From positions 2,638,142 to 2,702,141 of the forward strand of contig NZ_CP085524.1 in NCBI RefSeq assembly GCF_004353525.1: 64,000 bases of DNA. Reading direction: 5' to 3'. The first letter of the stretch is position 1. The number at the start of each line of letters is the position of its first letter. The translations under genes were made by a program, and so were the position numbers. The notes under the pieces are model-generated. The model was not told where the DNA came from. It searched no databases and was given only the letters and a program-made list of their open reading frames with translations. Positions 1-64,000 of this stretch are shown here, one piece after another. This DNA comes from Zhaonella formicivorans (lineage in GTDB: Bacteria > Bacillota > DUOV01 > Zhaonellaceae).

Positions 1-100
1 CACTGCTCCGGCGCATCAAATCCAATGCTTCCGCAATGGTAGTTTGGCGGGTAATTGTAATTGGGTTTTCAGTCATCCGCGTGCGTACGTACAACTTCAT
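1..100 (-). CDS. CBS-domain protein, N-terminal fragment (cut by window edge)
   Basis: The visible 33 codons begin with ATG at 100, eight bases or fewer after a near-perfect GGGAGGAGG ribosome binding site. The peptide reads MKLYVRTRMTENPITITRQ and continues TTIAEALDLMRRSS. This is the start of a CBS domain, the form seen in AcuB-like proteins (the M-T-x-N-P-I-T-I and A-L-x-L-M pattern). CBS pairs usually bind adenosyl nucleotides and act as energy sensors. The gene follows livF by 14 bases on the same strand, so it is probably the last gene of the liv operon. The rest lies outside the window, so the full domain content is unknown. Confidence 0.75.
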   Translation of the reverse strand, partial: MKLYVRTRMTENPITITRQTTIAEALDLMRRSS

Positions 101-114
101 TCCTCCTCCCAGAC

Positions 115-819
115 TTACCCTCCCAGGTAAGCTTTTTTAATTTGCTCGCTCTCGGCAAGCTCCTTTGCCGGACCCGACGCTACAATCCGCCCTGTTTCCA
201 GGACATAGGCGCGGTTGGCAATGGATAAGGCCATATGTGCATTTTGTTCTACTAAAAGTATAGTAGTTCCTGCTTCATTTATTTCCTTGATAATCGAAAA
301 AATTTCTTTTACCAAAATCGGAGCCAAGCCCATAGAGGGCTCATCCAACAACAAGAGCTTTGGGCGCGACATCAACGCCCTGCCCATGGCCAGCATCTGC
401 TGCTCACCGCCGCTCAAGGTACCTGCCCGTTGACCAATTCTTTCTTTCAGCCGTGGAAATTTGGCAAATACCTTGTCCAGCGTATCCTTAATCCCGGCTT
501 TATCGGTGCGCAGGTAAGCACCGAGCTCCAGGTTCTCCAGCACAGTCAGGTTAGCAAAAACCCTTCTGCCTTCAGGGACTTGTGAAATGCCTTTTTTCAC
601 GATCTCCTGTGCCGGTGCGGAAGTTATTTTTTGCCCCTCAAAAAAGATTTCGCCTTTTTTGGGCCGGATTAACCCGGAAATAGTTTTGAGAGTAGTGCTT
701 TTTCCTGCTCCGTTTGCGCCAATCAGGGTTACTATCTCTCCCGAATTCACCTCCAGGGATAGTCCTTTTAAAGCGTGGATGGCCCCATAATAAACATCTA
801 CATTTTCAATCTTTAACAT
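115..819 (-). CDS. livF: Branched-chain amino-acid ABC transporter ATP-binding protein LivF
   Basis: One of the two ATPases that power uptake of leucine, isoleucine and valine (or related amides/urea) by the Liv-type transporter on the cytoplasmic face of the membrane. Walker A is GANGAGKS, the signature is LSGGEQQ and Walker B is LLLLDEP. The 234-residue length from ATG at 819 and the phrase EGRRVFANLTVLENL are typical of LivF. The open frame extends upstream to 849, but AGGAGG lies just before the 819 start, so that start is preferred. The ribosome site sits inside the end of livG, with one base between the genes, implying coupled translation. Confidence 0.93.
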   Translation of the reverse strand: MLKIENVDVYYGAIHALKGLSLEVNSGEIVTLIGANGAGKSTTLKTISGLIRPKKGEIFFEGQKITSAPAQEIVKKGISQVPEGRRVFANLTVLENLELGAYLRTDKAGIKDTLDKVFAKFPRLKERIGQRAGTLSGGEQQMLAMGRALMSRPKLLLLDEPSMGLAPILVKEIFSIIKEINEAGTTILLVEQNAHMALSIANRAYVLETGRIVASGPAKELAESEQIKKAYLGG

Positions 820-820
820 C

Positions 821-1579
821 TTAAGCCTCCTCTCCCAGGTAGGCTTCAATCACCCGCGGGTTATTTTTAATCTCGTCGGGAGTGCCGTGGGCGATAATCT
901 TGCCGTAATCCAAAACGTAAATACGCTCACAGATGCCCATAACCAGGGACATATCATGCTCAATTAAGAGAATTGTAAGCCCAAACTGCTCCCTGATTTT
1001 GGCGATTAATTCCATCAGCTCATGGGTCTCATGGGGGTTCATCCCTGCAGCAGGCTCATCCAAAAGAAGAAGTTTAGGTTTGGCTGCTAGCGCCCTTACA
1101 ATCTCCAGTCTGCGCTGCTCCCCATAGGGCAGGTTTTGCGCCAATTCATGGCACTTATCTTTTAGGTTAAACATCTCCAGTAGATCCAACGCTTCCCGGG
1201 TCATTTTATCCTCACCGGAAAAAAAGGTGCCAAGGCGGAAAAGGGCGCTGGTTACAGGGTATTTACCGTGCCAGTGATAGGCAACCTTGACGTTATCAAG
1301 CACTGACAGAGAATGAAATAAACGTATATTTTGAAATGTCCTGGCAATTCCCCTGGCTGTGATTTGATATGGTTTCAAATTGAGCAGACTTTTACCCTCC
1401 AGTGTAATTTCGCCCTCAGTAGGGATATAGACTCCGGTGAGCAGGTTAAATACAGTGGTCTTGCCGGCTCCGTTAGGGCCGATTAATCCCACCAGTTCTC
1501 CCTGGTTTAACTCAAGATCCAGGTTGGAAACGGCGGCTAAACCCCCAAAAGTTTTAGTTAAGCGGTTGGTTTTTAACAC
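821..1579 (-). CDS. livG: Branched-chain amino-acid ABC transporter ATP-binding protein LivG
   Basis: The partner ATPase of LivF. It has Walker A GPNGAGKT, signature YGEQRR (the relaxed LivG form of LSGGQ) and Walker B LLLLDEPAAGMNP, followed by LLIEHDM. The LivG hallmark ARTFQNIRLFHSLSVLDNV is present near residue 80. Start is GTG at 1579, preceded by AAGGGGG. The coding start overlaps the end of livM by 26 bases, so the two are tightly coupled. Length 252 residues is normal. Substrate assignment to branched-chain amino acids is by family and could also be another amide-type substrate such as urea. Confidence 0.93.
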   Translation of the reverse strand: MLKTNRLTKTFGGLAAVSNLDLELNQGELVGLIGPNGAGKTTVFNLLTGVYIPTEGEITLEGKSLLNLKPYQITARGIARTFQNIRLFHSLSVLDNVKVAYHWHGKYPVTSALFRLGTFFSGEDKMTREALDLLEMFNLKDKCHELAQNLPYGEQRRLEIVRALAAKPKLLLLDEPAAGMNPHETHELMELIAKIREQFGLTILLIEHDMSLVMGICERIYVLDYGKIIAHGTPDEIKNNPRVIEAYLGEEA

Positions 1580-2516
1580 GCTCGCATCCCCCTTCCTTTT
1601 CCCTAAAGAGGGTTTTTAATGTAAACTCTTTGGTGCCCAGTAAGCCTTGGGGACGAAAAACCATGATGATTATGAGCAGTACCGCATAAATGATCATCCG
1701 CAAGGCACCGAAGTCAATCAACGCAGCGTTTAAACCTGTAACAGCCATGGCAGCAATAATGGACCCGGTCAAGCTCCCCAATCCTCCGAACACCACCATT
1801 ACCAGCGCATCAAAAGAACGCATAAAGGAAAAAGTTGTGGGTTGAATTAGGAAAAAATAATGGGCGTAAAGGGCGCCGGCAACACCGGCAAAAAAGGCAC
1901 CCATGCTAAATGCCATTACCTTATATTGAGTTGTATTGATCCCCATGGTTTCAGCAGCTATTTCATTATCCCGGATAGCAATGCAAGCCCGTCCGTGGGT
2001 GGAATTGATAAAATTCTTAATCATAAAAATTGTAAAGAGAGTGAAAACATAAAGCCAAGTCCAGTTAGTCAGCTTAGGGATACCGTTCATTCCCGCCGCC
2101 CCGCCTACATAATCGATATTAACTAAGAGGCCCCGAATAATTTCTCCAAAGCCTAAAGTAGCGATTGCCAGATAGTCACCTTTAAGTCGTAGGGTGGGTA
2201 AGCCGATAATAATACCTACAAGGCAAGCGGCAACAGCGCCGGCAAATACAGCCAAAATAAAGGGTTGTCCAAGTTTCAAAGTCAGAATTGCTGAAACATA
2301 AGCGCCCACTGCCATAAAGCCTGCATGTCCCAAGGCTAGCTGCCCGGTAAAACCTACGATCAGGTTTAAGCTGACGGCAGCAATAATATTGATTCCCATC
2401 AAGTACAGGTTAACCTGCTGAAACGGGTCGATTATTTCGGCAACTTCAGTAGCATAGTACACTAAGCCATATAAAGCAATTAAAACGATACCAATGAGTA
2501 AATTCTTTTGCTTCAT
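1554..2516 (-). CDS. livM: Branched-chain amino-acid ABC transporter permease LivM
   Basis: Integral membrane permease of the Liv transporter, 320 residues with about eight to ten hydrophobic segments. Family marks are the segment NLIVGFTGQLALGHAGF near residue 50, GLPTLRLKGDYLAIATLGFGEI near residue 110 and VVFGGLGSLTGSI near the C-terminus. Start ATG at 2516 follows AGGTGAAATGAG, ten bases after the livH stop. The last 26 bases overlap the start of livG. It works with LivH as a heterodimeric channel. No sign of damage. Confidence 0.93.
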   Translation of the reverse strand: MKQKNLLIGIVLIALYGLVYYATEVAEIIDPFQQVNLYLMGINIIAAVSLNLIVGFTGQLALGHAGFMAVGAYVSAILTLKLGQPFILAVFAGAVAACLVGIIIGLPTLRLKGDYLAIATLGFGEIIRGLLVNIDYVGGAAGMNGIPKLTNWTWLYVFTLFTIFMIKNFINSTHGRACIAIRDNEIAAETMGINTTQYKVMAFSMGAFFAGVAGALYAHYFFLIQPTTFSFMRSFDALVMVVFGGLGSLTGSIIAAMAVTGLNAALIDFGALRMIIYAVLLIIIMVFRPQGLLGTKEFTLKTLFREKEGGCERVKNQPLN

Positions 2517-2526
2517 CTCATTTCAC

Positions 2527-3411
2527 CTACACTTTCTCACGGGTATCTTTGCCAAGAAGTCCCGAAGGCTTAACAATTAAAATCAGGATAAGAATGCCAA
2601 AAACAACGGGATCCCGGTAATTTGTGCTCCAGTAACCGCTGACCAAAGCCTCGATAATGCCTAGCAAAAAGCCGCCAGTCATGGCGCCGGGAATGATCCC
2701 AATTCCCCCTAAGACAGCTGCCACGAATGCTTTCAAGCCGGGCATGAGCCCCATTAAGGGGTGGATGGTCTGATAATAGAGGCCTAAAAGCACTCCTGCC
2801 ACCGCAGCTAAAGAAGATCCGATGGCAAAGGTAACAGAAATCACCGAATCAGCGTTAATGCCCATCAGGAGTGCCGCATCCTTATCATAGGAAACAGCTC
2901 TCATGGCTTTACCTGTTTTAGTGTACTGCACAATATACTGGAGAAGTAGCATCATAATGATCGTCACCACCAGAATGATCAACTGGTGGCTGGTAATAGT
3001 GATTGCACCCTCTAGAAAACGGTAAGTTACCTTTGGTATTGCCTGGGGAAAAGAGCGAAAGTCGGTGCCAAAGACAAAGAGACCACCGTTTTGCAAAAAC
3101 AGGGAGACGCCGATAGCCGTGATTAAGGCAGCCAATCTTGTGGAATTGCGCAGCGGTTTATAAGCAATTCTTTCGATTAAGATACCGCATAATGCTGACA
3201 CAACCATAGCCAATATTAAGGCGGCAAAGAAATTGAAGTTTAATGCTGTAACCGCAAAGAAACCGGCATATGCGCCAATCATTAAAATTTCCCCGTGGGC
3301 AAAATTAATTAACTGAATAATTCCGTAAACCATGGTATAGCCAAGCGCTATAAGGGCATAAATGCTGCCCAAGGAGAGACCGTTTAAAAGTTGAGCAATT
3401 AATGTTTCCAT
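2527..3411 (-). CDS. livH: Branched-chain amino-acid ABC transporter permease LivH
   Basis: Second permease of the Liv transporter, 294 residues, very hydrophobic. Family marks are LNGLSLGSIYALIALGYTMVYG at the N-terminus, INFAHGEI directly after it and AAVLGGIGIIPGAMTGG near the C-terminus. Start ATG at 3411 follows GGGAGGTGCGTT. It is separated from livK by about 300 bases that contain a strong terminator and a modular repeat. Transcription of livHMGF therefore depends on read-through from livK or on a promoter inside the spacer. Confidence 0.93.
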   Translation of the reverse strand: METLIAQLLNGLSLGSIYALIALGYTMVYGIIQLINFAHGEILMIGAYAGFFAVTALNFNFFAALILAMVVSALCGILIERIAYKPLRNSTRLAALITAIGVSLFLQNGGLFVFGTDFRSFPQAIPKVTYRFLEGAITITSHQLIILVVTIIMMLLLQYIVQYTKTGKAMRAVSYDKDAALLMGINADSVISVTFAIGSSLAAVAGVLLGLYYQTIHPLMGLMPGLKAFVAAVLGGIGIIPGAMTGGFLLGIIEALVSGYWSTNYRDPVVFGILILILIVKPSGLLGKDTREKV

Positions 3412-3424
3412 AACGCACCTCCCA

Positions 3425-3660
3425 TCCTAGTTGTTACGGTTAGTCACCAGCATCGGCTTGCAGCCGCGTTCTTAGTCCTTAGTTGCATGTATGGCTTTTT
3501 TGGGACTTATAAAATCGTTAGTCAACTAATTATTATTAATTATGAAGCCAACAGTGCTGAGAGCTGATGGCTGGATGCTGAAAACTAATGACTAAAGACT
3601 CGACCGTAGGTCGCTGCCGAAGACTAAGGACTGAAGACTGGTGAATTTTTAGCCGGCTAG
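3425..3660. repeat. Dispersed modular repeat, copy at livK-livH spacer
   Basis: This gene-free stretch is built of short related modules such as TTAGTCCTTAGT, ACTAATGACTAAAGACT and ACTAAGGACTGAAGACT. It carries a core running TAGTTGCATGTATGGCTTTT and on to GGGACTTATAAAA. The same core reappears in inverted orientation near 60.2 kb. Related module strings occur at 23.46 kb and 35.05-35.29 kb. There is no open frame, and modules are not evenly spaced as in a CRISPR. Function unknown; it may be a decayed family of intergenic elements. Confidence 0.6.
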
Positions 3661-3679
3661 TCAAGTTAAATTAACTCAA

Positions 3680-3707
3680 AAAAGGGGGGACGCCCCCCCT
3701 TTTTTTT
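3680..3707 (-). terminator. Intrinsic terminator after livK
   Basis: On the minus strand an AAAAAAAGGGGGG stem pairs with CCCCCCTTTTTT around a short GCGT loop, ten bases past the livK stop. The poly-A side also makes it a possible bidirectional terminator. Its position between livK and livH fits the usual excess of binding protein over permease in such operons. Confidence 0.85.
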
Positions 3708-3717
3708 CATGCTGTCC

Positions 3718-4923
3718 TTACTTCGGAGCAATTTTGGTCTTTAATGTTTGCACGCCGTCTTTCATTTCAATAATTGCAATTTCTTTTATCGGGTTATGCT
3801 TATCATCAAAGGTTAACTTACCGGTTACTGCATCAAAGTCCTTAGTTTCTGCTAAAGCCTTTGTAATGGCTGCCGGCTCAGCTGAACCGGCCCGCTTGAT
3901 AGCATCAGCAAGTAAGTATGCAGCATCGTATCCCAGCGCGGCAAAGGAATCAGGAACTTTGTTGTACTTAGCTTTGAAAGCGTTCACGAACTTCTGGACC
4001 TTCTCGCTGGGGTCTTGAGAAGAATAGTGGTTGGTGAAATAAGTGCCGTTTAAAGCCTCAGCTCCGGCAATGGCTACTAAGTCAGGAGAATCCCAGCCGT
4101 CAGCACCCAGGAATGGAACAGTAATACCCAATTCTCTGGCTTGACTGATGATCTTGGCAACTTTTTCATAATAACCTGGAATATAGATTAATTCGGCACC
4201 GGCATTTTTAAATTTGGTTAATGTAGGTCTGAACTCCTGGTCGTCTTTACCATAACCTTCTTCAGCCACAATCTCGCCGCCGAGTTTGGTAAATTCTTCT
4301 TTAAACACTTTATACAGGCCTTTGCTGTAATCGTTAGTATTGTCGTAGTAAATAGCCACTTTCTTTACGCCCAGATCATTGTAAGCAAAGCTGGCGCCTA
4401 CAATAGCCTGGGGCGGGTCAATAAAGCATGTGCGGAAAATGTAATCCCTTGTCTTACCGCTTTGCGGATCCACGGTTACATCAGGGTTTGTAGCGGAAGT
4501 TGTTAAAACAGGAATTTGATACTGGGTTGCCACGGGGACCACGTTTAAAGTAGCACCGCTGGTAGCTGCACCTAAATGAGCAACAACTTTTTCTTGCGTA
4601 ATCAGTTTAGTGGCTACGCTTAAAGCTTCAGCCGGGTCAGATTTGTTATCAAGGATTACAGGCTCAAGCTGCTTGCCGTTAACACCACCGGCAGCATTAA
4701 TTTCATCAAATGCTAACTTGATCGCATCAACAGTGTTTGATCCGTATGTAGAAACATCACCGGAAAGTTCATAATTTACACCAATCTTAATGGTTTCCGC
4801 GCCACCTTCTTTAGAAGCTTCGCCGCCCTCATTTTTTGCTTCTTGCTTGGCACAGCCGGCTACTACCAAAACTGCAACCAGCATTACAACAAACAAAACA
4901 GCAAGCCATTTTTTCATTTTCAT
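3718..4923 (-). CDS. livK: Branched-chain amino-acid ABC transporter substrate-binding lipoprotein LivK
   Basis: Extracytoplasmic receptor of the Liv transporter, 401 residues. A lipoprotein signal (MKMKKWLAVLFVVML then a lipobox LVVAGC with the modified Cys near residue 24) anchors it to the membrane. A charged Glu/Lys/Gly linker follows. The periplasmic-binding fold is recognisable from IKIGVNYELSGDVSTYG, LVTAHLGAATSGATLNV-type residues and GYDAAYLLADA. Start ATG at 4923 follows GAGGAGGT. It heads the operon and has its own promoter about 270 bases upstream at the edge of the IS target duplication. Confidence 0.93.
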   Translation of the reverse strand: MKMKKWLAVLFVVMLVAVLVVAGCAKQEAKNEGGEASKEGGAETIKIGVNYELSGDVSTYGSNTVDAIKLAFDEINAAGGVNGKQLEPVILDNKSDPAEALSVATKLITQEKVVAHLGAATSGATLNVVPVATQYQIPVLTTSATNPDVTVDPQSGKTRDYIFRTCFIDPPQAIVGASFAYNDLGVKKVAIYYDNTNDYSKGLYKVFKEEFTKLGGEIVAEEGYGKDDQEFRPTLTKFKNAGAELIYIPGYYEKVAKIISQARELGITVPFLGADGWDSPDLVAIAGAEALNGTYFTNHYSSQDPSEKVQKFVNAFKAKYNKVPDSFAALGYDAAYLLADAIKRAGSAEPAAITKALAETKDFDAVTGKLTFDDKHNPIKEIAIIEMKDGVQTLKTKIAPK

Positions 4924-5123
4924 TTTTTCTTAGACCTCCTCAAACTATAACTTTCCTTTTACAGATACCCCTTCAGTCCCTTCTATCCTTCCTTTTCCCC
5001 CCTTAAAACATGGAGTATGAAAAACCATTAAGTGTGTTAAGATACAGATACCTGCCGTGCATCAGCAACGTAGTGCAAACCGCCTTTATATAATGCCGTA
5101 AATTTAAACTTCTACATGACATG

Positions 5124-5154
5124 AAAAAAGCAGGCCTTTGGAGCGCTAAAGCCC
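5124..5154 (-). promoter_or_regulatory. Terminator-like hairpin in the livK leader (possible attenuator)
   Basis: In the roughly 270-base leader between the predicted livK promoter and livK, the minus strand reads GGGCTTT, eight loop bases, AAAGGCCTGC and then TTTTTT. The stem has one bulged base. A U-rich hairpin inside a long leader suggests attenuation or a small regulatory leader, but I could not match it to a known riboswitch or T-box. The rest of the 4924-5200 stretch holds no gene. Confidence 0.4.
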
Positions 5155-5200
5155 TTTTCAGCATCTTCTTGCTTAAAGCAAAGCTTATCTATTATAACCA

Positions 5201-5230
5201 ATTATATAATAGGCCGAAAAGGACTGTCAA
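5201..5230 (-). promoter_or_regulatory. Predicted sigma-A promoter of the liv operon
   Basis: Minus strand TTGACA (5230-5225) and TATAAT (5206-5201) are both perfect consensus hexamers, 18 bases apart. The -35 lies within the 75-bp target duplication of the neighbouring insertion sequence. The -10 lies just outside it. This left copy therefore stays complete, while the right copy at 7.3 kb has lost the -10. Confidence 0.75.
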
Positions 5231-5281
5231 TTCTAAGAATATTCTTCCTTTAATAGGGGTATAGTATGGGGCTCAATAATT
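5207..5281. repeat. 75-bp direct repeat, left (IS target duplication)
   Basis: This segment is identical over 75 bases to 7292-7366 and directly adjoins the left end of the insertion sequence. It begins TAATAGGCCGAAAAGG and ends GGGGCTCAATAATT. Long, variable target duplications are established for the IS1634/IS1549 group, which supports a target duplication rather than an unrelated repeat. Confidence 0.92.
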
Positions 5282-5321
5282 CCGTTGTTTTACAGCACCT
5301 AAATATCAAAATTAACTTTAA

Positions 5322-5346
5322 TGCCCGAGAATTCGGGCGTTTTTTA
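5322..5346 (+). terminator. Hairpin-terminator at IS left end
   Basis: GCCCGA-GAAT-TCGGGC followed by GTTTTTT lies between the left inverted repeat and the transposase promoter. It would stop transcription entering from outside, a common protection against unwanted transposase expression. Confidence 0.7.
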
Positions 5347-5370
5347 TGTCAATATTTATGCATAATTATG

Positions 5371-5399
5371 TTGTGTATTGTCGTGTATTGCAATATAAT
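5371..5399 (+). promoter_or_regulatory. Predicted transposase promoter
   Basis: TTGTGT at 5371-5376 and a perfect TATAAT at 5394-5399 are separated by 17 bases. The expected start of transcription lies just before AGAGGTGAATTT and ATG 5418, which supports the transposase start chosen here rather than the upstream in-frame ATG at 5346. Confidence 0.65.
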
Positions 5400-5417
5400 G
5401 GGATTAGAGGTGAATTT

Positions 5418-7189
5418 ATGTATCTAAAGATAAGCATGAGTAATGGTAAACCCTATTTGTCTTTTGTCCAAGGTTACAGACAGAATGGAAAGGTAAAACA
5501 AAAAACTGTTGAGAAACTTGGCTATCTAGAAGATCTGGAAAAGAAATATTCTGATCCTATTGCTCATTTCAAGCAGGTCGCAAAGGAACGTTCTAAGAGT
5601 GAAACTTGTCAGAAAACATTAGAACTTAACCTGTCAGCCAAGCTGCCGGATCAAGCAGCATTGCGCAAAAATCTTGGTTATGTTGTGCCAAAGTCAGTGT
5701 ACTCCCTACTTGGTCTTAGGGAATATTTTCAGAAAAAGCAAAGGCTTTTGAACGTGGATTACAACCTAAACAGTATATTCAGCCTGCTTATTTTTAATCG
5801 CTTTTTATTTCCTTCATCAAAAAAGAACGCCTTTGAAACCAAAAATTTCTTCTTTGAATCCTTTGACTTTTCATTGGCTGACATTTACCGCGCCCTGGAT
5901 TACTTTGCCGCATATTCAAACGAAATCCAACGGCATCTTCATAGCCAGGTATGCGACCTTATAGGAAGAAATAACCAACTTGGATACTATGATGTCACCA
6001 ATTACTACTTTGAGATCCCCTATGAGGATGAAGATGAATACGATGAAGACGGGAACATGATTAAAAAGGGGCAAAAAAAGCGTGGTCCATCCAAAGAGCA
6101 CCGTAAAGATCCAATTATTCAGATGGGACTCCTCATGGATTCAAATGGAATCCCCATAGCCTTCAATACTTTTTCCGGTGGTGAAAGTGAAAAGCTCTCT
6201 CTCCTTCCAACAATTCGCCGTGTAAAGAAAGATTTTGCCTTGGAACGTATTATCGTTGTGGCAGACAGGGGACTCAACACTAGTGATAATACTGCATTTC
6301 TTTCTGGAAAGAACCATGATGACATGGCAGGGAATGACGGTTATGTTTATGGACAGAGTGTTCTCGGTGCTGACAAACAATTCAAAGAATGGGTATTAAA
6401 TCAGGAAGATTACTTAATTGACACAGAAGAAGATAAGGATGGAAATACCGTCTCTTTTAAGCACAAATCCCGGATTTATGCAAAAAAAATCCAATTAAAG
6501 GGGACGGATGGTAAACGTGACCGAACAATGGAAATATATCAGAAACAGATGGTTTACTATTCCGAAAAATACGCCTTAAAACAGAAAAAGATAGGGATAA
6601 GGCTATTGCCAAGGCAAAAGAGCTGATTGCCAATCCCGGCAAATATACAAGAGCTACCAGCATTGGAGCCGCCGGCTATGTAAACAATATCAAATTTTCA
6701 AAAGAAACAGGCGAAATACCTGACGGACTCATTCTTTCCCTGAACGAAGCAAAGATTAAGGAAGAAGAAAAATATGACGGATACTATTCCATTGTTACTA
6801 GTGAAAAACATTTATCTGATACAGAAATTCGGGATATTTACAAGGGGCTTTGGGAAATCGAGGAATCCTTCAAAATAATCAAGAGTGAATTCAAGGCAAG
6901 ACCTGTGTATGTTAAAAAAGATGAACATGTAGAAGCACATTTTCTGGTATGTTTTGTAGCACTTGTAATCATGAGGGTTCTTGAACAGATGTTAGAGAAA
7001 AAATATACTGTGAAACAGATTCGTAATTCCTTAATTAGCTATTCCTGCTCCTATTTGGAACAAAATTATTATCTGTTTGATTATCGAGATGATGTAATAA
7101 AATCCATTGAGTCTGTCTTTGGTTTTGACTTAAGTAAAAAAATTATGTCTCAAGCCGAGATCAAAAAAATTTTGCAATACAAAAAATAA
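5418..7189 (+). pseudogene. IS1634-family transposase, interrupted by a -1 frameshift
   Basis: DDE transposase of about 590 residues in two frames. Translation from ATG 5418 (MYLKISMSNGKPYLSF) runs to a stop at 6624-6626. The conserved sequence then continues in the -1 frame from the A5G run at 6585-6590 (QKK then DRDKAIAKAK) to 7189. The first catalytic Asp is in GYYDVTN and the second in VVADRGL. The final Glu (YKGLWEIEESFKIIKSEF) lies after the shift, so the first-frame product alone cannot be active. Either the gene is dead or the A-rich run supports programmed -1 frameshifting. A canonical slippery heptamer is not present (G AAA AAG rather than A AAA AAG), so damage is the simpler reading. 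Confidence 0.85.
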
Positions 7190-7224
7190 GCGTAAATACA
7201 CTACAATTTTATGACAAAACACAA

Positions 7225-7266
7225 AACCCGCTAACCCATGAAAACACTGGGCTAACGGGTTTTTTT
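7225..7266 (+). terminator. Terminator after transposase
   Basis: AACCCGCTAACCCA pairs with TGGGCTAACGGGTT, with a symmetric CTAA internal loop, and is followed by a run of T. It lies 36 bases past the transposase stop and inside the right end of the element. Confidence 0.85.
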
Positions 7267-7291
7267 AATCATTTTTCCTGTAAAACTCAGG

Positions 7292-7366
7292 TAATAGGCC
7301 GAAAAGGACTGTCAATTCTAAGAATATTCTTCCTTTAATAGGGGTATAGTATGGGGCTCAATAATT
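7292..7366. repeat. 75-bp direct repeat, right (IS target duplication)
   Basis: Perfect copy of 5207-5281. Compared with the left copy it is joined to the IS end instead of to the -10 hexamer of the liv promoter. Its TTGACA therefore has no partner -10 at the same spacing. Confidence 0.92.
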
Positions 7367-7405
7367 TCCCAACTTTTTCAAATGGTGCTGTAAAGCAGCA
7401 AAAAG

Positions 7406-8593
7406 CTATACCGAAATAATATCTTCCGGCACAATGGTTATTTTCTCCAAACCATTGTTTCCGACCACATAGGTATTTTCAATTCCTACAGCCCCCAGGC
7501 CAGGAAAGGCAAATTTAGGTTCAATGGCCAGCACCATACCTGCCTGCAGTTCTGTGTTAAATTTTGCAGCCAATACCGGCAGTTCGTTAACCTCCAAGCC
7601 TATACCATGGCCCACAAACTGAGCCTGCTGGCTGTAACCCATAAAATTATCCTGCAGCCTGTACCTGGCTGCCAGTTCAAGGGCTAACCCGTACAGCTCG
7701 GCACAGCTGACTCCGGGCTTTGCCGCCGCTGCTATGGTTTCCTGTATTTCCACGGCTACCTGTTGGGCATCAAGCAGGCTTTGTGGCAGTTGGCCAATGC
7801 TGTAAATTCTGGTTAAATCCACGTTATAGCCGTTGTAATTGGCCGAATAATCAACAAGTATTGGACTGTGCTCTTTAAGCGTCTCACCCGCCACACTCTT
7901 GGGAAAGGCGGGGGTCAAGCCCCTGCCCCCCAGTGCAGTGTCATAACCTGTTGGTACCAACCCGTTTTCTCCTGCTAATACTTGTCCAAAAAAGAACTCC
8001 TGCTTTACGCCGTGAAACCGGACAAGACCGATGTGGCCTAAAAGCCTTGAACGGTGCTCAATGGCCGCGGCCAGCTCCAGATCCGTCATCCCCGGTTTAA
8101 TAAAATTAGGTATCTCACTATATACAAGAGCAGCTTTCGCAGCTGACTCTTTCAGCTGCCCTATCTCATAAACGCTTTTAAGCACCCTTATTTGCCGTAG
8201 CAAGAGAGAACAATCTCCTACCCGGGACTGGCTAAAGATCTTCTCCAAGCGCAAATATTCCTTGGCTGATAACTGCTCCAATTCCATCCCTATGTTTTTA
8301 GGTAAAGGACATCCCTTGTCCTTTAAAATCCTTGGAATATCTTCGGGTTTTTTAAAATCTACGATTTCTTTTAAAGGAGACTCCTCCCTTGCCCTGGCCA
8401 TATCCTTCCTGACAAACAAAATGGGATCCCCGGAGGATGGAACATAAAGATAACTCATCTGAATTGTGCCTGTGAAATAAAAGAGGTTGACGTTGCTTCC
8501 AATTAGACAGCTGTCCAGTTCTGTCCTATCCAACGAAACTTGTAATCTTGCCAGACGATCTTCGATCTCTTGGGCGGGTACTGTTTTGAACAT
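7406..8593 (-). CDS. M24-family aminopeptidase (Xaa-Pro peptidase type)
   Basis: Cytosolic metallopeptidase-like protein of 395 residues, with a creatinase N-terminal domain (about 1-140) and a pita-bread M24 domain (about 150-385). The metal ligands of the family are visible: Asp in LVDYSANYNGYNVDLTR (two Asp), His in VGHGIGLEVNE, Glu in AIEPK and Glu in VGIENTYVV. Such enzymes usually remove N-terminal residues before proline. Start ATG at 8593 follows AAAGGAGAG. It stands alone downstream of the IS insertion, and the liv promoter region is no longer adjacent to it. Exact substrate is unknown. Confidence 0.88.
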   Translation of the reverse strand: MFKTVPAQEIEDRLARLQVSLDRTELDSCLIGSNVNLFYFTGTIQMSYLYVPSSGDPILFVRKDMARAREESPLKEIVDFKKPEDIPRILKDKGCPLPKNIGMELEQLSAKEYLRLEKIFSQSRVGDCSLLLRQIRVLKSVYEIGQLKESAAKAALVYSEIPNFIKPGMTDLELAAAIEHRSRLLGHIGLVRFHGVKQEFFFGQVLAGENGLVPTGYDTALGGRGLTPAFPKSVAGETLKEHSPILVDYSANYNGYNVDLTRIYSIGQLPQSLLDAQQVAVEIQETIAAAAKPGVSCAELYGLALELAARYRLQDNFMGYSQQAQFVGHGIGLEVNELPVLAAKFNTELQAGMVLAIEPKFAFPGLGAVGIENTYVVGNNGLEKITIVPEDIISV

Positions 8594-8676
8594 CTAAACT
8601 CTCCTTTCCCGGTGTTACAAGCAGCTCTGTGGTAATTAATTAAAAGGTAATGAAAGCACTTATCACCAAAATAGGT

Positions 8677-9738
8677 CTACTTCCGAAAATATTTTTTTAA
8701 ATGAAAGCCCAAGCCACGGGGCAGAGATAAAATAATTCCAGCTAACAGCACTAGCCCCAGATAGCCAAAAAAGGGGTAAAGAGTTGCTATTAACCGGCTG
8801 AAGCCAAAGGGTGTAAGCAAAGCAGCCAACAAGAGCAGCACTACAACCAGCGCAAAACGGGGTATATTTATGATTTTCGCCAAACGCTCCGATAAGGAAA
8901 AAATGTTGGCCACAGCCGTGGTCAGCATTGCAAACCAGATAGCAAGAGCATACAAGTAGTTTAAAACCCAGTTCATTTCTTTGGCTAAGTATAACATAGG
9001 AATATTCAGGATGGCAATTTCCCGGTAATTGCTATAGAGAGCTGCACCCATGATTTCCGCCAAAACACCCAGTCCTATGCCTCCTAAAATGCCGCCCCAG
9101 ATCTGTGTTTCGGAGGTGATCTCCAAAGAAGCCAGGATCACTGTCCCTAAAATCATATTATAGGAAACATATAGGATAGCAGCAAAAAACCAGCTGCCGC
9201 CGGCAAGTTTGGGGGTCGTTTCAATCAGCGTCTGGGGAGAACCTTTGCCCAGAGCCAAAAGAGCTACTGTTATTGTAATAAAGGTTAAAACCGGTATTAA
9301 AAGGCTGTTAAAAATTAATACTCCCTTTTCACCGGTCGAAAGTGCCCAGAGAATTAGTGCATAAGTTAAAATAAGTCCCGGCAAAAATGGTATGGAGAAC
9401 TGCTGGTGCAGGGTTGCTGTGCTGCCGGCCAGCATAATAACCAGACCGGTAAATAAAATAAATGTGATCCAAAGGTCTGCCAGCCTGCCCAAACGGCTGC
9501 CTAATATATGGTTTAAAAATTCTCCGTATGACTTAAGACCGTAATAATATTTGTAATTTAAAGTGTAACCTCCCAAAAAAGCAAAGCAAAATCCGGCCAA
9601 AGCAATTCCTAACAAGCCCCTCTTTCCAAATTGCACAAAAAATTGCAAAATTTCCTGGCCGGACGCAAAACCTGCACCGATCAAAGCGCCCATATAGCAA
9701 CTAGCTACCGCAAAACTGTGCCGCCCTGCTTGCTTCAA
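8677..9738 (-). CDS. YkvI-like membrane protein (APC-type transporter superfamily)
   Basis: About ten transmembrane segments over roughly 353 residues. The N-terminal motif SCYMGALIGAGFASGQEILQFF is characteristic of the YkvI group, whose function is not established but whose fold resembles amino-acid/sodium transporters. The C-terminus is basic. The open frame begins with TTG at 9756, but the TTG at 9738 has a GGGGGGG stretch seven bases upstream and is the likelier start. A short gene-free segment separates it from yyaC, which runs the other way. Confidence 0.8.
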   Translation of the reverse strand: MKQAGRHSFAVASCYMGALIGAGFASGQEILQFFVQFGKRGLLGIALAGFCFAFLGGYTLNYKYYYGLKSYGEFLNHILGSRLGRLADLWITFILFTGLVIMLAGSTATLHQQFSIPFLPGLILTYALILWALSTGEKGVLIFNSLLIPVLTFITITVALLALGKGSPQTLIETTPKLAGGSWFFAAILYVSYNMILGTVILASLEITSETQIWGGILGGIGLGVLAEIMGAALYSNYREIAILNIPMLYLAKEMNWVLNYLYALAIWFAMLTTAVANIFSLSERLAKIINIPRFALVVVLLLLAALLTPFGFSRLIATLYPFFGYLGLVLLAGIILSLPRGLGFHLKKYFRK

Positions 9739-9916
9739 TTTCAGACCCCCCCGCAAAAGTTAGCCAACAGCCATCACCCTTATTCTCTTTAGTTAATACC
9801 TAATGGCTTTAGTTAATTGATATGCAGCTGTACAGCTGTATTTGTCACAGGTCTTCATTGGTGCAAGTTTTTGGCAGAAACATTTGGCTAAAGACGGCAC
9901 AAACGGCGTTAAAGCA

Positions 9917-9945
9917 GTATAAAATCGGTTTTTAAAGCATATACT
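9917..9945 (+). promoter_or_regulatory. Candidate sporulation-sigma promoter for yyaC
   Basis: GTATAA and CATATACT, about 15 bases apart, resemble the consensus of mother-cell/forespore sigma factors (E/G class -10 CATA-type). They lie 30-60 bases before the yyaC start. The match is by eye only, and which sigma factor would apply is uncertain. Confidence 0.4.
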
Positions 9946-9976
9946 CTAGACGCAGAACATGTTCAGGAGGTTAGCC

Positions 9977-10627
9977 ATGTCCACTTTTTCCTTTTTATCG
10001 CGCCTTGCCTCCCTGGAACCTAAACAAGATCCAATGGAGTTCAAGTTTCCAGCTAAAATCAAATATCATTACCAGGACCCACATATAGTTGAACGTCTTA
10101 GTTACGGTTTTTTTCAACATCTCAAAGGCCTCAATTCCGATTTTTCCCGGCCAATCATTTTGGTCTCAATCGGAACAGACAGATCAACCGGTGACAGCCT
10201 AGGTCCCTTGGTAGGTACCAAATTGTCGGTTCTCACCCGGGATATACATATTTACGGTTCCTTGGAAGACCCGGTTCATGCCAGCAACTTAAGTACTAAA
10301 CTTCAGGAAATAAAAGAAAAATATAAAAACCCGTTAATTGTAGCTGTTGATGCTTGCCTTGGCCAATCAGACAGTGTTGGTTCAATCACTCTGGCACTAG
10401 GAGCTTTAAAGCCAGGTGCCGGTGTAAATAAAAATCTTCCTGAAGTAGGCGAATTGCACTTTACCGGAATTGTTAATGTGGGCGGTTATATGGAGTATTT
10501 TGTTTTGCAAAATACCCGGTTAAGTCTTGTGTGGAAAATGGCCGATCTTATCGCCCAAAGCATACATAAAGGATACCAATTAGCACAGACTCATTTTCTG
10601 GAGTATCTCCCCCAAACTTTACAATAA
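9977..10627 (+). CDS. yyaC: Spore protein YyaC (DUF1256, germination-protease fold)
   Basis: Predicted sporulation protein of 216 residues. The core ILVSIGTDRSTGDSLGPLVG and the later IVAVDACLG match the YyaC/DUF1256 family, related in fold to the germination protease Gpr. The late segment GIVNVGGYMEYFVLQNTRL is also typical. ATG at 9977 is chosen over 9959 because AGGAGG lies seven bases upstream of it. In Firmicutes yyaC commonly lies near parA/parB. Here the two are about 16 kb apart, with accessory DNA between. A convergent terminator separates it from the next gene. Confidence 0.9.
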   Translation: MSTFSFLSRLASLEPKQDPMEFKFPAKIKYHYQDPHIVERLSYGFFQHLKGLNSDFSRPIILVSIGTDRSTGDSLGPLVGTKLSVLTRDIHIYGSLEDPVHASNLSTKLQEIKEKYKNPLIVAVDACLGQSDSVGSITLALGALKPGAGVNKNLPEVGELHFTGIVNVGGYMEYFVLQNTRLSLVWKMADLIAQSIHKGYQLAQTHFLEYLPQTLQ

Positions 10628-10644
10628 AAATTGCACATTATTAA

Positions 10645-10688
10645 TAAAAAAAAAACAGCAGGGTCGGCAAAGACCAAGCTGTTTTTTT
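10645..10688. terminator. Bidirectional terminator between yyaC and phosphoribosyltransferase gene
   Basis: AACAGC and GCTGTT pair around an inner GGGTC/GACC stem, with a poly-A tract before and a poly-T tract after. It lies between two convergent genes and overlaps the stop of the minus-strand one. Confidence 0.8.
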
Positions 10689-11340
10689 ATACATAAACGG
10701 TCTCCTCGGCCCGGGCTTTTGCTAACAATGCCGTAACTTCTTCATCGCCGGTCTGAGTAAAATCTTCATAAAACTGCCCAACGGCGTAAAAATCCTTTGG
10801 AATAGCCAAGGTTATAATCTGCGTTACTTCTCTACCTAACCTTTGCACCTCATCTTCAGGAGCAACCGGCACAGCCACGATAATTTCCTCCGGCTGCTGC
10901 TTCGCAATAAATCGAATACCTGCCAACATAGTAAACCCGGTAGCAATCCCATCATCCACTACAATCACACTTTTTCCCTTTAAGTCGGGGAATTCCTTAC
11001 TCCCTCTGAATTTCTCCATGCGCCTGGTTATCTCTCTTTTTTCCTTATCTATTTCTTCTTGCAGTGACTCAGGAGAAAGGTGCAGGTAGGTCAGTAGTTT
11101 TTCATTAAAGTAGGTTGTCCCATCCTGGGCAACAGCCCCCACAGCCACTTCAGGGTTTAAAGGAGCCGGCAGTTTTCTTGGAATTAATAGATCCAAAGGA
11201 GCTTTAAGTGCTTTTGCTATTTCATAACCCACCACCACACCGCCTCTGGGTATAGCCAGTACAATGGGTTTTCCGGTTAACTTCAGTGTCTGTAATTTAG
11301 CAGCAAGCATTTTTCCTGCCATTGTGCGATTTTTAAACAA
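10687..11340 (-). CDS. Phosphoribosyltransferase-fold protein
   Basis: 217 residues with the type I phosphoribosyltransferase PRPP loop VIVVDDGIATGFT near residue 125. The N-terminus carries IVLAIPRGGVVVGYEIA, as in the stand-alone family often annotated as phosphoribosyltransferase or predicted hydrolase partner. The nucleobase partner is not known. Start is TTG at 11340, with AAGGGGGG eight bases before it. Upstream lies a palindromic element inserted in the terminator of the bactofilin gene. Confidence 0.82.
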   Translation of the reverse strand: MFKNRTMAGKMLAAKLQTLKLTGKPIVLAIPRGGVVVGYEIAKALKAPLDLLIPRKLPAPLNPEVAVGAVAQDGTTYFNEKLLTYLHLSPESLQEEIDKEKREITRRMEKFRGSKEFPDLKGKSVIVVDDGIATGFTMLAGIRFIAKQQPEEIIVAVPVAPEDEVQRLGREVTQIITLAIPKDFYAVGQFYEDFTQTGDEEVTALLAKARAEETVYV

Positions 11341-11399
11341 CTACAATTCCCCCCTTCACCTTTAGTTTGCCGAACCGCTAAAAAAATAAACATAGAAAA

Positions 11400-11585
11400 A
11401 ACCTGTTTCAAGCAACAGGTTTAGATTGTAGACAAAGCCAGCATGTATTATTTCGCTCTGGACAAGCTCCTACGCCGTTACCGGCAGCATAGCTGCCGAC
11501 GGCTGGGGAAACCAGTCCCGCTCCATAATACATGCTGGCTGATAATAATTTGTCGAAGGTCTGAACCTGTCTCAAGCGACAGGTT
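11400..11585 (-). repeat. Terminator-inserted palindromic element, copy 1 (with duplicated hairpin flanks)
   Basis: The 142-base element (11422-11563) reads on the minus strand from CAGACCTTCGACAAATTATT to GCTTTGTCTACAAT. Inverted arms AGCCAGCATGTATTAT and ATAATACATGCTGGCT enclose an inner GCCGTCGGCAGC hairpin. It is flanked by AACCTGTTTCAAGCAACAGG (11400-11419) and AACCTGTCTCAAGCGACAGG (11564-11583), two diverged copies of one terminator hairpin. The T-run on the minus strand follows only the distal copy. The element is co-oriented with the bactofilin gene whose terminator it splits. Confidence 0.88.
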
Positions 11586-11991
11586 GAATTTTATTCTTAC
11601 TGTCCTCCGGCATTCTTCGGGGACCCTTTTCTTCATCTATTTCATCTTTGTCCATCAGGCAGTTGCCATGCAGTACCCCGCCCTCATCTATGATCAGGCC
11701 AGCCGCCTGTACATTGCCGTAAATCTTTCCTGTTGAAGCCAATTGGATTTTTCCCGTAACTTCAACGTCTCCCTTAAGAAAACCTGCGACCAACAAATTC
11801 CTGGCCTTCACGTTTGCCTCCAACCGCCCGGTCTCGCTAACTACCACATCTCCTTGGGAATTCACTTCCCCTTGGAAAGAGCCTTCCACACGGATAGTGC
11901 CCGAAGCTTGCAAAACCCCTCGAAAAATGGTATCTTTGCCAATCAAGGTTTCAAATTTATCAAAAGCAGCCTCCTCTTTTTTGCCGAACAT
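11572..11991 (-). CDS. Bactofilin
   Basis: Polymer-forming cytoskeletal protein of 139 residues with the right-handed beta-helix repeat pattern of bactofilins (GTIRVEGSFQGEVNSQGDVVV, then hydrophobic residues every two). It usually helps to localise cell-wall enzymes. The second ATG (11991) is preferred because AGGAGG is nine bases before it, while the first ATG is only three bases away. It is adjacent to an M23 peptidase gene, a pairing known in several bacteria. The stop codon and the last three codons lie inside the duplicated terminator hairpin of element copy 1, so the extreme C-terminus (QPVA) is encoded by the duplicated sequence. Confidence 0.9.
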   Translation of the reverse strand: MFGKKEEAAFDKFETLIGKDTIFRGVLQASGTIRVEGSFQGEVNSQGDVVVSETGRLEANVKARNLLVAGFLKGDVEVTGKIQLASTGKIYGNVQAAGLIIDEGGVLHGNCLMDKDEIDEEKGPRRMPEDSKNKIQPVA

Positions 11992-12006
11992 CGGCATTTA
12001 CCTCCT

Positions 12007-12954
12007 TTATTTTTTGGAAAGAACCTCCAAGGGATCAATGAACTGTCCATTTTTTTCTACCCCAAAGTGCAGGTGAGAGCCGGTGCTCCGTCCCGTACTG
12101 CCAATTTTAGCAATCGGCTGCCCTTTTTTAACGTGCTCCCCTGCCTGAGCGAGCAGTTCCGAATTATGAGCATAATAGGATTTGTAGCCATAGCCGTGAT
12201 CGATGACGATGATTTTGCCCCACACCGGCTTGCGCCCCGCATAAACTACTATGCCGCTTCCGGCCGCTAAGACCGGATCGCCGTAATTTCCGTTAATATC
12301 AATGCCGCTGTGGGTTTCCTGCCTTCGGCCAAAAGGTGACCGGCGCGGGCCAAATTCATCCGTAATCTTTCCTTCTGCCGGCCAAAGGTCGGGCAAAGCA
12401 GCCAGGTAATCCAGCTTCCGCTCTACATCCTTTTTCAACTTGGCCAGCTTGAGGGACTGCAACTCCGCCTCGGATTGGATTTCATCCAATTCCTCTTCCA
12501 TTCTCTCAATCAAACCGGAATCTTCACGGGAGCTCAAAGTCTGGGTTTCCCTCCTGGCTTCCTGCTGCCGCAACAGATCCTGGGACTGGGTGTCCGCTGT
12601 TTTTAGACCAATCATAGCACGTACTTCCCGGTCCAGTTTTTCCACCGATTCCAACTTTTCCTTCATAGCTTCCGTTTTTGACTGCAAAAGTAAGATCTGG
12701 GCAGCTTGCTTCCGGTTTTCTTGGCGAACAAATTCCAAATGCTTTATCTCAGCCTTTAAATTAAAATAATTAAAAGTAAAATATAAGCTTACAAGCGAAG
12801 TTCCAATAACAAGTGTGGCAATGCAGTAAATAAACCACCATGGAACGGAAAAACGGGCCGCTTCTTTTTTGGCATCGGGTATAATCAATAGTGTTACATT
12901 TTGCCGCTTTTTAAACAGCATTTTATGTACTGGCTTCCTAAGCAAAAATACCAC
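12007..12954 (-). CDS. Membrane-anchored M23 (LytM) peptidoglycan endopeptidase
   Basis: Up to 315 residues: a short cytoplasmic end, one transmembrane helix (about 41-63), a coiled coil (about 70-185) and a C-terminal M23 domain. Zinc ligands of the LytM fold are seen in HSGIDIN (His, Asp) and HLHFG (His), with GSTGRSTGSHLHFG typical. The enzyme, or an amidase activator if inactive, acts on peptidoglycan outside the cell. It lies just upstream of the bactofilin gene and downstream of DUF4446, on one strand. Start is uncertain: GTG 12954 and TTG 12945 are both possible, the latter with a better placed AGGTGG. Confidence 0.88.
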   Translation of the reverse strand: MVFLLRKPVHKMLFKKRQNVTLLIIPDAKKEAARFSVPWWFIYCIATLVIGTSLVSLYFTFNYFNLKAEIKHLEFVRQENRKQAAQILLLQSKTEAMKEKLESVEKLDREVRAMIGLKTADTQSQDLLRQQEARRETQTLSSREDSGLIERMEEELDEIQSEAELQSLKLAKLKKDVERKLDYLAALPDLWPAEGKITDEFGPRRSPFGRRQETHSGIDINGNYGDPVLAAGSGIVVYAGRKPVWGKIIVIDHGYGYKSYYAHNSELLAQAGEHVKKGQPIAKIGSTGRSTGSHLHFGVEKNGQFIDPLEVLSKK

Positions 12955-12977
12955 CTACCAGGGTCAAGTCAATATGG

Positions 12978-13511
12978 TTATTTTCGCTGTTTTCCGCCTT
13001 CCATTGCTTTTTGAATAGCCTGGATTTCTTCCTCGGTCAACCTGTAACTGGAAGTGCCTGCCTCCACAGGCTTAGCAAAAGTACGGGACTCCTCCCGGCC
13101 ATAAATACTGGTAAGCACCACGCCGTTAGCATTAGCATCCAGAAGAGCAACAGAAAAACTCAAATCACTTCCCATTTCGGGAAAAGCATTGTATCGGATA
13201 ACCGCCACTTTTTGTACAGCGCTCCCAAACTTATTTTCCAGATCCCGCTCAGCTTGTTCCACGCGGAATACTTTTTCGGCAAAGCCCTCAGTCCTTTTAC
13301 GGCAATCAATCAACATTTGTTCTAAGTTTTGTGTTTCACATCCGGCCATCATCTCCCGGTACTTTTGCCACAGCTTCCGGCTCCCCCGGGCGCTGGCGTA
13401 CAAAGCAACAAATAAAACAATATTAAAAAAGAGCAAAATACTTATTACAAGGGCTAGATTATTTGCTATGATGGAATTGAGCATGTCCAATCCTGATAGA
13501 TTAAAGGACAT
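12978..13511 (-). CDS. DUF4446 family protein
   Basis: 177 residues with one N-terminal transmembrane helix (about 15-38), then a charged coiled-coil region and a small globular end with VAVIRYNAFPEMGSDLSFSV and LLDANANGVVLTSIYGREES. These are the conserved features of DUF4446, common near parB in Firmicutes and without known function. Start ATG at 13511 follows GGAGGATAATTA. It is first in the probable DUF4446-M23-bactofilin unit. Confidence 0.85.
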   Translation of the reverse strand: MSFNLSGLDMLNSIIANNLALVISILLFFNIVLFVALYASARGSRKLWQKYREMMAGCETQNLEQMLIDCRKRTEGFAEKVFRVEQAERDLENKFGSAVQKVAVIRYNAFPEMGSDLSFSVALLDANANGVVLTSIYGREESRTFAKPVEAGTSSYRLTEEEIQAIQKAMEGGKQRK

Positions 13512-13641
13512 TAATTATCCTCCATTCTGATATTCTGCATAAAAATTGTGACAAAACATTTAATTATTTCAACATGATGGTGATTTTTCCTTTATTTTGA
13601 CAATTCTTTTTAAAACATTTATTGAAGGAGACCACAAACTG

Positions 13642-14124
13642 ATGCACCATTTACACCCCTTTTTAACGGATGAAACTTCAACAATTCAGATCTGGTGCGC
13701 AAGAACAGGGGCTGAAGTGGCTTGGGCCATGGAAAAACTTTTCCAAAAAGGCGCCTTGGACGTCTTTTTTTCGCCTCTGGCCCAAAATGGAAGTTTTTGT
13801 ATAAAGGTTACAGTCCTCTGCCCGAGAGCTCAAGAACACTTTTTCCTGGAACTTATCGGGAAAATGTTTTCTGATTCCAGAATTTCTCTAACCCGGCAAA
13901 CAAGATATAAACTGCACCGTGATTTTATTAAAGTCCGGATGTACGGCGAAGAAGTTAGGGTAAAATGCGGTTATATGCTGCAAGAAAAAAGTAAAACTTA
14001 CTTGCAGGTTGTCCCGGAGTATGAGGATTGCAAGCTTGTGGCCAAATCAACAGGACTTGCTTTAAAGACAATTTATGACTTGGCCAAATCTCTAGCACTG
14101 CAGCAGTTAAATACTGCTAGGTAA
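13642..14124 (+). CDS. LarC2-like protein (C-terminal half of nickel-pincer cofactor protein LarC)
   Basis: 160 residues resembling the C-terminal domain of LarC (DUF111), which inserts nickel into the lactate racemase cofactor. Matching pieces are AMEKLFQKGALDVFFSPLAQ, KVTVLCPRAQ, YGEEVRVKCGY and PEYEDCKLVAKSTGLAL. The N-terminal LarC1 half is absent. The usual acidic N-D-D-M-type segment at the domain start is replaced by QIWCARTGAE, so nickel chemistry may be lost. ATG 13642, with AAGGAG upstream, is preferred. The upstream TTG at 13597 looks instead like a -35 TTGACA. No larA, larB or larE is nearby. Confidence 0.7.
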   Translation: MHHLHPFLTDETSTIQIWCARTGAEVAWAMEKLFQKGALDVFFSPLAQNGSFCIKVTVLCPRAQEHFFLELIGKMFSDSRISLTRQTRYKLHRDFIKVRMYGEEVRVKCGYMLQEKSKTYLQVVPEYEDCKLVAKSTGLALKTIYDLAKSLALQQLNTAR

Positions 14125-15223
14125 CTTTGCCCCTGGCAGCAACCTGCCATTTTTCCACTATTTCACCCGCTTTAACCACATATACTGCGTCGGCTAAATT
14201 CACCACCGGGCAGGCATGATTAGGTATGATCCGTACTTTTTCTCCCAAACGTGGCCCATGGCCTGACTTCTCGCTCTCCATAATCCCGTGTTCTTCCGAA
14301 AGCCTGGCTACCTGCCAACCGGGCCAATCCGGAAGATAGCCGTACCCGGTTACAAGAGCATTTCCATGAGCCCCCCTGTCTAAAGCCAGGGTCTTACTGC
14401 CGGCGTCAATGATTCTACGGCCCTTTTCCGGAGCACTGACCACCGTACAGAGAACTGTCAGCGCGCAGCGTTCCGGCAGTGCAACCCCCAATCCGATTTG
14501 GATTGCATCATAAAAAACGTAGTTGCCGGGCCTGATTTCTGTTACACCTTCCACTTTACCCGAATGTTTGGCGGTTGGAGTGGAGCCTACGGATACCTCC
14601 TCCACCTCAATTCCCTTTTCTGCCAGTAGAGCAGCTAATTCGACCAGAATTTCACCCTCCTGCCTGCCGATGCGTGGCACTTCTCCTGGATCCTTCACCC
14701 CATAGACATGACCGGCATGGGTCATTAAACCTTTAAAAGTTAGCCCGGGCAACGCTTGCAGCCTGGCTGCAAATTCCGCTACTTCTTTATCGGGCGCTAG
14801 GCCGCACCTTTTTAAACCGGTATCTATTTCCACCAGCACAGGCAAAGTAAGGCCCGCCTTGCTAAAAGCAGCGCTTAACGCTTGGGCTTGCTCTAAATTG
14901 TCAACTACGGAACTCACCGTCGCTTCTTTGGCAAGATTTACCAGTCTCTCAACTTTTTCCGGCCCAACAACAGGATAAGCTACCAGGATATCGGTGATGC
15001 CTGCCTCAGCCATAACCTCAGCTTCACCTAGTTTAGCAACGGTAATTCCTACGGCTCCTGTTTCAATTTGCCTTAGCGCAATCTCAGGAATTTTGTGGGC
15101 CTTGATATGGGGCCTAAGCTTGATATTGTACTCTTTAGCGAAAGCACTCATGTCCCTAATATTCTGTTCCAGCTTATCCAGATCAAGCACCAGCGCAGGC
15201 GTATCTAAATTTTCTATGCGCAT
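14117..15223 (-). CDS. Alanine-racemase-fold PLP enzyme (D-threonine aldolase / D-serine dehydratase-like)
   Basis: 368 residues from ATG 15223, which follows GAAGGTGAAATT. The start reads LDTPALVLDLDKLEQNI, and the PLP-lysine segment is LRPHIKAHKIPEIA, both typical of the DSD1/D-threonine aldolase family. GLMTHAGHVYG and the C-terminal HACP (metal-site His and Cys of the family) are present. It likely cleaves or dehydrates a D-hydroxy-amino acid, but the substrate cannot be read from sequence. The gene ends eight bases inside the convergent LarC2-like gene and begins 22 bases after the DUF554 gene. Confidence 0.85.
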   Translation of the reverse strand: MRIENLDTPALVLDLDKLEQNIRDMSAFAKEYNIKLRPHIKAHKIPEIALRQIETGAVGITVAKLGEAEVMAEAGITDILVAYPVVGPEKVERLVNLAKEATVSSVVDNLEQAQALSAAFSKAGLTLPVLVEIDTGLKRCGLAPDKEVAEFAARLQALPGLTFKGLMTHAGHVYGVKDPGEVPRIGRQEGEILVELAALLAEKGIEVEEVSVGSTPTAKHSGKVEGVTEIRPGNYVFYDAIQIGLGVALPERCALTVLCTVVSAPEKGRRIIDAGSKTLALDRGAHGNALVTGYGYLPDWPGWQVARLSEEHGIMESEKSGHGPRLGEKVRIIPNHACPVVNLADAVYVVKAGEIVEKWQVAARGKVT

Positions 15224-15245
15224 AATTTCACCTTCAATAACACTT

Positions 15246-15926
15246 TTATATGAAATAAGCAATTAGAAAGGCAAAAAAGATCGCAGGCAGCAAGTTGCCT
15301 ATCTTTATCCTTGTAATCTCCAGCAAATTTAAACCTATACCAAAAATCAATACTCCTCCTGTGGCCTTCATTTCCGCAATGACCGCAGCGGTTAAGAACT
15401 GCTGCAGCCAGGCAGCCAACATGGTGATTGTCCCCTGGTAAATTAGCACAGGAAAAGCAGAAAAGGCCACTCCTATACCCAATGTGGAGGAAAACATCAT
15501 AGCACTGACACCATCTAAAACTGATTTAGCATATAATGTTTGGTGCTTGCCCGTTAAACCGCTTTCCAGAGCACCCATTATGGCCATGGCGCCAACACAA
15601 TAAACCAGACTGGCAGTAATAAAACCCTTGGCAAAAAGATTTTCAGAACCAGGCCTGGTAAATTTGGCCTGCAGCCACTCACCCATCTTATCCAGCCAGT
15701 ATTCCAACCTGACTAATTCACCTATAATTCCACCAAGCACCAGACTAACTATTACAATAATGACATTTTGCGTAGCAAACGCCATCTGCATACCAATGAG
15801 CAGCACACCCAATCCAATGGCCTGCATCACCGTATGCCGTACATATTCCGGCAAACCGCTTCCCAGTATTTTACCTAGCAACGCGCCGGCCACAATGGCC
15901 AAAGCATTGACGATGGTCCCCCACAT
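15246..15926 (-). CDS. DUF554 membrane protein
   Basis: 226 residues with about six to seven membrane segments and the conserved start WGTIVNALAIVAGALLGKILG. Other typical stretches are AIGLGVLLIGMQMA and GALESGLTGKHQTLYAKSVLDG. This is the YdfK/DUF554 family of possible transporters with no established substrate. ATG 15926 has GGAGGAG at good distance. GTG 15932 is too close. It is probably co-transcribed with the PLP enzyme that follows. Confidence 0.85.
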   Translation of the reverse strand: MWGTIVNALAIVAGALLGKILGSGLPEYVRHTVMQAIGLGVLLIGMQMAFATQNVIIVIVSLVLGGIIGELVRLEYWLDKMGEWLQAKFTRPGSENLFAKGFITASLVYCVGAMAIMGALESGLTGKHQTLYAKSVLDGVSAMMFSSTLGIGVAFSAFPVLIYQGTITMLAAWLQQFLTAAVIAEMKATGGVLIFGIGLNLLEITRIKIGNLLPAIFFAFLIAYFI

Positions 15927-16028
15927 ATCCACTCCTCCGCTCTTTTAGTCAGTATCCATTCGCTGTCACAAGCAATCATTCTAAAACTAGGGCTTAAAAA
16001 TGCTGTAGTAATTCAGCAGCAAGAATGA

Positions 16029-17174
16029 CTATACCAAATTTCTAGCAATCTCACTGAATGCCTTTAGGCATTGTTCTACATCATCATGAGTGTTAAAGTA
16101 AGAAAAGCTCACCCTGACCGTTCCGCTTTCCAACGTACCTATGGTGCGATGAGCGTTGGGAGCGCAGTGCAACCCGGTGCGAACACCTATGCCATACACT
16201 TGATCCAGCAAATACCCAATTTCACCGCAATCAGCATTGGCTACGTTAAGTGAAACAACGCCAACCTTTTGCTCTGGGTTTTGAGGGCCATAAATTGTAA
16301 TGCCGGGCATTTTTTTTACTTCATCCAAAAAATGAGCAACTAGTTCCAGTTCGTGTCGGCGGACCTTATCCACTGTCTGTTCCATAATATAATCAACCGC
16401 AGCCCCTAAGCCTGCTATGCCAGCTGTGTTATGGGTTCCGCTTTCCAGCCTGTCAGGCATAACTTGTGGCTGTTCAGGAGATTCCGAATTGCCACCGGTC
16501 CCGCCTTCCAATAATGGGATAAGTTCAATCCCTTCCCGAACATATAAGCCCCCTGTTCCCTGCGGCCCTAAAAGACCCTTATGCCCGGGAAATGCCAGCA
16601 TATCTATATGCAATTTCTGGACATCAATGGGATAAACACCTGCAGTTTGCGCCGCATCCAATAACAACTTAACACCTCTTGCAGTTGCCACTTCTCCCAC
16701 CTCTTTTACGGGCAATAATGTACCTGTTACATTTGAAGCATGGGTCATAACAATCAATGCCGTATTTGGTTGTAATGCCTTTTCAAGTTTCTCCACATCC
16801 AGCTGGCCGGTCTCTGAACACTGTACAATGCTCATTTTCACCCCTTGCTTTTGCAACGACCAGAGAGGTCTGAACACGGAGTTATGTTCCATACTGGTTG
16901 TTACCACATGATCCCCGGGTTTTAAAAAACCCTTGATGGCCTGGTTTAAGGCGAAAGTAGCATTAGGTCCAAATACTATACAACTGGCGTCAGGTATGTT
17001 AAAAAGTCTGGCAATACTTTCCCTGGCCTTAACTATGGTCCTGCTGGCCATGAGAGCCATCCCATGGGCCGCTCTGCCCGGATTAGCCCCCATTTGCGTC
17101 AATACTTTTTCCATGGCTTCAATCACAACCGGTGGCTTTGGCCAGGTAGTTGCAGCATTATCCAAATAAATCAT
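16029..17174 (-). CDS. Class V aminotransferase, cysteine desulfurase type
   Basis: PLP enzyme of 381 residues in the NifS/SufS superfamily. It starts MIYLDNAATTWPKP and has the internal aldimine Lys in FPGHKGLLGPQGTG, LLLDAAQTAG for the cofactor Asp, and a late Cys in GIGVRTGLHCAPNAH that matches the catalytic Cys of the selenocysteine lyase/desulfurase family. It may deliver sulfur or selenium. That would fit with the selenoprotein candidate at 18.5 kb, but this is inference. Start ATG 17174 follows AAGGAGTG. Confidence 0.87.
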   Translation of the reverse strand: MIYLDNAATTWPKPPVVIEAMEKVLTQMGANPGRAAHGMALMASRTIVKARESIARLFNIPDASCIVFGPNATFALNQAIKGFLKPGDHVVTTSMEHNSVFRPLWSLQKQGVKMSIVQCSETGQLDVEKLEKALQPNTALIVMTHASNVTGTLLPVKEVGEVATARGVKLLLDAAQTAGVYPIDVQKLHIDMLAFPGHKGLLGPQGTGGLYVREGIELIPLLEGGTGGNSESPEQPQVMPDRLESGTHNTAGIAGLGAAVDYIMEQTVDKVRRHELELVAHFLDEVKKMPGITIYGPQNPEQKVGVVSLNVANADCGEIGYLLDQVYGIGVRTGLHCAPNAHRTIGTLESGTVRVSFSYFNTHDDVEQCLKAFSEIARNLV

Positions 17175-17350
17175 TGCTACACTCCTTCAACTGCCAATTA
17201 CTTGCACCCTTTAGTCAACATTAATTATTTTACCATAATTTATCTAATAATTATCAAAGTTTGTTAAATGTAATAAAAATAAACCAGCGAAAAAGCAAAG
17301 CCATTGATACTATCTCTAGACTCCATGTGCTTAGTAAACTCTAAAAAAAA

Positions 17351-17378
17351 ACAAAAAGCAGGGATTATTTACCCTGCT
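17351..17378 (-). terminator. Terminator of the 70-residue ORF
   Basis: On the minus strand AGCAGGG pairs with CCCTGCT around an eight-base loop and is followed by TTTTTGTTTTTTTT. It overlaps the stop codon of the gene. Confidence 0.85.
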
Positions 17379-17590
17379 CATTGCAAAAACGTAATGGTTT
17401 CCTCATCGATACTGCTAAATTGGCCTTCCTGAATAGAGATTAATCCATGATCCGAAAGTTCTTTTGCTACACTGTAGAGAGAGGCCCGTTTTTCTTCAGG
17501 AAGTTCCATGACAAATTGATTAATTTTTTCCGGCGGTACATTATTCACAAACCTAACCCCGCCAAATTTCAAAAAATATCCTTCGGGCAT
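17378..17590 (-). CDS. Small protein of unknown function (70 residues)
   Basis: I do not recognise a family. The peptide begins MPEGYFLKFGGVRFVNNVPP and has a helical middle (EKINQFVMELPEEKRASLYSVAKELSDHG) and a short acidic end. Coding is supported by a GGAGGG ribosome site before ATG 17590 and by a strong terminator directly at the stop. It forms a single-gene unit between the aminotransferase gene and a parS site. Confidence 0.6.
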   Translation of the reverse strand: MPEGYFLKFGGVRFVNNVPPEKINQFVMELPEEKRASLYSVAKELSDHGLISIQEGQFSSIDEETITFLQ

Positions 17591-17679
17591 AGCAGATCCC
17601 TCCTGAAAGAACTTTTCCCTCTTACATTTGCCTTATTTTGCCTATAATATACTTTCTTTGGGCAGGGTCTGAAAATTTT

Positions 17680-17695
17680 TGTTTCACGTGAAACA
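17680..17695. promoter_or_regulatory. parS site 1
   Basis: A perfect 16-base palindrome TGTTTCACGTGAAACA, the consensus ParB/Spo0J loading site. It lies in a gene-free stretch (17591-17968) with nothing else I can recognise, about 18 kb from oriC and 9 kb from the parB-linked pair. Confidence 0.93.
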
Positions 17696-17968
17696 ATATA
17701 AAACTATTTTTTTAAACTGCTGTACTTCCTTTTAATTCGTGTTCTATACATAAAGATATGAAAATATGCAAAACAAAAATATAGCTTAAAAAAACACACA
17801 ATTTATCTCTCAATCGTTGTCAACAAGGGAAGCACTCTCTATATCATAATTTGCGTCTTCCGGTTACCTGCACTTTTGTTACCGATAGGCCTCGCTCGTG
17901 GACAAGAGGCTAAGAAAAAAGTACAATAAAATAATAGATAAATATTAATTAATTTGGAGAGTTACGGC

Positions 17969-18361
17969 ATGAATTCAGAAAAAAAATTAAGCAAGCTGGA
18001 TTTTTTAAAATCCCGTGCCAGGGAACTGAAGAAAAACATTGGGGTATTGTATTTGGCATTTAAACATAAAAATACTCCTTGGTATGCTAAGGTATTAATC
18101 GGCGCAATTCTTTCGTATGCATTAAGCCCCGTGGATCTGGTTCCCGACTTTGTTCCGATTCTTGGTTATCTGGACGATCTGGTTCTTATACCCGCGGGCA
18201 TCGCTTTTGCCATTAAATTAATACCAAAAGATGTTTTAGCTGAATGTCGGGCTCAAGCGGAGCAATTGCCAAAACTTAAAAAGAAAGGGACCTTCGCCGC
18301 GCTATTAATCATACTTTTTTGGGTCTTAGTTGTTTATTGGTTAATAAAACTTTTCATTTAA
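17969..18361 (+). CDS. YkvA-like membrane protein (DUF1232)
   Basis: 130 residues with the DUF1232 signature YALSPVDLVPDFVPILGYLDDL near the middle and a C-terminal transmembrane helix. The family is small and uncharacterised. ATG 17969 is chosen over TTG 17954 because GGAGAG, which overlaps the TTG, is at the right distance. A stem-loop at 18402-18433 follows the gene. Confidence 0.85.
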   Translation: MNSEKKLSKLDFLKSRARELKKNIGVLYLAFKHKNTPWYAKVLIGAILSYALSPVDLVPDFVPILGYLDDLVLIPAGIAFAIKLIPKDVLAECRAQAEQLPKLKKKGTFAALLIILFWVLVVYWLIKLFI

Positions 18362-18401
18362 GCCTATAAGTAAAGTCATACTGATTCTTTTACTCAACGA
18401 A

Positions 18402-18433
18402 AAAGCCCAGGCAGTTACCCTTGCCCGGGCTTT
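18402..18433 (+). terminator. Stem-loop after ykvA-like gene
   Basis: AAAGCCC pairs with GGGCTTT, with an inner AGGCA/TGCC part. The T-tract is short, so its strength as a terminator is doubtful. Confidence 0.55.
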
Positions 18434-18508
18434 GCTGATGAATATTCATAAATATGAAGTATTTATATGGATGTTTGTATATGCTAGTATCGAATTGGAG
18501 GTGATTAC

Positions 18509-19291
18509 ATGCTAACCAATAAACAGGTGAACCAAGGCACTGGCTGTTGAAGTTCTGCGGAAAAAGGTGTTGGTCAACACCGGAAAATTAATACCGAAAA
18601 TTGTCTGGTTTGCGGAGGAAAACTGGAATACCTTGAAGTTGGCAAGGAATTTACATGTATGCAATGCGGCGCTGTAGAAAACGGTTATGTTTATTGTCGA
18701 AATGGTCATTATATCTGTGATACTTGTCACGGTAAAAAATTCTTGGAGGATATTTTAAATTTATCACTTGCTGCCAAAGGGACTGATCCCTTGCGGATAG
18801 CCGAAGAGATAATGAAGAGTGTTTCGCTCCCTATGTTAGGATGCGAACATGCCTGGGTTGCAGCCGGTGCTTTGCTGGCCGCCATAAAAAATCATGGCAA
18901 GATTGAGGTTACAGACTGCAAGATCGCCGAAGCACTTAATCGGACACGGAAGCAAGCGATTGGCGCATATTGTGGTCTGACCGGAGTATGTGGAGTGGCT
19001 ATCGCAATTGGAGCCTGCTTTAGTGTCATCCTTGACGCTGCCTGTCCAAAGGACCAAGAAACCGCTATCACTATGCACGTCGTTTCTCGGGTCATTGAAG
19101 CTATCGCTAATCAAACCGGCCCCTGCTGCTGCAAAAACTTTGTGCGAACCGCATTAGCACTAAGTTGCCAACTCGCAAAAGAACATCTCAATATTGAGCT
19201 GCCTCATACTGAAAAAATTATATGTCAGGATAGTCACCGACATCCACACGGTTGTAGAAATAATAAATGCATTTATTACCCATCTGATTAA
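18509..19291 (+). CDS. DUF5714 family protein, predicted selenoprotein with in-frame UGA
   Basis: The frame opens with ATG 18509 after a perfect GGAGGTGAT ribosome site and meets TGA at 18548-18550 (codon 14). It then continues without interruption to 19291, for 260 residues if UGA is read as selenocysteine. The N-terminus is MLTNKQVNQGTGC-U-SSAEKG, giving a redox-like Cys-Sec pair. After it come zinc-ribbon-type pairs (CLVC, CMQC, CRNGHYICDTC) and the conserved DUF5714 body (CEHAWVAAGALLAAI, AYCGLTGVCGVAIAIGACFS, GPCCCKNFVRTAL). No ATG, GTG or TTG occurs in frame between the UGA and codon 51, and the conserved CLVC region lies in that gap, so starting downstream would destroy the domain. A SECIS-like hairpin follows the UGA. 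The function of DUF5714 is unknown. A nonsense mutation is the main alternative. Confidence 0.8.
18566..18581 (+). promoter_or_regulatory. Candidate bacterial SECIS hairpin
   Basis: GGTGTT-GGTC-AACACC is a perfect six-pair stem with a four-base loop beginning GGU. It starts 15 bases after the in-frame UGA, and the loop G is about 21 bases from it. Bacterial SECIS elements recognised by SelB place a G-rich (often GGU) apical loop at this distance inside the coding frame. Confidence 0.75.
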
Positions 19292-19356
19292 ACATCCAAA
19301 GAATCTTAATTATCCACATTTTACCGGTCAAGTAAATGGTTGGCAACCAAACCTTT

Positions 19357-19720
19357 TTATATATTAGACGTATTAACCATCGGATAGTTTTTTTTAATGT
19401 TTTTTATTACACTGGTCTGCTTTTCAATTGGGACTATCATGTCCTTAGTAATCTTCGCTCCTTCACCATGCTGGTGTAGGAAAGCACTCATAGCACAATG
19501 TTCGCCAAAGCCAAATACATAGCATGTTGTTGTGCCACTGGCAATAATAGTGTCCACCATTTCGATACCATGGTACATTTCAAAAAAGGTCTTTAAATAT
19601 TTAGCTGTTATTTCACCATGACCTTCCATTTTAAATATTCAAGTTTTCGAGAATGAGTTTTACCAGCTTATCTACGGAACTATTGTTTCGTGGGCTGCCG
19701 CTTACACCTATAACTTGCAT
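19357..19720 (-). pseudogene. Flavodoxin-like / FMN-reductase-type gene remnant
   Basis: From ATG 19720 a 29-residue frame reads MQVIGVSGSPRNNSSVDKLV, the flavin-phosphate loop start of the NADPH-dependent FMN reductase/flavodoxin family, and then stops at 19631. A second frame from 19629 gives 90 residues ending at 19357 (GTTTCYVFGFGEHCAMSAFL) that I cannot place with certainty. Full-length relatives are about 180-220 residues, so an internal deletion plus a stop is likely. The second ORF could instead be an independent small gene. Confidence 0.5.
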
Positions 19721-19742
19721 AATATTTTTTCCCCCGATTTTA

Positions 19743-19985
19743 TTATTTAAGCCCGGCCCTGCTCACGATGGTTTCAGCCACTTCTTCAGCGCTGTTGAAA
19801 GGAAAATCCTCGGCTGTCAAAAGCTTCCCGGCTTCACCGGCGGTAACCTCGAGGTCCCCGGCCTTGCAAGTAGTATCCGCTCCCTGGGGGAAAGCGGCCA
19901 GTAAGGCTTCCGGAGTGGCTATGGGGAAATTCGCTCCTTGAAGGGCTCCGATAATCTGTTTTTTAATGGTTTCGCGTACTGACAT
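19743..19985 (-). CDS. MTH865-like family protein
   Basis: 80 residues that match the small MTH865 family along the whole length: an N-terminal helix [40 protein letters not shown] and [12 protein letters not shown]. The family has an EF-hand-like helical fold and no known function. Ribosome site GGAGGAATCACCTAT precedes the ATG at 19985. It survives intact in a zone where its neighbours are decayed. Confidence 0.85.
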
Positions 19986-20096
19986 ATAGGTGATTCCTCC
20001 TTTTAAATTTTTTAGAGTAAGCTTAAAAGCTTTAACATTATATTACTTGTAAAAGCAACTAAAATATGTAAACTGTTTTACAAGAAAAATAAAAAG

Positions 20097-20284
20097 TTGC
20101 CACTAATGAGTAGCAACTCAGACTGTCGACAAACTATTAATAGCCAGCATGTATTATGGAGCGGGACTGGTTTCCACAGCCGTCGGCAGCTATGCTGCCG
20201 GTTACGGCGTAGGAGCTTGTCCAGAGCGAAATAATACATGCTGGCTTTGTCTACAAGCTGAATTGCCACTAATGAGTAGCAACT
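20097..20284 (+). repeat. Terminator-inserted palindromic element, copy 2 (with duplicated hairpin flanks)
   Basis: The element (about 20119-20262) begins CAGACTGTCGACAAACTATT and ends CTTTGTCTACAAGCTG. Arms are AGCCAGCATGTATTAT and ATAATACATGCTGGCT, with an inner GCCGTCGGCAGC/GCTGCCGG hairpin. Flanks 20097-20118 and 20263-20284 are an identical 22-base sequence that is itself a hairpin (GTTGC...GCAAC). On the minus strand a T-run follows only the left, distal flank, so the split terminator belongs to the minus-strand gene at 20295. The element lies antisense to that gene. Confidence 0.9.
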
Positions 20285-20294
20285 TACAATTTCT

Positions 20295-20615
20295 TTACTT
20301 GGATATCGGTCTATATAAAATTATGCCTTGTTGTTGTAAGTATTCCAGGGATTCCTGCAGCTCTGTATGGCTGATACCAATCAAGTTGGCGAGTTTGTGG
20401 TAAGAAATGCCGGTCAAATCCAAAATCCCTTCCTCACCCTCACAGAGAAACAGGTTCAAAAGCATTTTAACGGTTTTGCCGAGGGGGGTGTCGGCTTTGA
20501 TTTCGAATAGTAAATCCCGCATCAGATTTACCCGGCTGACCATTTTTTTAATTTGGGCGTCAACTTCTTCTTTATCCCGGCTATGCTTGGGGCAATGTAA
20601 TTTTTTTTTAATCAT
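20295..20615 (-). CDS. Small winged-helix-like protein of unknown function
   Basis: About 106 residues from ATG 20615, or 119 from 20654. The C-terminal part DLTGISYHKLANLIGISHTELQESLEYL resembles the recognition helix region of Crp-type winged helices, so a DNA-binding accessory role is possible. It directly follows and slightly overlaps the Crp/Fnr gene on the same strand. Downstream is the terminator split by element copy 2. I do not recognise a named family. Confidence 0.6.
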   Translation of the reverse strand: MIKKKLHCPKHSRDKEEVDAQIKKMVSRVNLMRDLLFEIKADTPLGKTVKMLLNLFLCEGEEGILDLTGISYHKLANLIGISHTELQESLEYLQQQGIILYRPISK

Positions 20616-20628
20616 ACCACCAGCCCCG

Positions 20629-21327
20629 TTACACGGCTTCGATGGCGCCGGCAAGTTTTTCCCTGCTTAAAAGGATAAATTGGTGTCCCCTGGTGGCGAT
20701 GGCCCCCTCCTGCTTCAAATCGCCCAGAACATTGGTCACCATGACCCGCGAGGCGTTGACCAGGGAGGCTATATCCTGGTGAGTGAGGTCGATATCGATA
20801 ATGGTTCCTTCGGGAGAAGGTTTTCCGTATTCACCGGCCAGCCTGAGCAGCATGGCCGAAATTCTACCTTTCACATCCTGGAAGGCAATGCTGGCAACCT
20901 TATCGGTGTAATTATTTAATTTGCCCCCCAGCAGTTGTATTATTTTCAGGGCTGTTTGCGGGTTTTGCAGCAAAATGGCGAAGTGTTCTTTATTACATGA
21001 GCAGATAAAGGTATCCTTCATCGCCTGAGCATTCATGGTATGGCGGGCGTTTTCTTCAAAAAAAGTGTTTTCACCGAAAATATCGTCCTCTTTGAGGATA
21101 TCGAGGGTAATTTCCTTGCCACCTTCCGAAACTTTGAACAGCCTAACCTGGCCATACTTGATTAGGTAAATAGTATGCGCGGGATCTCCATCCCGGAAAA
21201 TCATTTCGTTTTTACGGTAGACTTTTTTACCGGCCAGTACCCCGATTTTTTCCCGTTCCGTAAAATCAAGGGTAGCGAACAGGGCCAGCTCTTTCATGCA
21301 TTTAATTTTTTGCATTAATTGTTTCAC
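20629..21327 (-). CDS. Crp/Fnr family transcriptional regulator
   Basis: 232 residues: a cyclic-nucleotide-binding-type beta barrel (about 15-135, IFRDGDPAHTIYLIKYGQVRLF and ILKEDDIFGENTFF) followed by a Crp winged helix (LTHQDIASLVNASRVMVTNVLGDL). The effector is not clear. The barrel lacks the usual N-terminal iron-sulfur cysteine cluster of Fnr, though it has a CSC near residue 110. Start GTG 21327 overlaps the stop of the DUF1638 remnant by four bases (GTGA), a coupling signal from when that gene was intact. Confidence 0.88.
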   Translation of the reverse strand: MKQLMQKIKCMKELALFATLDFTEREKIGVLAGKKVYRKNEMIFRDGDPAHTIYLIKYGQVRLFKVSEGGKEITLDILKEDDIFGENTFFEENARHTMNAQAMKDTFICSCNKEHFAILLQNPQTALKIIQLLGGKLNNYTDKVASIAFQDVKGRISAMLLRLAGEYGKPSPEGTIIDIDLTHQDIASLVNASRVMVTNVLGDLKQEGAIATRGHQFILLSREKLAGAIEAV

Positions 21328-21884
21328 CCATTCAAAAGTTGTTCCAACAGCTTGCGTAAATTGTCCAGATCCACCGGTATAGTTTCCACGGGCACTTGAG
21401 CGTAGTCATAGAATTCAAGCAGATTCATGTCGTCAATGGGTACAATTCCAGTGTCCAAAAGCAATATACGATCATAATAACCAAAATTTTGTCGGGCATC
21501 AACCGCGTCCCAACCCAACCCTTCCATAAAGATCTTGCGCCAGTTTTCCAGCCACCCGCTGGTGAGGTAAAAAGTTTTGGCTTCGGCGTCCAGCTCCGCC
21601 ATTTTTTCTCCCAGGAGCATCTCAATGCAACTTTTAGCCTGAATTACCCGCCCGCCGTGTTCTGCAGCTATTTGCTCCATCTCCGGATGGCATTGATTCC
21701 CTATTATCAAAGGGATATTGATTCAAGCTATTCCGCGCAAGTTTTCGGTTACGGATTGGGCCAGCTTATTAAGATCTACGTGTAAAGCTGCGTCGATGTA
21801 GGTAATATCTGCATTTTGTTCCCCTAACAGGTGTTCCAGTTCATGGCGCAGTATGCCGCAGCACAATATTTTTTTTCCGGACAA
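21324..21884 (-). pseudogene. DUF1638 protein gene with in-frame UGA
   Basis: A single frame from TTG 21884 (AGGGGGTG seven bases upstream) reads MSGKKILCCGILRHELEHLL, continues for 53 residues, hits TGA at 21725-21723, and resumes in the same frame with NIPLIIGNQCHPEMEQ to 21324. Both halves fit DUF1638, a domain often seen near corrinoid methyltransferase genes. The UGA falls just before the conserved strand, where Cys is not expected. The downstream hairpins lack a good GGU loop at the SECIS distance. A nonsense mutation is therefore likelier than selenocysteine, though the neighbouring selenoprotein candidate makes the question worth testing. Confidence 0.7.
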
Positions 21885-21979
21885 ACTGTTTCACCCCCTG
21901 GCATTTTGTTATAGCATAAAAAAATATGGGCATTGGTGCAGTAAAACAGTTTACACAAATTTAAATCATTTTTGTGCAC

Positions 21980-22259
21980 ATGCCTTAACGCACAGGCCGC
22001 AGCGCTTGCCGGCGCTACGCATTTTTCTTTATTAACAGTCAGCCGGTTTGCTGGGAGTAGCTTTTTTCCCAATCATCCTAAGCGCCGGATGGGCATTCCC
22101 GCACGCATTTTAAACACTGGTGACAAACAGAAATAGTCAGCGGCTCGTCGTAATCGAGCGAGGCGGTAGTAACTACACTGGCCAGCCGCACCCGGGCATA
22201 GTGCTCCGGCCTGCCCTGGTTTGTTCGCTCAGCCGCCGGCGCCTGGAACAAATTATCAG
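21980..22259 (-). pseudogene. 4Fe-4S cluster protein remnant
   Basis: On the minus strand the peptide RPEHYARVRLASVVTTAS leads into CHQCLKCVRECPSGA and then a TAG stop. The sequence continues DWEKSYSQQTG, with a further TGA, and in another frame AGKRCGLCVKACAQK. Two cysteine clusters of C-x2-C-x2/3-C form identify a double-cluster ferredoxin-like domain of the QueG/reductase type. The N-terminal part is missing and replaced by a TnpB-like fragment. At least two stops and one frameshift show that it is dead. Confidence 0.6.
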
Positions 22260-22545
22260 GGAGCATAATTCCCTGACCGTTCTCACAGACTGCTGCTATG
22301 CTGTAAAACTCGCCCGGGTCAATGGCTGCCATATGGAAACCGGTGCTCTTTTTGGGCAGTGTACCGTCATCGCAGCTGACAGCCAGCATAGACCCCCTGT
22401 CGTAGGTTAGTTCAATTTTCTCTATTGCTCCGGCAGGCAGTTTATCTACATCTATTACCAAAGGTTTTTGTCGTTTTCCTTCCCAAATCCCAAGTTTTGG
22501 ATATATTTTGCCGTTGGGTAAAATGTAAACCCGTCTTTCTTCCAT
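22260..22545 (-). pseudogene. TnpB (IS200/IS605-type) fragment fused in frame to the iron-sulfur remnant
   Basis: About 95 codons from ATG 22545 show the mid-part of a TnpB protein: KRQKPLVIDVDKLPAGAIEKIELTYDRG and the RuvC-I motif AAIDPGEFYSIAAV with its catalytic Asp. Everything after RuvC-I is lost. The frame runs on by chance into the 4Fe-4S remnant, giving a 155-residue chimeric ORF that is probably not a functional protein. A similar TnpB remnant lies in opposite orientation 160 bases away. Confidence 0.6.
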
Positions 22546-22703
22546 GTGTGTTAGAATGCTTTTTCTTTTTATTTTTTATAGAAGTCCGCCCTCGAAAACC
22601 TATCCCCTTGTGGGGTAGGATGTAGGATAAAGGGGACATATTTGTTCGCTTAAATCAAACATATAGACCAAACCTCTGTTCTTAGGGTAAAATAAAGCTA
22701 GAT

Positions 22704-23458
22704 ATGGAAAGAAAAATTAACCATTGCGTATACAACATAAATATGTTGGAAGAGGACGAAGAAGCTTTACGAAGAAGGCCATACAGAATGGCGCTATACC
22801 TGGCGGCTAAAACGGTTTTTCACCCCCACGTGGAAAATTACCGGCATCACCGTAGAGGACGATTATCTCAGGCTGTCTAACGGCTGGAGGAAACCGCCGC
22901 TCAAGGTAAAGCTGCCCGTAAGGCTGAAGGAATTGGAAATCAAACAGGTTCAGCTGGTCTGGCATCGCAACGGCTACTGGCTGCATATAGCGGTAGTCAA
23001 GCCCGCCCTGGAGAGAGTACAGGGTGATGCTGTAGCATCCGTAGACCCGGGCGAAGTCCATGCCTTAACTCTGACCGATGGCCAGGAAGCCTTGGTCCTC
23101 AGCGCTCGGCATTTGCGTTCTCTGCGCCGCCTGCGAAATAAAACTATGAGAAAATTCCAGAAGGCTATTTCCCGCACCCATAAAGGCTCCAACCGCCGGA
23201 GGAAACTCCTGTCGGCCAAGTACCGCTTTTTGAATTGAATCGGAGATCAAATATCTCATGCCGAACATGCCATCACGAAAATGGCAGTAGACTGGTGCCT
23301 GCAACGTGGAGCAAAGAAGGTCTACATTGGCGACCCGCAGGGTGTAAAGGAGCAGGACAGCGGCCGGCATCACAACCAGAGGATGAGCCAGTGGAGCTTC
23401 GGCCGGCTGCGGGATCTCCAAACTGGGAGACACAACCTCGTCATTTTCTTAAAGGCCT
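22704..23458 (+). pseudogene. TnpB (IS200/IS605-type) pseudogene
   Basis: A decayed RNA-guided-nuclease-type TnpB gene. Fragments are ALRRRPYRMALYLAAKTV, then after a one-base shift in the T-run near 22813 TPTWKITGITVEDDYLRL, then VASVDPGEVHALTL (RuvC-I Asp), then a TGA near 23238, and finally KVYIGDPQGVKEQDSGRHHN and SQWSFGRLRDL. RuvC-III and the zinc finger are missing. A hairpin CCTATCCCC-TTGT-GGGGTAGG near 22600 may be an old element end. No intact TnpA is present. Confidence 0.75.
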
Positions 23459-23539
23459 AGTCCATTAGTCACACTCACCAGTCATCAGTCACCGGTAACT
23501 TAATAATGAAATGAGGGGACAAGGGATCAAAGACCAATT

Positions 23540-24616
23540 TTAATATTTTTCTGTAACTACCCCTAATGAAGATGCCTTAATAAAAGGCAAGGTACGAAGG
23601 GTTTTTAAGTTGTTAACATCCCCTGTAACAACAACTCCCCACACCTTTATATCTTCCTTAGTTAATTCTCCGTCCTGTCCCGCGATGTTATTATAAACCC
23701 GTACAAATTCGCTTTTATACTTTGTATCATACTTCATTCCGTTTTGTAGTGCCCAGATAAAAAGCTGTGCGGGATCCTCCAGAGGTTCCCTGTTCACATC
23801 ATAAGCCTTAATACCGTATGCGTTTTTTTCAGATCGTATCCTGGCAGGGTAGTCCACTTCATGAGTTTTTCCGTCAGGACCTTGTTGCTTTTCCTTACGT
23901 GGCTTGCTGTCTTCTTTTTCTTGCTCGTTTAAGTCATCTACCCAATACCATGCTAAAGTTACATTATTGGGCAGCATTTTATTAACTTCATCCAGGCTAT
24001 AAGCTTGATCGAAGGACAAAGCCATTTCCATAATTTTATCTGAACCAATACTGTCGAGTAACTGTAGATCGTTTTTATATTCCGGATAGCTGATAAAAGG
24101 GTAAAAGAAGACCATTTCTCTCTGGCCTAGCTCGTTATATTTCTGCTCTTTTAAATCCCCGACATCATGGCTGGCTCCCAAAATTGAAGGTGATTCAGTC
24201 CCAATCCTGTTACCCCATTCATTGCGCAACAAACCATAGCTATAATCCCCTTCACCGGCAAAAACAACTTTTCCTTCGATAATTTTGTAGGTGGTATATT
24301 CGTTTCTACCGCCGAGAATTTCATGATACCTCGAAACTTTGCCAATATATTTATTAGGTGCAGAAATTTTATTAAAACTGTCTACGGCAATTTGCACCGG
24401 CATTTCCATATTATAAATTAATTCTCTATTTACAATTGAACCTCCTACTAGCATAACGCCCAGGACCACAAAGCTAATCAGTACATTGCGGAAAATGGAG
24501 TGCCACTGGGCCTTCTTAATTGCCTTTTTTAATTTAGTATTTTTTAAGTCATCAAATAAACTATCCAATTCCTTTTCAACTTTTTGTTCATCGTTGTAAT
24601 ATTGATTTTTATTCAA
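23540..24616 (-). CDS. Membrane anti-sigma factor (Sigma_reg_N / Sigma_reg_C type)
   Basis: 358 residues: a cytosolic N-terminal segment with an acidic start, one transmembrane helix (about 45-67) and a large extracellular domain. The layout and the segments FFYPFISYPEYKNDLQLL and FDQAYSLDEVNKMLPNNVTLAWYWVDD match sigma-factor regulators of the type encoded beside ECF sigma factors in Firmicutes. It is expected to hold the sigma factor at the membrane and release it on an unknown surface signal. TTG start at 24616, with GGGAGGGG seven bases before it. It overlaps the sigma gene by eight bases. Confidence 0.82.
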   Translation of the reverse strand: MNKNQYYNDEQKVEKELDSLFDDLKNTKLKKAIKKAQWHSIFRNVLISFVVLGVMLVGGSIVNRELIYNMEMPVQIAVDSFNKISAPNKYIGKVSRYHEILGGRNEYTTYKIIEGKVVFAGEGDYSYGLLRNEWGNRIGTESPSILGASHDVGDLKEQKYNELGQREMVFFYPFISYPEYKNDLQLLDSIGSDKIMEMALSFDQAYSLDEVNKMLPNNVTLAWYWVDDLNEQEKEDSKPRKEKQQGPDGKTHEVDYPARIRSEKNAYGIKAYDVNREPLEDPAQLFIWALQNGMKYDTKYKSEFVRVYNNIAGQDGELTKEDIKVWGVVVTGDVNNLKTLRTLPFIKASSLGVVTEKY

Positions 24617-25112
24617 GGTTCAACCCCTCCCAGATCTCTTTAAATTTATTCCTGGCTCTATAAAGGTAAACTTTTACCTTTTCTTCGCTCGTTTCTAAAA
24701 GATTTGCTATATCTCTATAGGACAGCTCCATTACATACTTGAAAATCAGCAGCTCCCTATAGGATGGCTTCAAGAGGTCCAAAGCCTTTTGAATAACTTT
24801 TCTCTTTTCTTCGGTTATACAGTAATCTTCCGTGCTTTCAGTTAGCATTTTCAGATTTTGCAGATGGTCTGCGGCAATAGTGCTTTGCTTTTTCTTCTTG
24901 TTGTACAGGCTGTAATAACTGTTGATAGCAACCTTAAAGAGCCATGCTCTCATGTTATGTCCATCGATTGCATCAATATTTTTTATGGTCTTATATAAGG
25001 TTTCCTGTACAATATCTTCGGCATCTTCTTTGGAAGCTCCCATTTTTATAAGGTATTTAAATACCAGATTGGCTTCCTTTAATAGAAGCTGTTCTAAAGT
25101 TTCATCCCGCAT
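24609..25112 (-). CDS. ECF-type RNA polymerase sigma factor
   Basis: 167 residues, sigma-70 family with region 2 (VFKYLIKMGASKEDAEDIVQETLYKTIKNIDAIDGHNMRAWLF) and region 4 (YRELLIFKYVMELSYRDIANLLETSEEKVKVYLYRARNKF). It lacks region 3, so it is of the extracytoplasmic-function class. Start ATG 25112 follows GGTGGTGAAAT. It is co-transcribed and translationally coupled with the anti-sigma gene. Targets are unknown; ECF sigma factors often activate their own promoter. Confidence 0.92.
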   Translation of the reverse strand: MRDETLEQLLLKEANLVFKYLIKMGASKEDAEDIVQETLYKTIKNIDAIDGHNMRAWLFKVAINSYYSLYNKKKKQSTIAADHLQNLKMLTESTEDYCITEEKRKVIQKALDLLKPSYRELLIFKYVMELSYRDIANLLETSEEKVKVYLYRARNKFKEIWEGLNLE

Positions 25113-25254
25113 ATTTCACCACCTTAATCAGGAACAAGCATCTTAACCGGTTAAGACTATCCAGTGTATAATTAATTTTCATATATATAACAGCTGAGGC
25201 CATAAAAAGTATACAAAACTTATTCTTTTATTTTAGTGTTATTGCAAAAAAATA

Positions 25255-25433
25255 AACCCCGCTAAGGAGTTACAGTGTATAGACAAAGCTCAATTTATTA
25301 CTTTGCTCTGGGCCAGCTCTCACGTGATGACTTTTAGCAAAGCCCCAGCCTAGAGGAAACCAGTCCTGCTCCATAATATATGCGGGCTGATAATAGTTTG
25401 TCGACGGTCTGAATAAATACGCTATTAATATTT
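25255..25433 (-). repeat. Terminator-inserted palindromic element, copy 5 (diverged)
   Basis: The element (25272-25411) reads on the minus strand from CAGACCGTCGACAAACTATT to GCTTTGTCTATACACTGT. The conserved blocks GGAGCAGGACTGGTTTCC and CCCAGAGCAAAGTAATAAAT are still clear, but the arms pair less well. The distal side has a terminator hairpin AACTCCTTAGCGGGGTT with a T-run. The proximal side (25412-25433, AATAAATACGCTATTAATAT) looks like a decayed version of the same sequence and contains the lepB stop codon. Its central loop is of the copy-4 subtype. Confidence 0.7.
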
Positions 25434-25878
25434 ACAACTTAAAATTCCAATTTCATTTAGAGGATAATAGCGAAATTCGGCTTTACCAATAAGATTATTA
25501 ATTGGCAATGCTCCCCATGACCGACTGTCATAACTGTTGTTGCGATTATCACCCATTACAAAAACAGAGTTTTTAGGTACTACATATGGACCAAAATCAT
25601 GATTTGCTTTTTCATATATATAAGGCTCATTAAGTAACATCCCGTCGATATAAACAAGCCCGTTGTTTATAGAAATTGTTTCACCAGGTAAACCAACAAC
25701 TCTTTTTATTAATATTTTTTCGTCTAAATTCGCTGACGGGGGAGGATTGAGGAACCATAGATTCACTCGGAATCCACATAGCTTCAGCCACGTAGGTTCT
25801 AATACCTAGAGATAAAATAACTGCTAGCACAATGGTTAGAAGCCAGTCAAGTATTACTGATTTTATATTTGATTTCAT
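25425..25878 (-). pseudogene. lepB: Signal peptidase I gene with internal deletion and frameshift
   Basis: From ATG 25878 the frame has the N-terminal transmembrane anchor and the catalytic Ser box IPSESMVP. It then goes out of frame near 25745. The other frame carries PPPSANLDEKILIKRVVGLPGE with the catalytic Lys, followed by GDNRNNSYDSRSWGALP. The stretch that normally joins the Ser box to the Lys box (roughly 25-30 residues, including the membrane-contact loop) is missing. The product would be inactive. Another lepB elsewhere in the genome is likely, since signal peptidase is essential. Confidence 0.8.
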
Positions 25879-26084
25879 TTGTGGTCACCTATCCCCAAAA
25901 TATTTTACTAAAGTTCATAATCGTACTTATTATATCTTATCTTATGAAATTGTAATAGCGCCAGTACTTTTATTTCCATGGCGGGCAGACAATTATGTTC
26001 TTTTTAAGATCTTAACCTATTGTGTTGTATCTACTCTTTTTAACGAGCCGTAAAGCGTGCTGTAAAGAGTATTAGTTGATAACA

Positions 26085-26430
26085 TTCTTCAGACAAGTCT
26101 TATGCATGCATGGACTTGTGTCTCCTGATCTCTGTCCGGTCGAACAGCATGGACTCACAAAGCGTGGAGCGGCAGGACAATGTGAAAGTCGAGTGCCGCT
26201 GGAAGTCAAACGTAAAGAAGACTTAGCTTGTGCCAAGCGTAAGCACGCCAGAATTTCTAGCATTATGTTTCATAATGCATAGAAATTCCAGTCCTTTAGG
26301 GCCGGCAGAAGCCAAGTCGCCCTTATGCGGCCGTTTATAAAGCTTACATAGAGCCTGAATAGGGCAGCGCCCCTGGTGAAGTCATCTCGGATCAACAGAC
26401 ACAAGGGTTACATTTTCGAGATAGGTATAA
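26085..26430. other. Gene-free, highly structured stretch (possible RNA, strand unknown)
   Basis: Between the broken lepB and the parS pair lie about 600 bases with no supported gene. Several strong inverted repeats are present. One is a 17-pair hairpin near 26250-26290 (GAATTTCTA and GCATTATG arms around TTT). Another is AGCGGCA/TGCCGCT near 26170-26205, and a third is GGGCAGCGCCC near 26365. The density of hairpins and the stop-rich frames suggest a structured RNA or a decayed mobile intron. I could not match it to tmRNA, 6S, RNase P, SRP or a group II intron domain V. Confidence 0.35.
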
Positions 26431-26468
26431 TGTTAACAGTACTAGATGGGTTAAATGGTAACAAAAAA

Positions 26469-26484
26469 TGTTTCACGTGAAACA
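26469..26484. promoter_or_regulatory. parS site 2
   Basis: Perfect TGTTTCACGTGAAACA, 27 bases beyond the parB stop and nine bases from parS site 3. ParB loads here and spreads to organise origin segregation. Confidence 0.95.
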
Positions 26485-26493
26485 ACCCAATTG

Positions 26494-26509
26494 TGTTTCA
26501 CGTGAAACA
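26494..26509. promoter_or_regulatory. parS site 3
   Basis: Perfect TGTTTCACGTGAAACA, one base past the parB stop codon. The hairpin capacity of this palindrome could also take part in ending the parAB transcript. Confidence 0.95.
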
Positions 26510-26510
26510 T

Positions 26511-27416
26511 TTAGGAAATAGATAACAGGTCCAGTATCCTGTTCAATTCTTCTACGCTATAGTATTCTATTTCTATTTTTCCCCCATTATTGTTGTTTAG
26601 CAGTCTAACCTTGGTGCCAAAGTAATGTCTGAGTTTTTCTTCTATATCGATGATTTCCGGAGAAAGATCTTTTTTACCTGTATTTCCCTTCTTTTTATTT
26701 TGCTGCTGGCTGCCTAGAATACCAATGCTTTTAACTAAAGCTTCGGTTTCACGTACGGTTAACCCTTCCTTTTGTATTTTTTCCGCTAGCCTAAGCTGTC
26801 CTGCTTCCGGAAGGGATAACAGGGCCCTGCCGTGGCCTGCAGAAATGCTTCCGTTAGCAACCATCTCTTTAATTTGCTCAGGCAAATTCAATAAGCGGAG
26901 TGAATTTGCTATATAAGGCCTGCTTTTTCCCACCTTTTTCGATAGCTCTTCCTGGGTTAGACCAAACTCTTCAATTAATACTTTATAAGCTGCGGCCTCT
27001 TCTAAGGGATTCAAATCCTCACGCTGTATGTTTTCAATTAAAGCAATTTCTGTAGTTTCCTGTTCGCTATATCCTTTAATGATGGCAGGTATAGTTTCTA
27101 ACCCGGCTAGTTTACAAGCTCTCCAACGCCGTTCTCCGGCAACAAGCTGGTATTTGTCTTCTTCTATTTTTCTAACAACTACCGGCTGCACCACACCATG
27201 TTCCTTGATAGATAAAGCCAGTTCTTCGAGCCCGTCCGCATTAAAAACCTTCCTGGGCTGATACTTGTTAGGTTCTATCTGTTCCACCGCAATTTCCACA
27301 ACTCGGGTTGCTGTGTTTCCGTTGTTATTTTCCGTTTCAATTGTTGTGGTCATTTCCGGGTTTATAGAAGAAGGGATCAACGCACTTAACCCTTTGCCCA
27401 ATCCTTTTTTAGCCAT
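26511..27416 (-). CDS. parB: Chromosome partitioning protein ParB (Spo0J)
   Basis: CTP-dependent DNA clamp of 301 residues that loads at parS and helps segregate origins. The N-terminal end MAKKGLGKGLSALIPS contacts ParA. The CTPase/nuclease-like domain has LVAGERRWRACKLAGLETIPAI (about 95-125). The helix-turn-helix GLTQEELSKKVGKSRPYIANSLRLL recognises parS, and SAGHGRALLSL follows. The C-terminal part is the dimer domain. It overlaps parA by eight bases, and two parS sites lie directly downstream. Confidence 0.97.
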   Translation of the reverse strand: MAKKGLGKGLSALIPSSINPEMTTTIETENNNGNTATRVVEIAVEQIEPNKYQPRKVFNADGLEELALSIKEHGVVQPVVVRKIEEDKYQLVAGERRWRACKLAGLETIPAIIKGYSEQETTEIALIENIQREDLNPLEEAAAYKVLIEEFGLTQEELSKKVGKSRPYIANSLRLLNLPEQIKEMVANGSISAGHGRALLSLPEAGQLRLAEKIQKEGLTVRETEALVKSIGILGSQQQNKKKGNTGKKDLSPEIIDIEEKLRHYFGTKVRLLNNNNGGKIEIEYYSVEELNRILDLLSIS

Positions 27417-28170
27417 TTTCGATCACTTCCCTTGCTAATTCTTGATATACTTCCGCACCCTTGGAACGGGGATCGTAGGTGATTATCGGCTGACCGTGAC
27501 TGGGAGCTTCACTTAATCTTACATTACGTGGTATGATACTACTGAATACTTTATTTTTGAAATGGGTTTTTACTTCATCAACTACCTGAATAGAAAGGTT
27601 AGTTCTGGCATCAAACATGGTTAACACTACGCCTTCCAGTTCCAGTTTAGGGTTAAGATGCTTTTGTACCAGCTGGATGGTATTCATCAGCTGCCCCAGA
27701 CCTTCCAGGGCGTAATACTCGCATTGAATCGGTATCAGCACTCGGTCGGCTGCTGTCAAAGCATTCAAGGTCAATAATCCTAAAGAGGGAGGACAGTCCA
27801 ACAAAATGTAATCGTAATTGCCTTTTTCCGGTTCCAAAGCTTTTTTTAGCTTTACTTCCCTTGATATGGCGGAAACCAGTTCAATTTCCGCACCTGCCAG
27901 CTGAATTGTTGCCGGTATAACCTCCAAACCGGATATTTCAGTTTTCTGCTTCACGCTCTTTAAAGACGCCCCGTTAATGAGCACATCATATACACAGTGC
28001 TGCACCTCGAGGCGGTTGATTCCTAAACCGCTTGTGGCATTACCTTGCGGATCCATGTCAACTAAAAGTACTTTTTTGCCTTGGTTAGCCAAACAAGCTC
28101 CTAGGTTGACAGCTGTGGTCGTTTTGGCCACACCGCCTTTTTGGTTTGCAATGGCAATAATTCTTCCCAC
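27409..28170 (-). CDS. parA: Chromosome partitioning ATPase ParA (Soj)
   Basis: 253-residue deviant-Walker ATPase: NQKGGVAKTTTAVNLGA (Walker A' with two Lys), VLLVDMDPQGNATSG and YDYILLDCPPSLGLLTLNAL. It works with ParB in origin segregation, and in Firmicutes it also influences DnaA. GTG start at 28170, with GGTGGTG upstream. It is first in a parAB unit separated from rsmG by a terminator. Confidence 0.97.
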   Translation of the reverse strand: MGRIIAIANQKGGVAKTTTAVNLGACLANQGKKVLLVDMDPQGNATSGLGINRLEVQHCVYDVLINGASLKSVKQKTEISGLEVIPATIQLAGAEIELVSAISREVKLKKALEPEKGNYDYILLDCPPSLGLLTLNALTAADRVLIPIQCEYYALEGLGQLMNTIQLVQKHLNPKLELEGVVLTMFDARTNLSIQVVDEVKTHFKNKVFSSIIPRNVRLSEAPSHGQPIITYDPRSKGAEVYQELAREVIENG

Positions 28171-28249
28171 AATTTACACCACCATACGCTTTATTCCATC
28201 GATTTTATATTCCACACCATGAATCCAGTTCCTGCCTGAAAAGGTGTTG

Positions 28250-28292
28250 GAAATTAAAAACACCTAAGCTTTGCATTTAAGCCCGGGTGTTT
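28250..28292 (-). terminator. Terminator of the mnmE-mnmG-rsmG unit
   Basis: On the minus strand AAACACC pairs with GGTGTTT across a 21-base middle that itself contains AAGCTT-type pairing, and TTTAATTT follows. It begins eight bases past the rsmG stop. Confidence 0.7.
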
Positions 28293-28299
28293 AAAATTC

Positions 28300-29022
28300 T
28301 TAGCACAATGGCTTTTTAGCCGGTTGTCCGGCTTTGCGCGGGTATTTGGAAGGTGTTGCCGTAATTTTTGTTATGCTTACCATGGTACGCTGCTCATTGA
28401 CAAAAGGCAAGGTATAATTGATGCTCTTTTCAACCAACCCTCCCAAAATGACAATCGCTTTTTCCGCCATTGCCAGTTCTTGAGCAACTTCCGGCCCTTT
28501 GGCAGCCGCAAACCTTCCTTTTACCCTGACCAAGGGTAAGCAGTATTCGACTAAAACTGGTAGTGGCGCTACAGCCCGGGAAAGTACAAGACCATATTTT
28601 TCCCTATGCTGCTCATCTTTCCCCAGATCCTCCGCCCGGCCATGTATCAACTCCACATTTTTTAGACACAAAGCACGTACTACTTCTTCGATGAATTTCA
28701 GGCGTTTTTGTAAAGAATCGACCAAAACTACTTTACAGTCAGGAAGCCAGATTTTTAAAGGCAAACCGGGAAAACCGGCTCCTGTTCCCAAGTCCACCAC
28801 TTCTTCAGCTTCATCTGCTTGAGCAAGCTTAGCATAAAGCAATGAATCGAGAAAATGTTTATAAATAATACCGGCTTCATCAGTAATAGCAGTTAAATTC
28901 ATCTGCTTATTCCAGGTTTGCAACAGCTCCATAAACTTGTGCAATTGCTGTAACTGCTGCCGATTTAAATCTATACCAGCCTCGGAAGTGCTCTGCAATA
29001 AATTTTCCCAGTACTTATTCAC
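28300..29022 (-). CDS. rsmG: 16S rRNA (guanine-527-N7) methyltransferase RsmG
   Basis: 240-residue SAM-dependent methyltransferase with motif [18 protein letters not shown] and the family-typical N-terminal [28 protein letters not shown]. It methylates G527 of 16S rRNA. GTG start at 29022, overlapping the mnmG stop by eight bases. It is part of the conserved origin-flanking order mnmE-mnmG-rsmG. Confidence 0.96.
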
Positions 29023-30916
29023 TCTGGATAACTCCTTGTCTGCGCTGCTGCTCTAGGTAGATTAACAGCACGTTAACATCTGCCGGCGATACTCCCGAAA
29101 TTCTTGAAGCCTGTCCGATGGACTGGGGCTTAATTGCAGCAAGCTTTTGTTGGGCTTCCCTGGACAAACCGCTGATCTGCATGTAGTCAAGTTCCGGCGG
29201 AAGTTTCCTGTTTTCCAGTTTTTCAAAGCGTTCCACCTGTTGCAGCTGCTTTTTTATATAACCCTCGTATTTAACCTGAATCTCCACCTGTTCTGCCACT
29301 TCCCTGCTTAAAGGGACTTCAGGCGGATACAGCTTAGACAAATCTTCATAACTGATTTCAGGTCTCCGCAATAATTCCAGCAAAGTCAAGCCGCTTTTTA
29401 AAGGAGTGCTTTCAGCTTCTAAAAGAAACTTCTCCAAATTTTCATCAGCCGGACTGGCCACAGTACTTTCCAAACGCTCTATTTCCTCTGCTATCCTCTC
29501 TTTTTTGGCTAAAAAAGCAGCATAACGTTCCCGACTGATTAAACCTAATTCAAAGCCTTTTTCTGTCAAACGCAAATCAGCGTTATCCTGACGCAAAATT
29601 AGCCTGTATTCTGCCCTTGAAGTTAACATCCGGTAAGGTTCATTAGTACCTTTGGTTACCAGATCATCGATTAAAACACCAATATAGGCATCTGATCTTT
29701 TTAAAATAAAGGGATCTTTCTCTTTCACTTTTAATGCGGCGTTAATGCCAGCCATGATACCCTGGGCTGCTGCTTCCTCGTACCCCGAGGTGCCGTTGAT
29801 CTGCCCTGCAGTAAAAAGACCGGGAATGTGCTTACATTCCAATGTCAAATCCAGTTGTGTAGGTATAATATAATCGTATTCAATGGCATAACCGGCGCGA
29901 ATCATTTCTACTCTTTCCAGGCCCTTTATGGTCCTGAGCATTTGAATCTGTACATCTTCCGGCAGGCTGGTGGAAAAACCTTGAACATACATTTCCGTAG
30001 TATGAAGCCCTTCCGGTTCGAGAAAAATCTGATGGCTTAGCTTTTCAGCAAATCTAACCACTTTATCCTCGATGGAAGGACAATACCTGGGCCCCACCCC
30101 TTCAATCAGCCCACTGTATAAGGGGGCACGGTGCAAATTATCCCTGATTATCTGGTGGGTTTTTTCATTAGTATAAGTAAGCCAGCAGGGGATATTAGGC
30201 CGTTTAAGATCGCGGCTGGTGTAAGAAAAATAGTATGGCCCTTCATCTCCCGGTTGCTTGCTTAAAACGGAAAAATCAACAGTCCTGCGGTCAATGCGGG
30301 GAGGAGTCCCTGTCTTAAATCTGCCTAACTCCAATCCGATTTTTTTCAGACTCGCGGATAAACCTTCGGAGGCAAACTGGCCGTTCGGTCCGCCACTGTA
30401 ATACACATCGCCGATTATAATTTTCCCTAACAAGTATGTGCCGGTAGTAAGCACGATGGCTCTGCAATTAAACCTTGCCCCCGTTTTGGTCACCACTCCT
30501 TCCGCTTTACCGTCCCGGGAAATAAGAATTTGTTCAACCATAGCCTGCTTCAACGTAAGGTCCTCCTGATTTTCCAGAGTCTTAATCATCTCCAGCTGGT
30601 ACAACCTTTTATCAGCTTGGGCTCGCAAGGCATGCACAGCAGGACCTTTACCGGTGTTGAGCAGCCTAATTTGTATATAAGTATGGTCCGTATTAATGCC
30701 CATTTGTCCGCCTAGGGCATCAATTTCTTTTACCAGGTGACCTTTGGCAGGCCCTCCGATTGCCGGATTACAAGGCATTAAAGCAATATTATCGATATTT
30801 AAGGTCAGAAGCAAAGTTTTACAACCCATCCTAGCTGAAGCTAAAGCGGCTTCACAGCCCGCATGTCCTCCCCCGATAACTATTACCTCGTAATCCCCTG
30901 CAAAATATGTCTCCAT
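29015..30916 (-). CDS. mnmG: tRNA uridine-5-carboxymethylaminomethyl modification enzyme MnmG (GidA)
   Basis: 633-residue FAD protein that, with MnmE, modifies the wobble uridine of several tRNAs. The FAD motif is [19 protein letters not shown]. The signatures [13 protein letters not shown]-type (here [24 protein letters not shown]) and [15 protein letters not shown] are present, and the C-terminal GIDD-like helical part ends in [21 protein letters not shown] 30916 after GTAGGAGTGGG. Full length and intact. Confidence 0.97.
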
Positions 30917-30929
30917 TTAAAACCCACTC

Positions 30930-32306
30930 CTACTTGCCAATGCAGAAATCAGCAAAAATCCTGTCAAGTATATCTTCAGAAACAGTGCTTCCCGTAATCT
31001 CGCCCAAAGCTTCCCATGCAGCTTTGAGGTCAATGGACAAAAAATCAGCCGGCATATTTCTTTTGAGAGCGGAAAGGGTTTCTTTGATATGCCTCTCTGC
31101 CCTTTGCAGCGCTTCGTAGTGTCTATACCTGGTAACGAGTTTCTCACTGTTTGGAGCAATTTGGCCTGCCAGCAGCAGATTTTTAATAGTACGTTCCAGC
31201 TGATCCAAGCCAATTTCTTCTTTAGCCGAGATTTCTAAGATATGATCATGCTCAACTAAAACTTTATTTTCCTTTTCTTTTGCCACATCAATTTTATTTA
31301 GCAAAACCAAGTATTTTTTGCCCGATTGTTTAACCATTTGCAGTATTTCTTCATCTGCAGCGTCAATACCATGGGCCGCATCCAGTACAACTAAAACCAG
31401 ATCAGCTTCCATCAGCAGCGCTTTGCTTTTTTCTACGCCAATTTTTTCCACCAGGTCTTCCGTTTCCCTGATGCCGGCCGTATCAACAATTTTTAATGCT
31501 ATTCCCCCGAAACTTATTATTTCCTCGATGACATCCCGTGTGGTCCCCGGTATCTCCGTCACTATAGCCCGGTTCTCCCTGACCAAGGCGTTTAGTAAGC
31601 TTGATTTGCCCACATTAGGTTTTCCTACAATTACTGTTTTCAAGCCTTCGCGATAAATTTTTCCTGCGTTAAAACCTTCCAGCATGCGGTGCGTTTCATG
31701 TAAAACCAAAGTCAATACCTCAGTAATTTCTCGAGCGCTTAAAGCTTCAATTTCATCTTCAGGAAAATCGATGGAAGCCTCAAGGTAAGCTAAAATTCGT
31801 AAAAGATCAGCGCGTAGCTTTTCAACTTGTTTGGAAAGACCTCCCTGTAATTGATTAACCGCCGCTGTTAAGCCGGATTGACTTGTGGCCCTGATAACAT
31901 CAATAATAGCTTCTGCCTGGGCCAAATCCAGCCTGCCGTTTAAAAAAGCACGTTTGCTGAATTCACCAGGGCCGGCCAAACGGGCGCCGCTGGCTAAAAC
32001 CAGCTCCAGTATTAATGTAAGAGGTAAATAACCTCCGTGGCAGTTGATCTCCACCACATCTTCCCCGGTAAAACTCTTTGGGGACTTCATGATGCTGACT
32101 AAAACTTCATCGATTGGCTGATTTTTGTTTTTGTCAACAATATGACCAAGATAAAGACGATGCGAAGTTTTTTGCTCCCACAGCTTTTTATTCTTTGGAG
32201 CAAAGATCTGTTCAATAATCCTAACAGCATCGCTTCCGCTAATGCGGATTATACCTATTCCTCCCTCTCCTGGAGGTGTGGCAATAGCAGCAATGGTATC
32301 TTCCAT
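30930..32306 (-). CDS. mnmE: tRNA modification GTPase MnmE (TrmE)
   Basis: 458 residues from ATG 32306: an N-terminal formyl-tetrahydrofolate-binding domain (DTIAAIATPPGEGGIGIIRISG), a helical domain, an inserted G domain (GKPNVGKSSLLNAL, DTAGIRET, LLNKID) and the C-terminal motif FCIGK with the conserved Cys. It is the partner of MnmG. The frame extends further upstream to 32369, but that part derives from a repeat-like sequence, and GGGGTGAAAAT precedes the chosen start. Confidence 0.96.
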   Translation of the reverse strand: MEDTIAAIATPPGEGGIGIIRISGSDAVRIIEQIFAPKNKKLWEQKTSHRLYLGHIVDKNKNQPIDEVLVSIMKSPKSFTGEDVVEINCHGGYLPLTLILELVLASGARLAGPGEFSKRAFLNGRLDLAQAEAIIDVIRATSQSGLTAAVNQLQGGLSKQVEKLRADLLRILAYLEASIDFPEDEIEALSAREITEVLTLVLHETHRMLEGFNAGKIYREGLKTVIVGKPNVGKSSLLNALVRENRAIVTEIPGTTRDVIEEIISFGGIALKIVDTAGIRETEDLVEKIGVEKSKALLMEADLVLVVLDAAHGIDAADEEILQMVKQSGKKYLVLLNKIDVAKEKENKVLVEHDHILEISAKEEIGLDQLERTIKNLLLAGQIAPNSEKLVTRYRHYEALQRAERHIKETLSALKRNMPADFLSIDLKAAWEALGEITGSTVSEDILDRIFADFCIGK

Positions 32307-32441
32307 ATTTTCACCCCACGCTCGCTGACAGCCGTCAGCTGTTAGCTTGCAGCCATTTGCTTGTAGCATAAATTTAAACTATAGTATTCCACCGTTTGCC
32401 ATTCTTTACTAAAACTCATCTTTTAATTAAGATAGCACAAA

Positions 32442-32646
32442 AAAACCTGGTAATAAACATATTTACCAGGTTTCAGACCGTCGACAAACTATTAACAGCA
32501 AGCATGTATTATGGAGCGGGACTGGTTTCCACAGCCGTCGGCAGCTGTGCTGCCGGCAACGGCGTAGGAGCTTGTCCAGAGCGAAATAATACATGCTTGC
32601 TTTGTCTACAAGTTAAAACCTGGTAATAAACATATTTACCAGGTTT
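32442..32646 (+). repeat. Terminator-inserted palindromic element, copy 3 (best-preserved flanking duplication)
   Basis: The 141-base element (32474-32614) begins CAGACCGTCGACAAACTATT and ends GCTTTGTCTACAAGTT. Arms are AGCAAGCATGTATTAT and ATAATACATGCTTGCT. Flanks 32442-32473 and 32615-32646 are a perfect 32-base direct repeat that is itself a hairpin (AAACCTGGTAA pairing with TTACCAGGTTT). On the minus strand a T-run follows only the left flank, marking it as the original terminator of jag. The element lies antisense to jag. Confidence 0.92.
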
Positions 32647-32698
32647 TAAACTTTGCAAGTTTTTATAAAAATAAAAGCTAAGGGCTGACAGCTAATAG

Positions 32699-33328
32699 CT
32701 ACTTGGCTTTATTCTTTAAAGCAATAGTCACCTTCCGAAACGGTTCCTCACCCTGGCTAAAGGTATGAACTGCAGTGTCGTTTTGCAGCGCTGTATGAAT
32801 GATTCTTCTTTCATGGGGGTTCATTGGTTCCAAAGTAATACTGTTACCAGTCCTTTTTACCCTGTCCGATAAACGTTGGGCTAGTTTAACCAAAGTCTGC
32901 TCTCTTCTGCGGCGGTAATTTTCAATGTCCAAAACTACATGAACCCTGTTTTTACTTTGGCGGTTGGCAACCAGATTAGTCAAATACTGCAAGGAATCAA
33001 GTGTCTCTCCCCGGCGACCGATTAAGATTCCTAGATTTGAGCCGCTGATAGTCAAATATAAGTAATCGTTATGTTGTTTGCTATCTATAGTAACTTTCAT
33101 TCCCATCTTCTGCAAAACATTGTTTAAAAATTCAGCTGCCAGCTGCCCTGGCGTTTCTTTAATGGAAACCTTTACTTTGGCCATCCTGGAACCCAAAATC
33201 CCAAATAGTCCCTTGCTTGGCTCTTCAAGTACCTCTACTTCTACATCTTCTCTTTGTACTTTCAGCTCTTTTAAGGCTGTGTCGATTGCATCTTCAACAG
33301 TTTTAGCAGTGATTTCAATGCTTTTCAT
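32699..33328 (-). CDS. jag: RNA-binding protein Jag (KhpB)
   Basis: 209 residues with three parts: a Jag-N domain (about 1-50, TAKTVEDAIDTALKEL), a KH domain (about 80-150, GILIGRRGETLDSLQYLTNLV) and an R3H domain (about 150-205, PHERRIIHTALQND). It binds RNA and in other Firmicutes acts with KhpA in cell elongation control. ATG 33328 lies within the end of yidC, the conserved neighbour. Its terminator is interrupted by element copy 3. Confidence 0.95.
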   Translation of the reverse strand: MKSIEITAKTVEDAIDTALKELKVQREDVEVEVLEEPSKGLFGILGSRMAKVKVSIKETPGQLAAEFLNNVLQKMGMKVTIDSKQHNDYLYLTISGSNLGILIGRRGETLDSLQYLTNLVANRQSKNRVHVVLDIENYRRRREQTLVKLAQRLSDRVKRTGNSITLEPMNPHERRIIHTALQNDTAVHTFSQGEEPFRKVTIALKNKAK

Positions 33329-34002
33329 CTCTCAGCCGCTTCCTCCTTAGCCATAATGGGCTGTTTCCTCAGGATAAACTGTTCTAATCCGCTAATAATA
33401 CTATAAACCACCCAGTAGAGCGCTAAGCCGGCAGGAAAACTTCTGCTTATCCAGCCCATGAAAAAAGGCATAATGTACAACATCGTTTTTTGAGTTTGGT
33501 CCATATTGCCGGGGCTGCTTAACTTTTGCTGCAAATATGTAAAAACTGCTGCAAGAATAGGCAGTATGTAAGGATCGGGAAGTCCTAAATTAGAAATCCA
33601 GAAAAAGCTGGAGTGCTCGAGATTGACGTAAGCCGGATGCAATTTAGGATCAAAGAAATTACGCAAAGCGCTGAACAACGCAAATAAAATCGGCATTTGC
33701 ACCAACAAAGGAAGACATCCAGAAAAAGGATTTGCCCCGTGCTTCTGATATAATTCCATCATTGCCTGTTGGGATTTTTGAGGATTATCTTTGTATTTTT
33801 GTTGTATTTCTTTGATTTTAGGCTGTAGCTCCTGCATTTTACGCATGGATTTAACTTGGGCTGCAGTTAAGGGAAAAAGGATCAATTTAATGGCAACGGT
33901 AAAAAGTATGATGGCCAAGCCGTAATTAGGCAAACCTAAATTCGCCGTTAAATTGTAAAAAAACTGAATAGAATGGGAAAGAAAATCAACTAAAAATGAC
34001 AA
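33325..34002 (-). CDS. yidC: Membrane protein insertase YidC (SpoIIIJ/Oxa1 type)
   Basis: 225 residues with about five transmembrane segments and the Oxa1 core (AIILFTVAIKLILFPLTAAQVKSMRKM, NPFSGCLPLLVQMPILFALFSAL). It inserts membrane proteins with or without SecYEG. It lacks a clear lipoprotein signal and starts directly with the first core helix, as in some Clostridia. TTG start at 34002, with AGGGCAG upstream. Confidence 0.95.
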   Translation of the reverse strand: MSFLVDFLSHSIQFFYNLTANLGLPNYGLAIILFTVAIKLILFPLTAAQVKSMRKMQELQPKIKEIQQKYKDNPQKSQQAMMELYQKHGANPFSGCLPLLVQMPILFALFSALRNFFDPKLHPAYVNLEHSSFFWISNLGLPDPYILPILAAVFTYLQQKLSSPGNMDQTQKTMLYIMPFFMGWISRSFPAGLALYWVVYSIISGLEQFILRKQPIMAKEEAAER

Positions 34003-34115
34003 TACTGCCCTGCTTTATGAATTAAAGCAGGTTTCACCTCCTCTTTCTCTTTCTCTTTATGGATTATCTCCTTGGCTGCCTGTAAAATAAGGCATCTCGT
34101 CTATTTATTATAAAT

Positions 34116-34337
34116 TTAGGAAGGATCATATCCTCCTGCTGAAAAAGGATTACACCGGAGTATTCTCCAAATTGCCTTTACTAATCCCTTATACAAACCA
34201 TATTTTTGTAAAACCTCTATAGTATATTGTGAACAACTGGGATAATAACGGCAGCTTCCAGGCAGTAAAGGAGATATAATTTTTTGGTAGCTTTTTAATA
34301 TATAAATTAGTATATTTACCACCATTATTTTAAACAT
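34116..34337 (-). CDS. yidD: Membrane protein insertion efficiency factor YidD
   Basis: 73 residues with the family signature [31 protein letters not shown] and three conserved Cys, ending [11 protein letters not shown]. It is membrane-associated and helps YidC. The second in-frame ATG (residue 5) is an alternative start with an AGG at better spacing. It lies between rnpA and yidC in the conserved order. Confidence 0.95.
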
Positions 34338-34359
34338 CCTGCTAAACTAAAAAATTTTT

Positions 34360-34707
34360 CTACACATCTTCGCGTAAGAGTTGTGCTTTAGAAAATAACT
34401 GCAGTATTTCATTTTCGACCAACCGGTACTTAATTCCTCTAATTTTTGGGCGAGCTATAAAAATTAAATTATAACCGGGGAGCAGTTTATCTTTGTGCAA
34501 ACGGCAGCATTCTCTTAAAATTCTTCTTATTCTGTTTCTTACTACTGCTTTGCCTATCTTTTTGGAAATAGAAAAACCAAACTTATTGACTTCTAAGCCA
34601 TTTTCGAGATAGTACAAGACCACATATTGCCCGGCTACTGATTTACCTTTATTATAAGTAATTTTAAAGTCTTTTTGATGTTTCAAACGGTAAGGCTTGC
34701 TTAACAA
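34360..34707 (-). CDS. rnpA: Ribonuclease P protein component
   Basis: About 115 residues from TTG 34707, which has GACGGGGG seven bases upstream and gives the usual start LLSKPYRLKHQKDF. An open frame extends to ATG 34734. The RNR motif is KIGKAVVRNRIRRILRE. The protein binds RNase P RNA for tRNA 5' maturation. It lies between rpmH and yidD, after a terminator-like hairpin. Confidence 0.94.
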   Translation of the reverse strand: MLSKPYRLKHQKDFKITYNKGKSVAGQYVVLYYLENGLEVNKFGFSISKKIGKAVVRNRIRRILRECCRLHKDKLLPGYNLIFIARPKIRGIKYRLVENEILQLFSKAQLLREDV

Positions 34708-34784
34708 AAAAATACCCCCGTCTTTATCTTCCATAAAAAAATAGTATAGACAAAATTAGCTAACTCTAACCGCCGACATAATGC

Positions 34785-34807
34785 AAAAAGGCCACTTGAG
34801 CGGCCTT
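34785..34807 (-). terminator. Terminator/attenuator between rpmH and rnpA
   Basis: AAGGCC and GGCCTT pair around an eight-base loop on the minus strand, followed by TTTTTG. It overlaps the rpmH stop and probably lowers rnpA expression relative to rpmH. Confidence 0.75.
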
Positions 34808-34940
34808 ATGCGGTAAGTCTTTTTCTTCCTTTTTGACGTCTTCTCCTCAGAACGTTTCTACCACCAGGGGTACTTGTTCTGCTTAGAAAACCATGTACTT
34901 TTTTATGTTTTCTGTTTTTAGGTTGGTAAGTCCTTTTCAT
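34806..34940 (-). CDS. rpmH: Ribosomal protein L34
   Basis: A 44-residue gene: [18 protein letters not shown], then [18 protein letters not shown] and KGRKRLTA, the full L34 sequence pattern of the large ribosomal subunit. ATG 34940 follows GGGGGGAAAGAGC. It marks the left border of oriC, as in most Firmicutes. Confidence 0.97.
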
Positions 34941-35049
34941 GCTCTTTCCCCCCAATCAACCTAACAGCAATTTCCAATTTACGAAACACACATCAAAATT
35001 ATAGCCATTTTAATTACTACTGTCAAGAAAAACCAAGCAATTTCTAGCC

Positions 35050-35285
35050 CTTTAGCATCGAACCTAGTGACCATATCCTTAGTCTTTGACAGCGGCTTAC
35101 GACGAGTCATTAGTCACGAGTTTTAGTCCTTAGCGACGGTCTTTGGCTGAGTCCCCAGTCCTCAGTCCCTAGTCCCCAGTTTTAAGCGGAATTACTGGTA
35201 ACTGATGACTGGTGACTATTATACTAAGGACTAATGACTTAACCGTAGGTATACTTGCGACTAACGACGGCGTTAGCCCGCCGGT
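35050..35285. repeat. Dispersed modular repeat, copy between rpmH and oriC
   Basis: Strings such as GTCATTAGTCACGAGTT, CCCAGTCCTCAGTCCCTAGT and ATACTAAGGACTAATGACTT fill this interval. The 20-base sequence GACTAACGACGGCGTTAGCC near 35260 recurs inverted near 60.1 kb as GGCTAACGCCGTCGTTAGTC. It lies directly beside the DnaA boxes. No open frame. Confidence 0.55.
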
Positions 35286-35299
35286 TTGTCGCAAAGAAT

Positions 35300-35720
35300 T
35301 AATGTAACAGTTATCCACAGCTGTGGGTTATTTGAACTGTTTATAACCTTATTTTTGGGGAAAAGATTATTGATGTTGTGGATAATTTCTGTTATGATAA
35401 GAAATGCAAATTTTACTAATTACTTAATTACTTTTTTTACTTTCCAAATAAACATACATAAGCTCAGGTGAGTTTAGGCCTAATAGAGAGGCTAATGATT
35501 TTTCTACTCCCGCGCCAAGACTTGGCGTTAGCCAAGTTTCTTTGTTTTTTTCTAAAGCTTTTCTACAATTTTTCATTTTTTTATAAGGTAAGTGCACATC
35601 AAAAAAGCGTTATCCCAATTTAAAGTTAGTTGTGCATAGATTGGTGATAACTTTCTTTTTGTCGTAGTACTTTAATGTCTATCCACAAGTTTTCCGCTTT
35701 CGGCTTGTGGATAACTAGTC
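35300..35720. other. Replication origin oriC (DnaA-box region upstream of dnaA)
   Basis: Consensus DnaA boxes are TTATCCACA at 35311-35319, TGTGGATAA at 35377-35385 and TGTGGATAA at 35706-35714. A one-mismatch box CTATCCACA lies at 35679-35687. The last two face each other around a GC-bearing spacer. A very AT-rich tract from about 35385 to 35470 could be the unwinding element. Position between rpmH and dnaA is that of the Firmicute origin. Confidence 0.88.
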
Positions 35721-35747
35721 TTTAAAACCATAGGGGGTAAGTTTTTC

Positions 35748-37112
35748 ATGTTGTCTGCAGAATTAGATGAGATTTGGAGCCGCACTCTGGATATCCTGGA
35801 AAATGAGTTGAGCCGGCCAAGTTTTGAAACCTGGTTAAAATCAACCAGGCTCCTTAACTTCGATGGCCTGACCATGCTAATCGGCGTTCCTAACGAGTTT
35901 GCAAAGGATTGGCTGGAAACCCGTTATTATAATATGATCAAGAATACAATTCAATTAATCATAGATCAGGATGTAAACTTAAGCTTTGTTCTGCCTTCAA
36001 CCAAAGAATATATGTTATACAGCAAGCGAACGGAAAACAAACCGCATGCGGTTCCGCATATTCAGACAACCGGTTCTGAAGAAACGCCCCACTTAAACAG
36101 TAAGTATACTTTTGATACTTTTGTCATTGGAAACAGCAACCGGTTCGCTCATGCAGCCTCGCTGGCAGTAGCAGAAACACCTGCCAAAACCTACAATCCT
36201 TTATTTATCTATGGCGGAGTTGGTTTAGGCAAAACTCATCTGATGCACGCCATAGGCCATTACGTAATAGAACACAATAAAAAAGCAAGAGTCCTCTATG
36301 TTTCTTCTGAAAAGTTTACCAATGAACTGATAAATTCCATTCAAGACGGCAAAACTGTTGAGTTCAGAAATAAATACCGTAACATAGACGTTCTGCTAAT
36401 TGACGACATTCAGTTCCTGGCAAAAAAAGAGAGGACCCAGGAAGAATTTTTCCATACATTTAATGCCCTGCATGAAGCCAACAAACAAATTGTAATTTCC
36501 AGCGACAGGCCCCCAAAAGAGATTCCCACTTTGGAAGACCGTTTGCGGTCGCGCTTTGAATGGGGGTTAATCACCGATATACAACCCCCTGACCTGGAAA
36601 CGAGAATAGCAATTTTGCGTAAAAAAGCCAGTCTGGAAGGTTTGGAAATGCCTGATGAAGCAATGATGACTATAGCCAATAAGATCCAATCCAATATCAG
36701 GGAACTGGAAGGTGCTCTAATCCGAGTAGCTGCGTACGCTTCAATCAGCAAAAGGACCATTACCGCTGAAATAGTTGAAGAAGCTTTAAAAGATCTGGTG
36801 CCGACCGCTAAACCTCCGGAAATCACCATCTCCAGAATTCAAGAAAAAGTAGCTAAGCACTTTAACTTGAGGGTTGAGGAATTTAAAGCAAAGAAAAGAA
36901 CCAGAAGCGTTGCTTTTCCCAGGCAAATTGCCATGTACTTAGCCAGGGAGCTAACCGACTTATCTTTACCCAGGATTGGGGAGGAATTTGGGGGCAGGGA
37001 TCACACCACGGTTCTTCATGCCTGGGATAAAATATCCTCTGATTTAAGGGCCGATGGAAACTTGCAGCAAATTATCGACCAGATTACTGAAGCAATTAAA
37101 TCACCCAACTAG
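35748..37112 (+). CDS. dnaA: Chromosomal replication initiator DnaA
   Basis: 454-residue AAA+ initiator with all four domains: N-terminal interaction domain ([23 protein letters not shown]), variable linker (about 85-115), ATPase ([26 protein letters not shown]) and the C-terminal DNA-binding domain with [15 protein letters not shown]. It melts oriC and loads helicase. ATG 35748 after GGGGGTAAG. It is transcribed away from oriC, with dnaN next. Confidence 0.98.
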
Positions 37113-37159
37113 AGAAGTATTTAAATTTAGCTTGCTAAAATTATGTGCATAAATTTGCG

Positions 37160-37230
37160 GTTTAATCCACAGCTATATACACAACATAAATCCTTTCAAT
37201 TAGCCAGATGACGTTGACTTATACACATTT
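37160..37230. other. Second DnaA-box cluster (dnaA-dnaN spacer)
   Basis: Near-consensus boxes TAATCCACA (37163-37171) and TTATACACA (37219-37227) lie among AT-rich DNA. Bipartite origins with boxes on both sides of dnaA are known in Firmicutes, so this may be the second origin part or a control region for dnaN. Confidence 0.6.
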
Positions 37231-37324
37231 ACACAGCGCTTATTACTACATCTACTAGCTAAATATAGATGTAAATAATCATTTACGACATGACCTCACA
37301 AACAAAATTTGTAGGAGGACAATA

Positions 37325-38452
37325 ATGAAAATCTTAGTAAATCAGGATGAACTGCTGGCAGGATTACAAACAGTGCAACGGGCAATCTCCAGTAAAAGTA
37401 CATTACCAATTTTAAGTGGTATTTATTTAGCTGCAGAAAACGATATACTGCGCCTGAGGGCTACAGATTTAGAAATTGGCATTGAATGCACCATTCCGGT
37501 GCAAGTAATTGAAGAAGGCGCAACTGTTTTGCCTGCAAAATATTTTGTGGAAATAGTAAAAAGGTTGCCTGATCTGGTTATTACTGTGGAAACTGATGAA
37601 AACTCAAATTTAGTAACAATTACTTATGGTTCTTCCCAAGTGCAATTAAACACCTTTGATGCCCGGGAATTTCCCTTGCTGCCTGAAATTACCGGACAGC
37701 ATACTTTCAAAATTAATTGTGATCTGTTAGTAAATGCTATTAAGCACGTTTCCATAGCTGCATCTACGGATCCAACCAGGCCTATTTTTACAGGCATACT
37801 AATGGAAGTGGAGGCAGGCAACACCATTAATTTAGTGGCAACAGATACCCATCGTTTGGCTTACCGTCAGCTTAAATTGACAGGACCGGCTAATCCAGAG
37901 CATAATTTTGCAGTGATTATTCCCAGCCGTTCCTTGAATGAGCTTAGCAGGATTTTTAGGCCAGAAGATAATTTGCTTGAAGTGAGAGTAGCCAACAATC
38001 AAGTTATGTTTAAAGCAGATTCCATTATGTTAGTTTCCCGGCTCATCGAAGGACAGTTTCCCAATTATCAACAAGTAATACCCCAGGAATATTCTTCGAG
38101 GGTGCGGATTTTGAGCAAGGGTTTTTGTGACTCGCTGGAAAGAGCTGCACTTTTATCAAAGGATGACTTAAAAACCAGATCAAATGTTATTAAATTGGAC
38201 ATCCAAGGAAATAATCTTACTATCACTTCCAAATCAGCTGAAATAGGCAATATACACGAAGAAATTCAGGTTTACCTTGAAGGAGAAGAAGCAGAAATAG
38301 CCTTCAATGCCAGGTATTTAATTGATGTATTAAGAGTCATTGATCAAGAAGAGATTTTCTTGGATCTGACAGGATCTTTGAGCCCTGGAATTATAAGGCC
38401 TGCCGACAGCAATAATACTTTGTTTTTAGTTTTACCTATCCGCTTAACCTGA
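37325..38452 (+). CDS. dnaN: DNA polymerase III beta sliding clamp
   Basis: 375-residue ring-forming clamp with three repeated domains. It opens MKILVNQDELLAGLQTVQRAISSKSTLPILSGI, has FTGILMEVE and DTHRLAYRQL in the middle, and ends with the typical LVLPIRLT. It tethers replicative polymerase to DNA. ATG 37325 after TAGGAGGACAATA. Confidence 0.97.
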   Translation: MKILVNQDELLAGLQTVQRAISSKSTLPILSGIYLAAENDILRLRATDLEIGIECTIPVQVIEEGATVLPAKYFVEIVKRLPDLVITVETDENSNLVTITYGSSQVQLNTFDAREFPLLPEITGQHTFKINCDLLVNAIKHVSIAASTDPTRPIFTGILMEVEAGNTINLVATDTHRLAYRQLKLTGPANPEHNFAVIIPSRSLNELSRIFRPEDNLLEVRVANNQVMFKADSIMLVSRLIEGQFPNYQQVIPQEYSSRVRILSKGFCDSLERAALLSKDDLKTRSNVIKLDIQGNNLTITSKSAEIGNIHEEIQVYLEGEEAEIAFNARYLIDVLRVIDQEEIFLDLTGSLSPGIIRPADSNNTLFLVLPIRLT

Positions 38453-38571
38453 TTAAGTGTTTGAGTTGAGCTTATTGAGTCTAGATTTAAAATGGCTGGC
38501 GCCGCGTACGGCGCCGCTTATAAACCCTGGTGTGCATTGGTTACTAGGTTTATAGGAAGGGGTATAAAACT

Positions 38572-38802
38572 TTGTCTGATAATATTGAAGAAATACTTAT
38601 CAATACTATTGATATAAAACTGGATCAATTTTTAAAATGGGCAGAGTTAGTAAGCACAGGCGGGGAAGCAAAACAGCTTATTACCTCCGGGCAGGTGAAA
38701 GTTAACGGAAGCCTGGAAACAAGAAGAGGCCGACGTTTGCAAGACGGGGATGTAGTGGAAGTTAAAAATAAGGGCCGGTACAAGGTAAGTCGTACGCTCT
38801 AG
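38572..38802 (+). CDS. S4-domain RNA-binding protein (YaaA/RlbA type)
   Basis: 76 residues comprising one S4 domain: IKLDQFLKWAELVSTGGEAKQLITSGQVKVNG followed by RRGRRLQDGDVVEV. It is conserved between dnaN and recF in Firmicutes and is thought to act with ribosomes or recF expression. TTG start at 38572 preceded by GGAAGGGG. Ten bases separate it from recF. Confidence 0.92.
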   Translation: MSDNIEEILINTIDIKLDQFLKWAELVSTGGEAKQLITSGQVKVNGSLETRRGRRLQDGDVVEVKNKGRYKVSRTL

Positions 38803-38812
38803 GGGCAATCTT

Positions 38813-39940
38813 ATGCAATTAAAATCCCTGTTTTTAAAAAATTTTACAAATTATACAAGCCTTACATATCAAGCCGGTGAGTTATTAAACCTCTTGATCG
38901 GTGATAATGCCCAAGGCAAAAGCAATTTGCTTGATGCCATTTACTATTTGTCCGGCGGCAGTTCCAACAGATATCCCAGTGACCAAGATTTAGTGCAATG
39001 GGGAACTGATTATTTTCAAATTCAAGGAGAAACTGTCAACAAAAATTCCATGTACCAGCTGAAATTCAGCTGGCTTACCGGGAAAAAGCAGGTTGAAGTA
39101 AACGGTGCCAAGGTACAAAAGATTGCAGATATAATAGGGCTGTTTAACGTGGTTTTTTTTTCGCCCGATGATTTATTCCTTGTTAAGGGGAATCCCTCAC
39201 TACGAAGGAAATATCTTGATAATGAAATAAGCCAAGTCAGCCCAAAATATTATTATAACCTGCAGCAATACCGTAAGATTCTGTTGCAGCGTAACAATCT
39301 TTTAAAAGCTATTAAACTTAAAAAAGCTGAACCTGAGGATCTAACCATCTGGGACCAGCAGCTGGCTAAAACCGGTGCATGGCTCATCATGAAAAGGCTG
39401 GAAATGCTGCGTAAACTCAAACCCCTGGCGCGACTGGCCCATCGCAAAATGACCGGCGGTTTGGAAGAGCTGGAAATCAGCTATAGTACTTCTTTGCTAC
39501 AGTCGGCATTCATAGAAAAAAACCCGGAGGATTTTGCAGTTTACTATTTATCCCGTTTAGGGCAAGCGTTGGAAGAAGATATTTTTAAGGGCTATACTAC
39601 ACTGGGGCCCCATCGGGACGATTTTGATTTAAAGATAAACGGCATAAATGCAAGAGTTTATGGCTCGCAAGGACAGCAAAGAACTGCAGCTCTAAGTCTC
39701 AAGTTGGCTGAGCTGGAATTCATGTTTGCCGAAACGGGTGAATATCCCGTGCTGCTTTTAGATGATGTCTTGTCTGAGCTTGATAAAAACCGTAGGGAAC
39801 AGCTCCTGGCTACAGTCAGCGACAAAGTGCAAACTTTTATTACCTGTACAGAAACAAATTATTTGAGTCAGGCCCTCTTAAACAAGGCTGATATCTACCA
39901 AGTGGTTAAAGGAAACTTGAAAAAGATAAAAGCTCATTAG
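38813..39940 (+). CDS. recF: DNA replication and repair protein RecF
   Basis: 375-residue SMC-like ATPase: Walker A GDNAQGKSNLLDAIYYL, signature GSQGQQRTAALSLKLAE and Walker B PVLLLDDVLSELD. It helps load RecA at gaps. ATG 38813, translationally close to the S4 gene. Intact full length. Confidence 0.96.
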   Translation: MQLKSLFLKNFTNYTSLTYQAGELLNLLIGDNAQGKSNLLDAIYYLSGGSSNRYPSDQDLVQWGTDYFQIQGETVNKNSMYQLKFSWLTGKKQVEVNGAKVQKIADIIGLFNVVFFSPDDLFLVKGNPSLRRKYLDNEISQVSPKYYYNLQQYRKILLQRNNLLKAIKLKKAEPEDLTIWDQQLAKTGAWLIMKRLEMLRKLKPLARLAHRKMTGGLEELEISYSTSLLQSAFIEKNPEDFAVYYLSRLGQALEEDIFKGYTTLGPHRDDFDLKINGINARVYGSQGQQRTAALSLKLAELEFMFAETGEYPVLLLDDVLSELDKNRREQLLATVSDKVQTFITCTETNYLSQALLNKADIYQVVKGNLKKIKAH

Positions 39941-39954
39941 AAATGAGGTTAAAG

Positions 39955-40209
39955 ATGTATCTGCATATTGGTGGGGATGTTTTAATTCCATTGAAAGATA
40001 TAATAATGATAATTAATTTAGAAAATCTTGAGTTGTCAACCGCTACTAAAGATTTTTTAGAGTTGGCCAGGTTAGATAAAAATATCAAGGGCTGTGAGCC
40101 GGCAGTTGCTAAGTCAGGCATTGTTACCACTAAAGCTGTTTATTACTCAAGTATTTCTACCCATACTTTGTGGCGCAGGGGTTTGGATAAATCTTTATAT
40201 CCGGGTTAA
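39955..40209 (+). CDS. remB: Extracellular-matrix regulator-like protein RemB (DUF370)
   Basis: 84 residues from ATG 39955: MYLHIGGDVLIPLKDIIMII, with later KSGIVTTKAVYYSSISTHTLWRR. This matches the DUF370/YaaB family found between recF and gyrB in Firmicutes, some of which are DNA-binding matrix regulators. GAGG six bases upstream supports this start over ATG 39943. Confidence 0.9.
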   Translation: MYLHIGGDVLIPLKDIIMIINLENLELSTATKDFLELARLDKNIKGCEPAVAKSGIVTTKAVYYSSISTHTLWRRGLDKSLYPG

Positions 40210-40355
40210 TTTTCTCACTTTTTTAATGCATTCTTTTAGATTGCCACTCTTTTGATTCCTCTATTCTATCTTGAAAATAACTGTAGCGTTTATGTTCTGT
40301 TGCTCCCGCTGTTTGAATCAAGAGCCCCAACTGCATGGCGGAACCATCAAATGCT

Positions 40356-40384
40356 TTCGTTCTTTGGAACATATGTGCTATAAT
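40356..40384 (+). promoter_or_regulatory. Candidate gyrB promoter
   Basis: TTCGTT and a perfect TATAAT are 17 bases apart and end 36 bases before the gyrB start codon. The -35 is weak, so this is a by-eye call. Confidence 0.45.
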
Positions 40385-40386
40385 AA

Positions 40387-42339
<1,953 letters not shown>

Positions 42340-42439
42340 TTGTGTTTTTGTGTAGGTTGAAAATAGTTTTGCGATTTTAAAAAAGTTTTGCATCAATTTT
42401 GCAAAATACTATTACATCAAATATAGTAGTATGCTAGAG

Positions 42440-42478
42440 ATACGGCCTATCCAGTTTTACGAAGGCTGTATATTTTTT
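42440..42478 (+). terminator. Terminator of gyrB
   Basis: ATACGGCCT pairs with AGGCTGTAT (one G-U pair), followed by ATTTTTTT. It is about 100 bases beyond the gyrB stop. The rest of the 42340-42629 spacer shows nothing I can recognise. Confidence 0.75.
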
Positions 42479-42629
42479 TACTTTATGATTTAATGGGATT
42501 CAATTAGACTTTACCGTGGCCATGATCCCCAGCAGATGCTGTGGCATACGTTCAGTTGAGGTAGATAAATGTTTATAGAAATGCAGTAAGGGACATAATA
42601 AGTCAAGTGAAAAACTTACTTGACGGTGA

Positions 42630-45600
42630 TTGATGCTAATGAATACTAGTCTCCTTGGCCCTGAAGACATCGAAAAACACGCGTTGGAAATAGCTAAAAG
42701 TCATGTAATGGAAGGAAAGACAAGGTTTCCAAAATGGTTAGTGAACCGGCTGGGCAGTAGTTATAAAAATATTTTAGAAGTCTATAAGATTATCAACAGG
42801 GAGACAGGCGGAGAAATTCCCTTATCTCCTACAGCCGAGTGGCTGCTGGATAATTTTTATATCATAGAAGAACAGGTTAAAAACGTAAAACAAAATTTTT
42901 TCAAAAGGTACTGTTTTCAACTGCCAAAGCTTAAAGATAACCGGCTGAAAAATTACCCCAGGGTATATGATCTCGCTCTGGAATTGGTTACCCATACCGA
43001 CGGCAGCATTGACGAAAAAACTTTGGTCAATTTTATCAGAGCTTATCAATCGCAGCAGCAGCTCACTATGGGTGAATTATGGGTACTGTCAGCCATGCTT
43101 AGAATAGCTTTGATTGAAAGAATCAGCCACATTTGCCATCAGCTTGCTGTGGATTATAAGCATAGGCAGGATGCTGAGCACTTGGCTGTCCTCATCATCG
43201 CCGCTGCCGAAAAAGGTGAACACGAGGTTCAAAAAATAATCAATGAACAAATTGAAAATAAAGCCGTTATCAGCACCAGTTTTCTTGTATTTCTGGTACA
43301 AAAGCTTAGAAAGCAAGGAAAAAAGACCGCAGCCCTGATTGGCTATATTGAACAGAAACGGAGAGACAAGGAAGCTTCTTTAGAGGAGTTAATTCAGCTG
43401 GAGCATCAGACGCAAGCAGCCAGGCAGGTTTCCATAGGAAATTCTATAACTAGTCTGCGGATGCTTGCAGCTATTGACTGGAACGAAATTTTTGAGTCGC
43501 TAAGTCATGTGGAAGAAATTCTCAGGCGGGATCCATCAGGCTTTTACAGTCAGATGGATTTTGAATCCAGGGACCATTACCGTCATGCTGTAGAAAAGAT
43601 CTCCTGGTTTTATAATACTTCGGAAATCGATGTTGCTAAGTTGGCTTTAGACTGTGCCCAGGAGGCCTTAGCAAAAAATGAACGGGATCCGGTACGCCAT
43701 GTAGGTTATTATCTGATAGACTCCGGAAGAAAGGCGCTGGAGAAACGGATTGGTGTTAAACCTGCGAGGATTAAAAAAGCCTTTGGTTTTTTCAAAAGGT
43801 ATCCTTATATTGTCTATTTTGGTTCTATAGCGGTGCTAACCCTAATTATAATTTCATTTTTTCTGGGGTATGCAGCCAAGCAGGGAATTATATCCCCCTT
43901 TTGGTTATTAGGCATTGGGCTTGTGCTTTTAATCCCTGTGAGTGATCTGGCCATAAACACAGTTAATTTTGCCTTGAGCCATATCTATGTGCCGACAGTA
44001 CTGCCTAAGTTAGAGTTAAAAGAGGGTATTTCCGAAGAAAACAGCACTATGGTAATTGTTCCAACCCTCTTGCCTAATGCAAACAGAGTAAAAGAACTGT
44101 TGGAGAAATTGGAAATTTATTACCTGGCCAATAAAGAGAACAATCTCTATTTTGCCTTAGTGGGTGATTATAAGGATGCGAATTCCAGGGAGCTGGCTGA
44201 CGACCTCCAAATTGTTGATACAGCGTTAAAGGGTATTAACGATTTAAACCGGCGTTATGCTGAAGCCAAGCCGATTTTCTACTATTTTCACAGAGAACGG
44301 CGTTATAATGCTGCGCAGAAGCAGTGGATGGGTTGGGAGCGGAAAAGAGGGGCTATCATTGAAATAAATGATTTGCTCAGGGGTTCCCGGGATACTGGTT
44401 ACACCATACTTAGCTGTGAAATGTCCCAGATACCTGCTGTTAAGTACATAATAACTCTTGATGCTGATACAAATCTACCCATGGGCGCTGCCAAAAGGCT
44501 CATTGGAACTATGGCCCACCCTTTGAACAGGCCTGTAATCGATCTGAAAAAAGGAATCGTCGTTAAAGGCCATGGCATACTTCAACCACGGATAGGGGTG
44601 AGTATTGAAAGCGCTAACAAGACCCTTTTTTCCAGAATTTTTGCGGGACAGGGAGGTATTGACCCCTATACCACAGCTGTATCCGATGTCTACCAGGATC
44701 TATTTAATGAAGGTATTTTTACAGGAAAAGGCATTTATGAACTGGATACTTTTCAAAGTTTACTGAAAGAATCCATACCTGAAAACAGTGTGCTAAGCCA
44801 TGACCTTTTGGAAGGAAGTTATCTCCGGGCAGGGCTTGTTACTGATATTGAATTAATCGACGGTTATCCCGCCCGCTATAATTCATTTTCCATGCGGCTG
44901 CACCGCTGGGTTAGAGGAGATTGGCAGCTTATTCCTTGGCTCTTGACCAGGGTGAAAGACAGACAGGGGCAGTGGAGAAAGAACCCTCTCTCTGCTCTTT
45001 CAAAGTGGAAGATCCTTGATAATTTAAGAAGAAGTATGTTAAACCCGAGTCTGTTTCTTTTAATTGCCCTGGGCTTTGCAAAGCTACCCGGCAGCAGTAT
45101 GGTTTGGCTGGGGTTAGCCGCTCTGGTAGTTGCATTTCCAACGCTAACATATTTAGCAGGGGGGGTTCTTTCTAAAAATTACCATCTGTTGGAGGGAACA
45201 AAGGGCCAAACTGTTATTACAGGGTTTAAATCCAGCCTTTACCAGGCAAGCCTCCAGTTTCTGTTTATAGCTTATCAGGCATATTTAATGGCTGATGCTA
45301 TCGTTAGGACATTGGGCCGGGTCTTTGTTACCAGAAAGAATTTACTGGAATGGATTCCGGCAGCTGATCTAGAGGCTTTACTGAAAAACGACTTGCGTAC
45401 TTTTTATAAAAAAATGATGGCTTCTCCCTTATTGGGGATATTGGTTTTAATGTTGGCGCTGCTTGGGAAAGATTCAGGCTTGGGAATTGCTGCGGCGGTT
45501 TTAGTCTCCGTGTTCTGGGCAGCTGCGCCTCTGGTGGCCTTTAAAATTAGCCAGGATTATGTTCAAAAGGTAGAGCATTTAAGCGAGCAGGAAATATTTG

Positions 45601-48600
45601 AACTGAGAAGGCTGGCCAGAAAAACCTGGGCCTATTTTGAAGATTTGGTAACTGCTGAAGAAAATTACCTGCCGCCGGATAATTATCAGGTGGACCCGCC
45701 CAATGGGGCAGCTCACCGCACATCCCCCACCAATATCGGGTTATTGTTGGTATCCACCTTGGCGGCCCGGGATTTTGGCTATCTTGGCACCGCCCAAATG
45801 GTTGAAAGGATTGATGCTACCCTGTCTACCGTGGAAAAAATGGAGAAGTGGGAAGGGCATCTGTATAACTGGTATGATACGTTAAGCCTTCAAGTTTTAA
45901 GGCCCAGGTATGTATCTACTGTGGACAGCGGCAATTTTGTGGGCTACCTGATGACTTTGGAAAAAGGGTTAGAGAGATATCTGCACGAGCCCCCGGCTGA
46001 CCTGAGTATGGTTCAAGGTTTACTGGACACTGTCAGGATTTTTAATGAGGAACTTGAAACGGGCGAGCGGGGTATAAATTCCCTAGTGCTGGAGAAATAT
46101 CTGGCCGAAGGAAAGTATGATGCTAAAAGTTTTATGGAAATATTAGACAACATACTGGCTGAGTTGTCCCTGGAGGAAAAAAAGGCAAGGATACAAACTT
46201 CCCCGTGGGGAAGAAAAATTTTGTCCATGGTCGATTCTTTTAAAAAAGAAGCAACAGTTTCAAGCGAAGGGCTCTATGAGCAAGGCCGGAATTTATTGCA
46301 AAGGATCCGGATATTAATCGAAAATACTAGATTTATTCCCCTGTACGACCCTAAAAGGCAGCTTTTCTCCATCGGATATAACGTGGAAGAAGGCATGTTA
46401 ACCAGGTCTTATTATGACTTGCTGGCCTCGGAAGCCAGGTTGGCTAGTTTCATAGCAATTGCCCGGGGGGAAATTGACAAGAAACATTGGTTCAGGCTGG
46501 GGAGAAAGCTTACCAAGGTAGACGGTTCAAAAGGGTTGGTTTCCTGGGCAGGTACCATGTTCGAATATTTTATGCCCCTTTTGGTGATGAGGAATTTTGA
46601 ACATTCCCTGCTGGATGCCACTTATTCCTTTGTAGTGAAAGCGCAAAAAAAATACGGCCAAAAGCGGAAAATTCCCTGGGGAATATCCGAATCGGCTTAC
46701 TATGCCTTTGATATGGACTTAAATTACCAATATAAGGCTTTTGGTGTGCCTGAGCTTGGCTTTAAAAGGGGACTGGGCAATGAGCTGGTGGTAGCCCCTT
46801 ATGCCACAGTACTTGCTTTGACTATTGATCCTAAAGGAGCCGTTAATAATATTGCCAGTTTAAAATCCTCAGGCTTAGATGGGGAGTACGGCTTTTATGA
46901 ATCTATAGACTATACACCGGCCAGAGCAGCTTTTAATGGACAAGGTTTAATAATTAAAAACTTTATGGTCCATCATCAAGGCATGATCATGTTATCGTTA
47001 ACTAACTACTTTAATGATAACATTATGCAAAAGCGTTTCCACGCAAGCCCCCAGATCAGGTCAGCGGAGGTCCTGCTGCAGGAAAGGATGCCCTATAACG
47101 TCGGGATCGTCAAAGAACATCAGGAAGAATATCAACCCCTGAAGAGAAAAGTTCAGGATGTCCCGGAAGTCATCAGAAAATATGGAGTTCCTCATGGCGA
47201 ATTACCCAATGTTCATCTTCTTTCCAATGGAAGCTATTCGGTAATGGTTACTGAAGGGGGGACAGGTTACAGCAAAAATCATGACATAGCGGTTGCCAGG
47301 TGGCGGGAAACCTTGAGAGGTCAAAGTTTTGGATTTTTTATCTACATTCAAAACATCAACTCCAACAATGTCTGGTCTGCCACTTTTGAACCCTATAAGT
47401 TGGAACCTCAAGGATACAGAGTGGTTTTTTCGCCGGATAAGGCCGAATTTATCAGAAAAGACGGCAGTATCGAGACCCATACTCAAATTGTAGTTTCGCC
47501 GGAAGACAACGCTGAGGTCAGAAAAATAACTCTAACCAACAACAGCCGGCATTCCAGGGTTTTGGAAGTAACCAGCTTCTTAGAAGTTGTATTGACCCAT
47601 CCTGATGCAGATTTGGCCCACCCGGCTTTTAGCAACCTCTTTGTAACAACGGAATTTGTTCCTGAATATGGCTGTCTGCTAGCCGTAAGGCGGCCTAGAA
47701 GCCCAGGCCAAAAGCCGGTATGGGCTATGCATACAGTTGCTGCTCTAGGAGAAGTAATCGGGGACCTGCAATACGAAACAGACCGGGCCAAGTTTATCGG
47801 CAGAAACCGGACTTTGGCTAACCCACAGGCCTTAGATGTTGATCAGCCATTGTCCAATTCCGCGGGGGCCGTCCTTGACCCTGTAATGAGTTTAAGAAGA
47901 AGGGTGAAGCTCCCCGCCGGTCACTCAGCAACAATTGCTTATACCCTGGCCGTAACCGACAGCAGGCAAAGTGCTTTTGCTTTAGCTGATAAGTACCGAG
48001 ACATAAAAGCAATTGAGCGGGCCTTTGAATTTGCCTGGAACCGCAGCAGGATTGAAGCGAGTTTCTTGGACATTAAATCCGAAGAAATGGAACTATACCT
48101 GAATATGGTTTCTTCCATTATTTTTCCCGGGCCGGTCAGGCGCAGGTATGAGGAGATTATCTCCAGGAATAACAAAGGACAACCCGGTTTGTGGCCCTAT
48201 GGAATTTCCGGTGACATTCCCATAGTGCTGGCCCATGTTAATGACAAAGAACAAATGGAGCTGGTCTTTAAACTCCTCAAAGCCCATGAGTTTTGGCGGA
48301 TGAGAGGTTTGAAAGTTGACTTGGTTTTCCTGGCCGAGGACGAAAGCGGCTATGTCCAGCCGTTGCAGGACAGCATCAGGGAAGCTGTTTTTGCCAGCCA
48401 TGCCCGGGATATGCTGAACAGGACGGGCGGGGTTTATTTGCTGAACGCTAATTTAATGGCAGAGGAGGAAAAAGCTCTGCTTTATGCTGCAGCCAGATTG
48501 GTATTGCAGGGTGATGCCGGACCTGTCCACGAACAGTTGCTGTGGAAAAAACCAAAAACAAGTGTGCCACGGTTGATTAAAGTTACCGTGAATAGAGGGG

Positions 48601-51059
48601 AAGCAGGCCAAGAATTTCAGCTTGTCGCAACCCCAAAAATCAATTTTTCTCAGCTGCTTTTTTATAACGGAACCGGGGGCTTCAGCCAAGACGGAAAAGA
48701 ATACATTATTTATTTAAGGGAAGGGCAGCACACTCCGGCTCCCTGGATTAACGTGATTGCCAACCCAGGGTTTGGCTTTACTATCACTGAGTCTGGAGCA
48801 GGTTATACCTGGGCGGAAAACAGCCGGGAAAACAAGCTGACCCCCTGGTATAACGACCCTGTAACAGATTTGCCGGGGGAAGTTTTATACCTCAGAGACG
48901 AACAGTCGGGGGATTACTGGAGCATAACTCCAATGCCCATCCGGGAAAAGGAGGATTATGTCATCCGGCATGGAAAAGGGTATACCTCCTTTTGGCATAC
49001 AAGCCATGGTATTGAGCAACAGTTAACGGAGTTTGTATCCCTGGAAGACCCGGTAAAAATTTATCTTGTAAGGTTAAAAAATGAGTCCCGGGTCCCAAGG
49101 AAAATTTCGGTAACCTATTATCTGCGTCCTGTACTTGGGGTCAACGAGCAGGTGAATGCCCAGCATATCATTACCCAAAGTTACGGTGAAAAAGGGATTC
49201 TTTTGCTTAAAAACCCCTATAACTCTGATTTCCCGGGTAGAATTGCTTTTGTTGACACATCGGAAATCCCCAGGACTTTTACCGGCGATGAAGATGAATT
49301 CATTGGGGTGAACGGGGATTTGGAGCGACCGGCCGCCCTGGAAAGAGAAGGACTTTCCGGTACGGTGGGAGCAGGGCTCATGCCCTGCGGGGCTATGCAG
49401 GTGAAGCTGTCCTTAAAACCGGAAGAAACGAGAGAGGTTGTCTTTCTCCTGGGCCAGGGCAAGGATTTAGCTGAAGTATTGTCCATTACAGGTAAATACA
49501 GCAGCGTGACCGCGGCCCGGGAGGAATTGGCCAAATTGCAGGCCTTCTGGGCTGATAAGCTGGAAGTTATCCAGGTAGCAACACCTGATCCGTCCATGGA
49601 CATCCTCTTAAACAGCTGGCTTCAGTATCAGGTCATTTCCTGCCGGTTATGGTCCAGGGCTGCTTTTTACCAGTCGGGGGGAGCCTACGGCTTTAGAGAC
49701 CAGCTGCAGGATGTAATGGCAGTAGCCTACACCTGGCCGGAGCTGACCAGAAAACAAATTTTGCTCCACGCGGCCCACCAGTTTGTTGAGGGAGATGTTC
49801 AGCACTGGTGGCACCCGGGTGTTAATAAAGGTATCCGGACCAGGTATTCCGATGATTTTCTATGGCTGCCTTACGTAACAGCTGACTATGTGCAGTGTAC
49901 CGGCGACTGGACTATTTTGGATGAAGCGGTTACTTTTTTGGAAGATGAGCCTTTACCTGTAGATGAAGATGAAAGGTATAATATACCCAGGATTTCGCAA
50001 GAAAAAGATACTATTTACAGCCACTGCCTCAGGGCTATTGAGAATGCTTTAAAATTCGGTGCTCACGGACTGCCCCTGATGGGCTCAGGCGACTGGAACG
50101 ACGGCATGAATACCGTAGGGAATAAAGGAAAAGGGGAAAGCGTCTGGTTGGGCTGGTTTCTCTATACGGTCCTAACAAAGTTTATTCCCATCTGCGCAGC
50201 CCGTAATGAGCAGCAAAGGGCGGAACGATATTCCCGAATTGCCGCCGAGCTCGCCGTAGCTATCGAGAAAAATGCCTGGGATGGCAGCTGGTACCGGAGG
50301 GCATATTTTGATGATGGCACACCCTTAGGCTCAGCAGCCAACAGTGAATGTAAAATTGACTCCATTGCCCAGTCATGGGCTGTCATTTCAGAGGTCGGCA
50401 GACCCAGCCGGGCGGAAGAAGCCATGCAGGCTGTGGAAAATTACCTGGTTGACCGGGAGGCCGGGATCATTAAACTGCTCACTCCCCCCTTCGGCGACGG
50501 GCAGCTTCAGCCCGGCTACATCAAAGGCTATGTTCCGGGAGTCAGGGAAAACGGGGGCCAGTATACCCATGCGGCCGTGTGGACAGTTTTGGCCTTTGCC
50601 AAGCTGGGAATGGGAGATAAAGCCTGGGAACTGTTCCATTTAATTAACCCAGTAAACCATGGGCGCACTCCGATGGGAGTGATGCGCTATAAAGTGGAAC
50701 CTTATGTACTTGCTGCTGACGTTTATGCGGTGCACCCTAACGCCGGTCGCGGAGGGTGGACCTGGTACACAGGCGCTGCAGGATGGATGTACCGGGTAGG
50801 GATTGAGCATCTCCTGGGAATAAAAAAACTTGGCGCAAACCTCTTTTTCGACCCATGTATTCCTAAAGACTGGCCTGGGTTTGAGGTTCGTTACAAGCTG
50901 CCAAAAACATTATACCGGATTCGCGTCCGAAATCCCAAGAGGGTCAATAAAGGTGTGGTAAAGGTTATTGTTAACGGTAAGGAGGTTCCTGAAGTTTATG
51001 TTCCCCTGGTGGATGACGGTAAAGAGTATGCAGTAGAAGTGATTATGGGTAAAAAATGA
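42630..51059 (+). CDS. Cyclic beta-1,2-glucan synthase-type giant protein (GT84-glucoamylase-GH94)
   Basis: The largest gene here, 2,809 residues. Order of parts: a soluble N-terminal region (1-385), two transmembrane helices (about 389-452), a family-84 glycosyltransferase-like domain with IITLDADTNLPMGAAKRLIG (near 610), a further membrane block (about 800-980) and a glucoamylase-like domain (GEYGFYESIDYTPARAAF, HHQGMIM near 1448). Two carbohydrate-binding/phosphorylase supersandwich regions follow, and last a GH94 (alpha/alpha)6 domain with GSGDWNDGMN near 2487, where the Asp is the expected general acid. This is the NdvB layout: synthesis from UDP-glucose at the membrane and chain-length trimming by phosphorolysis. 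The sugar linkage made here is inferred. TTG start at 42630. ATG 42633 and ATG 42639 are alternatives. Confidence 0.9.
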   Translation: MMLMNTSLLGPEDIEKHALEIAKSHVMEGKTRFPKWLVNRLGSSYKNILEVYKIINRETGGEIPLSPTAEWLLDNFYIIEEQVKNVKQNFFKRYCFQLPKLKDNRLKNYPRVYDLALELVTHTDGSIDEKTLVNFIRAYQSQQQLTMGELWVLSAMLRIALIERISHICHQLAVDYKHRQDAEHLAVLIIAAAEKGEHEVQKIINEQIENKAVISTSFLVFLVQKLRKQGKKTAALIGYIEQKRRDKEASLEELIQLEHQTQAARQVSIGNSITSLRMLAAIDWNEIFESLSHVEEILRRDPSGFYSQMDFESRDHYRHAVEKISWFYNTSEIDVAKLALDCAQEALAKNERDPVRHVGYYLIDSGRKALEKRIGVKPARIKKAFGFFKRYPYIVYFGSIAVLTLIIISFFLGYAAKQGIISPFWLLGIGLVLLIPVSDLAINTVNFALSHIYVPTVLPKLELKEGISEENSTMVIVPTLLPNANRVKELLEKLEIYYLANKENNLYFALVGDYKDANSRELADDLQIVDTALKGINDLNRRYAEAKPIFYYFHRERRYNAAQKQWMGWERKRGAIIEINDLLRGSRDTGYTILSCEMSQIPAVKYIITLDADTNLPMGAAKRLIGTMAHPLNRPVIDLKKGIVVKGHGILQPRIGVSIESANKTLFSRIFAGQGGIDPYTTAVSDVYQDLFNEGIFTGKGIYELDTFQSLLKESIPENSVLSHDLLEGSYLRAGLVTDIELIDGYPARYNSFSMRLHRWVRGDWQLIPWLLTRVKDRQGQWRKNPLSALSKWKILDNLRRSMLNPSLFLLIALGFAKLPGSSMVWLGLAALVVAFPTLTYLAGGVLSKNYHLLEGTKGQTVITGFKSSLYQASLQFLFIAYQAYLMADAIVRTLGRVFVTRKNLLEWIPAADLEALLKNDLRTFYKKMMASPLLGILVLMLALLGKDSGLGIAAAVLVSVFWAAAPLVAFKISQDYVQKVEHLSEQEIFELRRLARKTWAYFEDLVTAEENYLPPDNYQVDPPNGAAHRTSPTNIGLLLVSTLAARDFGYLGTAQMVERIDATLSTVEKMEKWEGHLYNWYDTLSLQVLRPRYVSTVDSGNFVGYLMTLEKGLERYLHEPPADLSMVQGLLDTVRIFNEELETGERGINSLVLEKYLAEGKYDAKSFMEILDNILAELSLEEKKARIQTSPWGRKILSMVDSFKKEATVSSEGLYEQGRNLLQRIRILIENTRFIPLYDPKRQLFSIGYNVEEGMLTRSYYDLLASEARLASFIAIARGEIDKKHWFRLGRKLTKVDGSKGLVSWAGTMFEYFMPLLVMRNFEHSLLDATYSFVVKAQKKYGQKRKIPWGISESAYYAFDMDLNYQYKAFGVPELGFKRGLGNELVVAPYATVLALTIDPKGAVNNIASLKSSGLDGEYGFYESIDYTPARAAFNGQGLIIKNFMVHHQGMIMLSLTNYFNDNIMQKRFHASPQIRSAEVLLQERMPYNVGIVKEHQEEYQPLKRKVQDVPEVIRKYGVPHGELPNVHLLSNGSYSVMVTEGGTGYSKNHDIAVARWRETLRGQSFGFFIYIQNINSNNVWSATFEPYKLEPQGYRVVFSPDKAEFIRKDGSIETHTQIVVSPEDNAEVRKITLTNNSRHSRVLEVTSFLEVVLTHPDADLAHPAFSNLFVTTEFVPEYGCLLAVRRPRSPGQKPVWAMHTVAALGEVIGDLQYETDRAKFIGRNRTLANPQALDVDQPLSNSAGAVLDPVMSLRRRVKLPAGHSATIAYTLAVTDSRQSAFALADKYRDIKAIERAFEFAWNRSRIEASFLDIKSEEMELYLNMVSSIIFPGPVRRRYEEIISRNNKGQPGLWPYGISGDIPIVLAHVNDKEQMELVFKLLKAHEFWRMRGLKVDLVFLAEDESGYVQPLQDSIREAVFASHARDMLNRTGGVYLLNANLMAEEEKALLYAAARLVLQGDAGPVHEQLLWKKPKTSVPRLIKVTVNRGEAGQEFQLVATPKINFSQLLFYNGTGGFSQDGKEYIIYLREGQHTPAPWINVIANPGFGFTITESGAGYTWAENSRENKLTPWYNDPVTDLPGEVLYLRDEQSGDYWSITPMPIREKEDYVIRHGKGYTSFWHTSHGIEQQLTEFVSLEDPVKIYLVRLKNESRVPRKISVTYYLRPVLGVNEQVNAQHIITQSYGEKGILLLKNPYNSDFPGRIAFVDTSEIPRTFTGDEDEFIGVNGDLERPAALEREGLSGTVGAGLMPCGAMQVKLSLKPEETREVVFLLGQGKDLAEVLSITGKYSSVTAAREELAKLQAFWADKLEVIQVATPDPSMDILLNSWLQYQVISCRLWSRAAFYQSGGAYGFRDQLQDVMAVAYTWPELTRKQILLHAAHQFVEGDVQHWWHPGVNKGIRTRYSDDFLWLPYVTADYVQCTGDWTILDEAVTFLEDEPLPVDEDERYNIPRISQEKDTIYSHCLRAIENALKFGAHGLPLMGSGDWNDGMNTVGNKGKGESVWLGWFLYTVLTKFIPICAARNEQQRAERYSRIAAELAVAIEKNAWDGSWYRRAYFDDGTPLGSAANSECKIDSIAQSWAVISEVGRPSRAEEAMQAVENYLVDREAGIIKLLTPPFGDGQLQPGYIKGYVPGVRENGGQYTHAAVWTVLAFAKLGMGDKAWELFHLINPVNHGRTPMGVMRYKVEPYVLAADVYAVHPNAGRGGWTWYTGAAGWMYRVGIEHLLGIKKLGANLFFDPCIPKDWPGFEVRYKLPKTLYRIRVRNPKRVNKGVVKVIVNGKEVPEVYVPLVDDGKEYAVEVIMGKK

Positions 51060-51146
51060 GTCAGGGGAGAGACGGTTACCTGACTGGTTGTTTAAACTTC
51101 ATTAAAAGTGCATATTAGACTGCCATAACAAAATAACCTACTGGTT

Positions 51147-51175
51147 ACCCCTGGCTAATAGTCAGGGGTTTTTTA
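51147..51175 (+). terminator. Terminator of the glucan synthase gene
   Basis: ACCCCTG and CAGGGGT pair around a nine-base loop and are followed by TTTTT. It lies about 90 bases after the stop. Confidence 0.85.
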
Positions 51176-51336
51176 GCGATCATTCCGTAGGGACTTCCTT
51201 ATTCAATACTGCACCTACTGTTGTACTATTATGGGAACATATTTGCTTAGTTACAATAACCTTCAAAATAAAGAAGGTATTTCATGATCCAAAAGCGAAA
51301 TGTTTTTAAGTCAATATGTCAAAGGGGGTTGACGAT

Positions 51337-52224
51337 GTGCTTAAAACATGGTTTTTGGCGCTAAGACCTTGGTCATTTACAGCAGCAGCCGTTCCTGTTG
51401 CTTTAGGGACTGCGTTAGCCTGGAACGAGGGATATTTCCATCCCTGGCTGTTTTTCTTAGCTTTAATCGGGGGAATAGCCATGCAGGCCGGCACCAATTT
51501 GATCAATACATACGGTGACTATATGTCGGGGGTTGATACTGTAGAATCAAATAAAACTTCACCTCAGCTGGTTCTGCATATCATTGAACCTGAGCAGATG
51601 AAACGGGTGGGCATCGCCTTTTTTGTATTTGTCTTTTTAATTGGCATGTATTTGGTTTACTTGCGTGGCTGGCCTTTGCTGCTCGTAGGCATTTTAGGAA
51701 TTATAGGCGGGTATGGTTATACGGCAGGTATTTCCTATAAATATAAAGGTTTGGGAACTATTTTGGTCTTTTTCCTCATGGGTCCTATGATGGTTTGGGG
51801 GGCTTATTTTGTACAAACCGGCATCCACAGCTGGCTGGCTGTTTGGATTTCACTGCCCGTTGGCTTTCTTGTTTCGGGTATCTTGCATGCTAATGATCTT
51901 CGGGATTTGGAGCACGATCACAAGGCGGGTATAAAAACATTGGCTTTAATTTTGGGAAGGGAGCTCAGCATACCTGTTTACTATGCTCTAAATATTGGAG
52001 CTTACGTGGCATTATTGCTTTTAATAATCTACAAAGTGCTTCCCTTAATGGCCATGCTGCCACTGCTCCTTTTGCCCCAAGTTTGGCAAATTATAATGAA
52101 TACCAGGGAAGCTGCCCAAGGTAATTTGGAAAAGTTAAATGTGCTGGAAGCAGGGGCTGCCCAATTTCACTTCAAATTTGGCTTGCTTTTTGTGGCAGGA
52201 ATGCTTATCAATCTAGCGCTTTAG
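51337..52224 (+). CDS. menA: UbiA-family prenyltransferase, MenA type
   Basis: 295 residues with eight to nine transmembrane helices. The first Asp-rich motif is NLINTYGDYMSGVD and the second is NDLRDLEHDHKAGIKTLA, both for prenyl diphosphate and magnesium. The sequence resembles 1,4-dihydroxy-2-naphthoate polyprenyltransferase of menaquinone synthesis. A menaquinone role would fit an organism with cytochromes, but other quinone or heme prenyl acceptors cannot be excluded. GTG 51337 has AAAGGGGG seven bases upstream. The earlier ATG 51316 overlaps that ribosome site and is less likely. Confidence 0.85.
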   Translation: MLKTWFLALRPWSFTAAAVPVALGTALAWNEGYFHPWLFFLALIGGIAMQAGTNLINTYGDYMSGVDTVESNKTSPQLVLHIIEPEQMKRVGIAFFVFVFLIGMYLVYLRGWPLLLVGILGIIGGYGYTAGISYKYKGLGTILVFFLMGPMMVWGAYFVQTGIHSWLAVWISLPVGFLVSGILHANDLRDLEHDHKAGIKTLALILGRELSIPVYYALNIGAYVALLLLIIYKVLPLMAMLPLLLLPQVWQIIMNTREAAQGNLEKLNVLEAGAAQFHFKFGLLFVAGMLINLAL

Positions 52225-52243
52225 GAGGTTTGACCACACAGTA

Positions 52244-52870
52244 ATGACCAGACATAAAATAAAGAGCACTTCAGCAATCTTTACCATCCTGCTGGCGGCG
52301 GTTTTTTGGTATTTAACTTTTGCAGTAAAACTGCTTAATTTCTGGCTTTCCATGAGCATTGCTGCTACTACTTTAAGTCTCCTGGCAATTGCTTTCGGGA
52401 GGATCCCCTTTCAAAAAAGCGAAATAAACTTAAGAGCAGTTGTTATAGGAATATGCTCAGCCTTAATTCTCTATGGCATATTCTGGCTGGGCAATGCGCT
52501 TTCCCAACTGATGTTCGAGTTCGCCAGGCCGCAAGTTTCCTCCATTTATGATATCCGTACCCAAGGCGAAGCTCTGATTGTGGCGTTGGTTTTATTTTTT
52601 ATCACCAGCCCGGGAGAGGAGATTTTTTGGCGAGGTTTTCTGCAGCGCTGGGCTATGGAACATTTTGGGGAACCGGCAGGATGGCTGATTGGTGCTGCAA
52701 TCTATGCTGCAGTGCACATTTCTTCAGGTAACTTTATGCTTACCATGGCGGCCCTGGTAGCGGGAATTTTCTGGGGTTACATCTATTGGAAAGAAAAGAG
52801 CATTGTCCCCTGTATTATTTCTCATGCTCTTTGGACAGTTGGAATCTTTGTAGTGTTTCCCGTATTGTAG
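52244..52870 (+). CDS. CPBP-family intramembrane metalloprotease
   Basis: 208 residues, about six to seven membrane helices. The catalytic motif EEIFWRGFLQRW (Glu-Glu and Arg) and a later AAVHISSGN (His) with ISHALW (second His) define the CAAX-protease/bacteriocin-processing fold. Substrate unknown. It follows the MenA-like gene by 20 bases and probably shares its transcript, with AGGAGG rather far (15 bases) from ATG. Confidence 0.88.
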   Translation: MTRHKIKSTSAIFTILLAAVFWYLTFAVKLLNFWLSMSIAATTLSLLAIAFGRIPFQKSEINLRAVVIGICSALILYGIFWLGNALSQLMFEFARPQVSSIYDIRTQGEALIVALVLFFITSPGEEIFWRGFLQRWAMEHFGEPAGWLIGAAIYAAVHISSGNFMLTMAALVAGIFWGYIYWKEKSIVPCIISHALWTVGIFVVFPVL

Positions 52871-52879
52871 TAAATATCA

Positions 52880-52903
52880 ACCCCGCTTAATTTTAAGCGG
52901 GGT
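52880..52903 (+). terminator. Stem-loop after CPBP gene
   Basis: ACCCCGCTTAA pairs fully with TTAAGCGGGGT. The hairpin is strong but has almost no T-tract, so efficiency is uncertain. Confidence 0.6.
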
Positions 52904-52917
52904 CTGTGATGGAAATA

Positions 52918-52950
52918 TAAAAAAAACCCACAGAGTAGTTCCATGGGTTT
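52918..52950 (-). terminator. Terminator of the cytochrome-like gene
   Basis: On the minus strand AAACCCA pairs with TGGGTTT around a loop and is followed by TTTTTATA. It lies about 75 bases past the stop of the gene at 53026. Confidence 0.8.
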
Positions 52951-53025
52951 GCACCATAAATCACGTGATTAGCCATTATATTTTTATGTATTTTAATGCA
53001 ATTAATAAGCAACCTTAATTATACT

Positions 53026-54018
53026 TTACTTTTTGTGAGGAATTTCCTTATAACCTGCATCGTCATGGCAGTTGACGCAGTTCATCTTGCCTTGCTCGTT
53101 GTCCAGCATGCTGTCTTTACCTTGGTGGCAGCCCATGCAAGCGGCAAACTCGGCAGGAACTGTGTATGACTTTGTAAAGTTCTTATCAATCAGTTTGGCA
53201 TTCAAGAGCTCAATAGCTTTGGCTGCTACATCGCCGGAAAGCTTTGCACAACGGTCATATTTTTCAGGGGAATTGACTTTAGCTCCCGCTGCTACACACC
53301 ACTTGGAAACTGAAGCGTGGCAGAGAGGCGAATTGGCTACTGTAGTAATTTGTCCTTTGAATTTGGCGTAAGCTTCATGCTTGCTGCTGGGGAATGGGAA
53401 AGTAGTATACCATCCCATTAATTCTTCTAAAATATCCGCATATTTTGGATCTACCAAGTTCATGACAAGCAAAGCCCCGTTTAATGCGCCGCAGAGGGTA
53501 CCCCAGCCGCCTGCTCCGCCAGAGCCGTATTTAAACATTTCATCGGGCAGTAAAGTGTAGGGATAGCCAACTTTTTCGCGTAATTGTTTGATAATTGCCA
53601 AAGCAGCGCTTGGCATGCAGCCGCCTTTGCTAAAATAGAAGTCATATCCGTCCTTATAGGCTGCTTCCGGATCCAATTTAACATAAGGCCAGGGGAAGGA
53701 AGGCTGTTCAGCGGGAGCGGTTACTACTTCCCCTACTTTACCCGTAATTGTTACAGTCCTGGTGGCATTGTCCCAGTCAAGTTTTGCACCCATGGGTTCT
53801 ACAACTTCTCTGACAGGGGCAACGGTAACGCCTTTGGAGATATTGGCACCGGCAATTTTCTTGCCGTTAACTACCACGTTTACTTTTTCAGCTGATAATG
53901 CTTCCACCGGGTTAACCCCGAAAACGCTGCCGGCTGTAACTACGCCGGCTGCCAGAGCACCTGCCCCGGCCAAAAACTTCCTTCTTGACAAACTTATTTC
54001 CTTATTTTTTTCTGCCAT
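53026..54018 (-). CDS. Tat-exported split-Soret-type diheme cytochrome with stalk domain
   Basis: 330 residues from ATG 54018 (GGAGGTGTAAGA upstream). The N-terminus has a twin-arginine signal SLSRRKFLAGAGALAAGVV. It is followed by a small domain resembling the copper-amine-oxidase N-terminal stalk (VNVVVNGKKIAGANISKGVT, ending DNATRTVTITG). The main domain is of the split-Soret / C-GCAxxG-C-C type (GGCMPSAALAII, GGWGTLCGALNGAL). Two CxxCH heme sites near the C-terminus are CMGCH and CVNCH. It probably works outside the membrane in electron transfer. tatA and tatC are divergently placed next to it. Confidence 0.85.
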   Translation of the reverse strand: MAEKNKEISLSRRKFLAGAGALAAGVVTAGSVFGVNPVEALSAEKVNVVVNGKKIAGANISKGVTVAPVREVVEPMGAKLDWDNATRTVTITGKVGEVVTAPAEQPSFPWPYVKLDPEAAYKDGYDFYFSKGGCMPSAALAIIKQLREKVGYPYTLLPDEMFKYGSGGAGGWGTLCGALNGALLVMNLVDPKYADILEELMGWYTTFPFPSSKHEAYAKFKGQITTVANSPLCHASVSKWCVAAGAKVNSPEKYDRCAKLSGDVAAKAIELLNAKLIDKNFTKSYTVPAEFAACMGCHQGKDSMLDNEQGKMNCVNCHDDAGYKEIPHKK

Positions 54019-54156
54019 TCTTACACCTCCAATTTTAATACCCAACTCCTAATTTTTTTTGCAGTTGAAGAATTCGTTGATTCTATTTCGCTGTAACCAC
54101 CTCTTTCAAGGACGATAGGTTACTACATCCTGTAAAATTTTCCAAAAAGAACAAAA

Positions 54157-54197
54157 TCCCCAAGGATTACATCCTCGAGGATCTGTTCCTTAGGGAA
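54157..54197. promoter_or_regulatory. Large inverted repeat in the cytochrome-tatA spacer
   Basis: CCCCAAGGA pairs with TCCTTAGGG and encloses a second palindrome ATCCTCGAGGAT. It may be a regulator site or a cruciform/RNA stem controlling one of the divergent genes. The 54019-54562 spacer has no gene otherwise. Confidence 0.45.
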
Positions 54198-54398
54198 TTC
54201 TGGCAAGAGTGTTTACCGGAACCCAATATCTTTTTCAGTCGTGCATTAGGCAGCACGTGATATTTAGATAGCCTGAAAAAGCAGCGGAAATTGCTTTTTT
54301 AATAAATAGTATAAAACTTATCCACTTCAGATAATATTTTCGTAAAAATAATCTTCTATAAAAAATATAAAATTCCTGCAATTTAATTTAAATAATTC

Positions 54399-54414
54399 TG
54401 GCATAATCTCTGCA
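54399..54414 (+). promoter_or_regulatory. Possible sigma-54 promoter upstream of tatA
   Basis: TGGCATAATCTCTGCA has GG and GC at exactly the -24/-12 spacing of the sigma-54 consensus (TGGCAC-N5-TTGCW), with mismatches at three weaker positions. It is about 150 bases before tatA. No enhancer-binding activator is encoded in the window. Confidence 0.35.
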
Positions 54415-54562
54415 ACAACGCGTGCGCAAAATTTTCAGCTTATAAAGCTCCTAACTGGATGAAATTTCATTTCCGATCTTTATTAAATAATAATCTTGCC
54501 CGGGAGGATAAAACTAGCAGATAGCGAATAATGCATTATAAACGTTTGAGGGGGTTGCTTTG

Positions 54563-54739
54563 ATGTTTGGAATACTGCCCAGTATAGGACCTTGGGAACT
54601 GATTTTAATTTTAGGCATTGCTTTGATTATATTTGGGCCTGGTAAACTTCCCGAGGTAGGCAAGGCCATCGGAAAAAGTTTCAGGGAATTTAAAAACGCT
54701 GCTTCTGATGTAACAGAGCAGGTAAAAGAGGAGAAGTAG
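54563..54739 (+). CDS. tatA: Sec-independent translocase subunit TatA
   Basis: A 58-residue gene starting at ATG 54563 after GAGGGGG: MFGILPSIGPWELILILGIA, then LIIFGPGKLPEVGKAIGKS and an amphipathic, charged tail. The one-helix plus FGPGKLPE pattern is that of TatA, the pore-forming part of the Tat exporter. It is followed by tatC 30 bases on. The adjacent cytochrome gene carries a Tat signal and is a likely client. Confidence 0.95.
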   Translation: MFGILPSIGPWELILILGIALIIFGPGKLPEVGKAIGKSFREFKNAASDVTEQVKEEK

Positions 54740-54769
54740 AAAATCTCCGTTGGCTTCTGGAGTGGTCAT

Positions 54770-55510
54770 ATGGCGAAAGATCAGCTGACAATTATTGAAC
54801 ACCTGGAGGAACTGAGGAAGGTAATAATTATTTCAGTAATTGCTCTAATGGCCGGGGCTTTGATTGTATATTTTACCTTCCGCGAACAGTTGTTTTTGTT
54901 TTTAATAGAGCCGGTAAAAGAATTGAATGTTCCTTTGGTGCAAATCACCATTACCGAAGCTTTTTTTACCAAGTTGAAGATCAGTTTGCTGGCAGGTCTA
55001 GTCTTAGCCATGCCTGTTATTTTATGGCAGGTGTTCAGCTTTATTTTGCCTGCTTTGACCGCCAGGGAGAAAAAATTGGTTTTTATCCTTTTTCCTGCTT
55101 CGGTGGTGGCATTCGCAGGGGGAATTGCCTTCAGTTATGAAGTGGTTTTACGCTTTGCCATTTTGTTTCTTTTAACCGGAGTAAGCACCGGCTTAACTCC
55201 TATGATTTCTATCAGCAAGTATATTTCCTTTTTACTGGGTTTTGTGCTGCCCTTTGGTTTTATTTTTGAGATGCCTTTGGTAGCAATTTTTTTGGCACGC
55301 CTGGGTATCATTAATCATGCAACGCTGGCCAAAAAGCGCAAGTATGCAATTCTTGCGGTAGTGACTATAGCGGCCGCATTGACGCCGGGACCCGATGTAG
55401 TTTCCCAGCTTTTAATGGCCGGGCCCATGTTGATTTTATATGAGCTGAGCATTGTTTTGGCCCGCATCTTTGCCAAAAAACCGGAGCTTGCAGAGACAAG
55501 TGAATATTAA
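54770..55510 (+). CDS. tatC: Sec-independent translocase subunit TatC
   Basis: 246 residues with six membrane helices. The N-terminal signal-binding motif IIEHLEELRKVIIISV, ILPALTAREKKLV and the late TPGPDVVSQLLMAGPMLILYELSI are characteristic of TatC, the receptor for twin-arginine signals. ATG 54770 after TGGAGTGG. With tatA it makes a minimal TatAC exporter. Confidence 0.96.
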   Translation: MAKDQLTIIEHLEELRKVIIISVIALMAGALIVYFTFREQLFLFLIEPVKELNVPLVQITITEAFFTKLKISLLAGLVLAMPVILWQVFSFILPALTAREKKLVFILFPASVVAFAGGIAFSYEVVLRFAILFLLTGVSTGLTPMISISKYISFLLGFVLPFGFIFEMPLVAIFLARLGIINHATLAKKRKYAILAVVTIAAALTPGPDVVSQLLMAGPMLILYELSIVLARIFAKKPELAETSEY

Positions 55511-55522
55511 ATAGTTTAAAGC

Positions 55523-55552
55523 AAACGTGGTCTTTTCGGCCACGTTTTTTTA
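55523..55552 (+). terminator. Terminator of tatAC
   Basis: AAACGTGG pairs with CCACGTTT across a nine-base loop and is followed by TTTTTA. Confidence 0.85.
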
Positions 55553-55705
55553 TGATTTTAGTAAAATTGGAGGCTAAAACAGCTTAAAGTTGCTATCATT
55601 TACCAAAAGGAAAATATCCATAACCGGCGAAGTCTTCCATGTAAAAAGGTGGGGAAATTAGTCGAAATACACCAATGAAGATCGAATCTAGGAGGGGATT
55701 TTCTT

Positions 55706-56965
55706 TTGCGACTTCGTGGGTTAAAGCACACAATTTTTACTGCTGCTCTGGCATCTTCATTATTTTTCTCTTCCGGAGCTTTGCCAGCACAAGCCCAGCC
55801 GGCTATTCAAAAGTACACCGTTGCTGCAGGTGATACGTTATGGCTGCTCTCCCAGCGCTATGGCACCACTGTGGAAGAACTGAAAAAGTTAAACAGCCTG
55901 ACAGGTACAGACCTTACTCCAGGCCAGCAGCTCTTTCTTCCTGTGAGTCTTGAGGCGGAAAGCATCAGCTATACAGTACAAAAGGGCGATACCTTGTTTC
56001 TAATAGCTAATCGAACCGGCACCGGCATTGAAAGCATCAAAAAGGCTAGCAACCTCAGCTCCGATGCCCTTTATCCGGGGCAAATACTGCGCATTCCTGT
56101 GGCGCCAAGCGCTTATACAGCCTATGTAGTTAAATCCGGAGATTCATTGTGGAGTATTGCAAGGGAGAAGCAAGCAAGTGTAGAAATGCTAAAATCGATC
56201 AATAAACTTTCGGATGATAATATTCTGGCAGGGCAGATCCTGCTGCTGCCCGGTGCATCGGCTGCGTTTCCCCCTGAACAGGAAGAAAACGCTGTCGACA
56301 ATACTGCAGAAAATACCGCCGCTGTTACGCTTTACCGGGTCAAGACAGGGGACACCCTTGCCCAAATAGCTGCCTGGTTTGGCACCACCGTAGAAGCGAT
56401 TTACCAAACCAACCAGCTGCATTCCGATACGCTGATGCCTGGGCAACCTTTGTACATTCCGAAAGGCCGTACTGCCGTCAAAGTTTCAGGCCCTATAGGG
56501 GTAAAAAAAGAGCAATACGGGGAATTTTTGCCCTGGGAATGGGCCCGTTGGATTTACAATCCGGGAGCTGTGGCTACAGTTATAGACTGGCAGACCGGTA
56601 AAAAGTTTAATATCCGCCATCTGGGCGGATCCAGCCATGCTGATTCCGAGCCGTTAACTGCTGCCGATACTGCCGTGATGGCTTCTCTTTACCCGCAAGG
56701 CTGGAGCTGGTCCACCAGGCCCGTACTGCTGCAGCTGGGCTCGCGGCTGCTGGCGGCATCAATAGCAGGAATGCCCCACAGCGTGGAAAGTATTAAGGAT
56801 AACAACTTTAACGGCCATTTTGACTTATATTTTTACAACAGCCGCAGCCATAACACTAACCAAATCCAGCCGGAGCATCAGGCTAATGTTTTGGCTGCCG
56901 CCGGCCTTGAGGCCAGGGAAGCCAATGAATCGGCTGCCCAAATCAGCGCTCGCTATGATAAGTGA
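55706..56965 (+). CDS. Secreted protein with four LysM domains and an unassigned C-terminal domain
   Basis: 419 residues: a Sec signal peptide (about 1-30, ending ALPAQAQ) and LysM repeats at roughly 36-79, 90-132, 139-182 and 210-253. Each shows a YTV-x-GDTL-type start and an LxPGQ-type end (KYTVAAGDTLWLLSQRYG is the first). The C-terminal 150 residues (EFLPWEWARWIYNPGAVATVIDWQTGKKFNIRHLGG onward) resemble a domain seen in other LysM proteins of spore-formers, but I cannot name it. It is expected to bind peptidoglycan in the wall or spore cortex. TTG start at 55706 after GGAGGGG. Confidence 0.85.
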   Translation: MRLRGLKHTIFTAALASSLFFSSGALPAQAQPAIQKYTVAAGDTLWLLSQRYGTTVEELKKLNSLTGTDLTPGQQLFLPVSLEAESISYTVQKGDTLFLIANRTGTGIESIKKASNLSSDALYPGQILRIPVAPSAYTAYVVKSGDSLWSIAREKQASVEMLKSINKLSDDNILAGQILLLPGASAAFPPEQEENAVDNTAENTAAVTLYRVKTGDTLAQIAAWFGTTVEAIYQTNQLHSDTLMPGQPLYIPKGRTAVKVSGPIGVKKEQYGEFLPWEWARWIYNPGAVATVIDWQTGKKFNIRHLGGSSHADSEPLTAADTAVMASLYPQGWSWSTRPVLLQLGSRLLAASIAGMPHSVESIKDNNFNGHFDLYFYNSRSHNTNQIQPEHQANVLAAAGLEAREANESAAQISARYDK

Positions 56966-57099
56966 GTGTTACTACAAGTCATAAACGGCAGCATGACTCC
57001 AAGCAAAGGAGAAAATCTCGGCGGAGAAAAATGATTTATCGACCGGCTGTTTCAGGTTTAAAAATTAAAAGGAATTAAGAAAAATAAATCATAAAAAAT

Positions 57100-57140
57100 G
57101 GGGCTGACCTTGATTTGCTTTTAGGTCAGCCCCTTTTTAT
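57100..57140 (+). terminator. Terminator downstream of the LysM gene
   Basis: GGGGCTGACCT pairs perfectly with AGGTCAGCCCC and is followed by TTTTTATTT. The rest of 56966-57281 shows no gene. Confidence 0.88.
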
Positions 57141-57281
57141 TTGATAAGTTGCTGGAATTAATACCCGATTTGTAGCAGTGACATTGCAGTCTATTTCAGC
57201 TATAATTGTTTGGGACCATTATAAAGTAACGACAATGTATCGGTACATAAATTACAATTTTGATAAAAGGGGTGGTAAAGC

Positions 57282-57626
57282 TTGAAGGTTGCCACAAAGT
57301 AAATTACTTATACCGCGATTTTAGCCGCCGTCACTGTTTTGGCTATTTCTTTGGTTAAAATACCGGCTTTCAGTGGAAGACTATACTTTCACTTGGGGGA
57401 AACAGTAATTCTTACCAGCGCCTTGCTTTTGGGAAAGAGAGGCGGGGCTTTGGTAGGCGCCGTGGGTTCTGCTGTAGCTGATTTACTGCTGGGCGCTCCT
57501 GTTTTGGCCCCTATCAGTTTTGTAATTCATGGCGTGGAAGGATATTTGGTAGGTTATGCTTCCCAAGGTAAGGTGCCAAATATCATGATTATAAGAATTA
57601 TAAGAGAAGAAACAAGGAGTTGTTAA
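57282..57626 (+). pseudogene. ECF transporter S-component gene with early stop and lost C-terminus
   Basis: The frame TTG 57282 (AAAAGGGGTGG upstream) reads MKVATK, hits TAA at 57300, and continues in frame with ITYTAILAAVTVLAISLVKI, FHLGETVILTSALLLGKRGGA and GSAVADLLLGAPVLAPISFV. These are hallmarks of vitamin-type ECF S-components. The stop is one base change from Lys. The C-terminal half (usually to about 170-190 residues) is replaced by a short unrelated tail at the start of the next gene. Both defects point to a dead gene. Confidence 0.7.
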
Positions 57627-57627
57627 A

Positions 57628-58626
57628 ATGAATGCTGGAAAGCTCGATGCTTCCGCTTTGCTGAGCCGGGTATTTCCATATACCGGGAACAAAAGGGAAG
57701 AGGTTATTCTAAGATCGGCCATTGGCGAAGATTCCGCCGCCATAGCGCTGGATGAATGGTGCTGCGTTTTTTCCTCCGATCCCATCACCGGAGCTGTTTC
57801 CGACAGCGGTTGGCTGGCTGTACATGTTTCCTGCAATGATGTTGCTTCCAACGGCGCTGAGCCTGTTGGCGTGATGCTGACAATTTTAATGCCGGAAAAA
57901 GCAACCGATGAAGATGTGGAAAAGATTATGCAATCAGCAGACCGGGCTGCAAAAGAGCTGGGAATCGAAATTTTCGGCGGTCATACCGAGTTTACCGGTG
58001 GACTGGTCCAGCCTATTCTCTGTGCTACCGCCGTTGGGAAAGTAAAAAAAGGCGATTTAGTGACATCATCCGGGGCCCGTCCGGGAGATGATATTGTGCT
58101 CACCAAAGGGGCCGGTATTGAAGGCACTGCTATCCTGGCAACAGATTACGAGCATTATTTGCAGAATGTTATTCCTAGTGATTTGCTGCAAAATGCCAAA
58201 AACTTTATGCAGTGGATCAGTGTGGTTCAGGAAGGGTTGCTGGCTGCAAAATTTGGAGCTTCCGCCATGCATGATGTTACCGAAGGCGGGGTTCTGGGCG
58301 CCTTATTTGAAGTGGCCGAGGCTTCGGGAGTCGGTATTGAAGTAAATAAAGATTGTATACCGCTTTTTTCGGAAACGAAAGCAATTTGTGATGTTGTGGG
58401 TATTGATCCGTTGAAACTGATCTCCAGCGGGGCCATGCTCATTACAATTCAGAATGGAAAGAATTTAGTAGGGAAACTGCAGGCAAAGGGGATAAAAGCT
58501 GCTGTCATCGGCAAAGTAGTTGCAGGAAATCGCAAAGTGCTGCTTGACGGAGAGCAAATGGTGGAGATTAATAAGCCTGAAAGCGATGAGCTGTGGAGGG
58601 CAAAAAAGATCATAGAAGGCAAATAG
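57628..58626 (+). CDS. AIR synthase-family protein (HypE/ThiL-like)
   Basis: 332 residues with the two-domain AIR synthase fold: RSAIGEDSAAIAL (phosphate/ATP segment), SSDPITGAV, HVSCNDVASNGAEPVGVMLTIL, FGGHTEF, HDVTEGGVLGALFEVAEASGVG and KLISSGAMLI. It belongs to the unassigned HypE-like branch. It lacks the C-terminal Cys end of HypE and the Cys/Sec loop of SelD, so neither role is claimed. It follows a broken ECF S-component gene. In intact genomes such pairs hint at vitamin or cofactor chemistry. Confidence 0.85.
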   Translation: MNAGKLDASALLSRVFPYTGNKREEVILRSAIGEDSAAIALDEWCCVFSSDPITGAVSDSGWLAVHVSCNDVASNGAEPVGVMLTILMPEKATDEDVEKIMQSADRAAKELGIEIFGGHTEFTGGLVQPILCATAVGKVKKGDLVTSSGARPGDDIVLTKGAGIEGTAILATDYEHYLQNVIPSDLLQNAKNFMQWISVVQEGLLAAKFGASAMHDVTEGGVLGALFEVAEASGVGIEVNKDCIPLFSETKAICDVVGIDPLKLISSGAMLITIQNGKNLVGKLQAKGIKAAVIGKVVAGNRKVLLDGEQMVEINKPESDELWRAKKIIEGK

Positions 58627-58630
58627 AAAT

Positions 58631-58650
58631 AGGGCTGGTTTACCAGCCCT
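58631..58650. terminator. Hairpin between convergent genes
   Basis: AGGGCTGGT and ACCAGCCCT pair around TT. It lies between the AIR synthase-like gene and the convergent PFL gene. T-tracts are poor on both sides. Confidence 0.5.
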
Positions 58651-58652
58651 TA

Positions 58653-60023
58653 CTAATTTGTCAATGCATTGAGCGGTGCGGGAATCCGCCCGCCACGTTT
58701 TACAAAGTCATTGGAAGCATACCGGTTGACAGGCATGACTATGCCTCTCCCCAGGAGGCCGCCGAATTCCACCCATTCCCCCACTTTTTTACCGGGAGCC
58801 GGAATAATTCTGACTGCGGTTGTTTTGTTATTAATCATCCCGATGGCTGCTTCATCGGCAATGATAGCTGCTATTGTTTCAGCCGGTGTATCACCGGGGA
58901 CGGTGATCATATCCAAGCCCACGGAGCAAACGCAGGTCATGGCTTCCAGCTTATCAATGCTTAAGGCCCCTTTGGCAACGGCAGCAATCATGTTGGCATC
59001 TTCGCTCACCGGTATGAATGCGCCGCTTAAACCTCCTACATAGGAAGAGGCCATAGAACCGCCTTTTTTCACGGCATCGTTGAGGATAGCCAGCGCTGCA
59101 GTGGTTCCATGGGTGCCGCACGTCTCCAAGCCCATAGCCTCCAGAATTGCAGCCACGCTGTCTCCTCTGGCAGGGGTGGGTGCCAGGGATAAATCTACTA
59201 TTCCAAAGGGAATTTTTAACCTTTTAGATGCCTCCCTGCCTACCAGTTCGCCCATACGAGTTACTTTAAAAGCGGTCTTTTTAATTATTTCTGTCAAAGT
59301 TCCCAGGTCAGCCTCCGGATGCTTTTGGACGGCGTTTAGCACAACTCCTGGTCCGCTTACTCCCACATTGATGACTGCTTCCGGTTCGCCAACGCCATGG
59401 AAAGCTCCTGCCATAAAAGGGTTGTCCTCAGGTGCATTGCAAAATACCACCAGTTTTGCGCAGCCCAAACCGCCTTCCGCTGTTGTAAGCTTTGCGGTTT
59501 CTTTGATGATGTTACCCATTTGTAAAACCGCATCCATATTGATTCCCGCTTTGGTGCTGCCAACATTGACGGAAGCACATACTCTGGCGGTATTTGCCAG
59601 AGCGGTTGGGATTGCTTGAATCAAATCCAAATCGCTTTTGGTTGCTCCTTTATGGACCAGAGCGCTAAAACCACCGATAAAATTAACACCCACGTTTTCG
59701 GCGGCTTTATCTAAGGCCTTAGCAAAATCCAGACAGTTGTACTTTTCGGATGCTCCGATGATTAAAGAGATGGGTGTAACAGCTATTCTTTTGTTGACAA
59801 TAGGTATGCCATATTCAGATTCTATTTCTTCACCTGTTTTGACCAGGTTCTCGGCATATCGACAGATCTTGTTATAAATTTTTTGGCAGGCAATGCGGGG
59901 GTCAGGATGGGCACAATCAGACAAGCTGATGCCCATGGTGATGGTACGAATATCCAGGTTTTCCTTTTCCACCATCTGGAGAGTTTCCATGATTTCTACA
60001 GGATGCAATGAGAAGCGATGCAT
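58653..60023 (-). CDS. PFL family protein (UPF0210 / DUF711)
   Basis: 456 residues, full length for the family related in fold to pyruvate formate-lyase but of unknown reaction. Typical stretches are [54 protein letters not shown] and [24 protein letters not shown] 60023 is supported by AAGGAGC nine bases upstream. It is on the same strand as the ACT-domain gene 290 bases upstream, a pairing conserved in many Firmicutes, though a modular repeat now separates them. Confidence 0.9.
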
Positions 60024-60079
60024 AATTTTACAGCTCCTTTTCAGGCAGTCTAGTAAAGAAGCAAATTGGAAATTACTAC

Positions 60080-60305
60080 TCAGTCACCGGCAGGCTAACG
60101 CCGTCGTTAGTCATTAGTCGTTGGTTTTCAGCCGTCAGCTATCAGCCATCAGCTCTCAGCAATTAGCGTTTGGCTTCACAAATACTGATGACCAGTGACT
60201 GATGGTTTTATAAGTCCACAAAAGCCATACATGCAACTAAGGACTAACGACCAAGGACTAAGGATGCGGCTTTTAGCCGATTCTGGGGACAAGGAACTGG
60301 AACTC
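60080..60305. repeat. Dispersed modular repeat, copy in ACT-PFL spacer
   Basis: This spacer is filled by modules such as GTTAGTCATTAGTCG, ATCAGCCATCAGCTCTCAGC, CAACTAAGGACTAACGACC and AAGGACTAAGG. It shares a core of about 36 bases, inverted, with the copy at 3.4 kb (AAAAGCCATACATGCAACTA). It also shares GGCTAACGCCGTCGTTAGTC with the oriC-side copy. Confidence 0.6.
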
Positions 60306-60316
60306 ACCCACAGGCG

Positions 60317-60589
60317 CTAGATACGGTGCATAAAGCGGAATACTTCTTCGTTTTGGGCAGAAATCTGCAAGCCCAGCTTTATGGCAATCTTTTCCAGTTC
60401 TGTTTTTAAAGCAGGCAAATCAACGCTGGACGCTGCCATATCGGCGATCAGGATCATGGTAAAAAAGTCCTGCATAATTGTTTGGCTGATATCAAGGATG
60501 TTAATGTTGTTTTTGGCCAGGGTGGAAGTTATCTCAGCAATAATGCCCACCCTGTCGATTCCCACAACGGTGACGATAATTCTTCCCAT
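60317..60589 (-). CDS. ACT-domain protein (UPF0237)
   Basis: 90 residues from ATG 60589 with AAAGGAG upstream. It is a single ACT domain with the start GRIIVTVVGIDRVGIIAEITSTLAKNNINILDISQTIM, then a C-terminal helix. Such domains bind amino acids or other small ligands. It lies upstream of the PFL gene, its usual partner. An alternative ATG at 60610 overlaps the ribosome site. Confidence 0.92.
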   Translation of the reverse strand: MGRIIVTVVGIDRVGIIAEITSTLAKNNINILDISQTIMQDFFTMILIADMAASSVDLPALKTELEKIAIKLGLQISAQNEEVFRFMHRI

Positions 60590-60872
60590 CCTCGTTTCTC
60601 CTTTGCGCATGTTTTTGCTTATTATTTTCCATAGTATACCTTTTATGACTCGTCATGTAAATAGGAGCAAAACATTATCTATTTTAAGATTTGATTGAAA
60701 CTAGGTAAAATTAGCTAGAATAGGTTATAATTAATAATTAGGCAACTTATTTTTTACTTGGAATGAGCATAAAAACAATATCTCAAATTGGCTGACAAGG
60801 GTGTCCAAAAAGTTTGGCACAAAAGCATGACAGACTGTTTTTCAACACCCGAAAATAGAGAGGAGTGATTGC

Positions 60873-63320
60873 ATGGCTGAATATGTTCACGGGAAAATCC
60901 TCCCCGTAAATATAGAAGAGGAAATGAAAAAGTCATACATTGATTACGCCATGAGCGTTATCGTGGGACGGGCCTTACCCGATGTCAGGGATGGCTTAAA
61001 GCCTGTTCACCGCAGGATCCTGTACGCTATGTACGAGATGGGCATGACTGCAGATAAGCCTCATAAGAAATCTGCCAGGGTGGTAGGGGATGTGCTCGCC
61101 AAATACCATCCCCACGGTGATACAGCGGTTTATGATACCATGGTCCGTTTGGCTCAGGACTTTTCAACCCGTTATCCATTAATTGACGGGCATGGCAACT
61201 TCGGCTCCATTGACGGCGATTCTGCGGCCGCCATGCGTTATACGGAAGCCAGAATGTCCAAAATCGCAGCCGAGCTGTTAGCTGATATTCAAAAAGATAC
61301 CGTTGACTTTATTCCTAACTACGATGAGACTTTAAAAGAGCCAGTAGTACTGCCTTCCCGTTTTCCCAACCTTTTGGTCAACGGTTCCTCGGGGATTGCA
61401 GTAGGAATGGCCACCAATATTCCGCCCCACAACCTAGGGGAGGTTATCGACGGCTTAACTAAGATGATAGATGAGCCGGAAATCTCCGTTAAAGAGCTGA
61501 TGCTGGCTATTAAAGGGCCTGATTTTCCCACCGGCGGCATTATTCTGGGCAGGACCGGCATAAAATCGGCTTACAACACCGGCAGGGGAGTTGTGAAAAT
61601 CCGCGCTAAAGCTCAGATTGAACGCATGAACAATGGCAAGGAAAGAATTGTAGTAACTGAGTTGCCTTATCAGGTCAACAAAGCCAAGTTGGTGGAAAAA
61701 ATTGCGGATTTGGTCAGAGATAAAAAGATCGACGGTATTACCGACCTGCGGGATGAGTCGGACCGTACCGGAATGAGAGTAGTCATTGAACTGCGCAGGG
61801 ATGTCAACGCCAAGGTAATTTTAAACCAGCTCTATAAGCATACACAGATGCAGGAGACTTTCGGTATCATTATGCTGGCGTTAGTTGATGGCCAGCCAAA
61901 AGTGCTGAACTTAAAGCAGGTGCTGGAGCACTATCTGAACCACCAAAAGGAGGTAGTGACCAGGAGGACCCGTTACGACCTGGACAGGGCTGAAGAACGG
62001 GCCCATATTGTGGAAGGCCTGCGCATTGCCCTGAAGAACCTGGATGAGGTAGTGCAGACCATCCGCCAGTCTGCCAACCGGGAAGCAGCTAAAATAGCAT
62101 TGATGCAAAAATTTACGCTCAGTGAAAAACAGGCAGACGCTATTCTTGATATGCGGCTCCATCGCTTGACGGGCCTGGAGAGGGAGAAGCTGGAGGAAGA
62201 ATACCGTGAACTGATTAAAACCATAGCTTACCTCAGTGAAGTCTTGGCCAACGAGAGAATGCTTATGGGCATCATCAAAGATGAGCTGCTGAAGATCAAA
62301 GAAAAGTTTGCTGATGCCCGCAGGACCCAGATCACCGCCGAAGAACATTCTTTTGAAGCGGAAGACCTGATTGCGGAAGAAGATGCAGTTATCACCATTA
62401 CCCATAATGGTTATATTAAGAGGATGCCGGCGGCTGCCTACCGTAGCCAGAAGCGGGGGGGCAGGGGGGTAACCGCCATGACAACTAGGGATGAAGATTT
62501 TGTTGAGCATTTATTTATCACCACTACTCACCATTACTTATTGTTTTTCACCAACCGGGGCAAGGTATACAGGCTGAAGGTACATGAAATACCTGAGTCG
62601 GGACGCCAGGCGAAAGGCACAGCTATTGTCAATCTGCTATACCTGAATAATGGAGAAATGATCACAGCGGTAATACCCGTAAAAAGCTTTGACGAGGATG
62701 GGTACCTGTTTATGGCGACTAAGGGGGGCGTAGTCAAAAAAACGCCCTTGAATGAATTTGATACCTCACGGCGGGATGGAATCATTGCTCTACATCTCGA
62801 TGAGGAAGACGAATTAATTGGCGTCAAGCTGACTGACGGTAAACAGGAGATCATCCTGGGCACCCAAAACGGCATGGCAATCCGTTTTCCGGAAGAAGAA
62901 GTGCGCAGTATGGGACGGACAGCCCGCGGGGTAAAAGGAATCACCCTGGAAGACGGTGACCAGGTGGTAGGATTGGCCTATGCTAAGCAAGGCGCAGACC
63001 TCTTGGTTGTAACGGAAAACGGGTTTGGCAAGAGAACATCACTGGAAGAATACCGGTCCCAGTCCAGGGGCGGGAAAGGCATTTACACCATTAAAATCTC
63101 TAAACGCAACGGCAAACTGGTGGCATTGATGGTTGTAGAGCCTGGCGATGACATCATGGTTATTTCCGGGGAAGGAGTTATGATCAGGGTAGGGGTGGAT
63201 GATATTTCCCGCCTGGGCAGAATGACCCAAGGTGTTACTATCATGCGCCTGGCAGAAAATGACCGGGTGGTAGCGGTAGCCAGGGTTACCTCCCGGGAGG
63301 AAGAAGATATTGAGGAATAA
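60873..63320 (+). CDS. gyrA: DNA gyrase subunit A
   Basis: 815-residue DNA-breaking subunit of gyrase. The winged-helix active site is RYTEARM with the catalytic Tyr. The quinolone region reads [20 protein letters not shown], with Thr where Escherichia coli has Ser83. The C-terminal beta-pinwheel has the GyrA box QKRGGRGV and six blades. The end is acidic. ATG 60873 after GAGAGGAGTGATTGC. It ends just before a terminator that is split by element copy 4. Confidence 0.97.
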
Positions 63321-63332
63321 TTTTATTAAGGC

Positions 63333-63537
63333 TTCTCACCTTATGAATGTAGGTGAGTCAGACTGTCCACAAACTATTATGAGCTCGAATGTTATTATGG
63401 AGCGGGACTGGTTTCGCTCTGGGCTGGCGGCTTTGCCAAAAGTCAACGCGTGCGAGCTTGTCCAGAGCGAAATAATACATTCGAGCTTTGTCTATGAGAT
63501 TGTTTACAAGCTAACTCACCTTATGAAATGTAAGGTG
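63333..63537 (+). repeat. Terminator-inserted palindromic element, copy 4 (with duplicated hairpin flanks)
   Basis: The element (about 63356-63510) begins CAGACTGTCCACAAACTATT. Arms are GAGCTCGAATGTTATTAT and ATAATACATTCGAGCT, changed on both sides relative to copies 1-3. The central loop has GGCGGCTTTGCCAAAAGTC, the second subtype. Flanks CTCACCTTATGAATGTAGG and CTCACCTTATGAAATGTAAG (each closing with GTGAG) are diverged copies of one hairpin, and TTTTTT follows only the right, distal one. This is the gyrA terminator, and the element is co-oriented with gyrA. Confidence 0.88.
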
Positions 63538-63600
63538 AGTTTTTTACTGTTTGCTTATAACAGGTACCAATTGGATACACTGATACCTGAGGTGGTCGAA

Positions 63601-64000
63601 ATGGATTTATTAAAGAAAAGCATTGCCGTTTTAACCCTTTACCAACACCGGAGCGGGGCGTTTCCCGCCTCCCCTTTTTTCCCGGTCTATAATTACAGCT
63701 GGCTCAGGGATGGCACTTTCTGCGCCTATGCTCTTGATCTGGTGCGGGAACATGCCGGCAGCCTGGCCTTTTACCGCTGGGTAAACAATACCCTGGCCAA
63801 ATATCTGCCGAAGCTGGAAAAACTGGAGGCTAAAATCTGTTCCGGCAACTGGCATGATGACGATTTTCTCCATGCCCGTTTTACTCTGGAAGGAGAGGAG
63901 GGGACTGAGCCTTGGGGCAATTTCCAGTTGGACGGGTATGGGACCTACCTGTGGGGCATAGTTCAACACTGCAAGCTGGTGGGTTCGGAACATATCCTGA
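63601..64000 (+). CDS. GH15 glucoamylase-like protein, N-terminal fragment
   Basis: From ATG 63601 (GAGGTGG upstream) 133 codons are open to the window end. The segments FFPVYNYSWLRDGTFCAYAL, GNWHDDDFLHARF and NFQLDGYGTYLW are the substrate-binding elements of family-15 glycoside hydrolases. This family includes glucoamylases and alpha,alpha-trehalases. Here it may act on storage or exported glucans, but the catalytic Glu residues are beyond the window, so activity is not shown. Confidence 0.82.
   Translation, partial: MDLLKKSIAVLTLYQHRSGAFPASPFFPVYNYSWLRDGTFCAYALDLVREHAGSLAFYRWVNNTLAKYLPKLEKLEAKICSGNWHDDDFLHARFTLEGEEGTEPWGNFQLDGYGTYLWGIVQHCKLVGSEHIL

Follow-up and report, generated by a model that had tools for sequence, protein, structure and literature searches.

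The genome of Zhaonella formicivorans contains a DUF5714 reading frame with a UGA at its fourteenth codon, and the question raised by this locus is whether that UGA is decoded as selenocysteine (Sec) or ends translation ahead of a shorter protein. We analyzed the 64,000-nucleotide stretch of DNA that holds the frame (the window) together with its genome and homologous loci elsewhere. The features of the gene are the following.

18497..18502, + strand: ribosome-binding site GGAGGT (direct reading; scored as a 6-nt Shine-Dalgarno match)
18509..19291, + strand: CU-DUF5714 gene, 260 codons (frame read; Pfam DUF5714, 178 bits)
18545..18550, + strand: CU motif, Cys13 (TGT) and predicted Sec14 (TGA); TGA position kept in 47 of 49 homologous loci
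18566..18581, + strand: predicted SECIS hairpin, 6 bp, loop GGUC, 15 nt past the UGA; all 6 pairs with compensatory changes in relatives
18602..18730, + strand: Cys-rich ribbon-like part; C32, C35, C50, C53, C63, H67, C70, C73 and H74 invariant in 36 aligned members
18755..19279, + strand: helical DUF5714 domain, in which C155, C161, C207 and C208 are conserved (PF18978, residues 83–257; AlphaFold2 model)

The reading frame and its homologues

The frame starts at ATG 18509, and codon 14 (TGA, 18548–18550) directly follows Cys codon 13 in the context G-T-G-C-U-S-S; past the UGA, 246 more codons remain open up to the TAA at 19289. In the window gene, the stretch from the UGA to the first Cys of the ribbon contains no ATG, GTG or TTG. 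The first ORF start available downstream under the standard code is ATG 18659, within the Cys-rich ribbon, and a standard-code reading of the frame gives only a product that begins inside that ribbon. On re-reading, the start codon with its ribosome site, the UGA at codon 14, its context and the 246-codon continuation were all found where a previous sequence-only reading of this DNA had placed them. That reading had also reported the lack of a start codon between UGA and ribbon, which is true of the window gene and, with it included, of 36 of the 47 loci examined; such a codon is present in 11.

The predicted product consists of an N-terminal tail with the Cys-Sec (CU) pair, a Cys-rich ribbon that probably binds zinc, and the DUF5714 core. 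The four core cysteines (C155, C161, C207, C208) are invariant in the 36 aligned members, and the CU clade has in addition C112 and, in all members except L098, C206. In the AlphaFold2 model (mean pLDDT 85.4, pTM 0.84) the core is confident and has two parts, and residues 1–26 are unstructured (pLDDT <50). When the family profile was compared with PDB sequences, the best E-value was 0.084, and Foldseek returned no match at E 0.001. The best VIA-align match, to the helical domain of IRG1 (Z 5.4), was set aside as not meaningful according to the tool's own note.

Homologous loci, 49 in all, were collected by a scan of genome contigs with peptide patterns placed outside the tail and UGA region, and come mostly from Desulfosporosinus, Desulfotomaculum relatives, Moorella, Thermincola, Clostridium and Anaerosolibacter. 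The sequence-only reading had proposed to align homologues and see whether Cys or UGA stands at the position in question: the alignment has an in-frame TGA there in 47 loci, Ser in one, a lost segment in one and Cys in none. The TGA follows Cys in 45 loci and Trp in two (L072 and L079, both Syntrophomonas MAGs), and CU is still present at 41% identity (L098). In L042, from a Pelotomaculum MAG, Cys is followed by TCA, a Ser codon (6037–6039), and the SECIS hairpin is still intact. In L059, also from a MAG, the UGA segment is missing and a new ATG beside the ribbon serves as start. The Ser codon and this loss of the tail, both in MAGs, suggest that the CU tail may be dispensable. The UGA/SECIS segment of L059 (identical with L006, genome G002) was seemingly excised with a frame shift, and that genome retains selB; the loss could be an assembly error.

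A separate sample of the phylum comprised 398 genomes, and 48 of these had a match; in 17 of the 48 genomes a match begins at query residue 13 or earlier with one TGA inside; G165 of the same sample additionally proved to have CU when read. The viral collection contained no relative. A single CU-clade-like record, from Acetoanaerobium noterae (59% identity), was found in the plasmid collection; the record has 4 annotated features in all, so the missing annotation of the gene is uninformative. Three distant DUF5714 paralogues (L009, L108 and L110) carry two adjacent N-terminal cysteines immediately ahead of the ribbon, possibly a Cys counterpart of CU. Among the genomes with these paralogues, G163 and G408 are without a clear tRNA-Sec and G046 has one. 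The genome of Z. formicivorans itself holds a second DUF5714 gene (G000:C1:446123-446866), which is without the CU tail.

The hairpin, the decoding machinery and the fate of the UGA

The arms of the hairpin, GGTGTT (18566–18571) and AACACC (18576–18581), pair perfectly around the loop GGTC (18572–18575). The six-pair GGUC-loop hairpin that the sequence-only reading had seen 15 nt past the UGA was thus confirmed on the sequence, and it covaries in relatives. The window, both strands counted, contains 1909 TGA triplets. A hairpin with a 4-nt loop and a stem of 6 bp or longer follows 62 of them at equal distance, but the loop is GGTC in one case alone, that of the DUF5714 gene. The folding energy of the single sequence is unremarkable (z −0.10 and −0.74); as it was not significant, covariation was used instead, and the evidence for the hairpin is its position, loop and covariation, not its stability.

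The covariation set comprised 51 TGA-bearing rows, 45 of them distinct, with identical rows counted once; rows from the same genome may be related. The register of each hairpin was the best pairing among four codon steps, after which L044, L054 and L094 were shifted to the GGTC register. L065 and L098 (no clear register), L042 (TCA) and L059, L072 and L079 (no register made) were left out. Paired cells made up 90.4% of the total compared with a shuffled mean of 76.6%, and 42 cells were doubly changed compared with 13.2 in shuffles; neither observed value was reached in any of 500 shuffles. When the partner was slid by 1–3 columns, at most 53.3% of cells were paired and 10 doubly changed. Changes on both sides were seen in all six pairs across the 51 rows, five of the six pairs were predicted independently by RNAalifold, and the loop is GGTC in 39 rows. 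Some compensations alter the amino acids encoded on both arms (e.g. GVGQH vs GIGQY), as expected if the RNA, not the protein, is constrained. In an Rfam search of 7 sources at the gathering threshold, tRNA-Sec was the only family matched.

The genes by which the sequence-only reading had suggested checking its claim, selA, selB, selC and selD, are all present in the 3.31-Mb single-contig genome. selA (618 bits), selB (401 bits) and selC lie together 1–4 kb before the window start; selD (401 bits), which has an in-frame TGA of its own, is found elsewhere. The tRNA-Sec scores 73.6 bits and has the anticodon TCA (ARAGORN). In a survey of selB (45 loci submitted, L074 left out), the gene scored above the cut-off in all 44 other genomes with the CU clade, whereas it did so in 2 of 14 controls. 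tRNA-Sec passes the official cut-off in 314 of the 398 genomes of the phylum sample and is so common that its co-occurrence is weak evidence; this cut-off also admits some other tRNAs, a tRNA-like match in the Z. formicivorans genome passing at 1.8e-8. Because of that match, a stricter line of E 1e-11 was set after the data had been seen, and at this line tRNA-Sec, counted by hand, is present in 18 of 18 CU genomes and in 21 of 29 genomes with other DUF5714 matches only. G002, in which the tail is lost, belongs to neither group and has tRNA-Sec at the same line. Elsewhere in the window, 57655–58389 (+ strand) gives a weak selD-family match (95 bits, under the cut-off of 125); its product probably belongs to a related kinase or synthase family.

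From these sequence data we predict with high confidence that the window gene is a real selenoprotein gene encoding a stand-alone CU-DUF5714 protein of 260 residues, with UGA14 read as Sec: SelB and tRNA-Sec would decode codon 14 as selenocysteine, guided by the hairpin with the GGUC loop that follows it closely. If the UGA were instead a true stop, the functional protein would start downstream and the upstream part would be a leader. The tail-less DUF5714 paralogues, which begin right at the ribbon, agree with this, as do the new ATG just before the ribbon in L059, where the UGA segment is gone, and the start codons of some kind that 11 of the 47 loci offer between UGA and ribbon. However, the window gene and 35 other loci have no such start, CU is conserved in 45 of the 49 loci, and the hairpin, which lies at SelB distance, covaries; moreover, in L052, where CU is likewise present, the match to the model of the known selenoprotein MbdU (see below) includes the tail. 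We consider a true stop very improbable. A still smaller, almost negligible probability attaches to the idea that suppression or an altered code causes the UGA to be read as Cys, Trp or another residue. It would have to be reconciled with a full Sec gene set in the genome and a conserved SelB-type hairpin. In addition, in several homologues (e.g. L066) UGA apparently ends this same gene just past the conserved C-terminus, at a point beyond which none of the relatives extends, and is therefore a normal stop there.

Fusions, gene neighbourhoods and possible function

The stand-alone architecture predicted for the window gene is the commonest one: 42 of the 49 loci have it, a count that takes in incomplete loci such as L086. 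Three loci are fusions with DUF2284 (L052, L061 and L085), three with AhpD (L054, L075 and L076), and one (L069) has only a CKTU tail; the fusion domains were verified for L052, L054, L069, L075 and L076. In the AhpD fusions, TGA occurs in frame three times, in the motifs CU (DUF5714), CEPU (AhpD/CMD) and CKTU (C-terminal tail), and no NCBIfam model spans the whole triple-Sec protein in any of the three. In L075 and L076 a hairpin lies 11–13 nt past each of the three TGAs. In L054 a hairpin was scored for the last two, and its CU hairpin is GATGCT-GGTC-AACATC, with one mismatch. The CKTU hairpin has 7–8 bp and a loop of AGGAT, AGGTT or CGGGT, and reaches past the stop codon. In several other loci a TGA stands directly after the conserved end and is most likely an ordinary stop. 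L093 and L095 are triple-UGA fusions too, and L097, like L069, combines CU-DUF5714 with the CKTU tail alone; in both, the 7–8-bp hairpin of this tail is located beyond the stop codon.

The neighbours of the gene are not conserved: besides ABC transporters, the largest family occurs in 6 of the 49 loci, and the window gene is not flanked by an arsenic or corrinoid operon. An ArsR-type regulator lies directly upstream in four loci (L058, L061, L076 and L085), and the neighbours in L058 further include ArsA, a heavy-metal ATPase and an Acr3-like transporter of SBF, the Pfam family to which Acr3 belongs. Genes for URO-D-type methyltransferases adjoin five loci, some with RACo, MtrH, B12-binding, CobW, CbiM, DUF6951 or DUF1638. 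Most of the 49 loci have neither the ars-type nor the URO-D-type context. In L038 and L048 a DUF1638 gene immediately precedes CU-DUF5714. The window itself has a DUF1638 gene (21315–21884, − strand, 111 bits) with an in-frame TGA at 21725, in a non-conserved stretch without a clear hairpin; this is more likely a nonsense mutation than a Sec codon. Two adjoining short frames of the window (19357–19720, − strand), the larger without a Pfam match, look to us like a split gene of the flavodoxin or FMN-reductase type.

The N-terminal tail, predicted to be flexible, could allow the Cys-Sec pair to reach the Cys-rich core. If mobile and close to Cys-rich sites, the two residues may act as a selenenylsulfide redox couple or bind a soft metal or metalloid. 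As natural substrate we tentatively propose a metalloid or a methylated metal or metalloid, which is possible, the rest of our expectation being spread over other redox roles. The partner domains point the same way: DUF2284 and AhpD-CKTU are common to DUF5714, the arsenite methyltransferase ArsM and MduS, and this exchange, with the ars-type neighbours, speaks for metalloid or methyl chemistry and against a plain thiol/selenol redox protein that has no metalloid role and either donates electrons or reduces peroxides or disulfides. The latter is nonetheless quite possible, if short of probable. The AhpD/CMD partners bear a CxxU motif, ETF/acyl-CoA dehydrogenase genes adjoin four loci, and 14 of the 36 members have weak similarity (best E 4.8e-5) to the "putative redox-active" family C_GCAxxG_C_C (PF09719); yet hhalign against a profile of the four C_GCAxxG_C_C proteins of the Z. 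formicivorans genome, a thin profile, gave a probability of 0.3%. The window protein has no PF09719 match at E 0.1, and L052 scores 21.1, under the cut-off of 27. That genome has four PF09719 matches, and within the window such a domain (53209–53601, − strand, 42 bits) lies inside a longer 340-aa frame.

Also possible, though less likely than not, is a scenario in which the stand-alone CU-DUF5714 protein would be the parent of a Sec-obligate family. It would be a metalloid or methyl-metal module interchangeable with arsenite methyltransferase, recruiting the same Sec partners to give two-Sec (MbdU) and three-Sec (CU, CEPU, CKTU) proteins, with a separate hairpin for each Sec and the last one extending into the 3' untranslated region.

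Relation to MbdU and other known families

In Pfam, the window protein matches DUF5714 (PF18978) only, at 178.1 bits against a cut-off of 26.2. Among NCBIfam models, none besides NF045648 (MbdU) matches the single-domain form, and the score against that one, 355.7 bits, is below its cut-off of 600, with residues 16–258 of the window protein aligned to model positions 25–267 of 468. Each of the 36 aligned members hits NF045648 but none of the other selenoprotein models; the sole further hit is a weak one to PriA. The "metal-binding double selenoprotein MbdU", with motif CU and two Sec, is listed in a 2026 review (PMC13188914), which cites Haft and Tolstoy 2025, and the fused form is already handled as a Sec protein by NCBI. 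The literature searched contained no mention of DUF5714; a word search of the deep-Sep paper (PMC12013277) returned neither DUF5714 nor MbdU.

The sequence-only reading had proposed a new selenoprotein with a CU motif and a GGUC SECIS. The assignment as a selenoprotein stands, given the TGA in 47 of 49 loci, the covariation and the Sec genes, but the claim of novelty holds only in part, since MbdU is catalogued: the module is already known, and the stand-alone single-Sec form is a variant without an NCBIfam name of its own. The sole NCBIfam model that recognizes the family requires the fused form, leaving nameless there the form found in 42 of 49 loci, and, as none of the loci has Cys in place of Sec, a search based on Sec/Cys pairs would miss it.

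L052, from Desulfosporosinus acididurans, is a true MbdU (789 bits, DUF5714 plus DUF2284) and matches the model from its position 2 onward, CU tail included. The window protein shares with MbdU the N-terminal CU motif, the Cys-rich ribbon and the DUF5714 core. In contrast, it is without the C-terminal DUF2284 half and the second Sec that this half carries, its frame ending at TAA 19289, after DUF5714. The non-Sec DUF5714 proteins (PF18978) are alike in ribbon and core (30–36% identity in five aligned paralogues), but they are without the CU tail and read MHGPEHH in place of the PMLGCEN/H of the CU clade. ArsM_DUF2284_UU (NF041536), ArsM_AhpD_UU (NF041537) and MduS (NF045649) have an N-terminal methyltransferase, not DUF5714. 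At the C-terminus they bear the Sec domains that are joined to CU-DUF5714 in the fusions (DUF2284 in L052; AhpD with the CKTU tail in L054, L075 and L076); the window protein has no such partner. This exchange of partner domains with ArsM provides a testable lead to the role of the family in Desulfosporosinus-, Desulfotomaculum- and Moorella-type anaerobes.

Follow-up and report, generated by a model that had tools for sequence, protein, structure and literature searches.

What kind of element is the hairpin that recurs in this DNA of Zhaonella formicivorans, and what keeps its two arms complementary? The preliminary description of the window (the whole 64,000-nt stretch that was analysed) noted compensatory changes in the arms, and proposed a functional structured RNA or, as an alternative, hairpin ends acted on by a transposase on single strands. 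The explanation that we regard as very likely on the whole is an orphan MITE of the IS1182 type, which duplicates terminators on insertion and carries a conserved folded module. The element and its ends, the terminator duplication, the matching insertion sequence in a relative, the covariation and the spread of the module can all be read at the level of sequence.

Structure and copies of the element

The element lies where it had been placed, with an exact extent of 20095-20284, and the arms quoted for its copies, AGCCAGCATG/CATGCTGGCT, AGCAAGCATG/CATGCTTGCT and AGCTCGAATG/CATTCGAGCT, are present in the sequence. The 24-nt hairpins at its two edges, which had been overlooked, are the duplicated target site. 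The features in the window are as follows:

20095-20118, no strand: left copy of the duplicated target, terminator-like hairpin AGTTGCCACTAATGAGTAGCAACT, found again at 20261-20284 (23/24 identical)
20119-20133, + strand: left terminal inverted repeat CAGACTGTCGACAAA; the same end is on about 40 copies and on the IS1182-family element of the relative G340
20142-20246, + strand: structured module of about 105 nt, recognised by structure and covariation (match to covariance model R1, 124.9 bits)
20246-20260, + strand: right terminal inverted repeat TTTGTCTACAAGCTG, with which the G340 element also ends on the right
20261-20284, no strand: right copy of the duplicated target hairpin, repeat of 20095-20118
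11422-11563, - strand: second MITE copy (L036), module 11436-11540, flanks AACCTGTYGCTTGARACAGGTT
25273-25411, - strand: degenerate MITE copy (L049), module 25287-25388, without a clear target duplication
32474-32615, + strand: MITE copy (L038), module 32497-32601, perfect 31-nt hairpin duplication at the flanks
63359-63513, + strand: diverged MITE copy (L050), module 63382-63487, arms AGCTCGAATG/CATTCGAGCT, 24-nt hairpin duplication

The MITE is about 142 bp long and present in about 55 copies in the genome; imperfect ends, CAGACYGTCGACAAA and TTTGTCTACAAGCTG, enclose the palindromic module of about 105 nt. It is non-coding, with no conserved reading frame and no transposase of its own. The module consists of a 16-bp arm, the internal loop GGA/GAA, the pairs GC/GC, the loop G/AGA, the helix GGAC/GUCC, further helices and an apical hairpin. 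The blocks GGAGCGGGACTGGTTTCC and GTCCAGAGCGAA, previously taken to be unpaired, contain the pairs GC/GC and GGAC/GUCC. The core GGAGCGGGACTGGTTTCC had 57 matches with at most two mismatches in the 3.31-Mb genome, and all but two of them were element copies. Covariance model R1, made from 59 copies, located the five modules listed above in the window; across the genome it gave 87 rows, and many of these show a copy again on its opposite strand. The window copy folds far below shuffled sequences on either strand (z about -10), as is expected of any palindrome. No match to the element was found in phages, plasmids and viral contigs, and no description of such an element in the literature, where the letters GGAGCGGGACT were also searched for.

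Some variants were seen in the same genome. In a longer version of the module, about 60 nt (ATTAATTGGGGACATTCCTCAG...AAGAGGTGTGTCCCCTGACCGCTG) stand in place of GTCCAGAGC; they form an inverted repeat themselves and resemble a nested small element (L010, L017, L022, L024, L033, L040, L043, L045, L047, L048 and L061). The module is inverted relative to the terminal repeats at L020, L026, L032, L054 and L063, and also at L189, L191 and L192 in the related genome G083, as if it had been flipped via recombination between its arms. Elsewhere in the window, positions 22780-23214 (+) match OrfB_IS605 weakly (PF01385, 20.3 bits, below the cut-off) and are probably a decayed TnpB-type gene. The replication origin probably lies in the window too, since the dnaA C-terminal domain is found at 36828-37034.

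Terminator hairpins at the insertion sites

To characterise the target, the similarity of the two flanks was scored for the 44 elements with two recognisable ends and compared with that of mismatched flank pairs. It was above the 99th percentile of the mismatched pairs in 37 of the 44 and above their maximum (12) in 35. In 37/44 measurable copies, the element is flanked by direct repeats, 16-31 nt long, which are themselves terminator hairpins; besides the 31-nt hairpin at L038, a palindrome is perfectly repeated over 18 nt at L025. The right flanks fold at a mean of -10.4 kcal/mol, compared with -4.2 kcal/mol for random 32-mers. The length of the repeats and the stability of these folds indicate that the target is a stem-loop resembling an intrinsic terminator and, as the flanks are terminator hairpins themselves, that insertion duplicates the terminator whole.

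The same target and the same duplication were found in a second family, B, with elements of about 265-408 bp that have the same ends and another interior (L065, L066, L068, L071, L073 and L076). L161 also belongs to this family, and composites of the module MITE and family B occur at L014, L017, L027 and L056.

A candidate partner transposase in a relative

A transposon with the same ends as the MITE (CAGACTGTCGACAAA.../...TTTGTCTACAAGCTG) was found in G340, where it is 1.6 kb long. Reading by eye, we saw duplicated terminator hairpins around seven of its eight copies, one of which is nested in the duplication of another. At L185 in G340 one IS1182-family copy adjoins another inside the duplicated terminator, which suggests that one target was used repeatedly. 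The encoded protein of 492 aa belongs to the IS1182 family (NF033551 at 464.6 bits, where the cut-off is 270, together with PF05598 and PF13751). It is full-length only in G340 among nine carriers, and had no match in the window's own genome, so mobilisation of the MITE is deduced from G340. The IS1182 copies of the own genome were rejected as partners because their ends differ (GAGCTAATTGCG/GCAAAAAGCTC), and the IS1202 family because its ends are TGT...ACA, while those here are CAG...CTG.

The MITE and the G340 insertion sequence share both the terminal inverted repeats and the kind of target duplication. We propose that CAGACYGTCGACAAA-type ends were moved in trans by a DDE transposase of the IS1182 family, which would recognise intrinsic-terminator hairpins or the cruciforms that they may form. 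The ends of the element would be joined at both feet of the terminator stem, and repair would then duplicate the entire stem-loop, leaving the element between two terminator copies with the terminator kept whole. Between the ends, the module of about 105 nt would be maintained as a hairpin whose internal loops stay fixed and which folds on the GGAGCGGG strand, and would act as a single-stranded nucleic acid, more likely as transcribed RNA than as DNA.

Covariation in the module

The compensatory changes in the arms proved to be real. In the model-guided alignment A2, 95.4% of the cells are paired, and 398 are changed on both sides compared with 84.5 after shuffling; sliding the partner by 1-3 columns lowers the pairing to 32-41%. 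We applied a test modelled on R-scape, in which a background-corrected G statistic was compared with a null evolved along a FastTree tree. With E calculated over all column pairs, 11 pairs fell below 0.05, every one of them within the structure. In structure-free alignments the same test gave only one significant pair (A1) or two (all copies); the copies of the window's genome alone, aligned without guidance, gave none.

As A2 leans towards the structure, we also used a test that needs no alignment, in which the six arm bases outside the ATG/CAT anchors were compared in unique haplotypes and partners were shuffled within each genome. Pairing was found in 221 of 246 cases, against a mean of 175.8 and a maximum of 208 in 20,000 shuffles, so that every shuffle was surpassed. 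Once all copies are used, covariation in the module is far beyond chance. The CTGG/CCAG pairing, reported for all five copies in the window, does not hold elsewhere; relatives have GGACTAG/GTCCGTAG, and G083 and G117 have GGCG/CGCC in place of GGAC/GTCC.

Such double-sided changes would need no selection if each palindrome corrected itself, one arm being copied onto the other by template switching during replication. The arms are long perfect palindromes, and those of G083 differ by 12 double-sided and no single-sided changes, as templated correction would give. We think this origin of the pairing unlikely, though such conversion may have contributed in the arms. The imperfect terminal repeats have kept their differences in 43/44 copies, the asymmetric internal loops are retained across families, and the bias described below, of G.U over A.C, would not be expected.

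Strand of the fold and orientation of the copies

Mutation alone would yield G.U and A.C intermediates equally. In the arms, we counted 27 G.U origins and 9 A.C origins (p = 0.004), and in helix 4 U.G pairs are retained, with no A.C. Judging from this excess, folding probably takes place on the GGAGCGGG strand. The excess is compatible with RNA or single-stranded DNA.

The orientation of the copies is random in relation to genes; next to codirectional neighbours 16 are sense and 15 antisense, and 17 copies lie between convergent genes. A cis-acting 3'-UTR element on a fixed strand was rejected on this ground. Orientation to replication is random as well (33 leading and 26 lagging, p = 0.43), and mobility of single-stranded DNA from the lagging strand was rejected since there is no strand bias. 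The target duplication and the lack of such a bias also set the element apart from single-strand (Y1/HUH) transposons and REP sequences. We do not favour the second proposal of the preliminary description, a transposase that acts on single-stranded hairpin ends, since the partner transposase is of the DDE type and duplicates its target.

REP and REPIN elements (RAYT, Y1 transposases) are dispersed hairpins with conserved mismatches and sometimes paired inverted units, as here. The hairpin described here differs from them in being much longer, in its DDE-type ends and target duplication, and in having no strand bias.

The module in other genomes

R1 was searched against 398 genomes of the phylum and found the module in 10 of them, distributed over six families, usually in many copies and sometimes with other ends; named carriers are Tepidanaerobacteraceae and Thermoanaerobacterales MAGs. 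The arms are wholly different between families (GGTCTCTATG/CATAGAGACC, GGGCATCACG/CGTGATGCCC and CGGGCGAATG/CATTCGCCCG), and the asymmetric internal loops persist, as does the core formed by GGAGCGGG and CC(AG/GT)AGCGRA. The universal core of the hairpin is GGAGCGGGnn...nnCC(AG/GU)AGCGRA.

Most copies in G002, G145 and G302 have neither these ends nor the terminator duplication, and the module is therefore not simply a part of this MITE. In G302 the units are paired and inverted; two or three of them lie within a repeat about 390 bp long whose ends are different (L139, L148, L156 and L167-L172). At L140 in G185 the end is different, yet the copy also lies between two terminator copies. An Rfam match to TwoAYGGAY RNA (48.4 bits, gathering threshold 43) adjoins a module copy in G145 (L160:1228-1384); as part of this sequence is also found near the module copy L144, the match may belong to a mobile repeat.

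What the module may do

One rival reading, to which we would give slightly less than an even chance, treats the module as a structured RNA that has its own function, transcribed from the copies themselves or by read-through from flanking genes, with the MITE merely spreading it. Covariation in the helices on either side of conserved asymmetric loops points to this, as do the conservation, on one strand, of U.G pairs and purine mismatches, the G.U excess, and the persistence of the module, with differing ends, in several families. The covariation, the shuffles and the G.U excess support selection on a single strand that folds. The identification as an RNA fares less well: the copies are MITEs with IS1182-type ends, sense and antisense copies are equally frequent, which argues against a cis-acting RNA, and an Rfam search of the module at the gathering threshold and at a permissive one, as had been advised, gave no match. 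In addition, G.T pairs in single-stranded DNA would produce a bias of similar sign. RNA is modestly favoured over DNA for the module.

Alternatively, the hairpin may be a DNA site to which, when extruded into a cruciform or a single strand, a transposase or another recombinase binds during mobility. It would suit such a site that the module occurs only in mobile repeats, that in some copies (L020, L026, L032 and L189) it is turned round with respect to the ends, and that G302 has it as paired inverted units. In the G340 insertion sequence and the family-B elements, ends and target are the same but the module is absent, so IS1182 mobility does not need it, and no replication-strand bias is seen; a DNA site of this kind seems improbable to us. 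A short protein (MYYGAGLVSTAVGSYAAGYGVGACPERNN...) is refuted as a general explanation and very improbable, for although an 84-codon frame starts within the left arm, no more than 36 of 88 copies have it open, and the lengths of the module fall into every residue class modulo 3.

Returning to the structured RNA, our preferred guess is that the element profits from it, through something that it protects, processes or titrates. It is conceivable, though rather doubtful, that this hairpin of about 105 nt, carried on several unrelated mini-transposons in at least six families of one phylum, represents a mobile structured RNA of a new class, which as RNA would promote its own spread or act on host transcripts.

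Comparison with known systems and significance

IS1272, of the IS1182 family, targets terminator stem-loops and removes them (PMC5678879, PMC4923244). IS1272, its IS1182-family relatives and TnSha1 resemble the present system in their IS1182-family DDE transposase and in their stem-loop targets, often gene terminators, without a sequence consensus (PMC5678879, PMC4923244). IS1272 and TnSha1 differ in that they remove or replace the stem-loop without duplication, whereas here it is duplicated whole (PMC5678879, PMC4923244); IS1272-type replacement by deletion does not fit our elements, as the stem-loop is present twice. The IS1202 family is similar in its long target duplications (16-28 bp in one subgroup) and differs in transposase and ends (TGT...ACA), and a hairpin target was not found there (PMC10132070). 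Like the prokaryotic MITEs ERIC, RUP, BOX and Correia, the element is short, non-coding, intergenic and palindromic, with inverted ends, tens of copies and no transposase of its own; unlike them, it has the duplication of a terminator hairpin and a module whose internal loops are conserved and which is common to elements with different ends and to distant families (PMC10969869).

The module offers a conserved fold without a known family and with rich natural covariation. The insertion sites provide dozens of natural cases in which a DDE element appears to have duplicated an entire terminator stem-loop. This outcome was otherwise only drawn, by the authors of the IS1272 model, as an alternative pathway (PMC5678879; PMC4923244), and with these cases structure-directed targeting becomes testable.

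Follow-up and report, generated by a model that had tools for sequence, protein, structure and literature searches.

The window, by which we mean the whole 64-kb stretch analysed (positions 2638142-2702141 of the single-contig 3.31-Mb genome of Zhaonella formicivorans), contains five related elements, at 11422-11563 (minus strand), 20119-20260 (plus), 25273-25411 (minus), 32474-32615 (plus) and 63359-63512 (plus). They are referred to here as copies 1 to 5. The window also contains a 2809-aa open reading frame, at 42630-51059.

Copy 4 begins with CAGACCGTCGACAAAC and ends with CTTTGTCTACAAGTTA, and is flanked by a perfect 31-nt hairpin pair, AAACCTGGTAATAAACATATTTACCAGGTTT, at 32443-32473 and 32616-32646. 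The left stem-loop is preceded by an A tract (a T tract on the minus strand), and the right one is the second copy of this terminator stem-loop. The terminal inverted repeat at the CAGACC end (32474-32489, plus strand) matches the IS1182-family end CAGACTGTCGACAAAG, while the repeat at the other end (32600-32615, minus strand) has the family consensus CAGCTTGTAGACAAAG when read inward, a 16-mer that is also found at IS1182-family ends. The element has an internal palindromic core, whose left arm (32497-32512) is complementary at 16 of 16 positions to the right arm (32586-32601).

Copies 1, 2 and 5 have the same arrangement. The hairpins beside copy 1 (AACCTGTTTCAAGCAACAGGTT at 11400-11421 and AACCTGTCTCAAGCGACAGGTT at 11564-11585) are 22 nt long and differ by two mismatches, and those beside copy 2 (AGTTGCCACTAATGAGTAGCAACT at 20095-20118 and AATTGCCACTAATGAGTAGCAACT at 20261-20284) are 24 nt long with one mismatch. 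The pair beside copy 5 is imperfect, at 24-29 nt, and consists of CTCACCTTATGAATGTAGGTGAGT at 63335-63358 and AACTCACCTTATGAAATGTAAGGTGAGTT, which carries a T tract, at 63513-63541; the right boundary of this copy was placed by eye from the duplication, between GTTTACAAGCTA and ACTCACC. The exception is copy 3, which is diverged and adjoins a single hairpin (AACCCCGCTAAGGAGTT, 25255-25271), a second copy of which was not found. In each pair only one hairpin carries the outward T tract (or, on the other side, an A tract). The original prediction had named all five elements, the duplicated stem-loops at four of them and the single T tract per pair, and each of these observations holds. It had also assigned the perfect repeat to copy 3, which is an error of numbering rather than of content, since the copy numbers were shuffled and the repeat belongs to the element at 32.47 kb.

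Further copies were gathered from the whole genome by a DNA search, two end-pattern searches and inspection of the stretches around the matches. At least 48 copies in the genome have both ends, and these fall into four size classes: 139-144 bp (approximately; most copies), about 199-203 bp, about 264-268 bp, and 408 bp. The ends are common to all classes, and the insides are partly different. The terminal inverted repeats follow the pattern CAG[AC].(T/C)GT.GACAAA and are imperfect, being CAGAC[CT]GTCGACAAAC at one end and CAGCTTGTAGACAAAG at the opposite end. The elements are short, have no coding capacity, carry terminal inverted repeats, are associated with a target duplication and occur in many dispersed copies, and are therefore described here as MITEs.

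The insides of the MITEs show several rearrangements. In four copies (L022, L024, L028 and L082) the core runs in the opposite orientation to the ends, probably through recombination or hairpin flipping, because a 16-bp inverted repeat bounds the core. In the class of about 203 bp (eight stretches), a module resembling a REP/RAYT-type palindrome, GGGGACATTCCTCAGC...GTGTGTCCCCTG, takes the place of part of the core. In the 266- and 408-bp classes (seven stretches) the common ends enclose an unrelated palindromic sequence, ATTGTAACCC...GGGTTACAATTTTT, and portions of this sequence were also found outside such elements, in four stretches. A lone terminal repeat (positions 2862-2881 of stretch L066) lies next to a terminator hairpin, immediately downstream of a gene for a substrate-binding protein, with no second end within about 3 kb.

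Related MITEs occur in other genomes. The 139-bp form was found in one Thermoanaerobacterales and one Tepidanaerobacteraceae assembly (five stretches), at 82-87% identity to the Zhaonella consensus and with hairpins duplicated or partly duplicated. Seinonella and other genomes have further MITEs, whose ends are the same and whose internal sequence is unrelated. One related genome (G001) contains diverged copies, and another (G002) contains the internal palindromic core only, without the ends; we noted about 35 such core copies there, with neither IS1182-type ends nor a visible duplication. It may be that the core is a mobile repeat in its own right, acquired by the MITE.

The duplication of the hairpin was tested over all 48 copies, by aligning the 40 nt before each copy with the 40 nt after it and using wrong pairings of flanks as the control. 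The mean alignment score was 16.3 for the true pairs and 5.85 for the wrong ones (sd 1.33, maximum 13), and none of 10,000 permutations reached the observed mean. The true pair scored above the 99th percentile of the wrong pairs in 38 of the 48 copies, and above all 2256 wrong pairs in 34. The stem-loop sequence differs from site to site, while the left and right flanks at each site match each other. Thus most genomic copies are flanked by a duplicated hairpin, as would be expected for the non-autonomous, terminator-targeting and terminator-duplicating element that had been proposed.

Among these 38 copies, the duplication is 16-33 nt long in the aligned left copies (median 22), with a mean identity of 0.92 between the two hairpins, and on each side it is directly flush with the MITE repeat in 30 copies. 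Both flanks have a much stronger fold than shuffled sequence does (mean z -4.1 and -3.3). In 34 of the 38 copies the stem sets in at base 1 of the duplication, and in 29 it extends to the final base. A terminator signature, either A-rich sequence left of the left hairpin or T-rich sequence right of the right one, is present in 31. The remaining ten of the 48 copies have no recognisable duplication, five of them having a clear hairpin on one side only; these ten have presumably decayed or recombined.

No transposase with these ends was matched in the Zhaonella genome at E<=1e-30. The best match there to NF033551 scores 97.8 bits, against a cut-off of 270, and belongs to an IS with other ends and 5-bp duplications. 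A gene-bearing longer version of the MITE was also sought in the same genome by pairing of ends, which gave only the gene-less forms of 200, 266 and 408 bp. Two resident elements were considered as mobilisers and rejected. One is a 1707-bp IS present at 531, 1224 and 2252 kb of the genome, with a transposase that is distantly IS1182/IS5-like; it is ruled out by its ends (GAGCTWWTTGC) and its 5-bp duplications (TCTTA, GTTGT and CCCTG). The other is an IS1634-like IS, ruled out by its unrelated ends (ACCGTTG..). The IS1202 and IS1634 families were weighed on account of their long duplications and dropped.

The probable parent was found by scanning the 18-mer CAGCTTGTAGACAAAGCY against 84,980 species genomes, which yielded 76 stretches. 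In nearly every match from Bacillota (Thermosediminibacter, Tepidanaerobacteraceae, Selenomonadaceae, Domibacillus, Seinonella and Oscillospiraceae) a terminator hairpin directly precedes the repeat. Matches in other phyla lack the hairpin, and look like chance. In Thermosediminibacter litoriperuensis the repeat is followed by sequence encoding the C-terminus of an IS1182-family transposase, with the N-terminus encoded at the opposite contig ends. In other genomes CAGACTGTCGACAAA[C/G] and CAGCTTGTAGACAAAG bound IS1182 IS copies at their two ends. A search with the transposase protein found it in 30 of 398 genomes of the phylum. All six aligned transposases match NF033551 (IS1182 family; best E 4e-142), as well as PF13751 and PF05598, and the first of them scores 472 bits where the cut-off is 270. 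A sequence search of solved structures with the transposase gave no match. The structure model is weak (mean pLDDT 62.5), and its best PDB folds, piggyBat and Tn5, have E values no better than 2.8e-3; these matches indicate no more than a DDE fold, and form no part of the argument.

We collected 26 complete single-contig IS copies with a stem-loop duplication, from 10 other genomes. The duplications are 17-35 nt long, and in 24 of the 26 they are exact, over 17-34 nt. Where pairing was computed (16 duplications), the stem reaches the first base in all 16 and the last base in 15. In one copy (L254) a 35-nt stem-loop is duplicated with its loop inverted between the two sides (GAAGATTC and GAATCTTC). 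Two further complete copies (L245 and L249) have a different hairpin on each side, which would be explained by recombination between copies, or by decay. The IS1182-family terminal repeats, the choice of target and its duplication are thus all common to the MITE and to its autonomous relatives.

The insertions in T. litoriperuensis appear as pairs of contig ends, because the repeated IS breaks the assembly. Six of the seven CAGACT ends share an identical stem-loop of 19-25 nt with exactly one CAGCTT end, at offset 0 and flush with both repeats, whereas the other end pairings shown have at most 10 nt in common. When joined, the flanks form an ordinary terminator. The sister species G053, of the same genus, has five of the six sites in the empty state, each with a single hairpin. 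At two of them (L229 and L231) the alignment is unbroken, at 95-96% identity; at the other three (L238, L234 and L236) the left flank is conserved and the right side is rearranged or more diverged. The original prediction had asked for empty sites with one hairpin, and the orthologous sites of the autonomous relative do carry one and not two. It follows that the insertion created the second hairpin. The outcome described for IS1272, in which the stem-loop is lost and there is no duplication, was not seen: the stem-loop is kept twice in filled sites and is present once in empty ones.

The elements share their terminal repeats with IS1182-family insertion sequences, they insert into terminator stem-loops irrespective of sequence, and the complete stem-loop, measured between the two feet of the stem, is present once before insertion and twice after it. 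Our reading of these sequence comparisons is that the elements are MITEs with IS1182-family terminal repeats, which would be moved by a transposase of that family and would take terminator stem-loops as targets, duplicating them on insertion; we give this a probability of roughly 0.93. Since no such transposase is left in the Zhaonella genome, mobilisation by an IS1182 transposase is deduced from the shared ends and the shared target behaviour. The mobilising transposase is gone from this genome, or was supplied from outside. A matching transposase in the same genome is not strictly a requirement for a MITE, because the partner can be lost.

At the molecular level, cruciform recognition and the chemistry of strand transfer can be proposed as follows. 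Paired strand transfer would occur at the two feet of the cruciform stem, and gap filling would then copy the stem-loop onto both sides of the element. Because the A tract is left outside the left copy and the T tract outside the right one, each side retains an outward-facing terminator, which would make the insertion nearly neutral for the neighbouring genes.

The same element could arrive at the same result if the second hairpin came from a single-stranded hairpin, at a replication fork or in a transcription bubble, followed by repair or template switching. Transcription does pass through terminators, and single strands fold easily into hairpins; the inverted loop of L254, together with the inverted MITE cores (L022, L024 and L028), implies that hairpins flip or strands switch on at least some occasions. 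Against this, 24 complete IS copies have exact duplications of 17-34 nt, and the duplications have their limits at the feet of the stem, which is what two defined cuts predict. Staggered joints of this kind are the normal product of a DDE transposase, so that we regard the single-stranded route as unlikely, though deserving some weight. Bacteria do have tandem terminators, and the hairpins might have been in place before the element came to lie between them by chance or selection. This is hardly credible, given that each hairpin matches its own partner and not the hairpins of other sites, and that the orthologous sites in the sister species have a single one.

Cas1 integration, as in CRISPR adaptation, likewise duplicates a complete palindromic unit (about 20-30 nt), and a Cas1-type (casposon-like) integrase would make similar insertions. 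The gene in the complete elements is nevertheless an IS1182 DDE transposase, and the insertion sites have no common sequence, which leaves this reading with next to no probability. Group IIC introns settle behind terminators and the internal modules of the MITE are palindromic and REP-like, which would suit a group IIC intron, another retroelement or a REP/RAYT (IS200-type) element. We consider this very improbable: an Rfam search of the window gave no match, the elements have terminal inverted repeats and a target duplication, and the gene found inside these ends is a DDE transposase. Duplications of this sort are not known either from group IIC introns or from IS200 elements.

A divergent sub-branch (36% identity, four copies, G398) has the ends GGGTCTGTTGACAAA and occupies the middle of AAATT...AATTT palindromes, with 4-bp duplications (GCGC, ACGT and CCAG) in three of the four copies. 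There are thus three outcomes in the IS1182 family: the stem-loop is duplicated, its centre is duplicated (G398), or it is removed (IS1272). They correspond to the three pathways sketched by Wan et al. (PMC5678879). As a tentative generalisation, somewhat less likely than its negation, a widespread Bacillota branch of IS1182 might be directed to folded DNA, whatever its sequence, at intrinsic terminators, with the feet of the stem setting the cuts and the terminator rebuilt on each side, a self-neutralising choice of target undescribed before; its sub-branches would then differ mainly in whether the cut is made at the foot, at the centre (4 bp) or with replacement.

For most DDE transposons the duplicated target is short and of constant length. 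In these elements the length of the duplication (16-35 nt) varies with the fold of the target, and the duplication is therefore an immediate trace left by a transposase that seems to recognise DNA structure. The elements offer dozens of natural target sites, with empty-site controls and small mobilisable substrates, for studies of hairpin and cruciform recognition by DDE enzymes, and material for asking whether hairpins or cruciforms form at terminators in living cells. They also provide one route by which bacteria gain tandem identical terminators, and a named IS1182 branch for annotators. Duplications of 0-60 bp are reportedly listed for the IS1182 family in ISfinder.

It is already known that IS1182 elements enter terminator hairpins (PMC4923244, PMC5678879, PMC3098183). 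For this reason the original statement that known elements are not built this way was too strong, although the terminator-targeting element that it described stands, and its family can now be given as IS1182. What appears to be new is the duplication of the whole stem-loop: the literature searched, with most subscription papers outside the search, gave no paper documenting it, and it is present there only as a hypothetical pathway (pathway b in Figure 13 of Wan et al., PMC5678879). IS1182 relatives may or may not produce a duplication, and are able to recognise a DNA structure (PMC12056078). Of the systems nearest to this one, IS1272 and TnSha1 of staphylococci have a transposase of the same family and likewise take a stem-loop of any sequence as target, several sites being terminators confirmed by RNA-seq; in contrast to the elements here, which keep and duplicate the stem-loop, IS1272 deletes or replaces it, with no target duplication (PMC5678879, PMC4923244). 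The ISCbo5/ISBma2-like IS1182 elements of clostridia are autonomous, and nearly all their insertion sites are hairpins at gene ends; the accessible part of that report mentions the surrounding hairpin and does not describe a duplication (PMC3098183). MITEPye1 of Paracoccus yeei is also a MITE with IS1182-family-like terminal repeats, but it has 4-bp direct repeats, and the available portion of its description reports no terminator target (PMC11578231). The IS1634 and IS1202 families make long target duplications, as here, the latter having TGT...ACA ends and a TnsB-like transposase (PMC10132070). IS1397, ISPpu10 and similar elements also have palindromic targets, but according to the part of the source available these belong to one repeated sequence family, REP (PMC1525189), whereas for the elements described here any terminator hairpin will serve.
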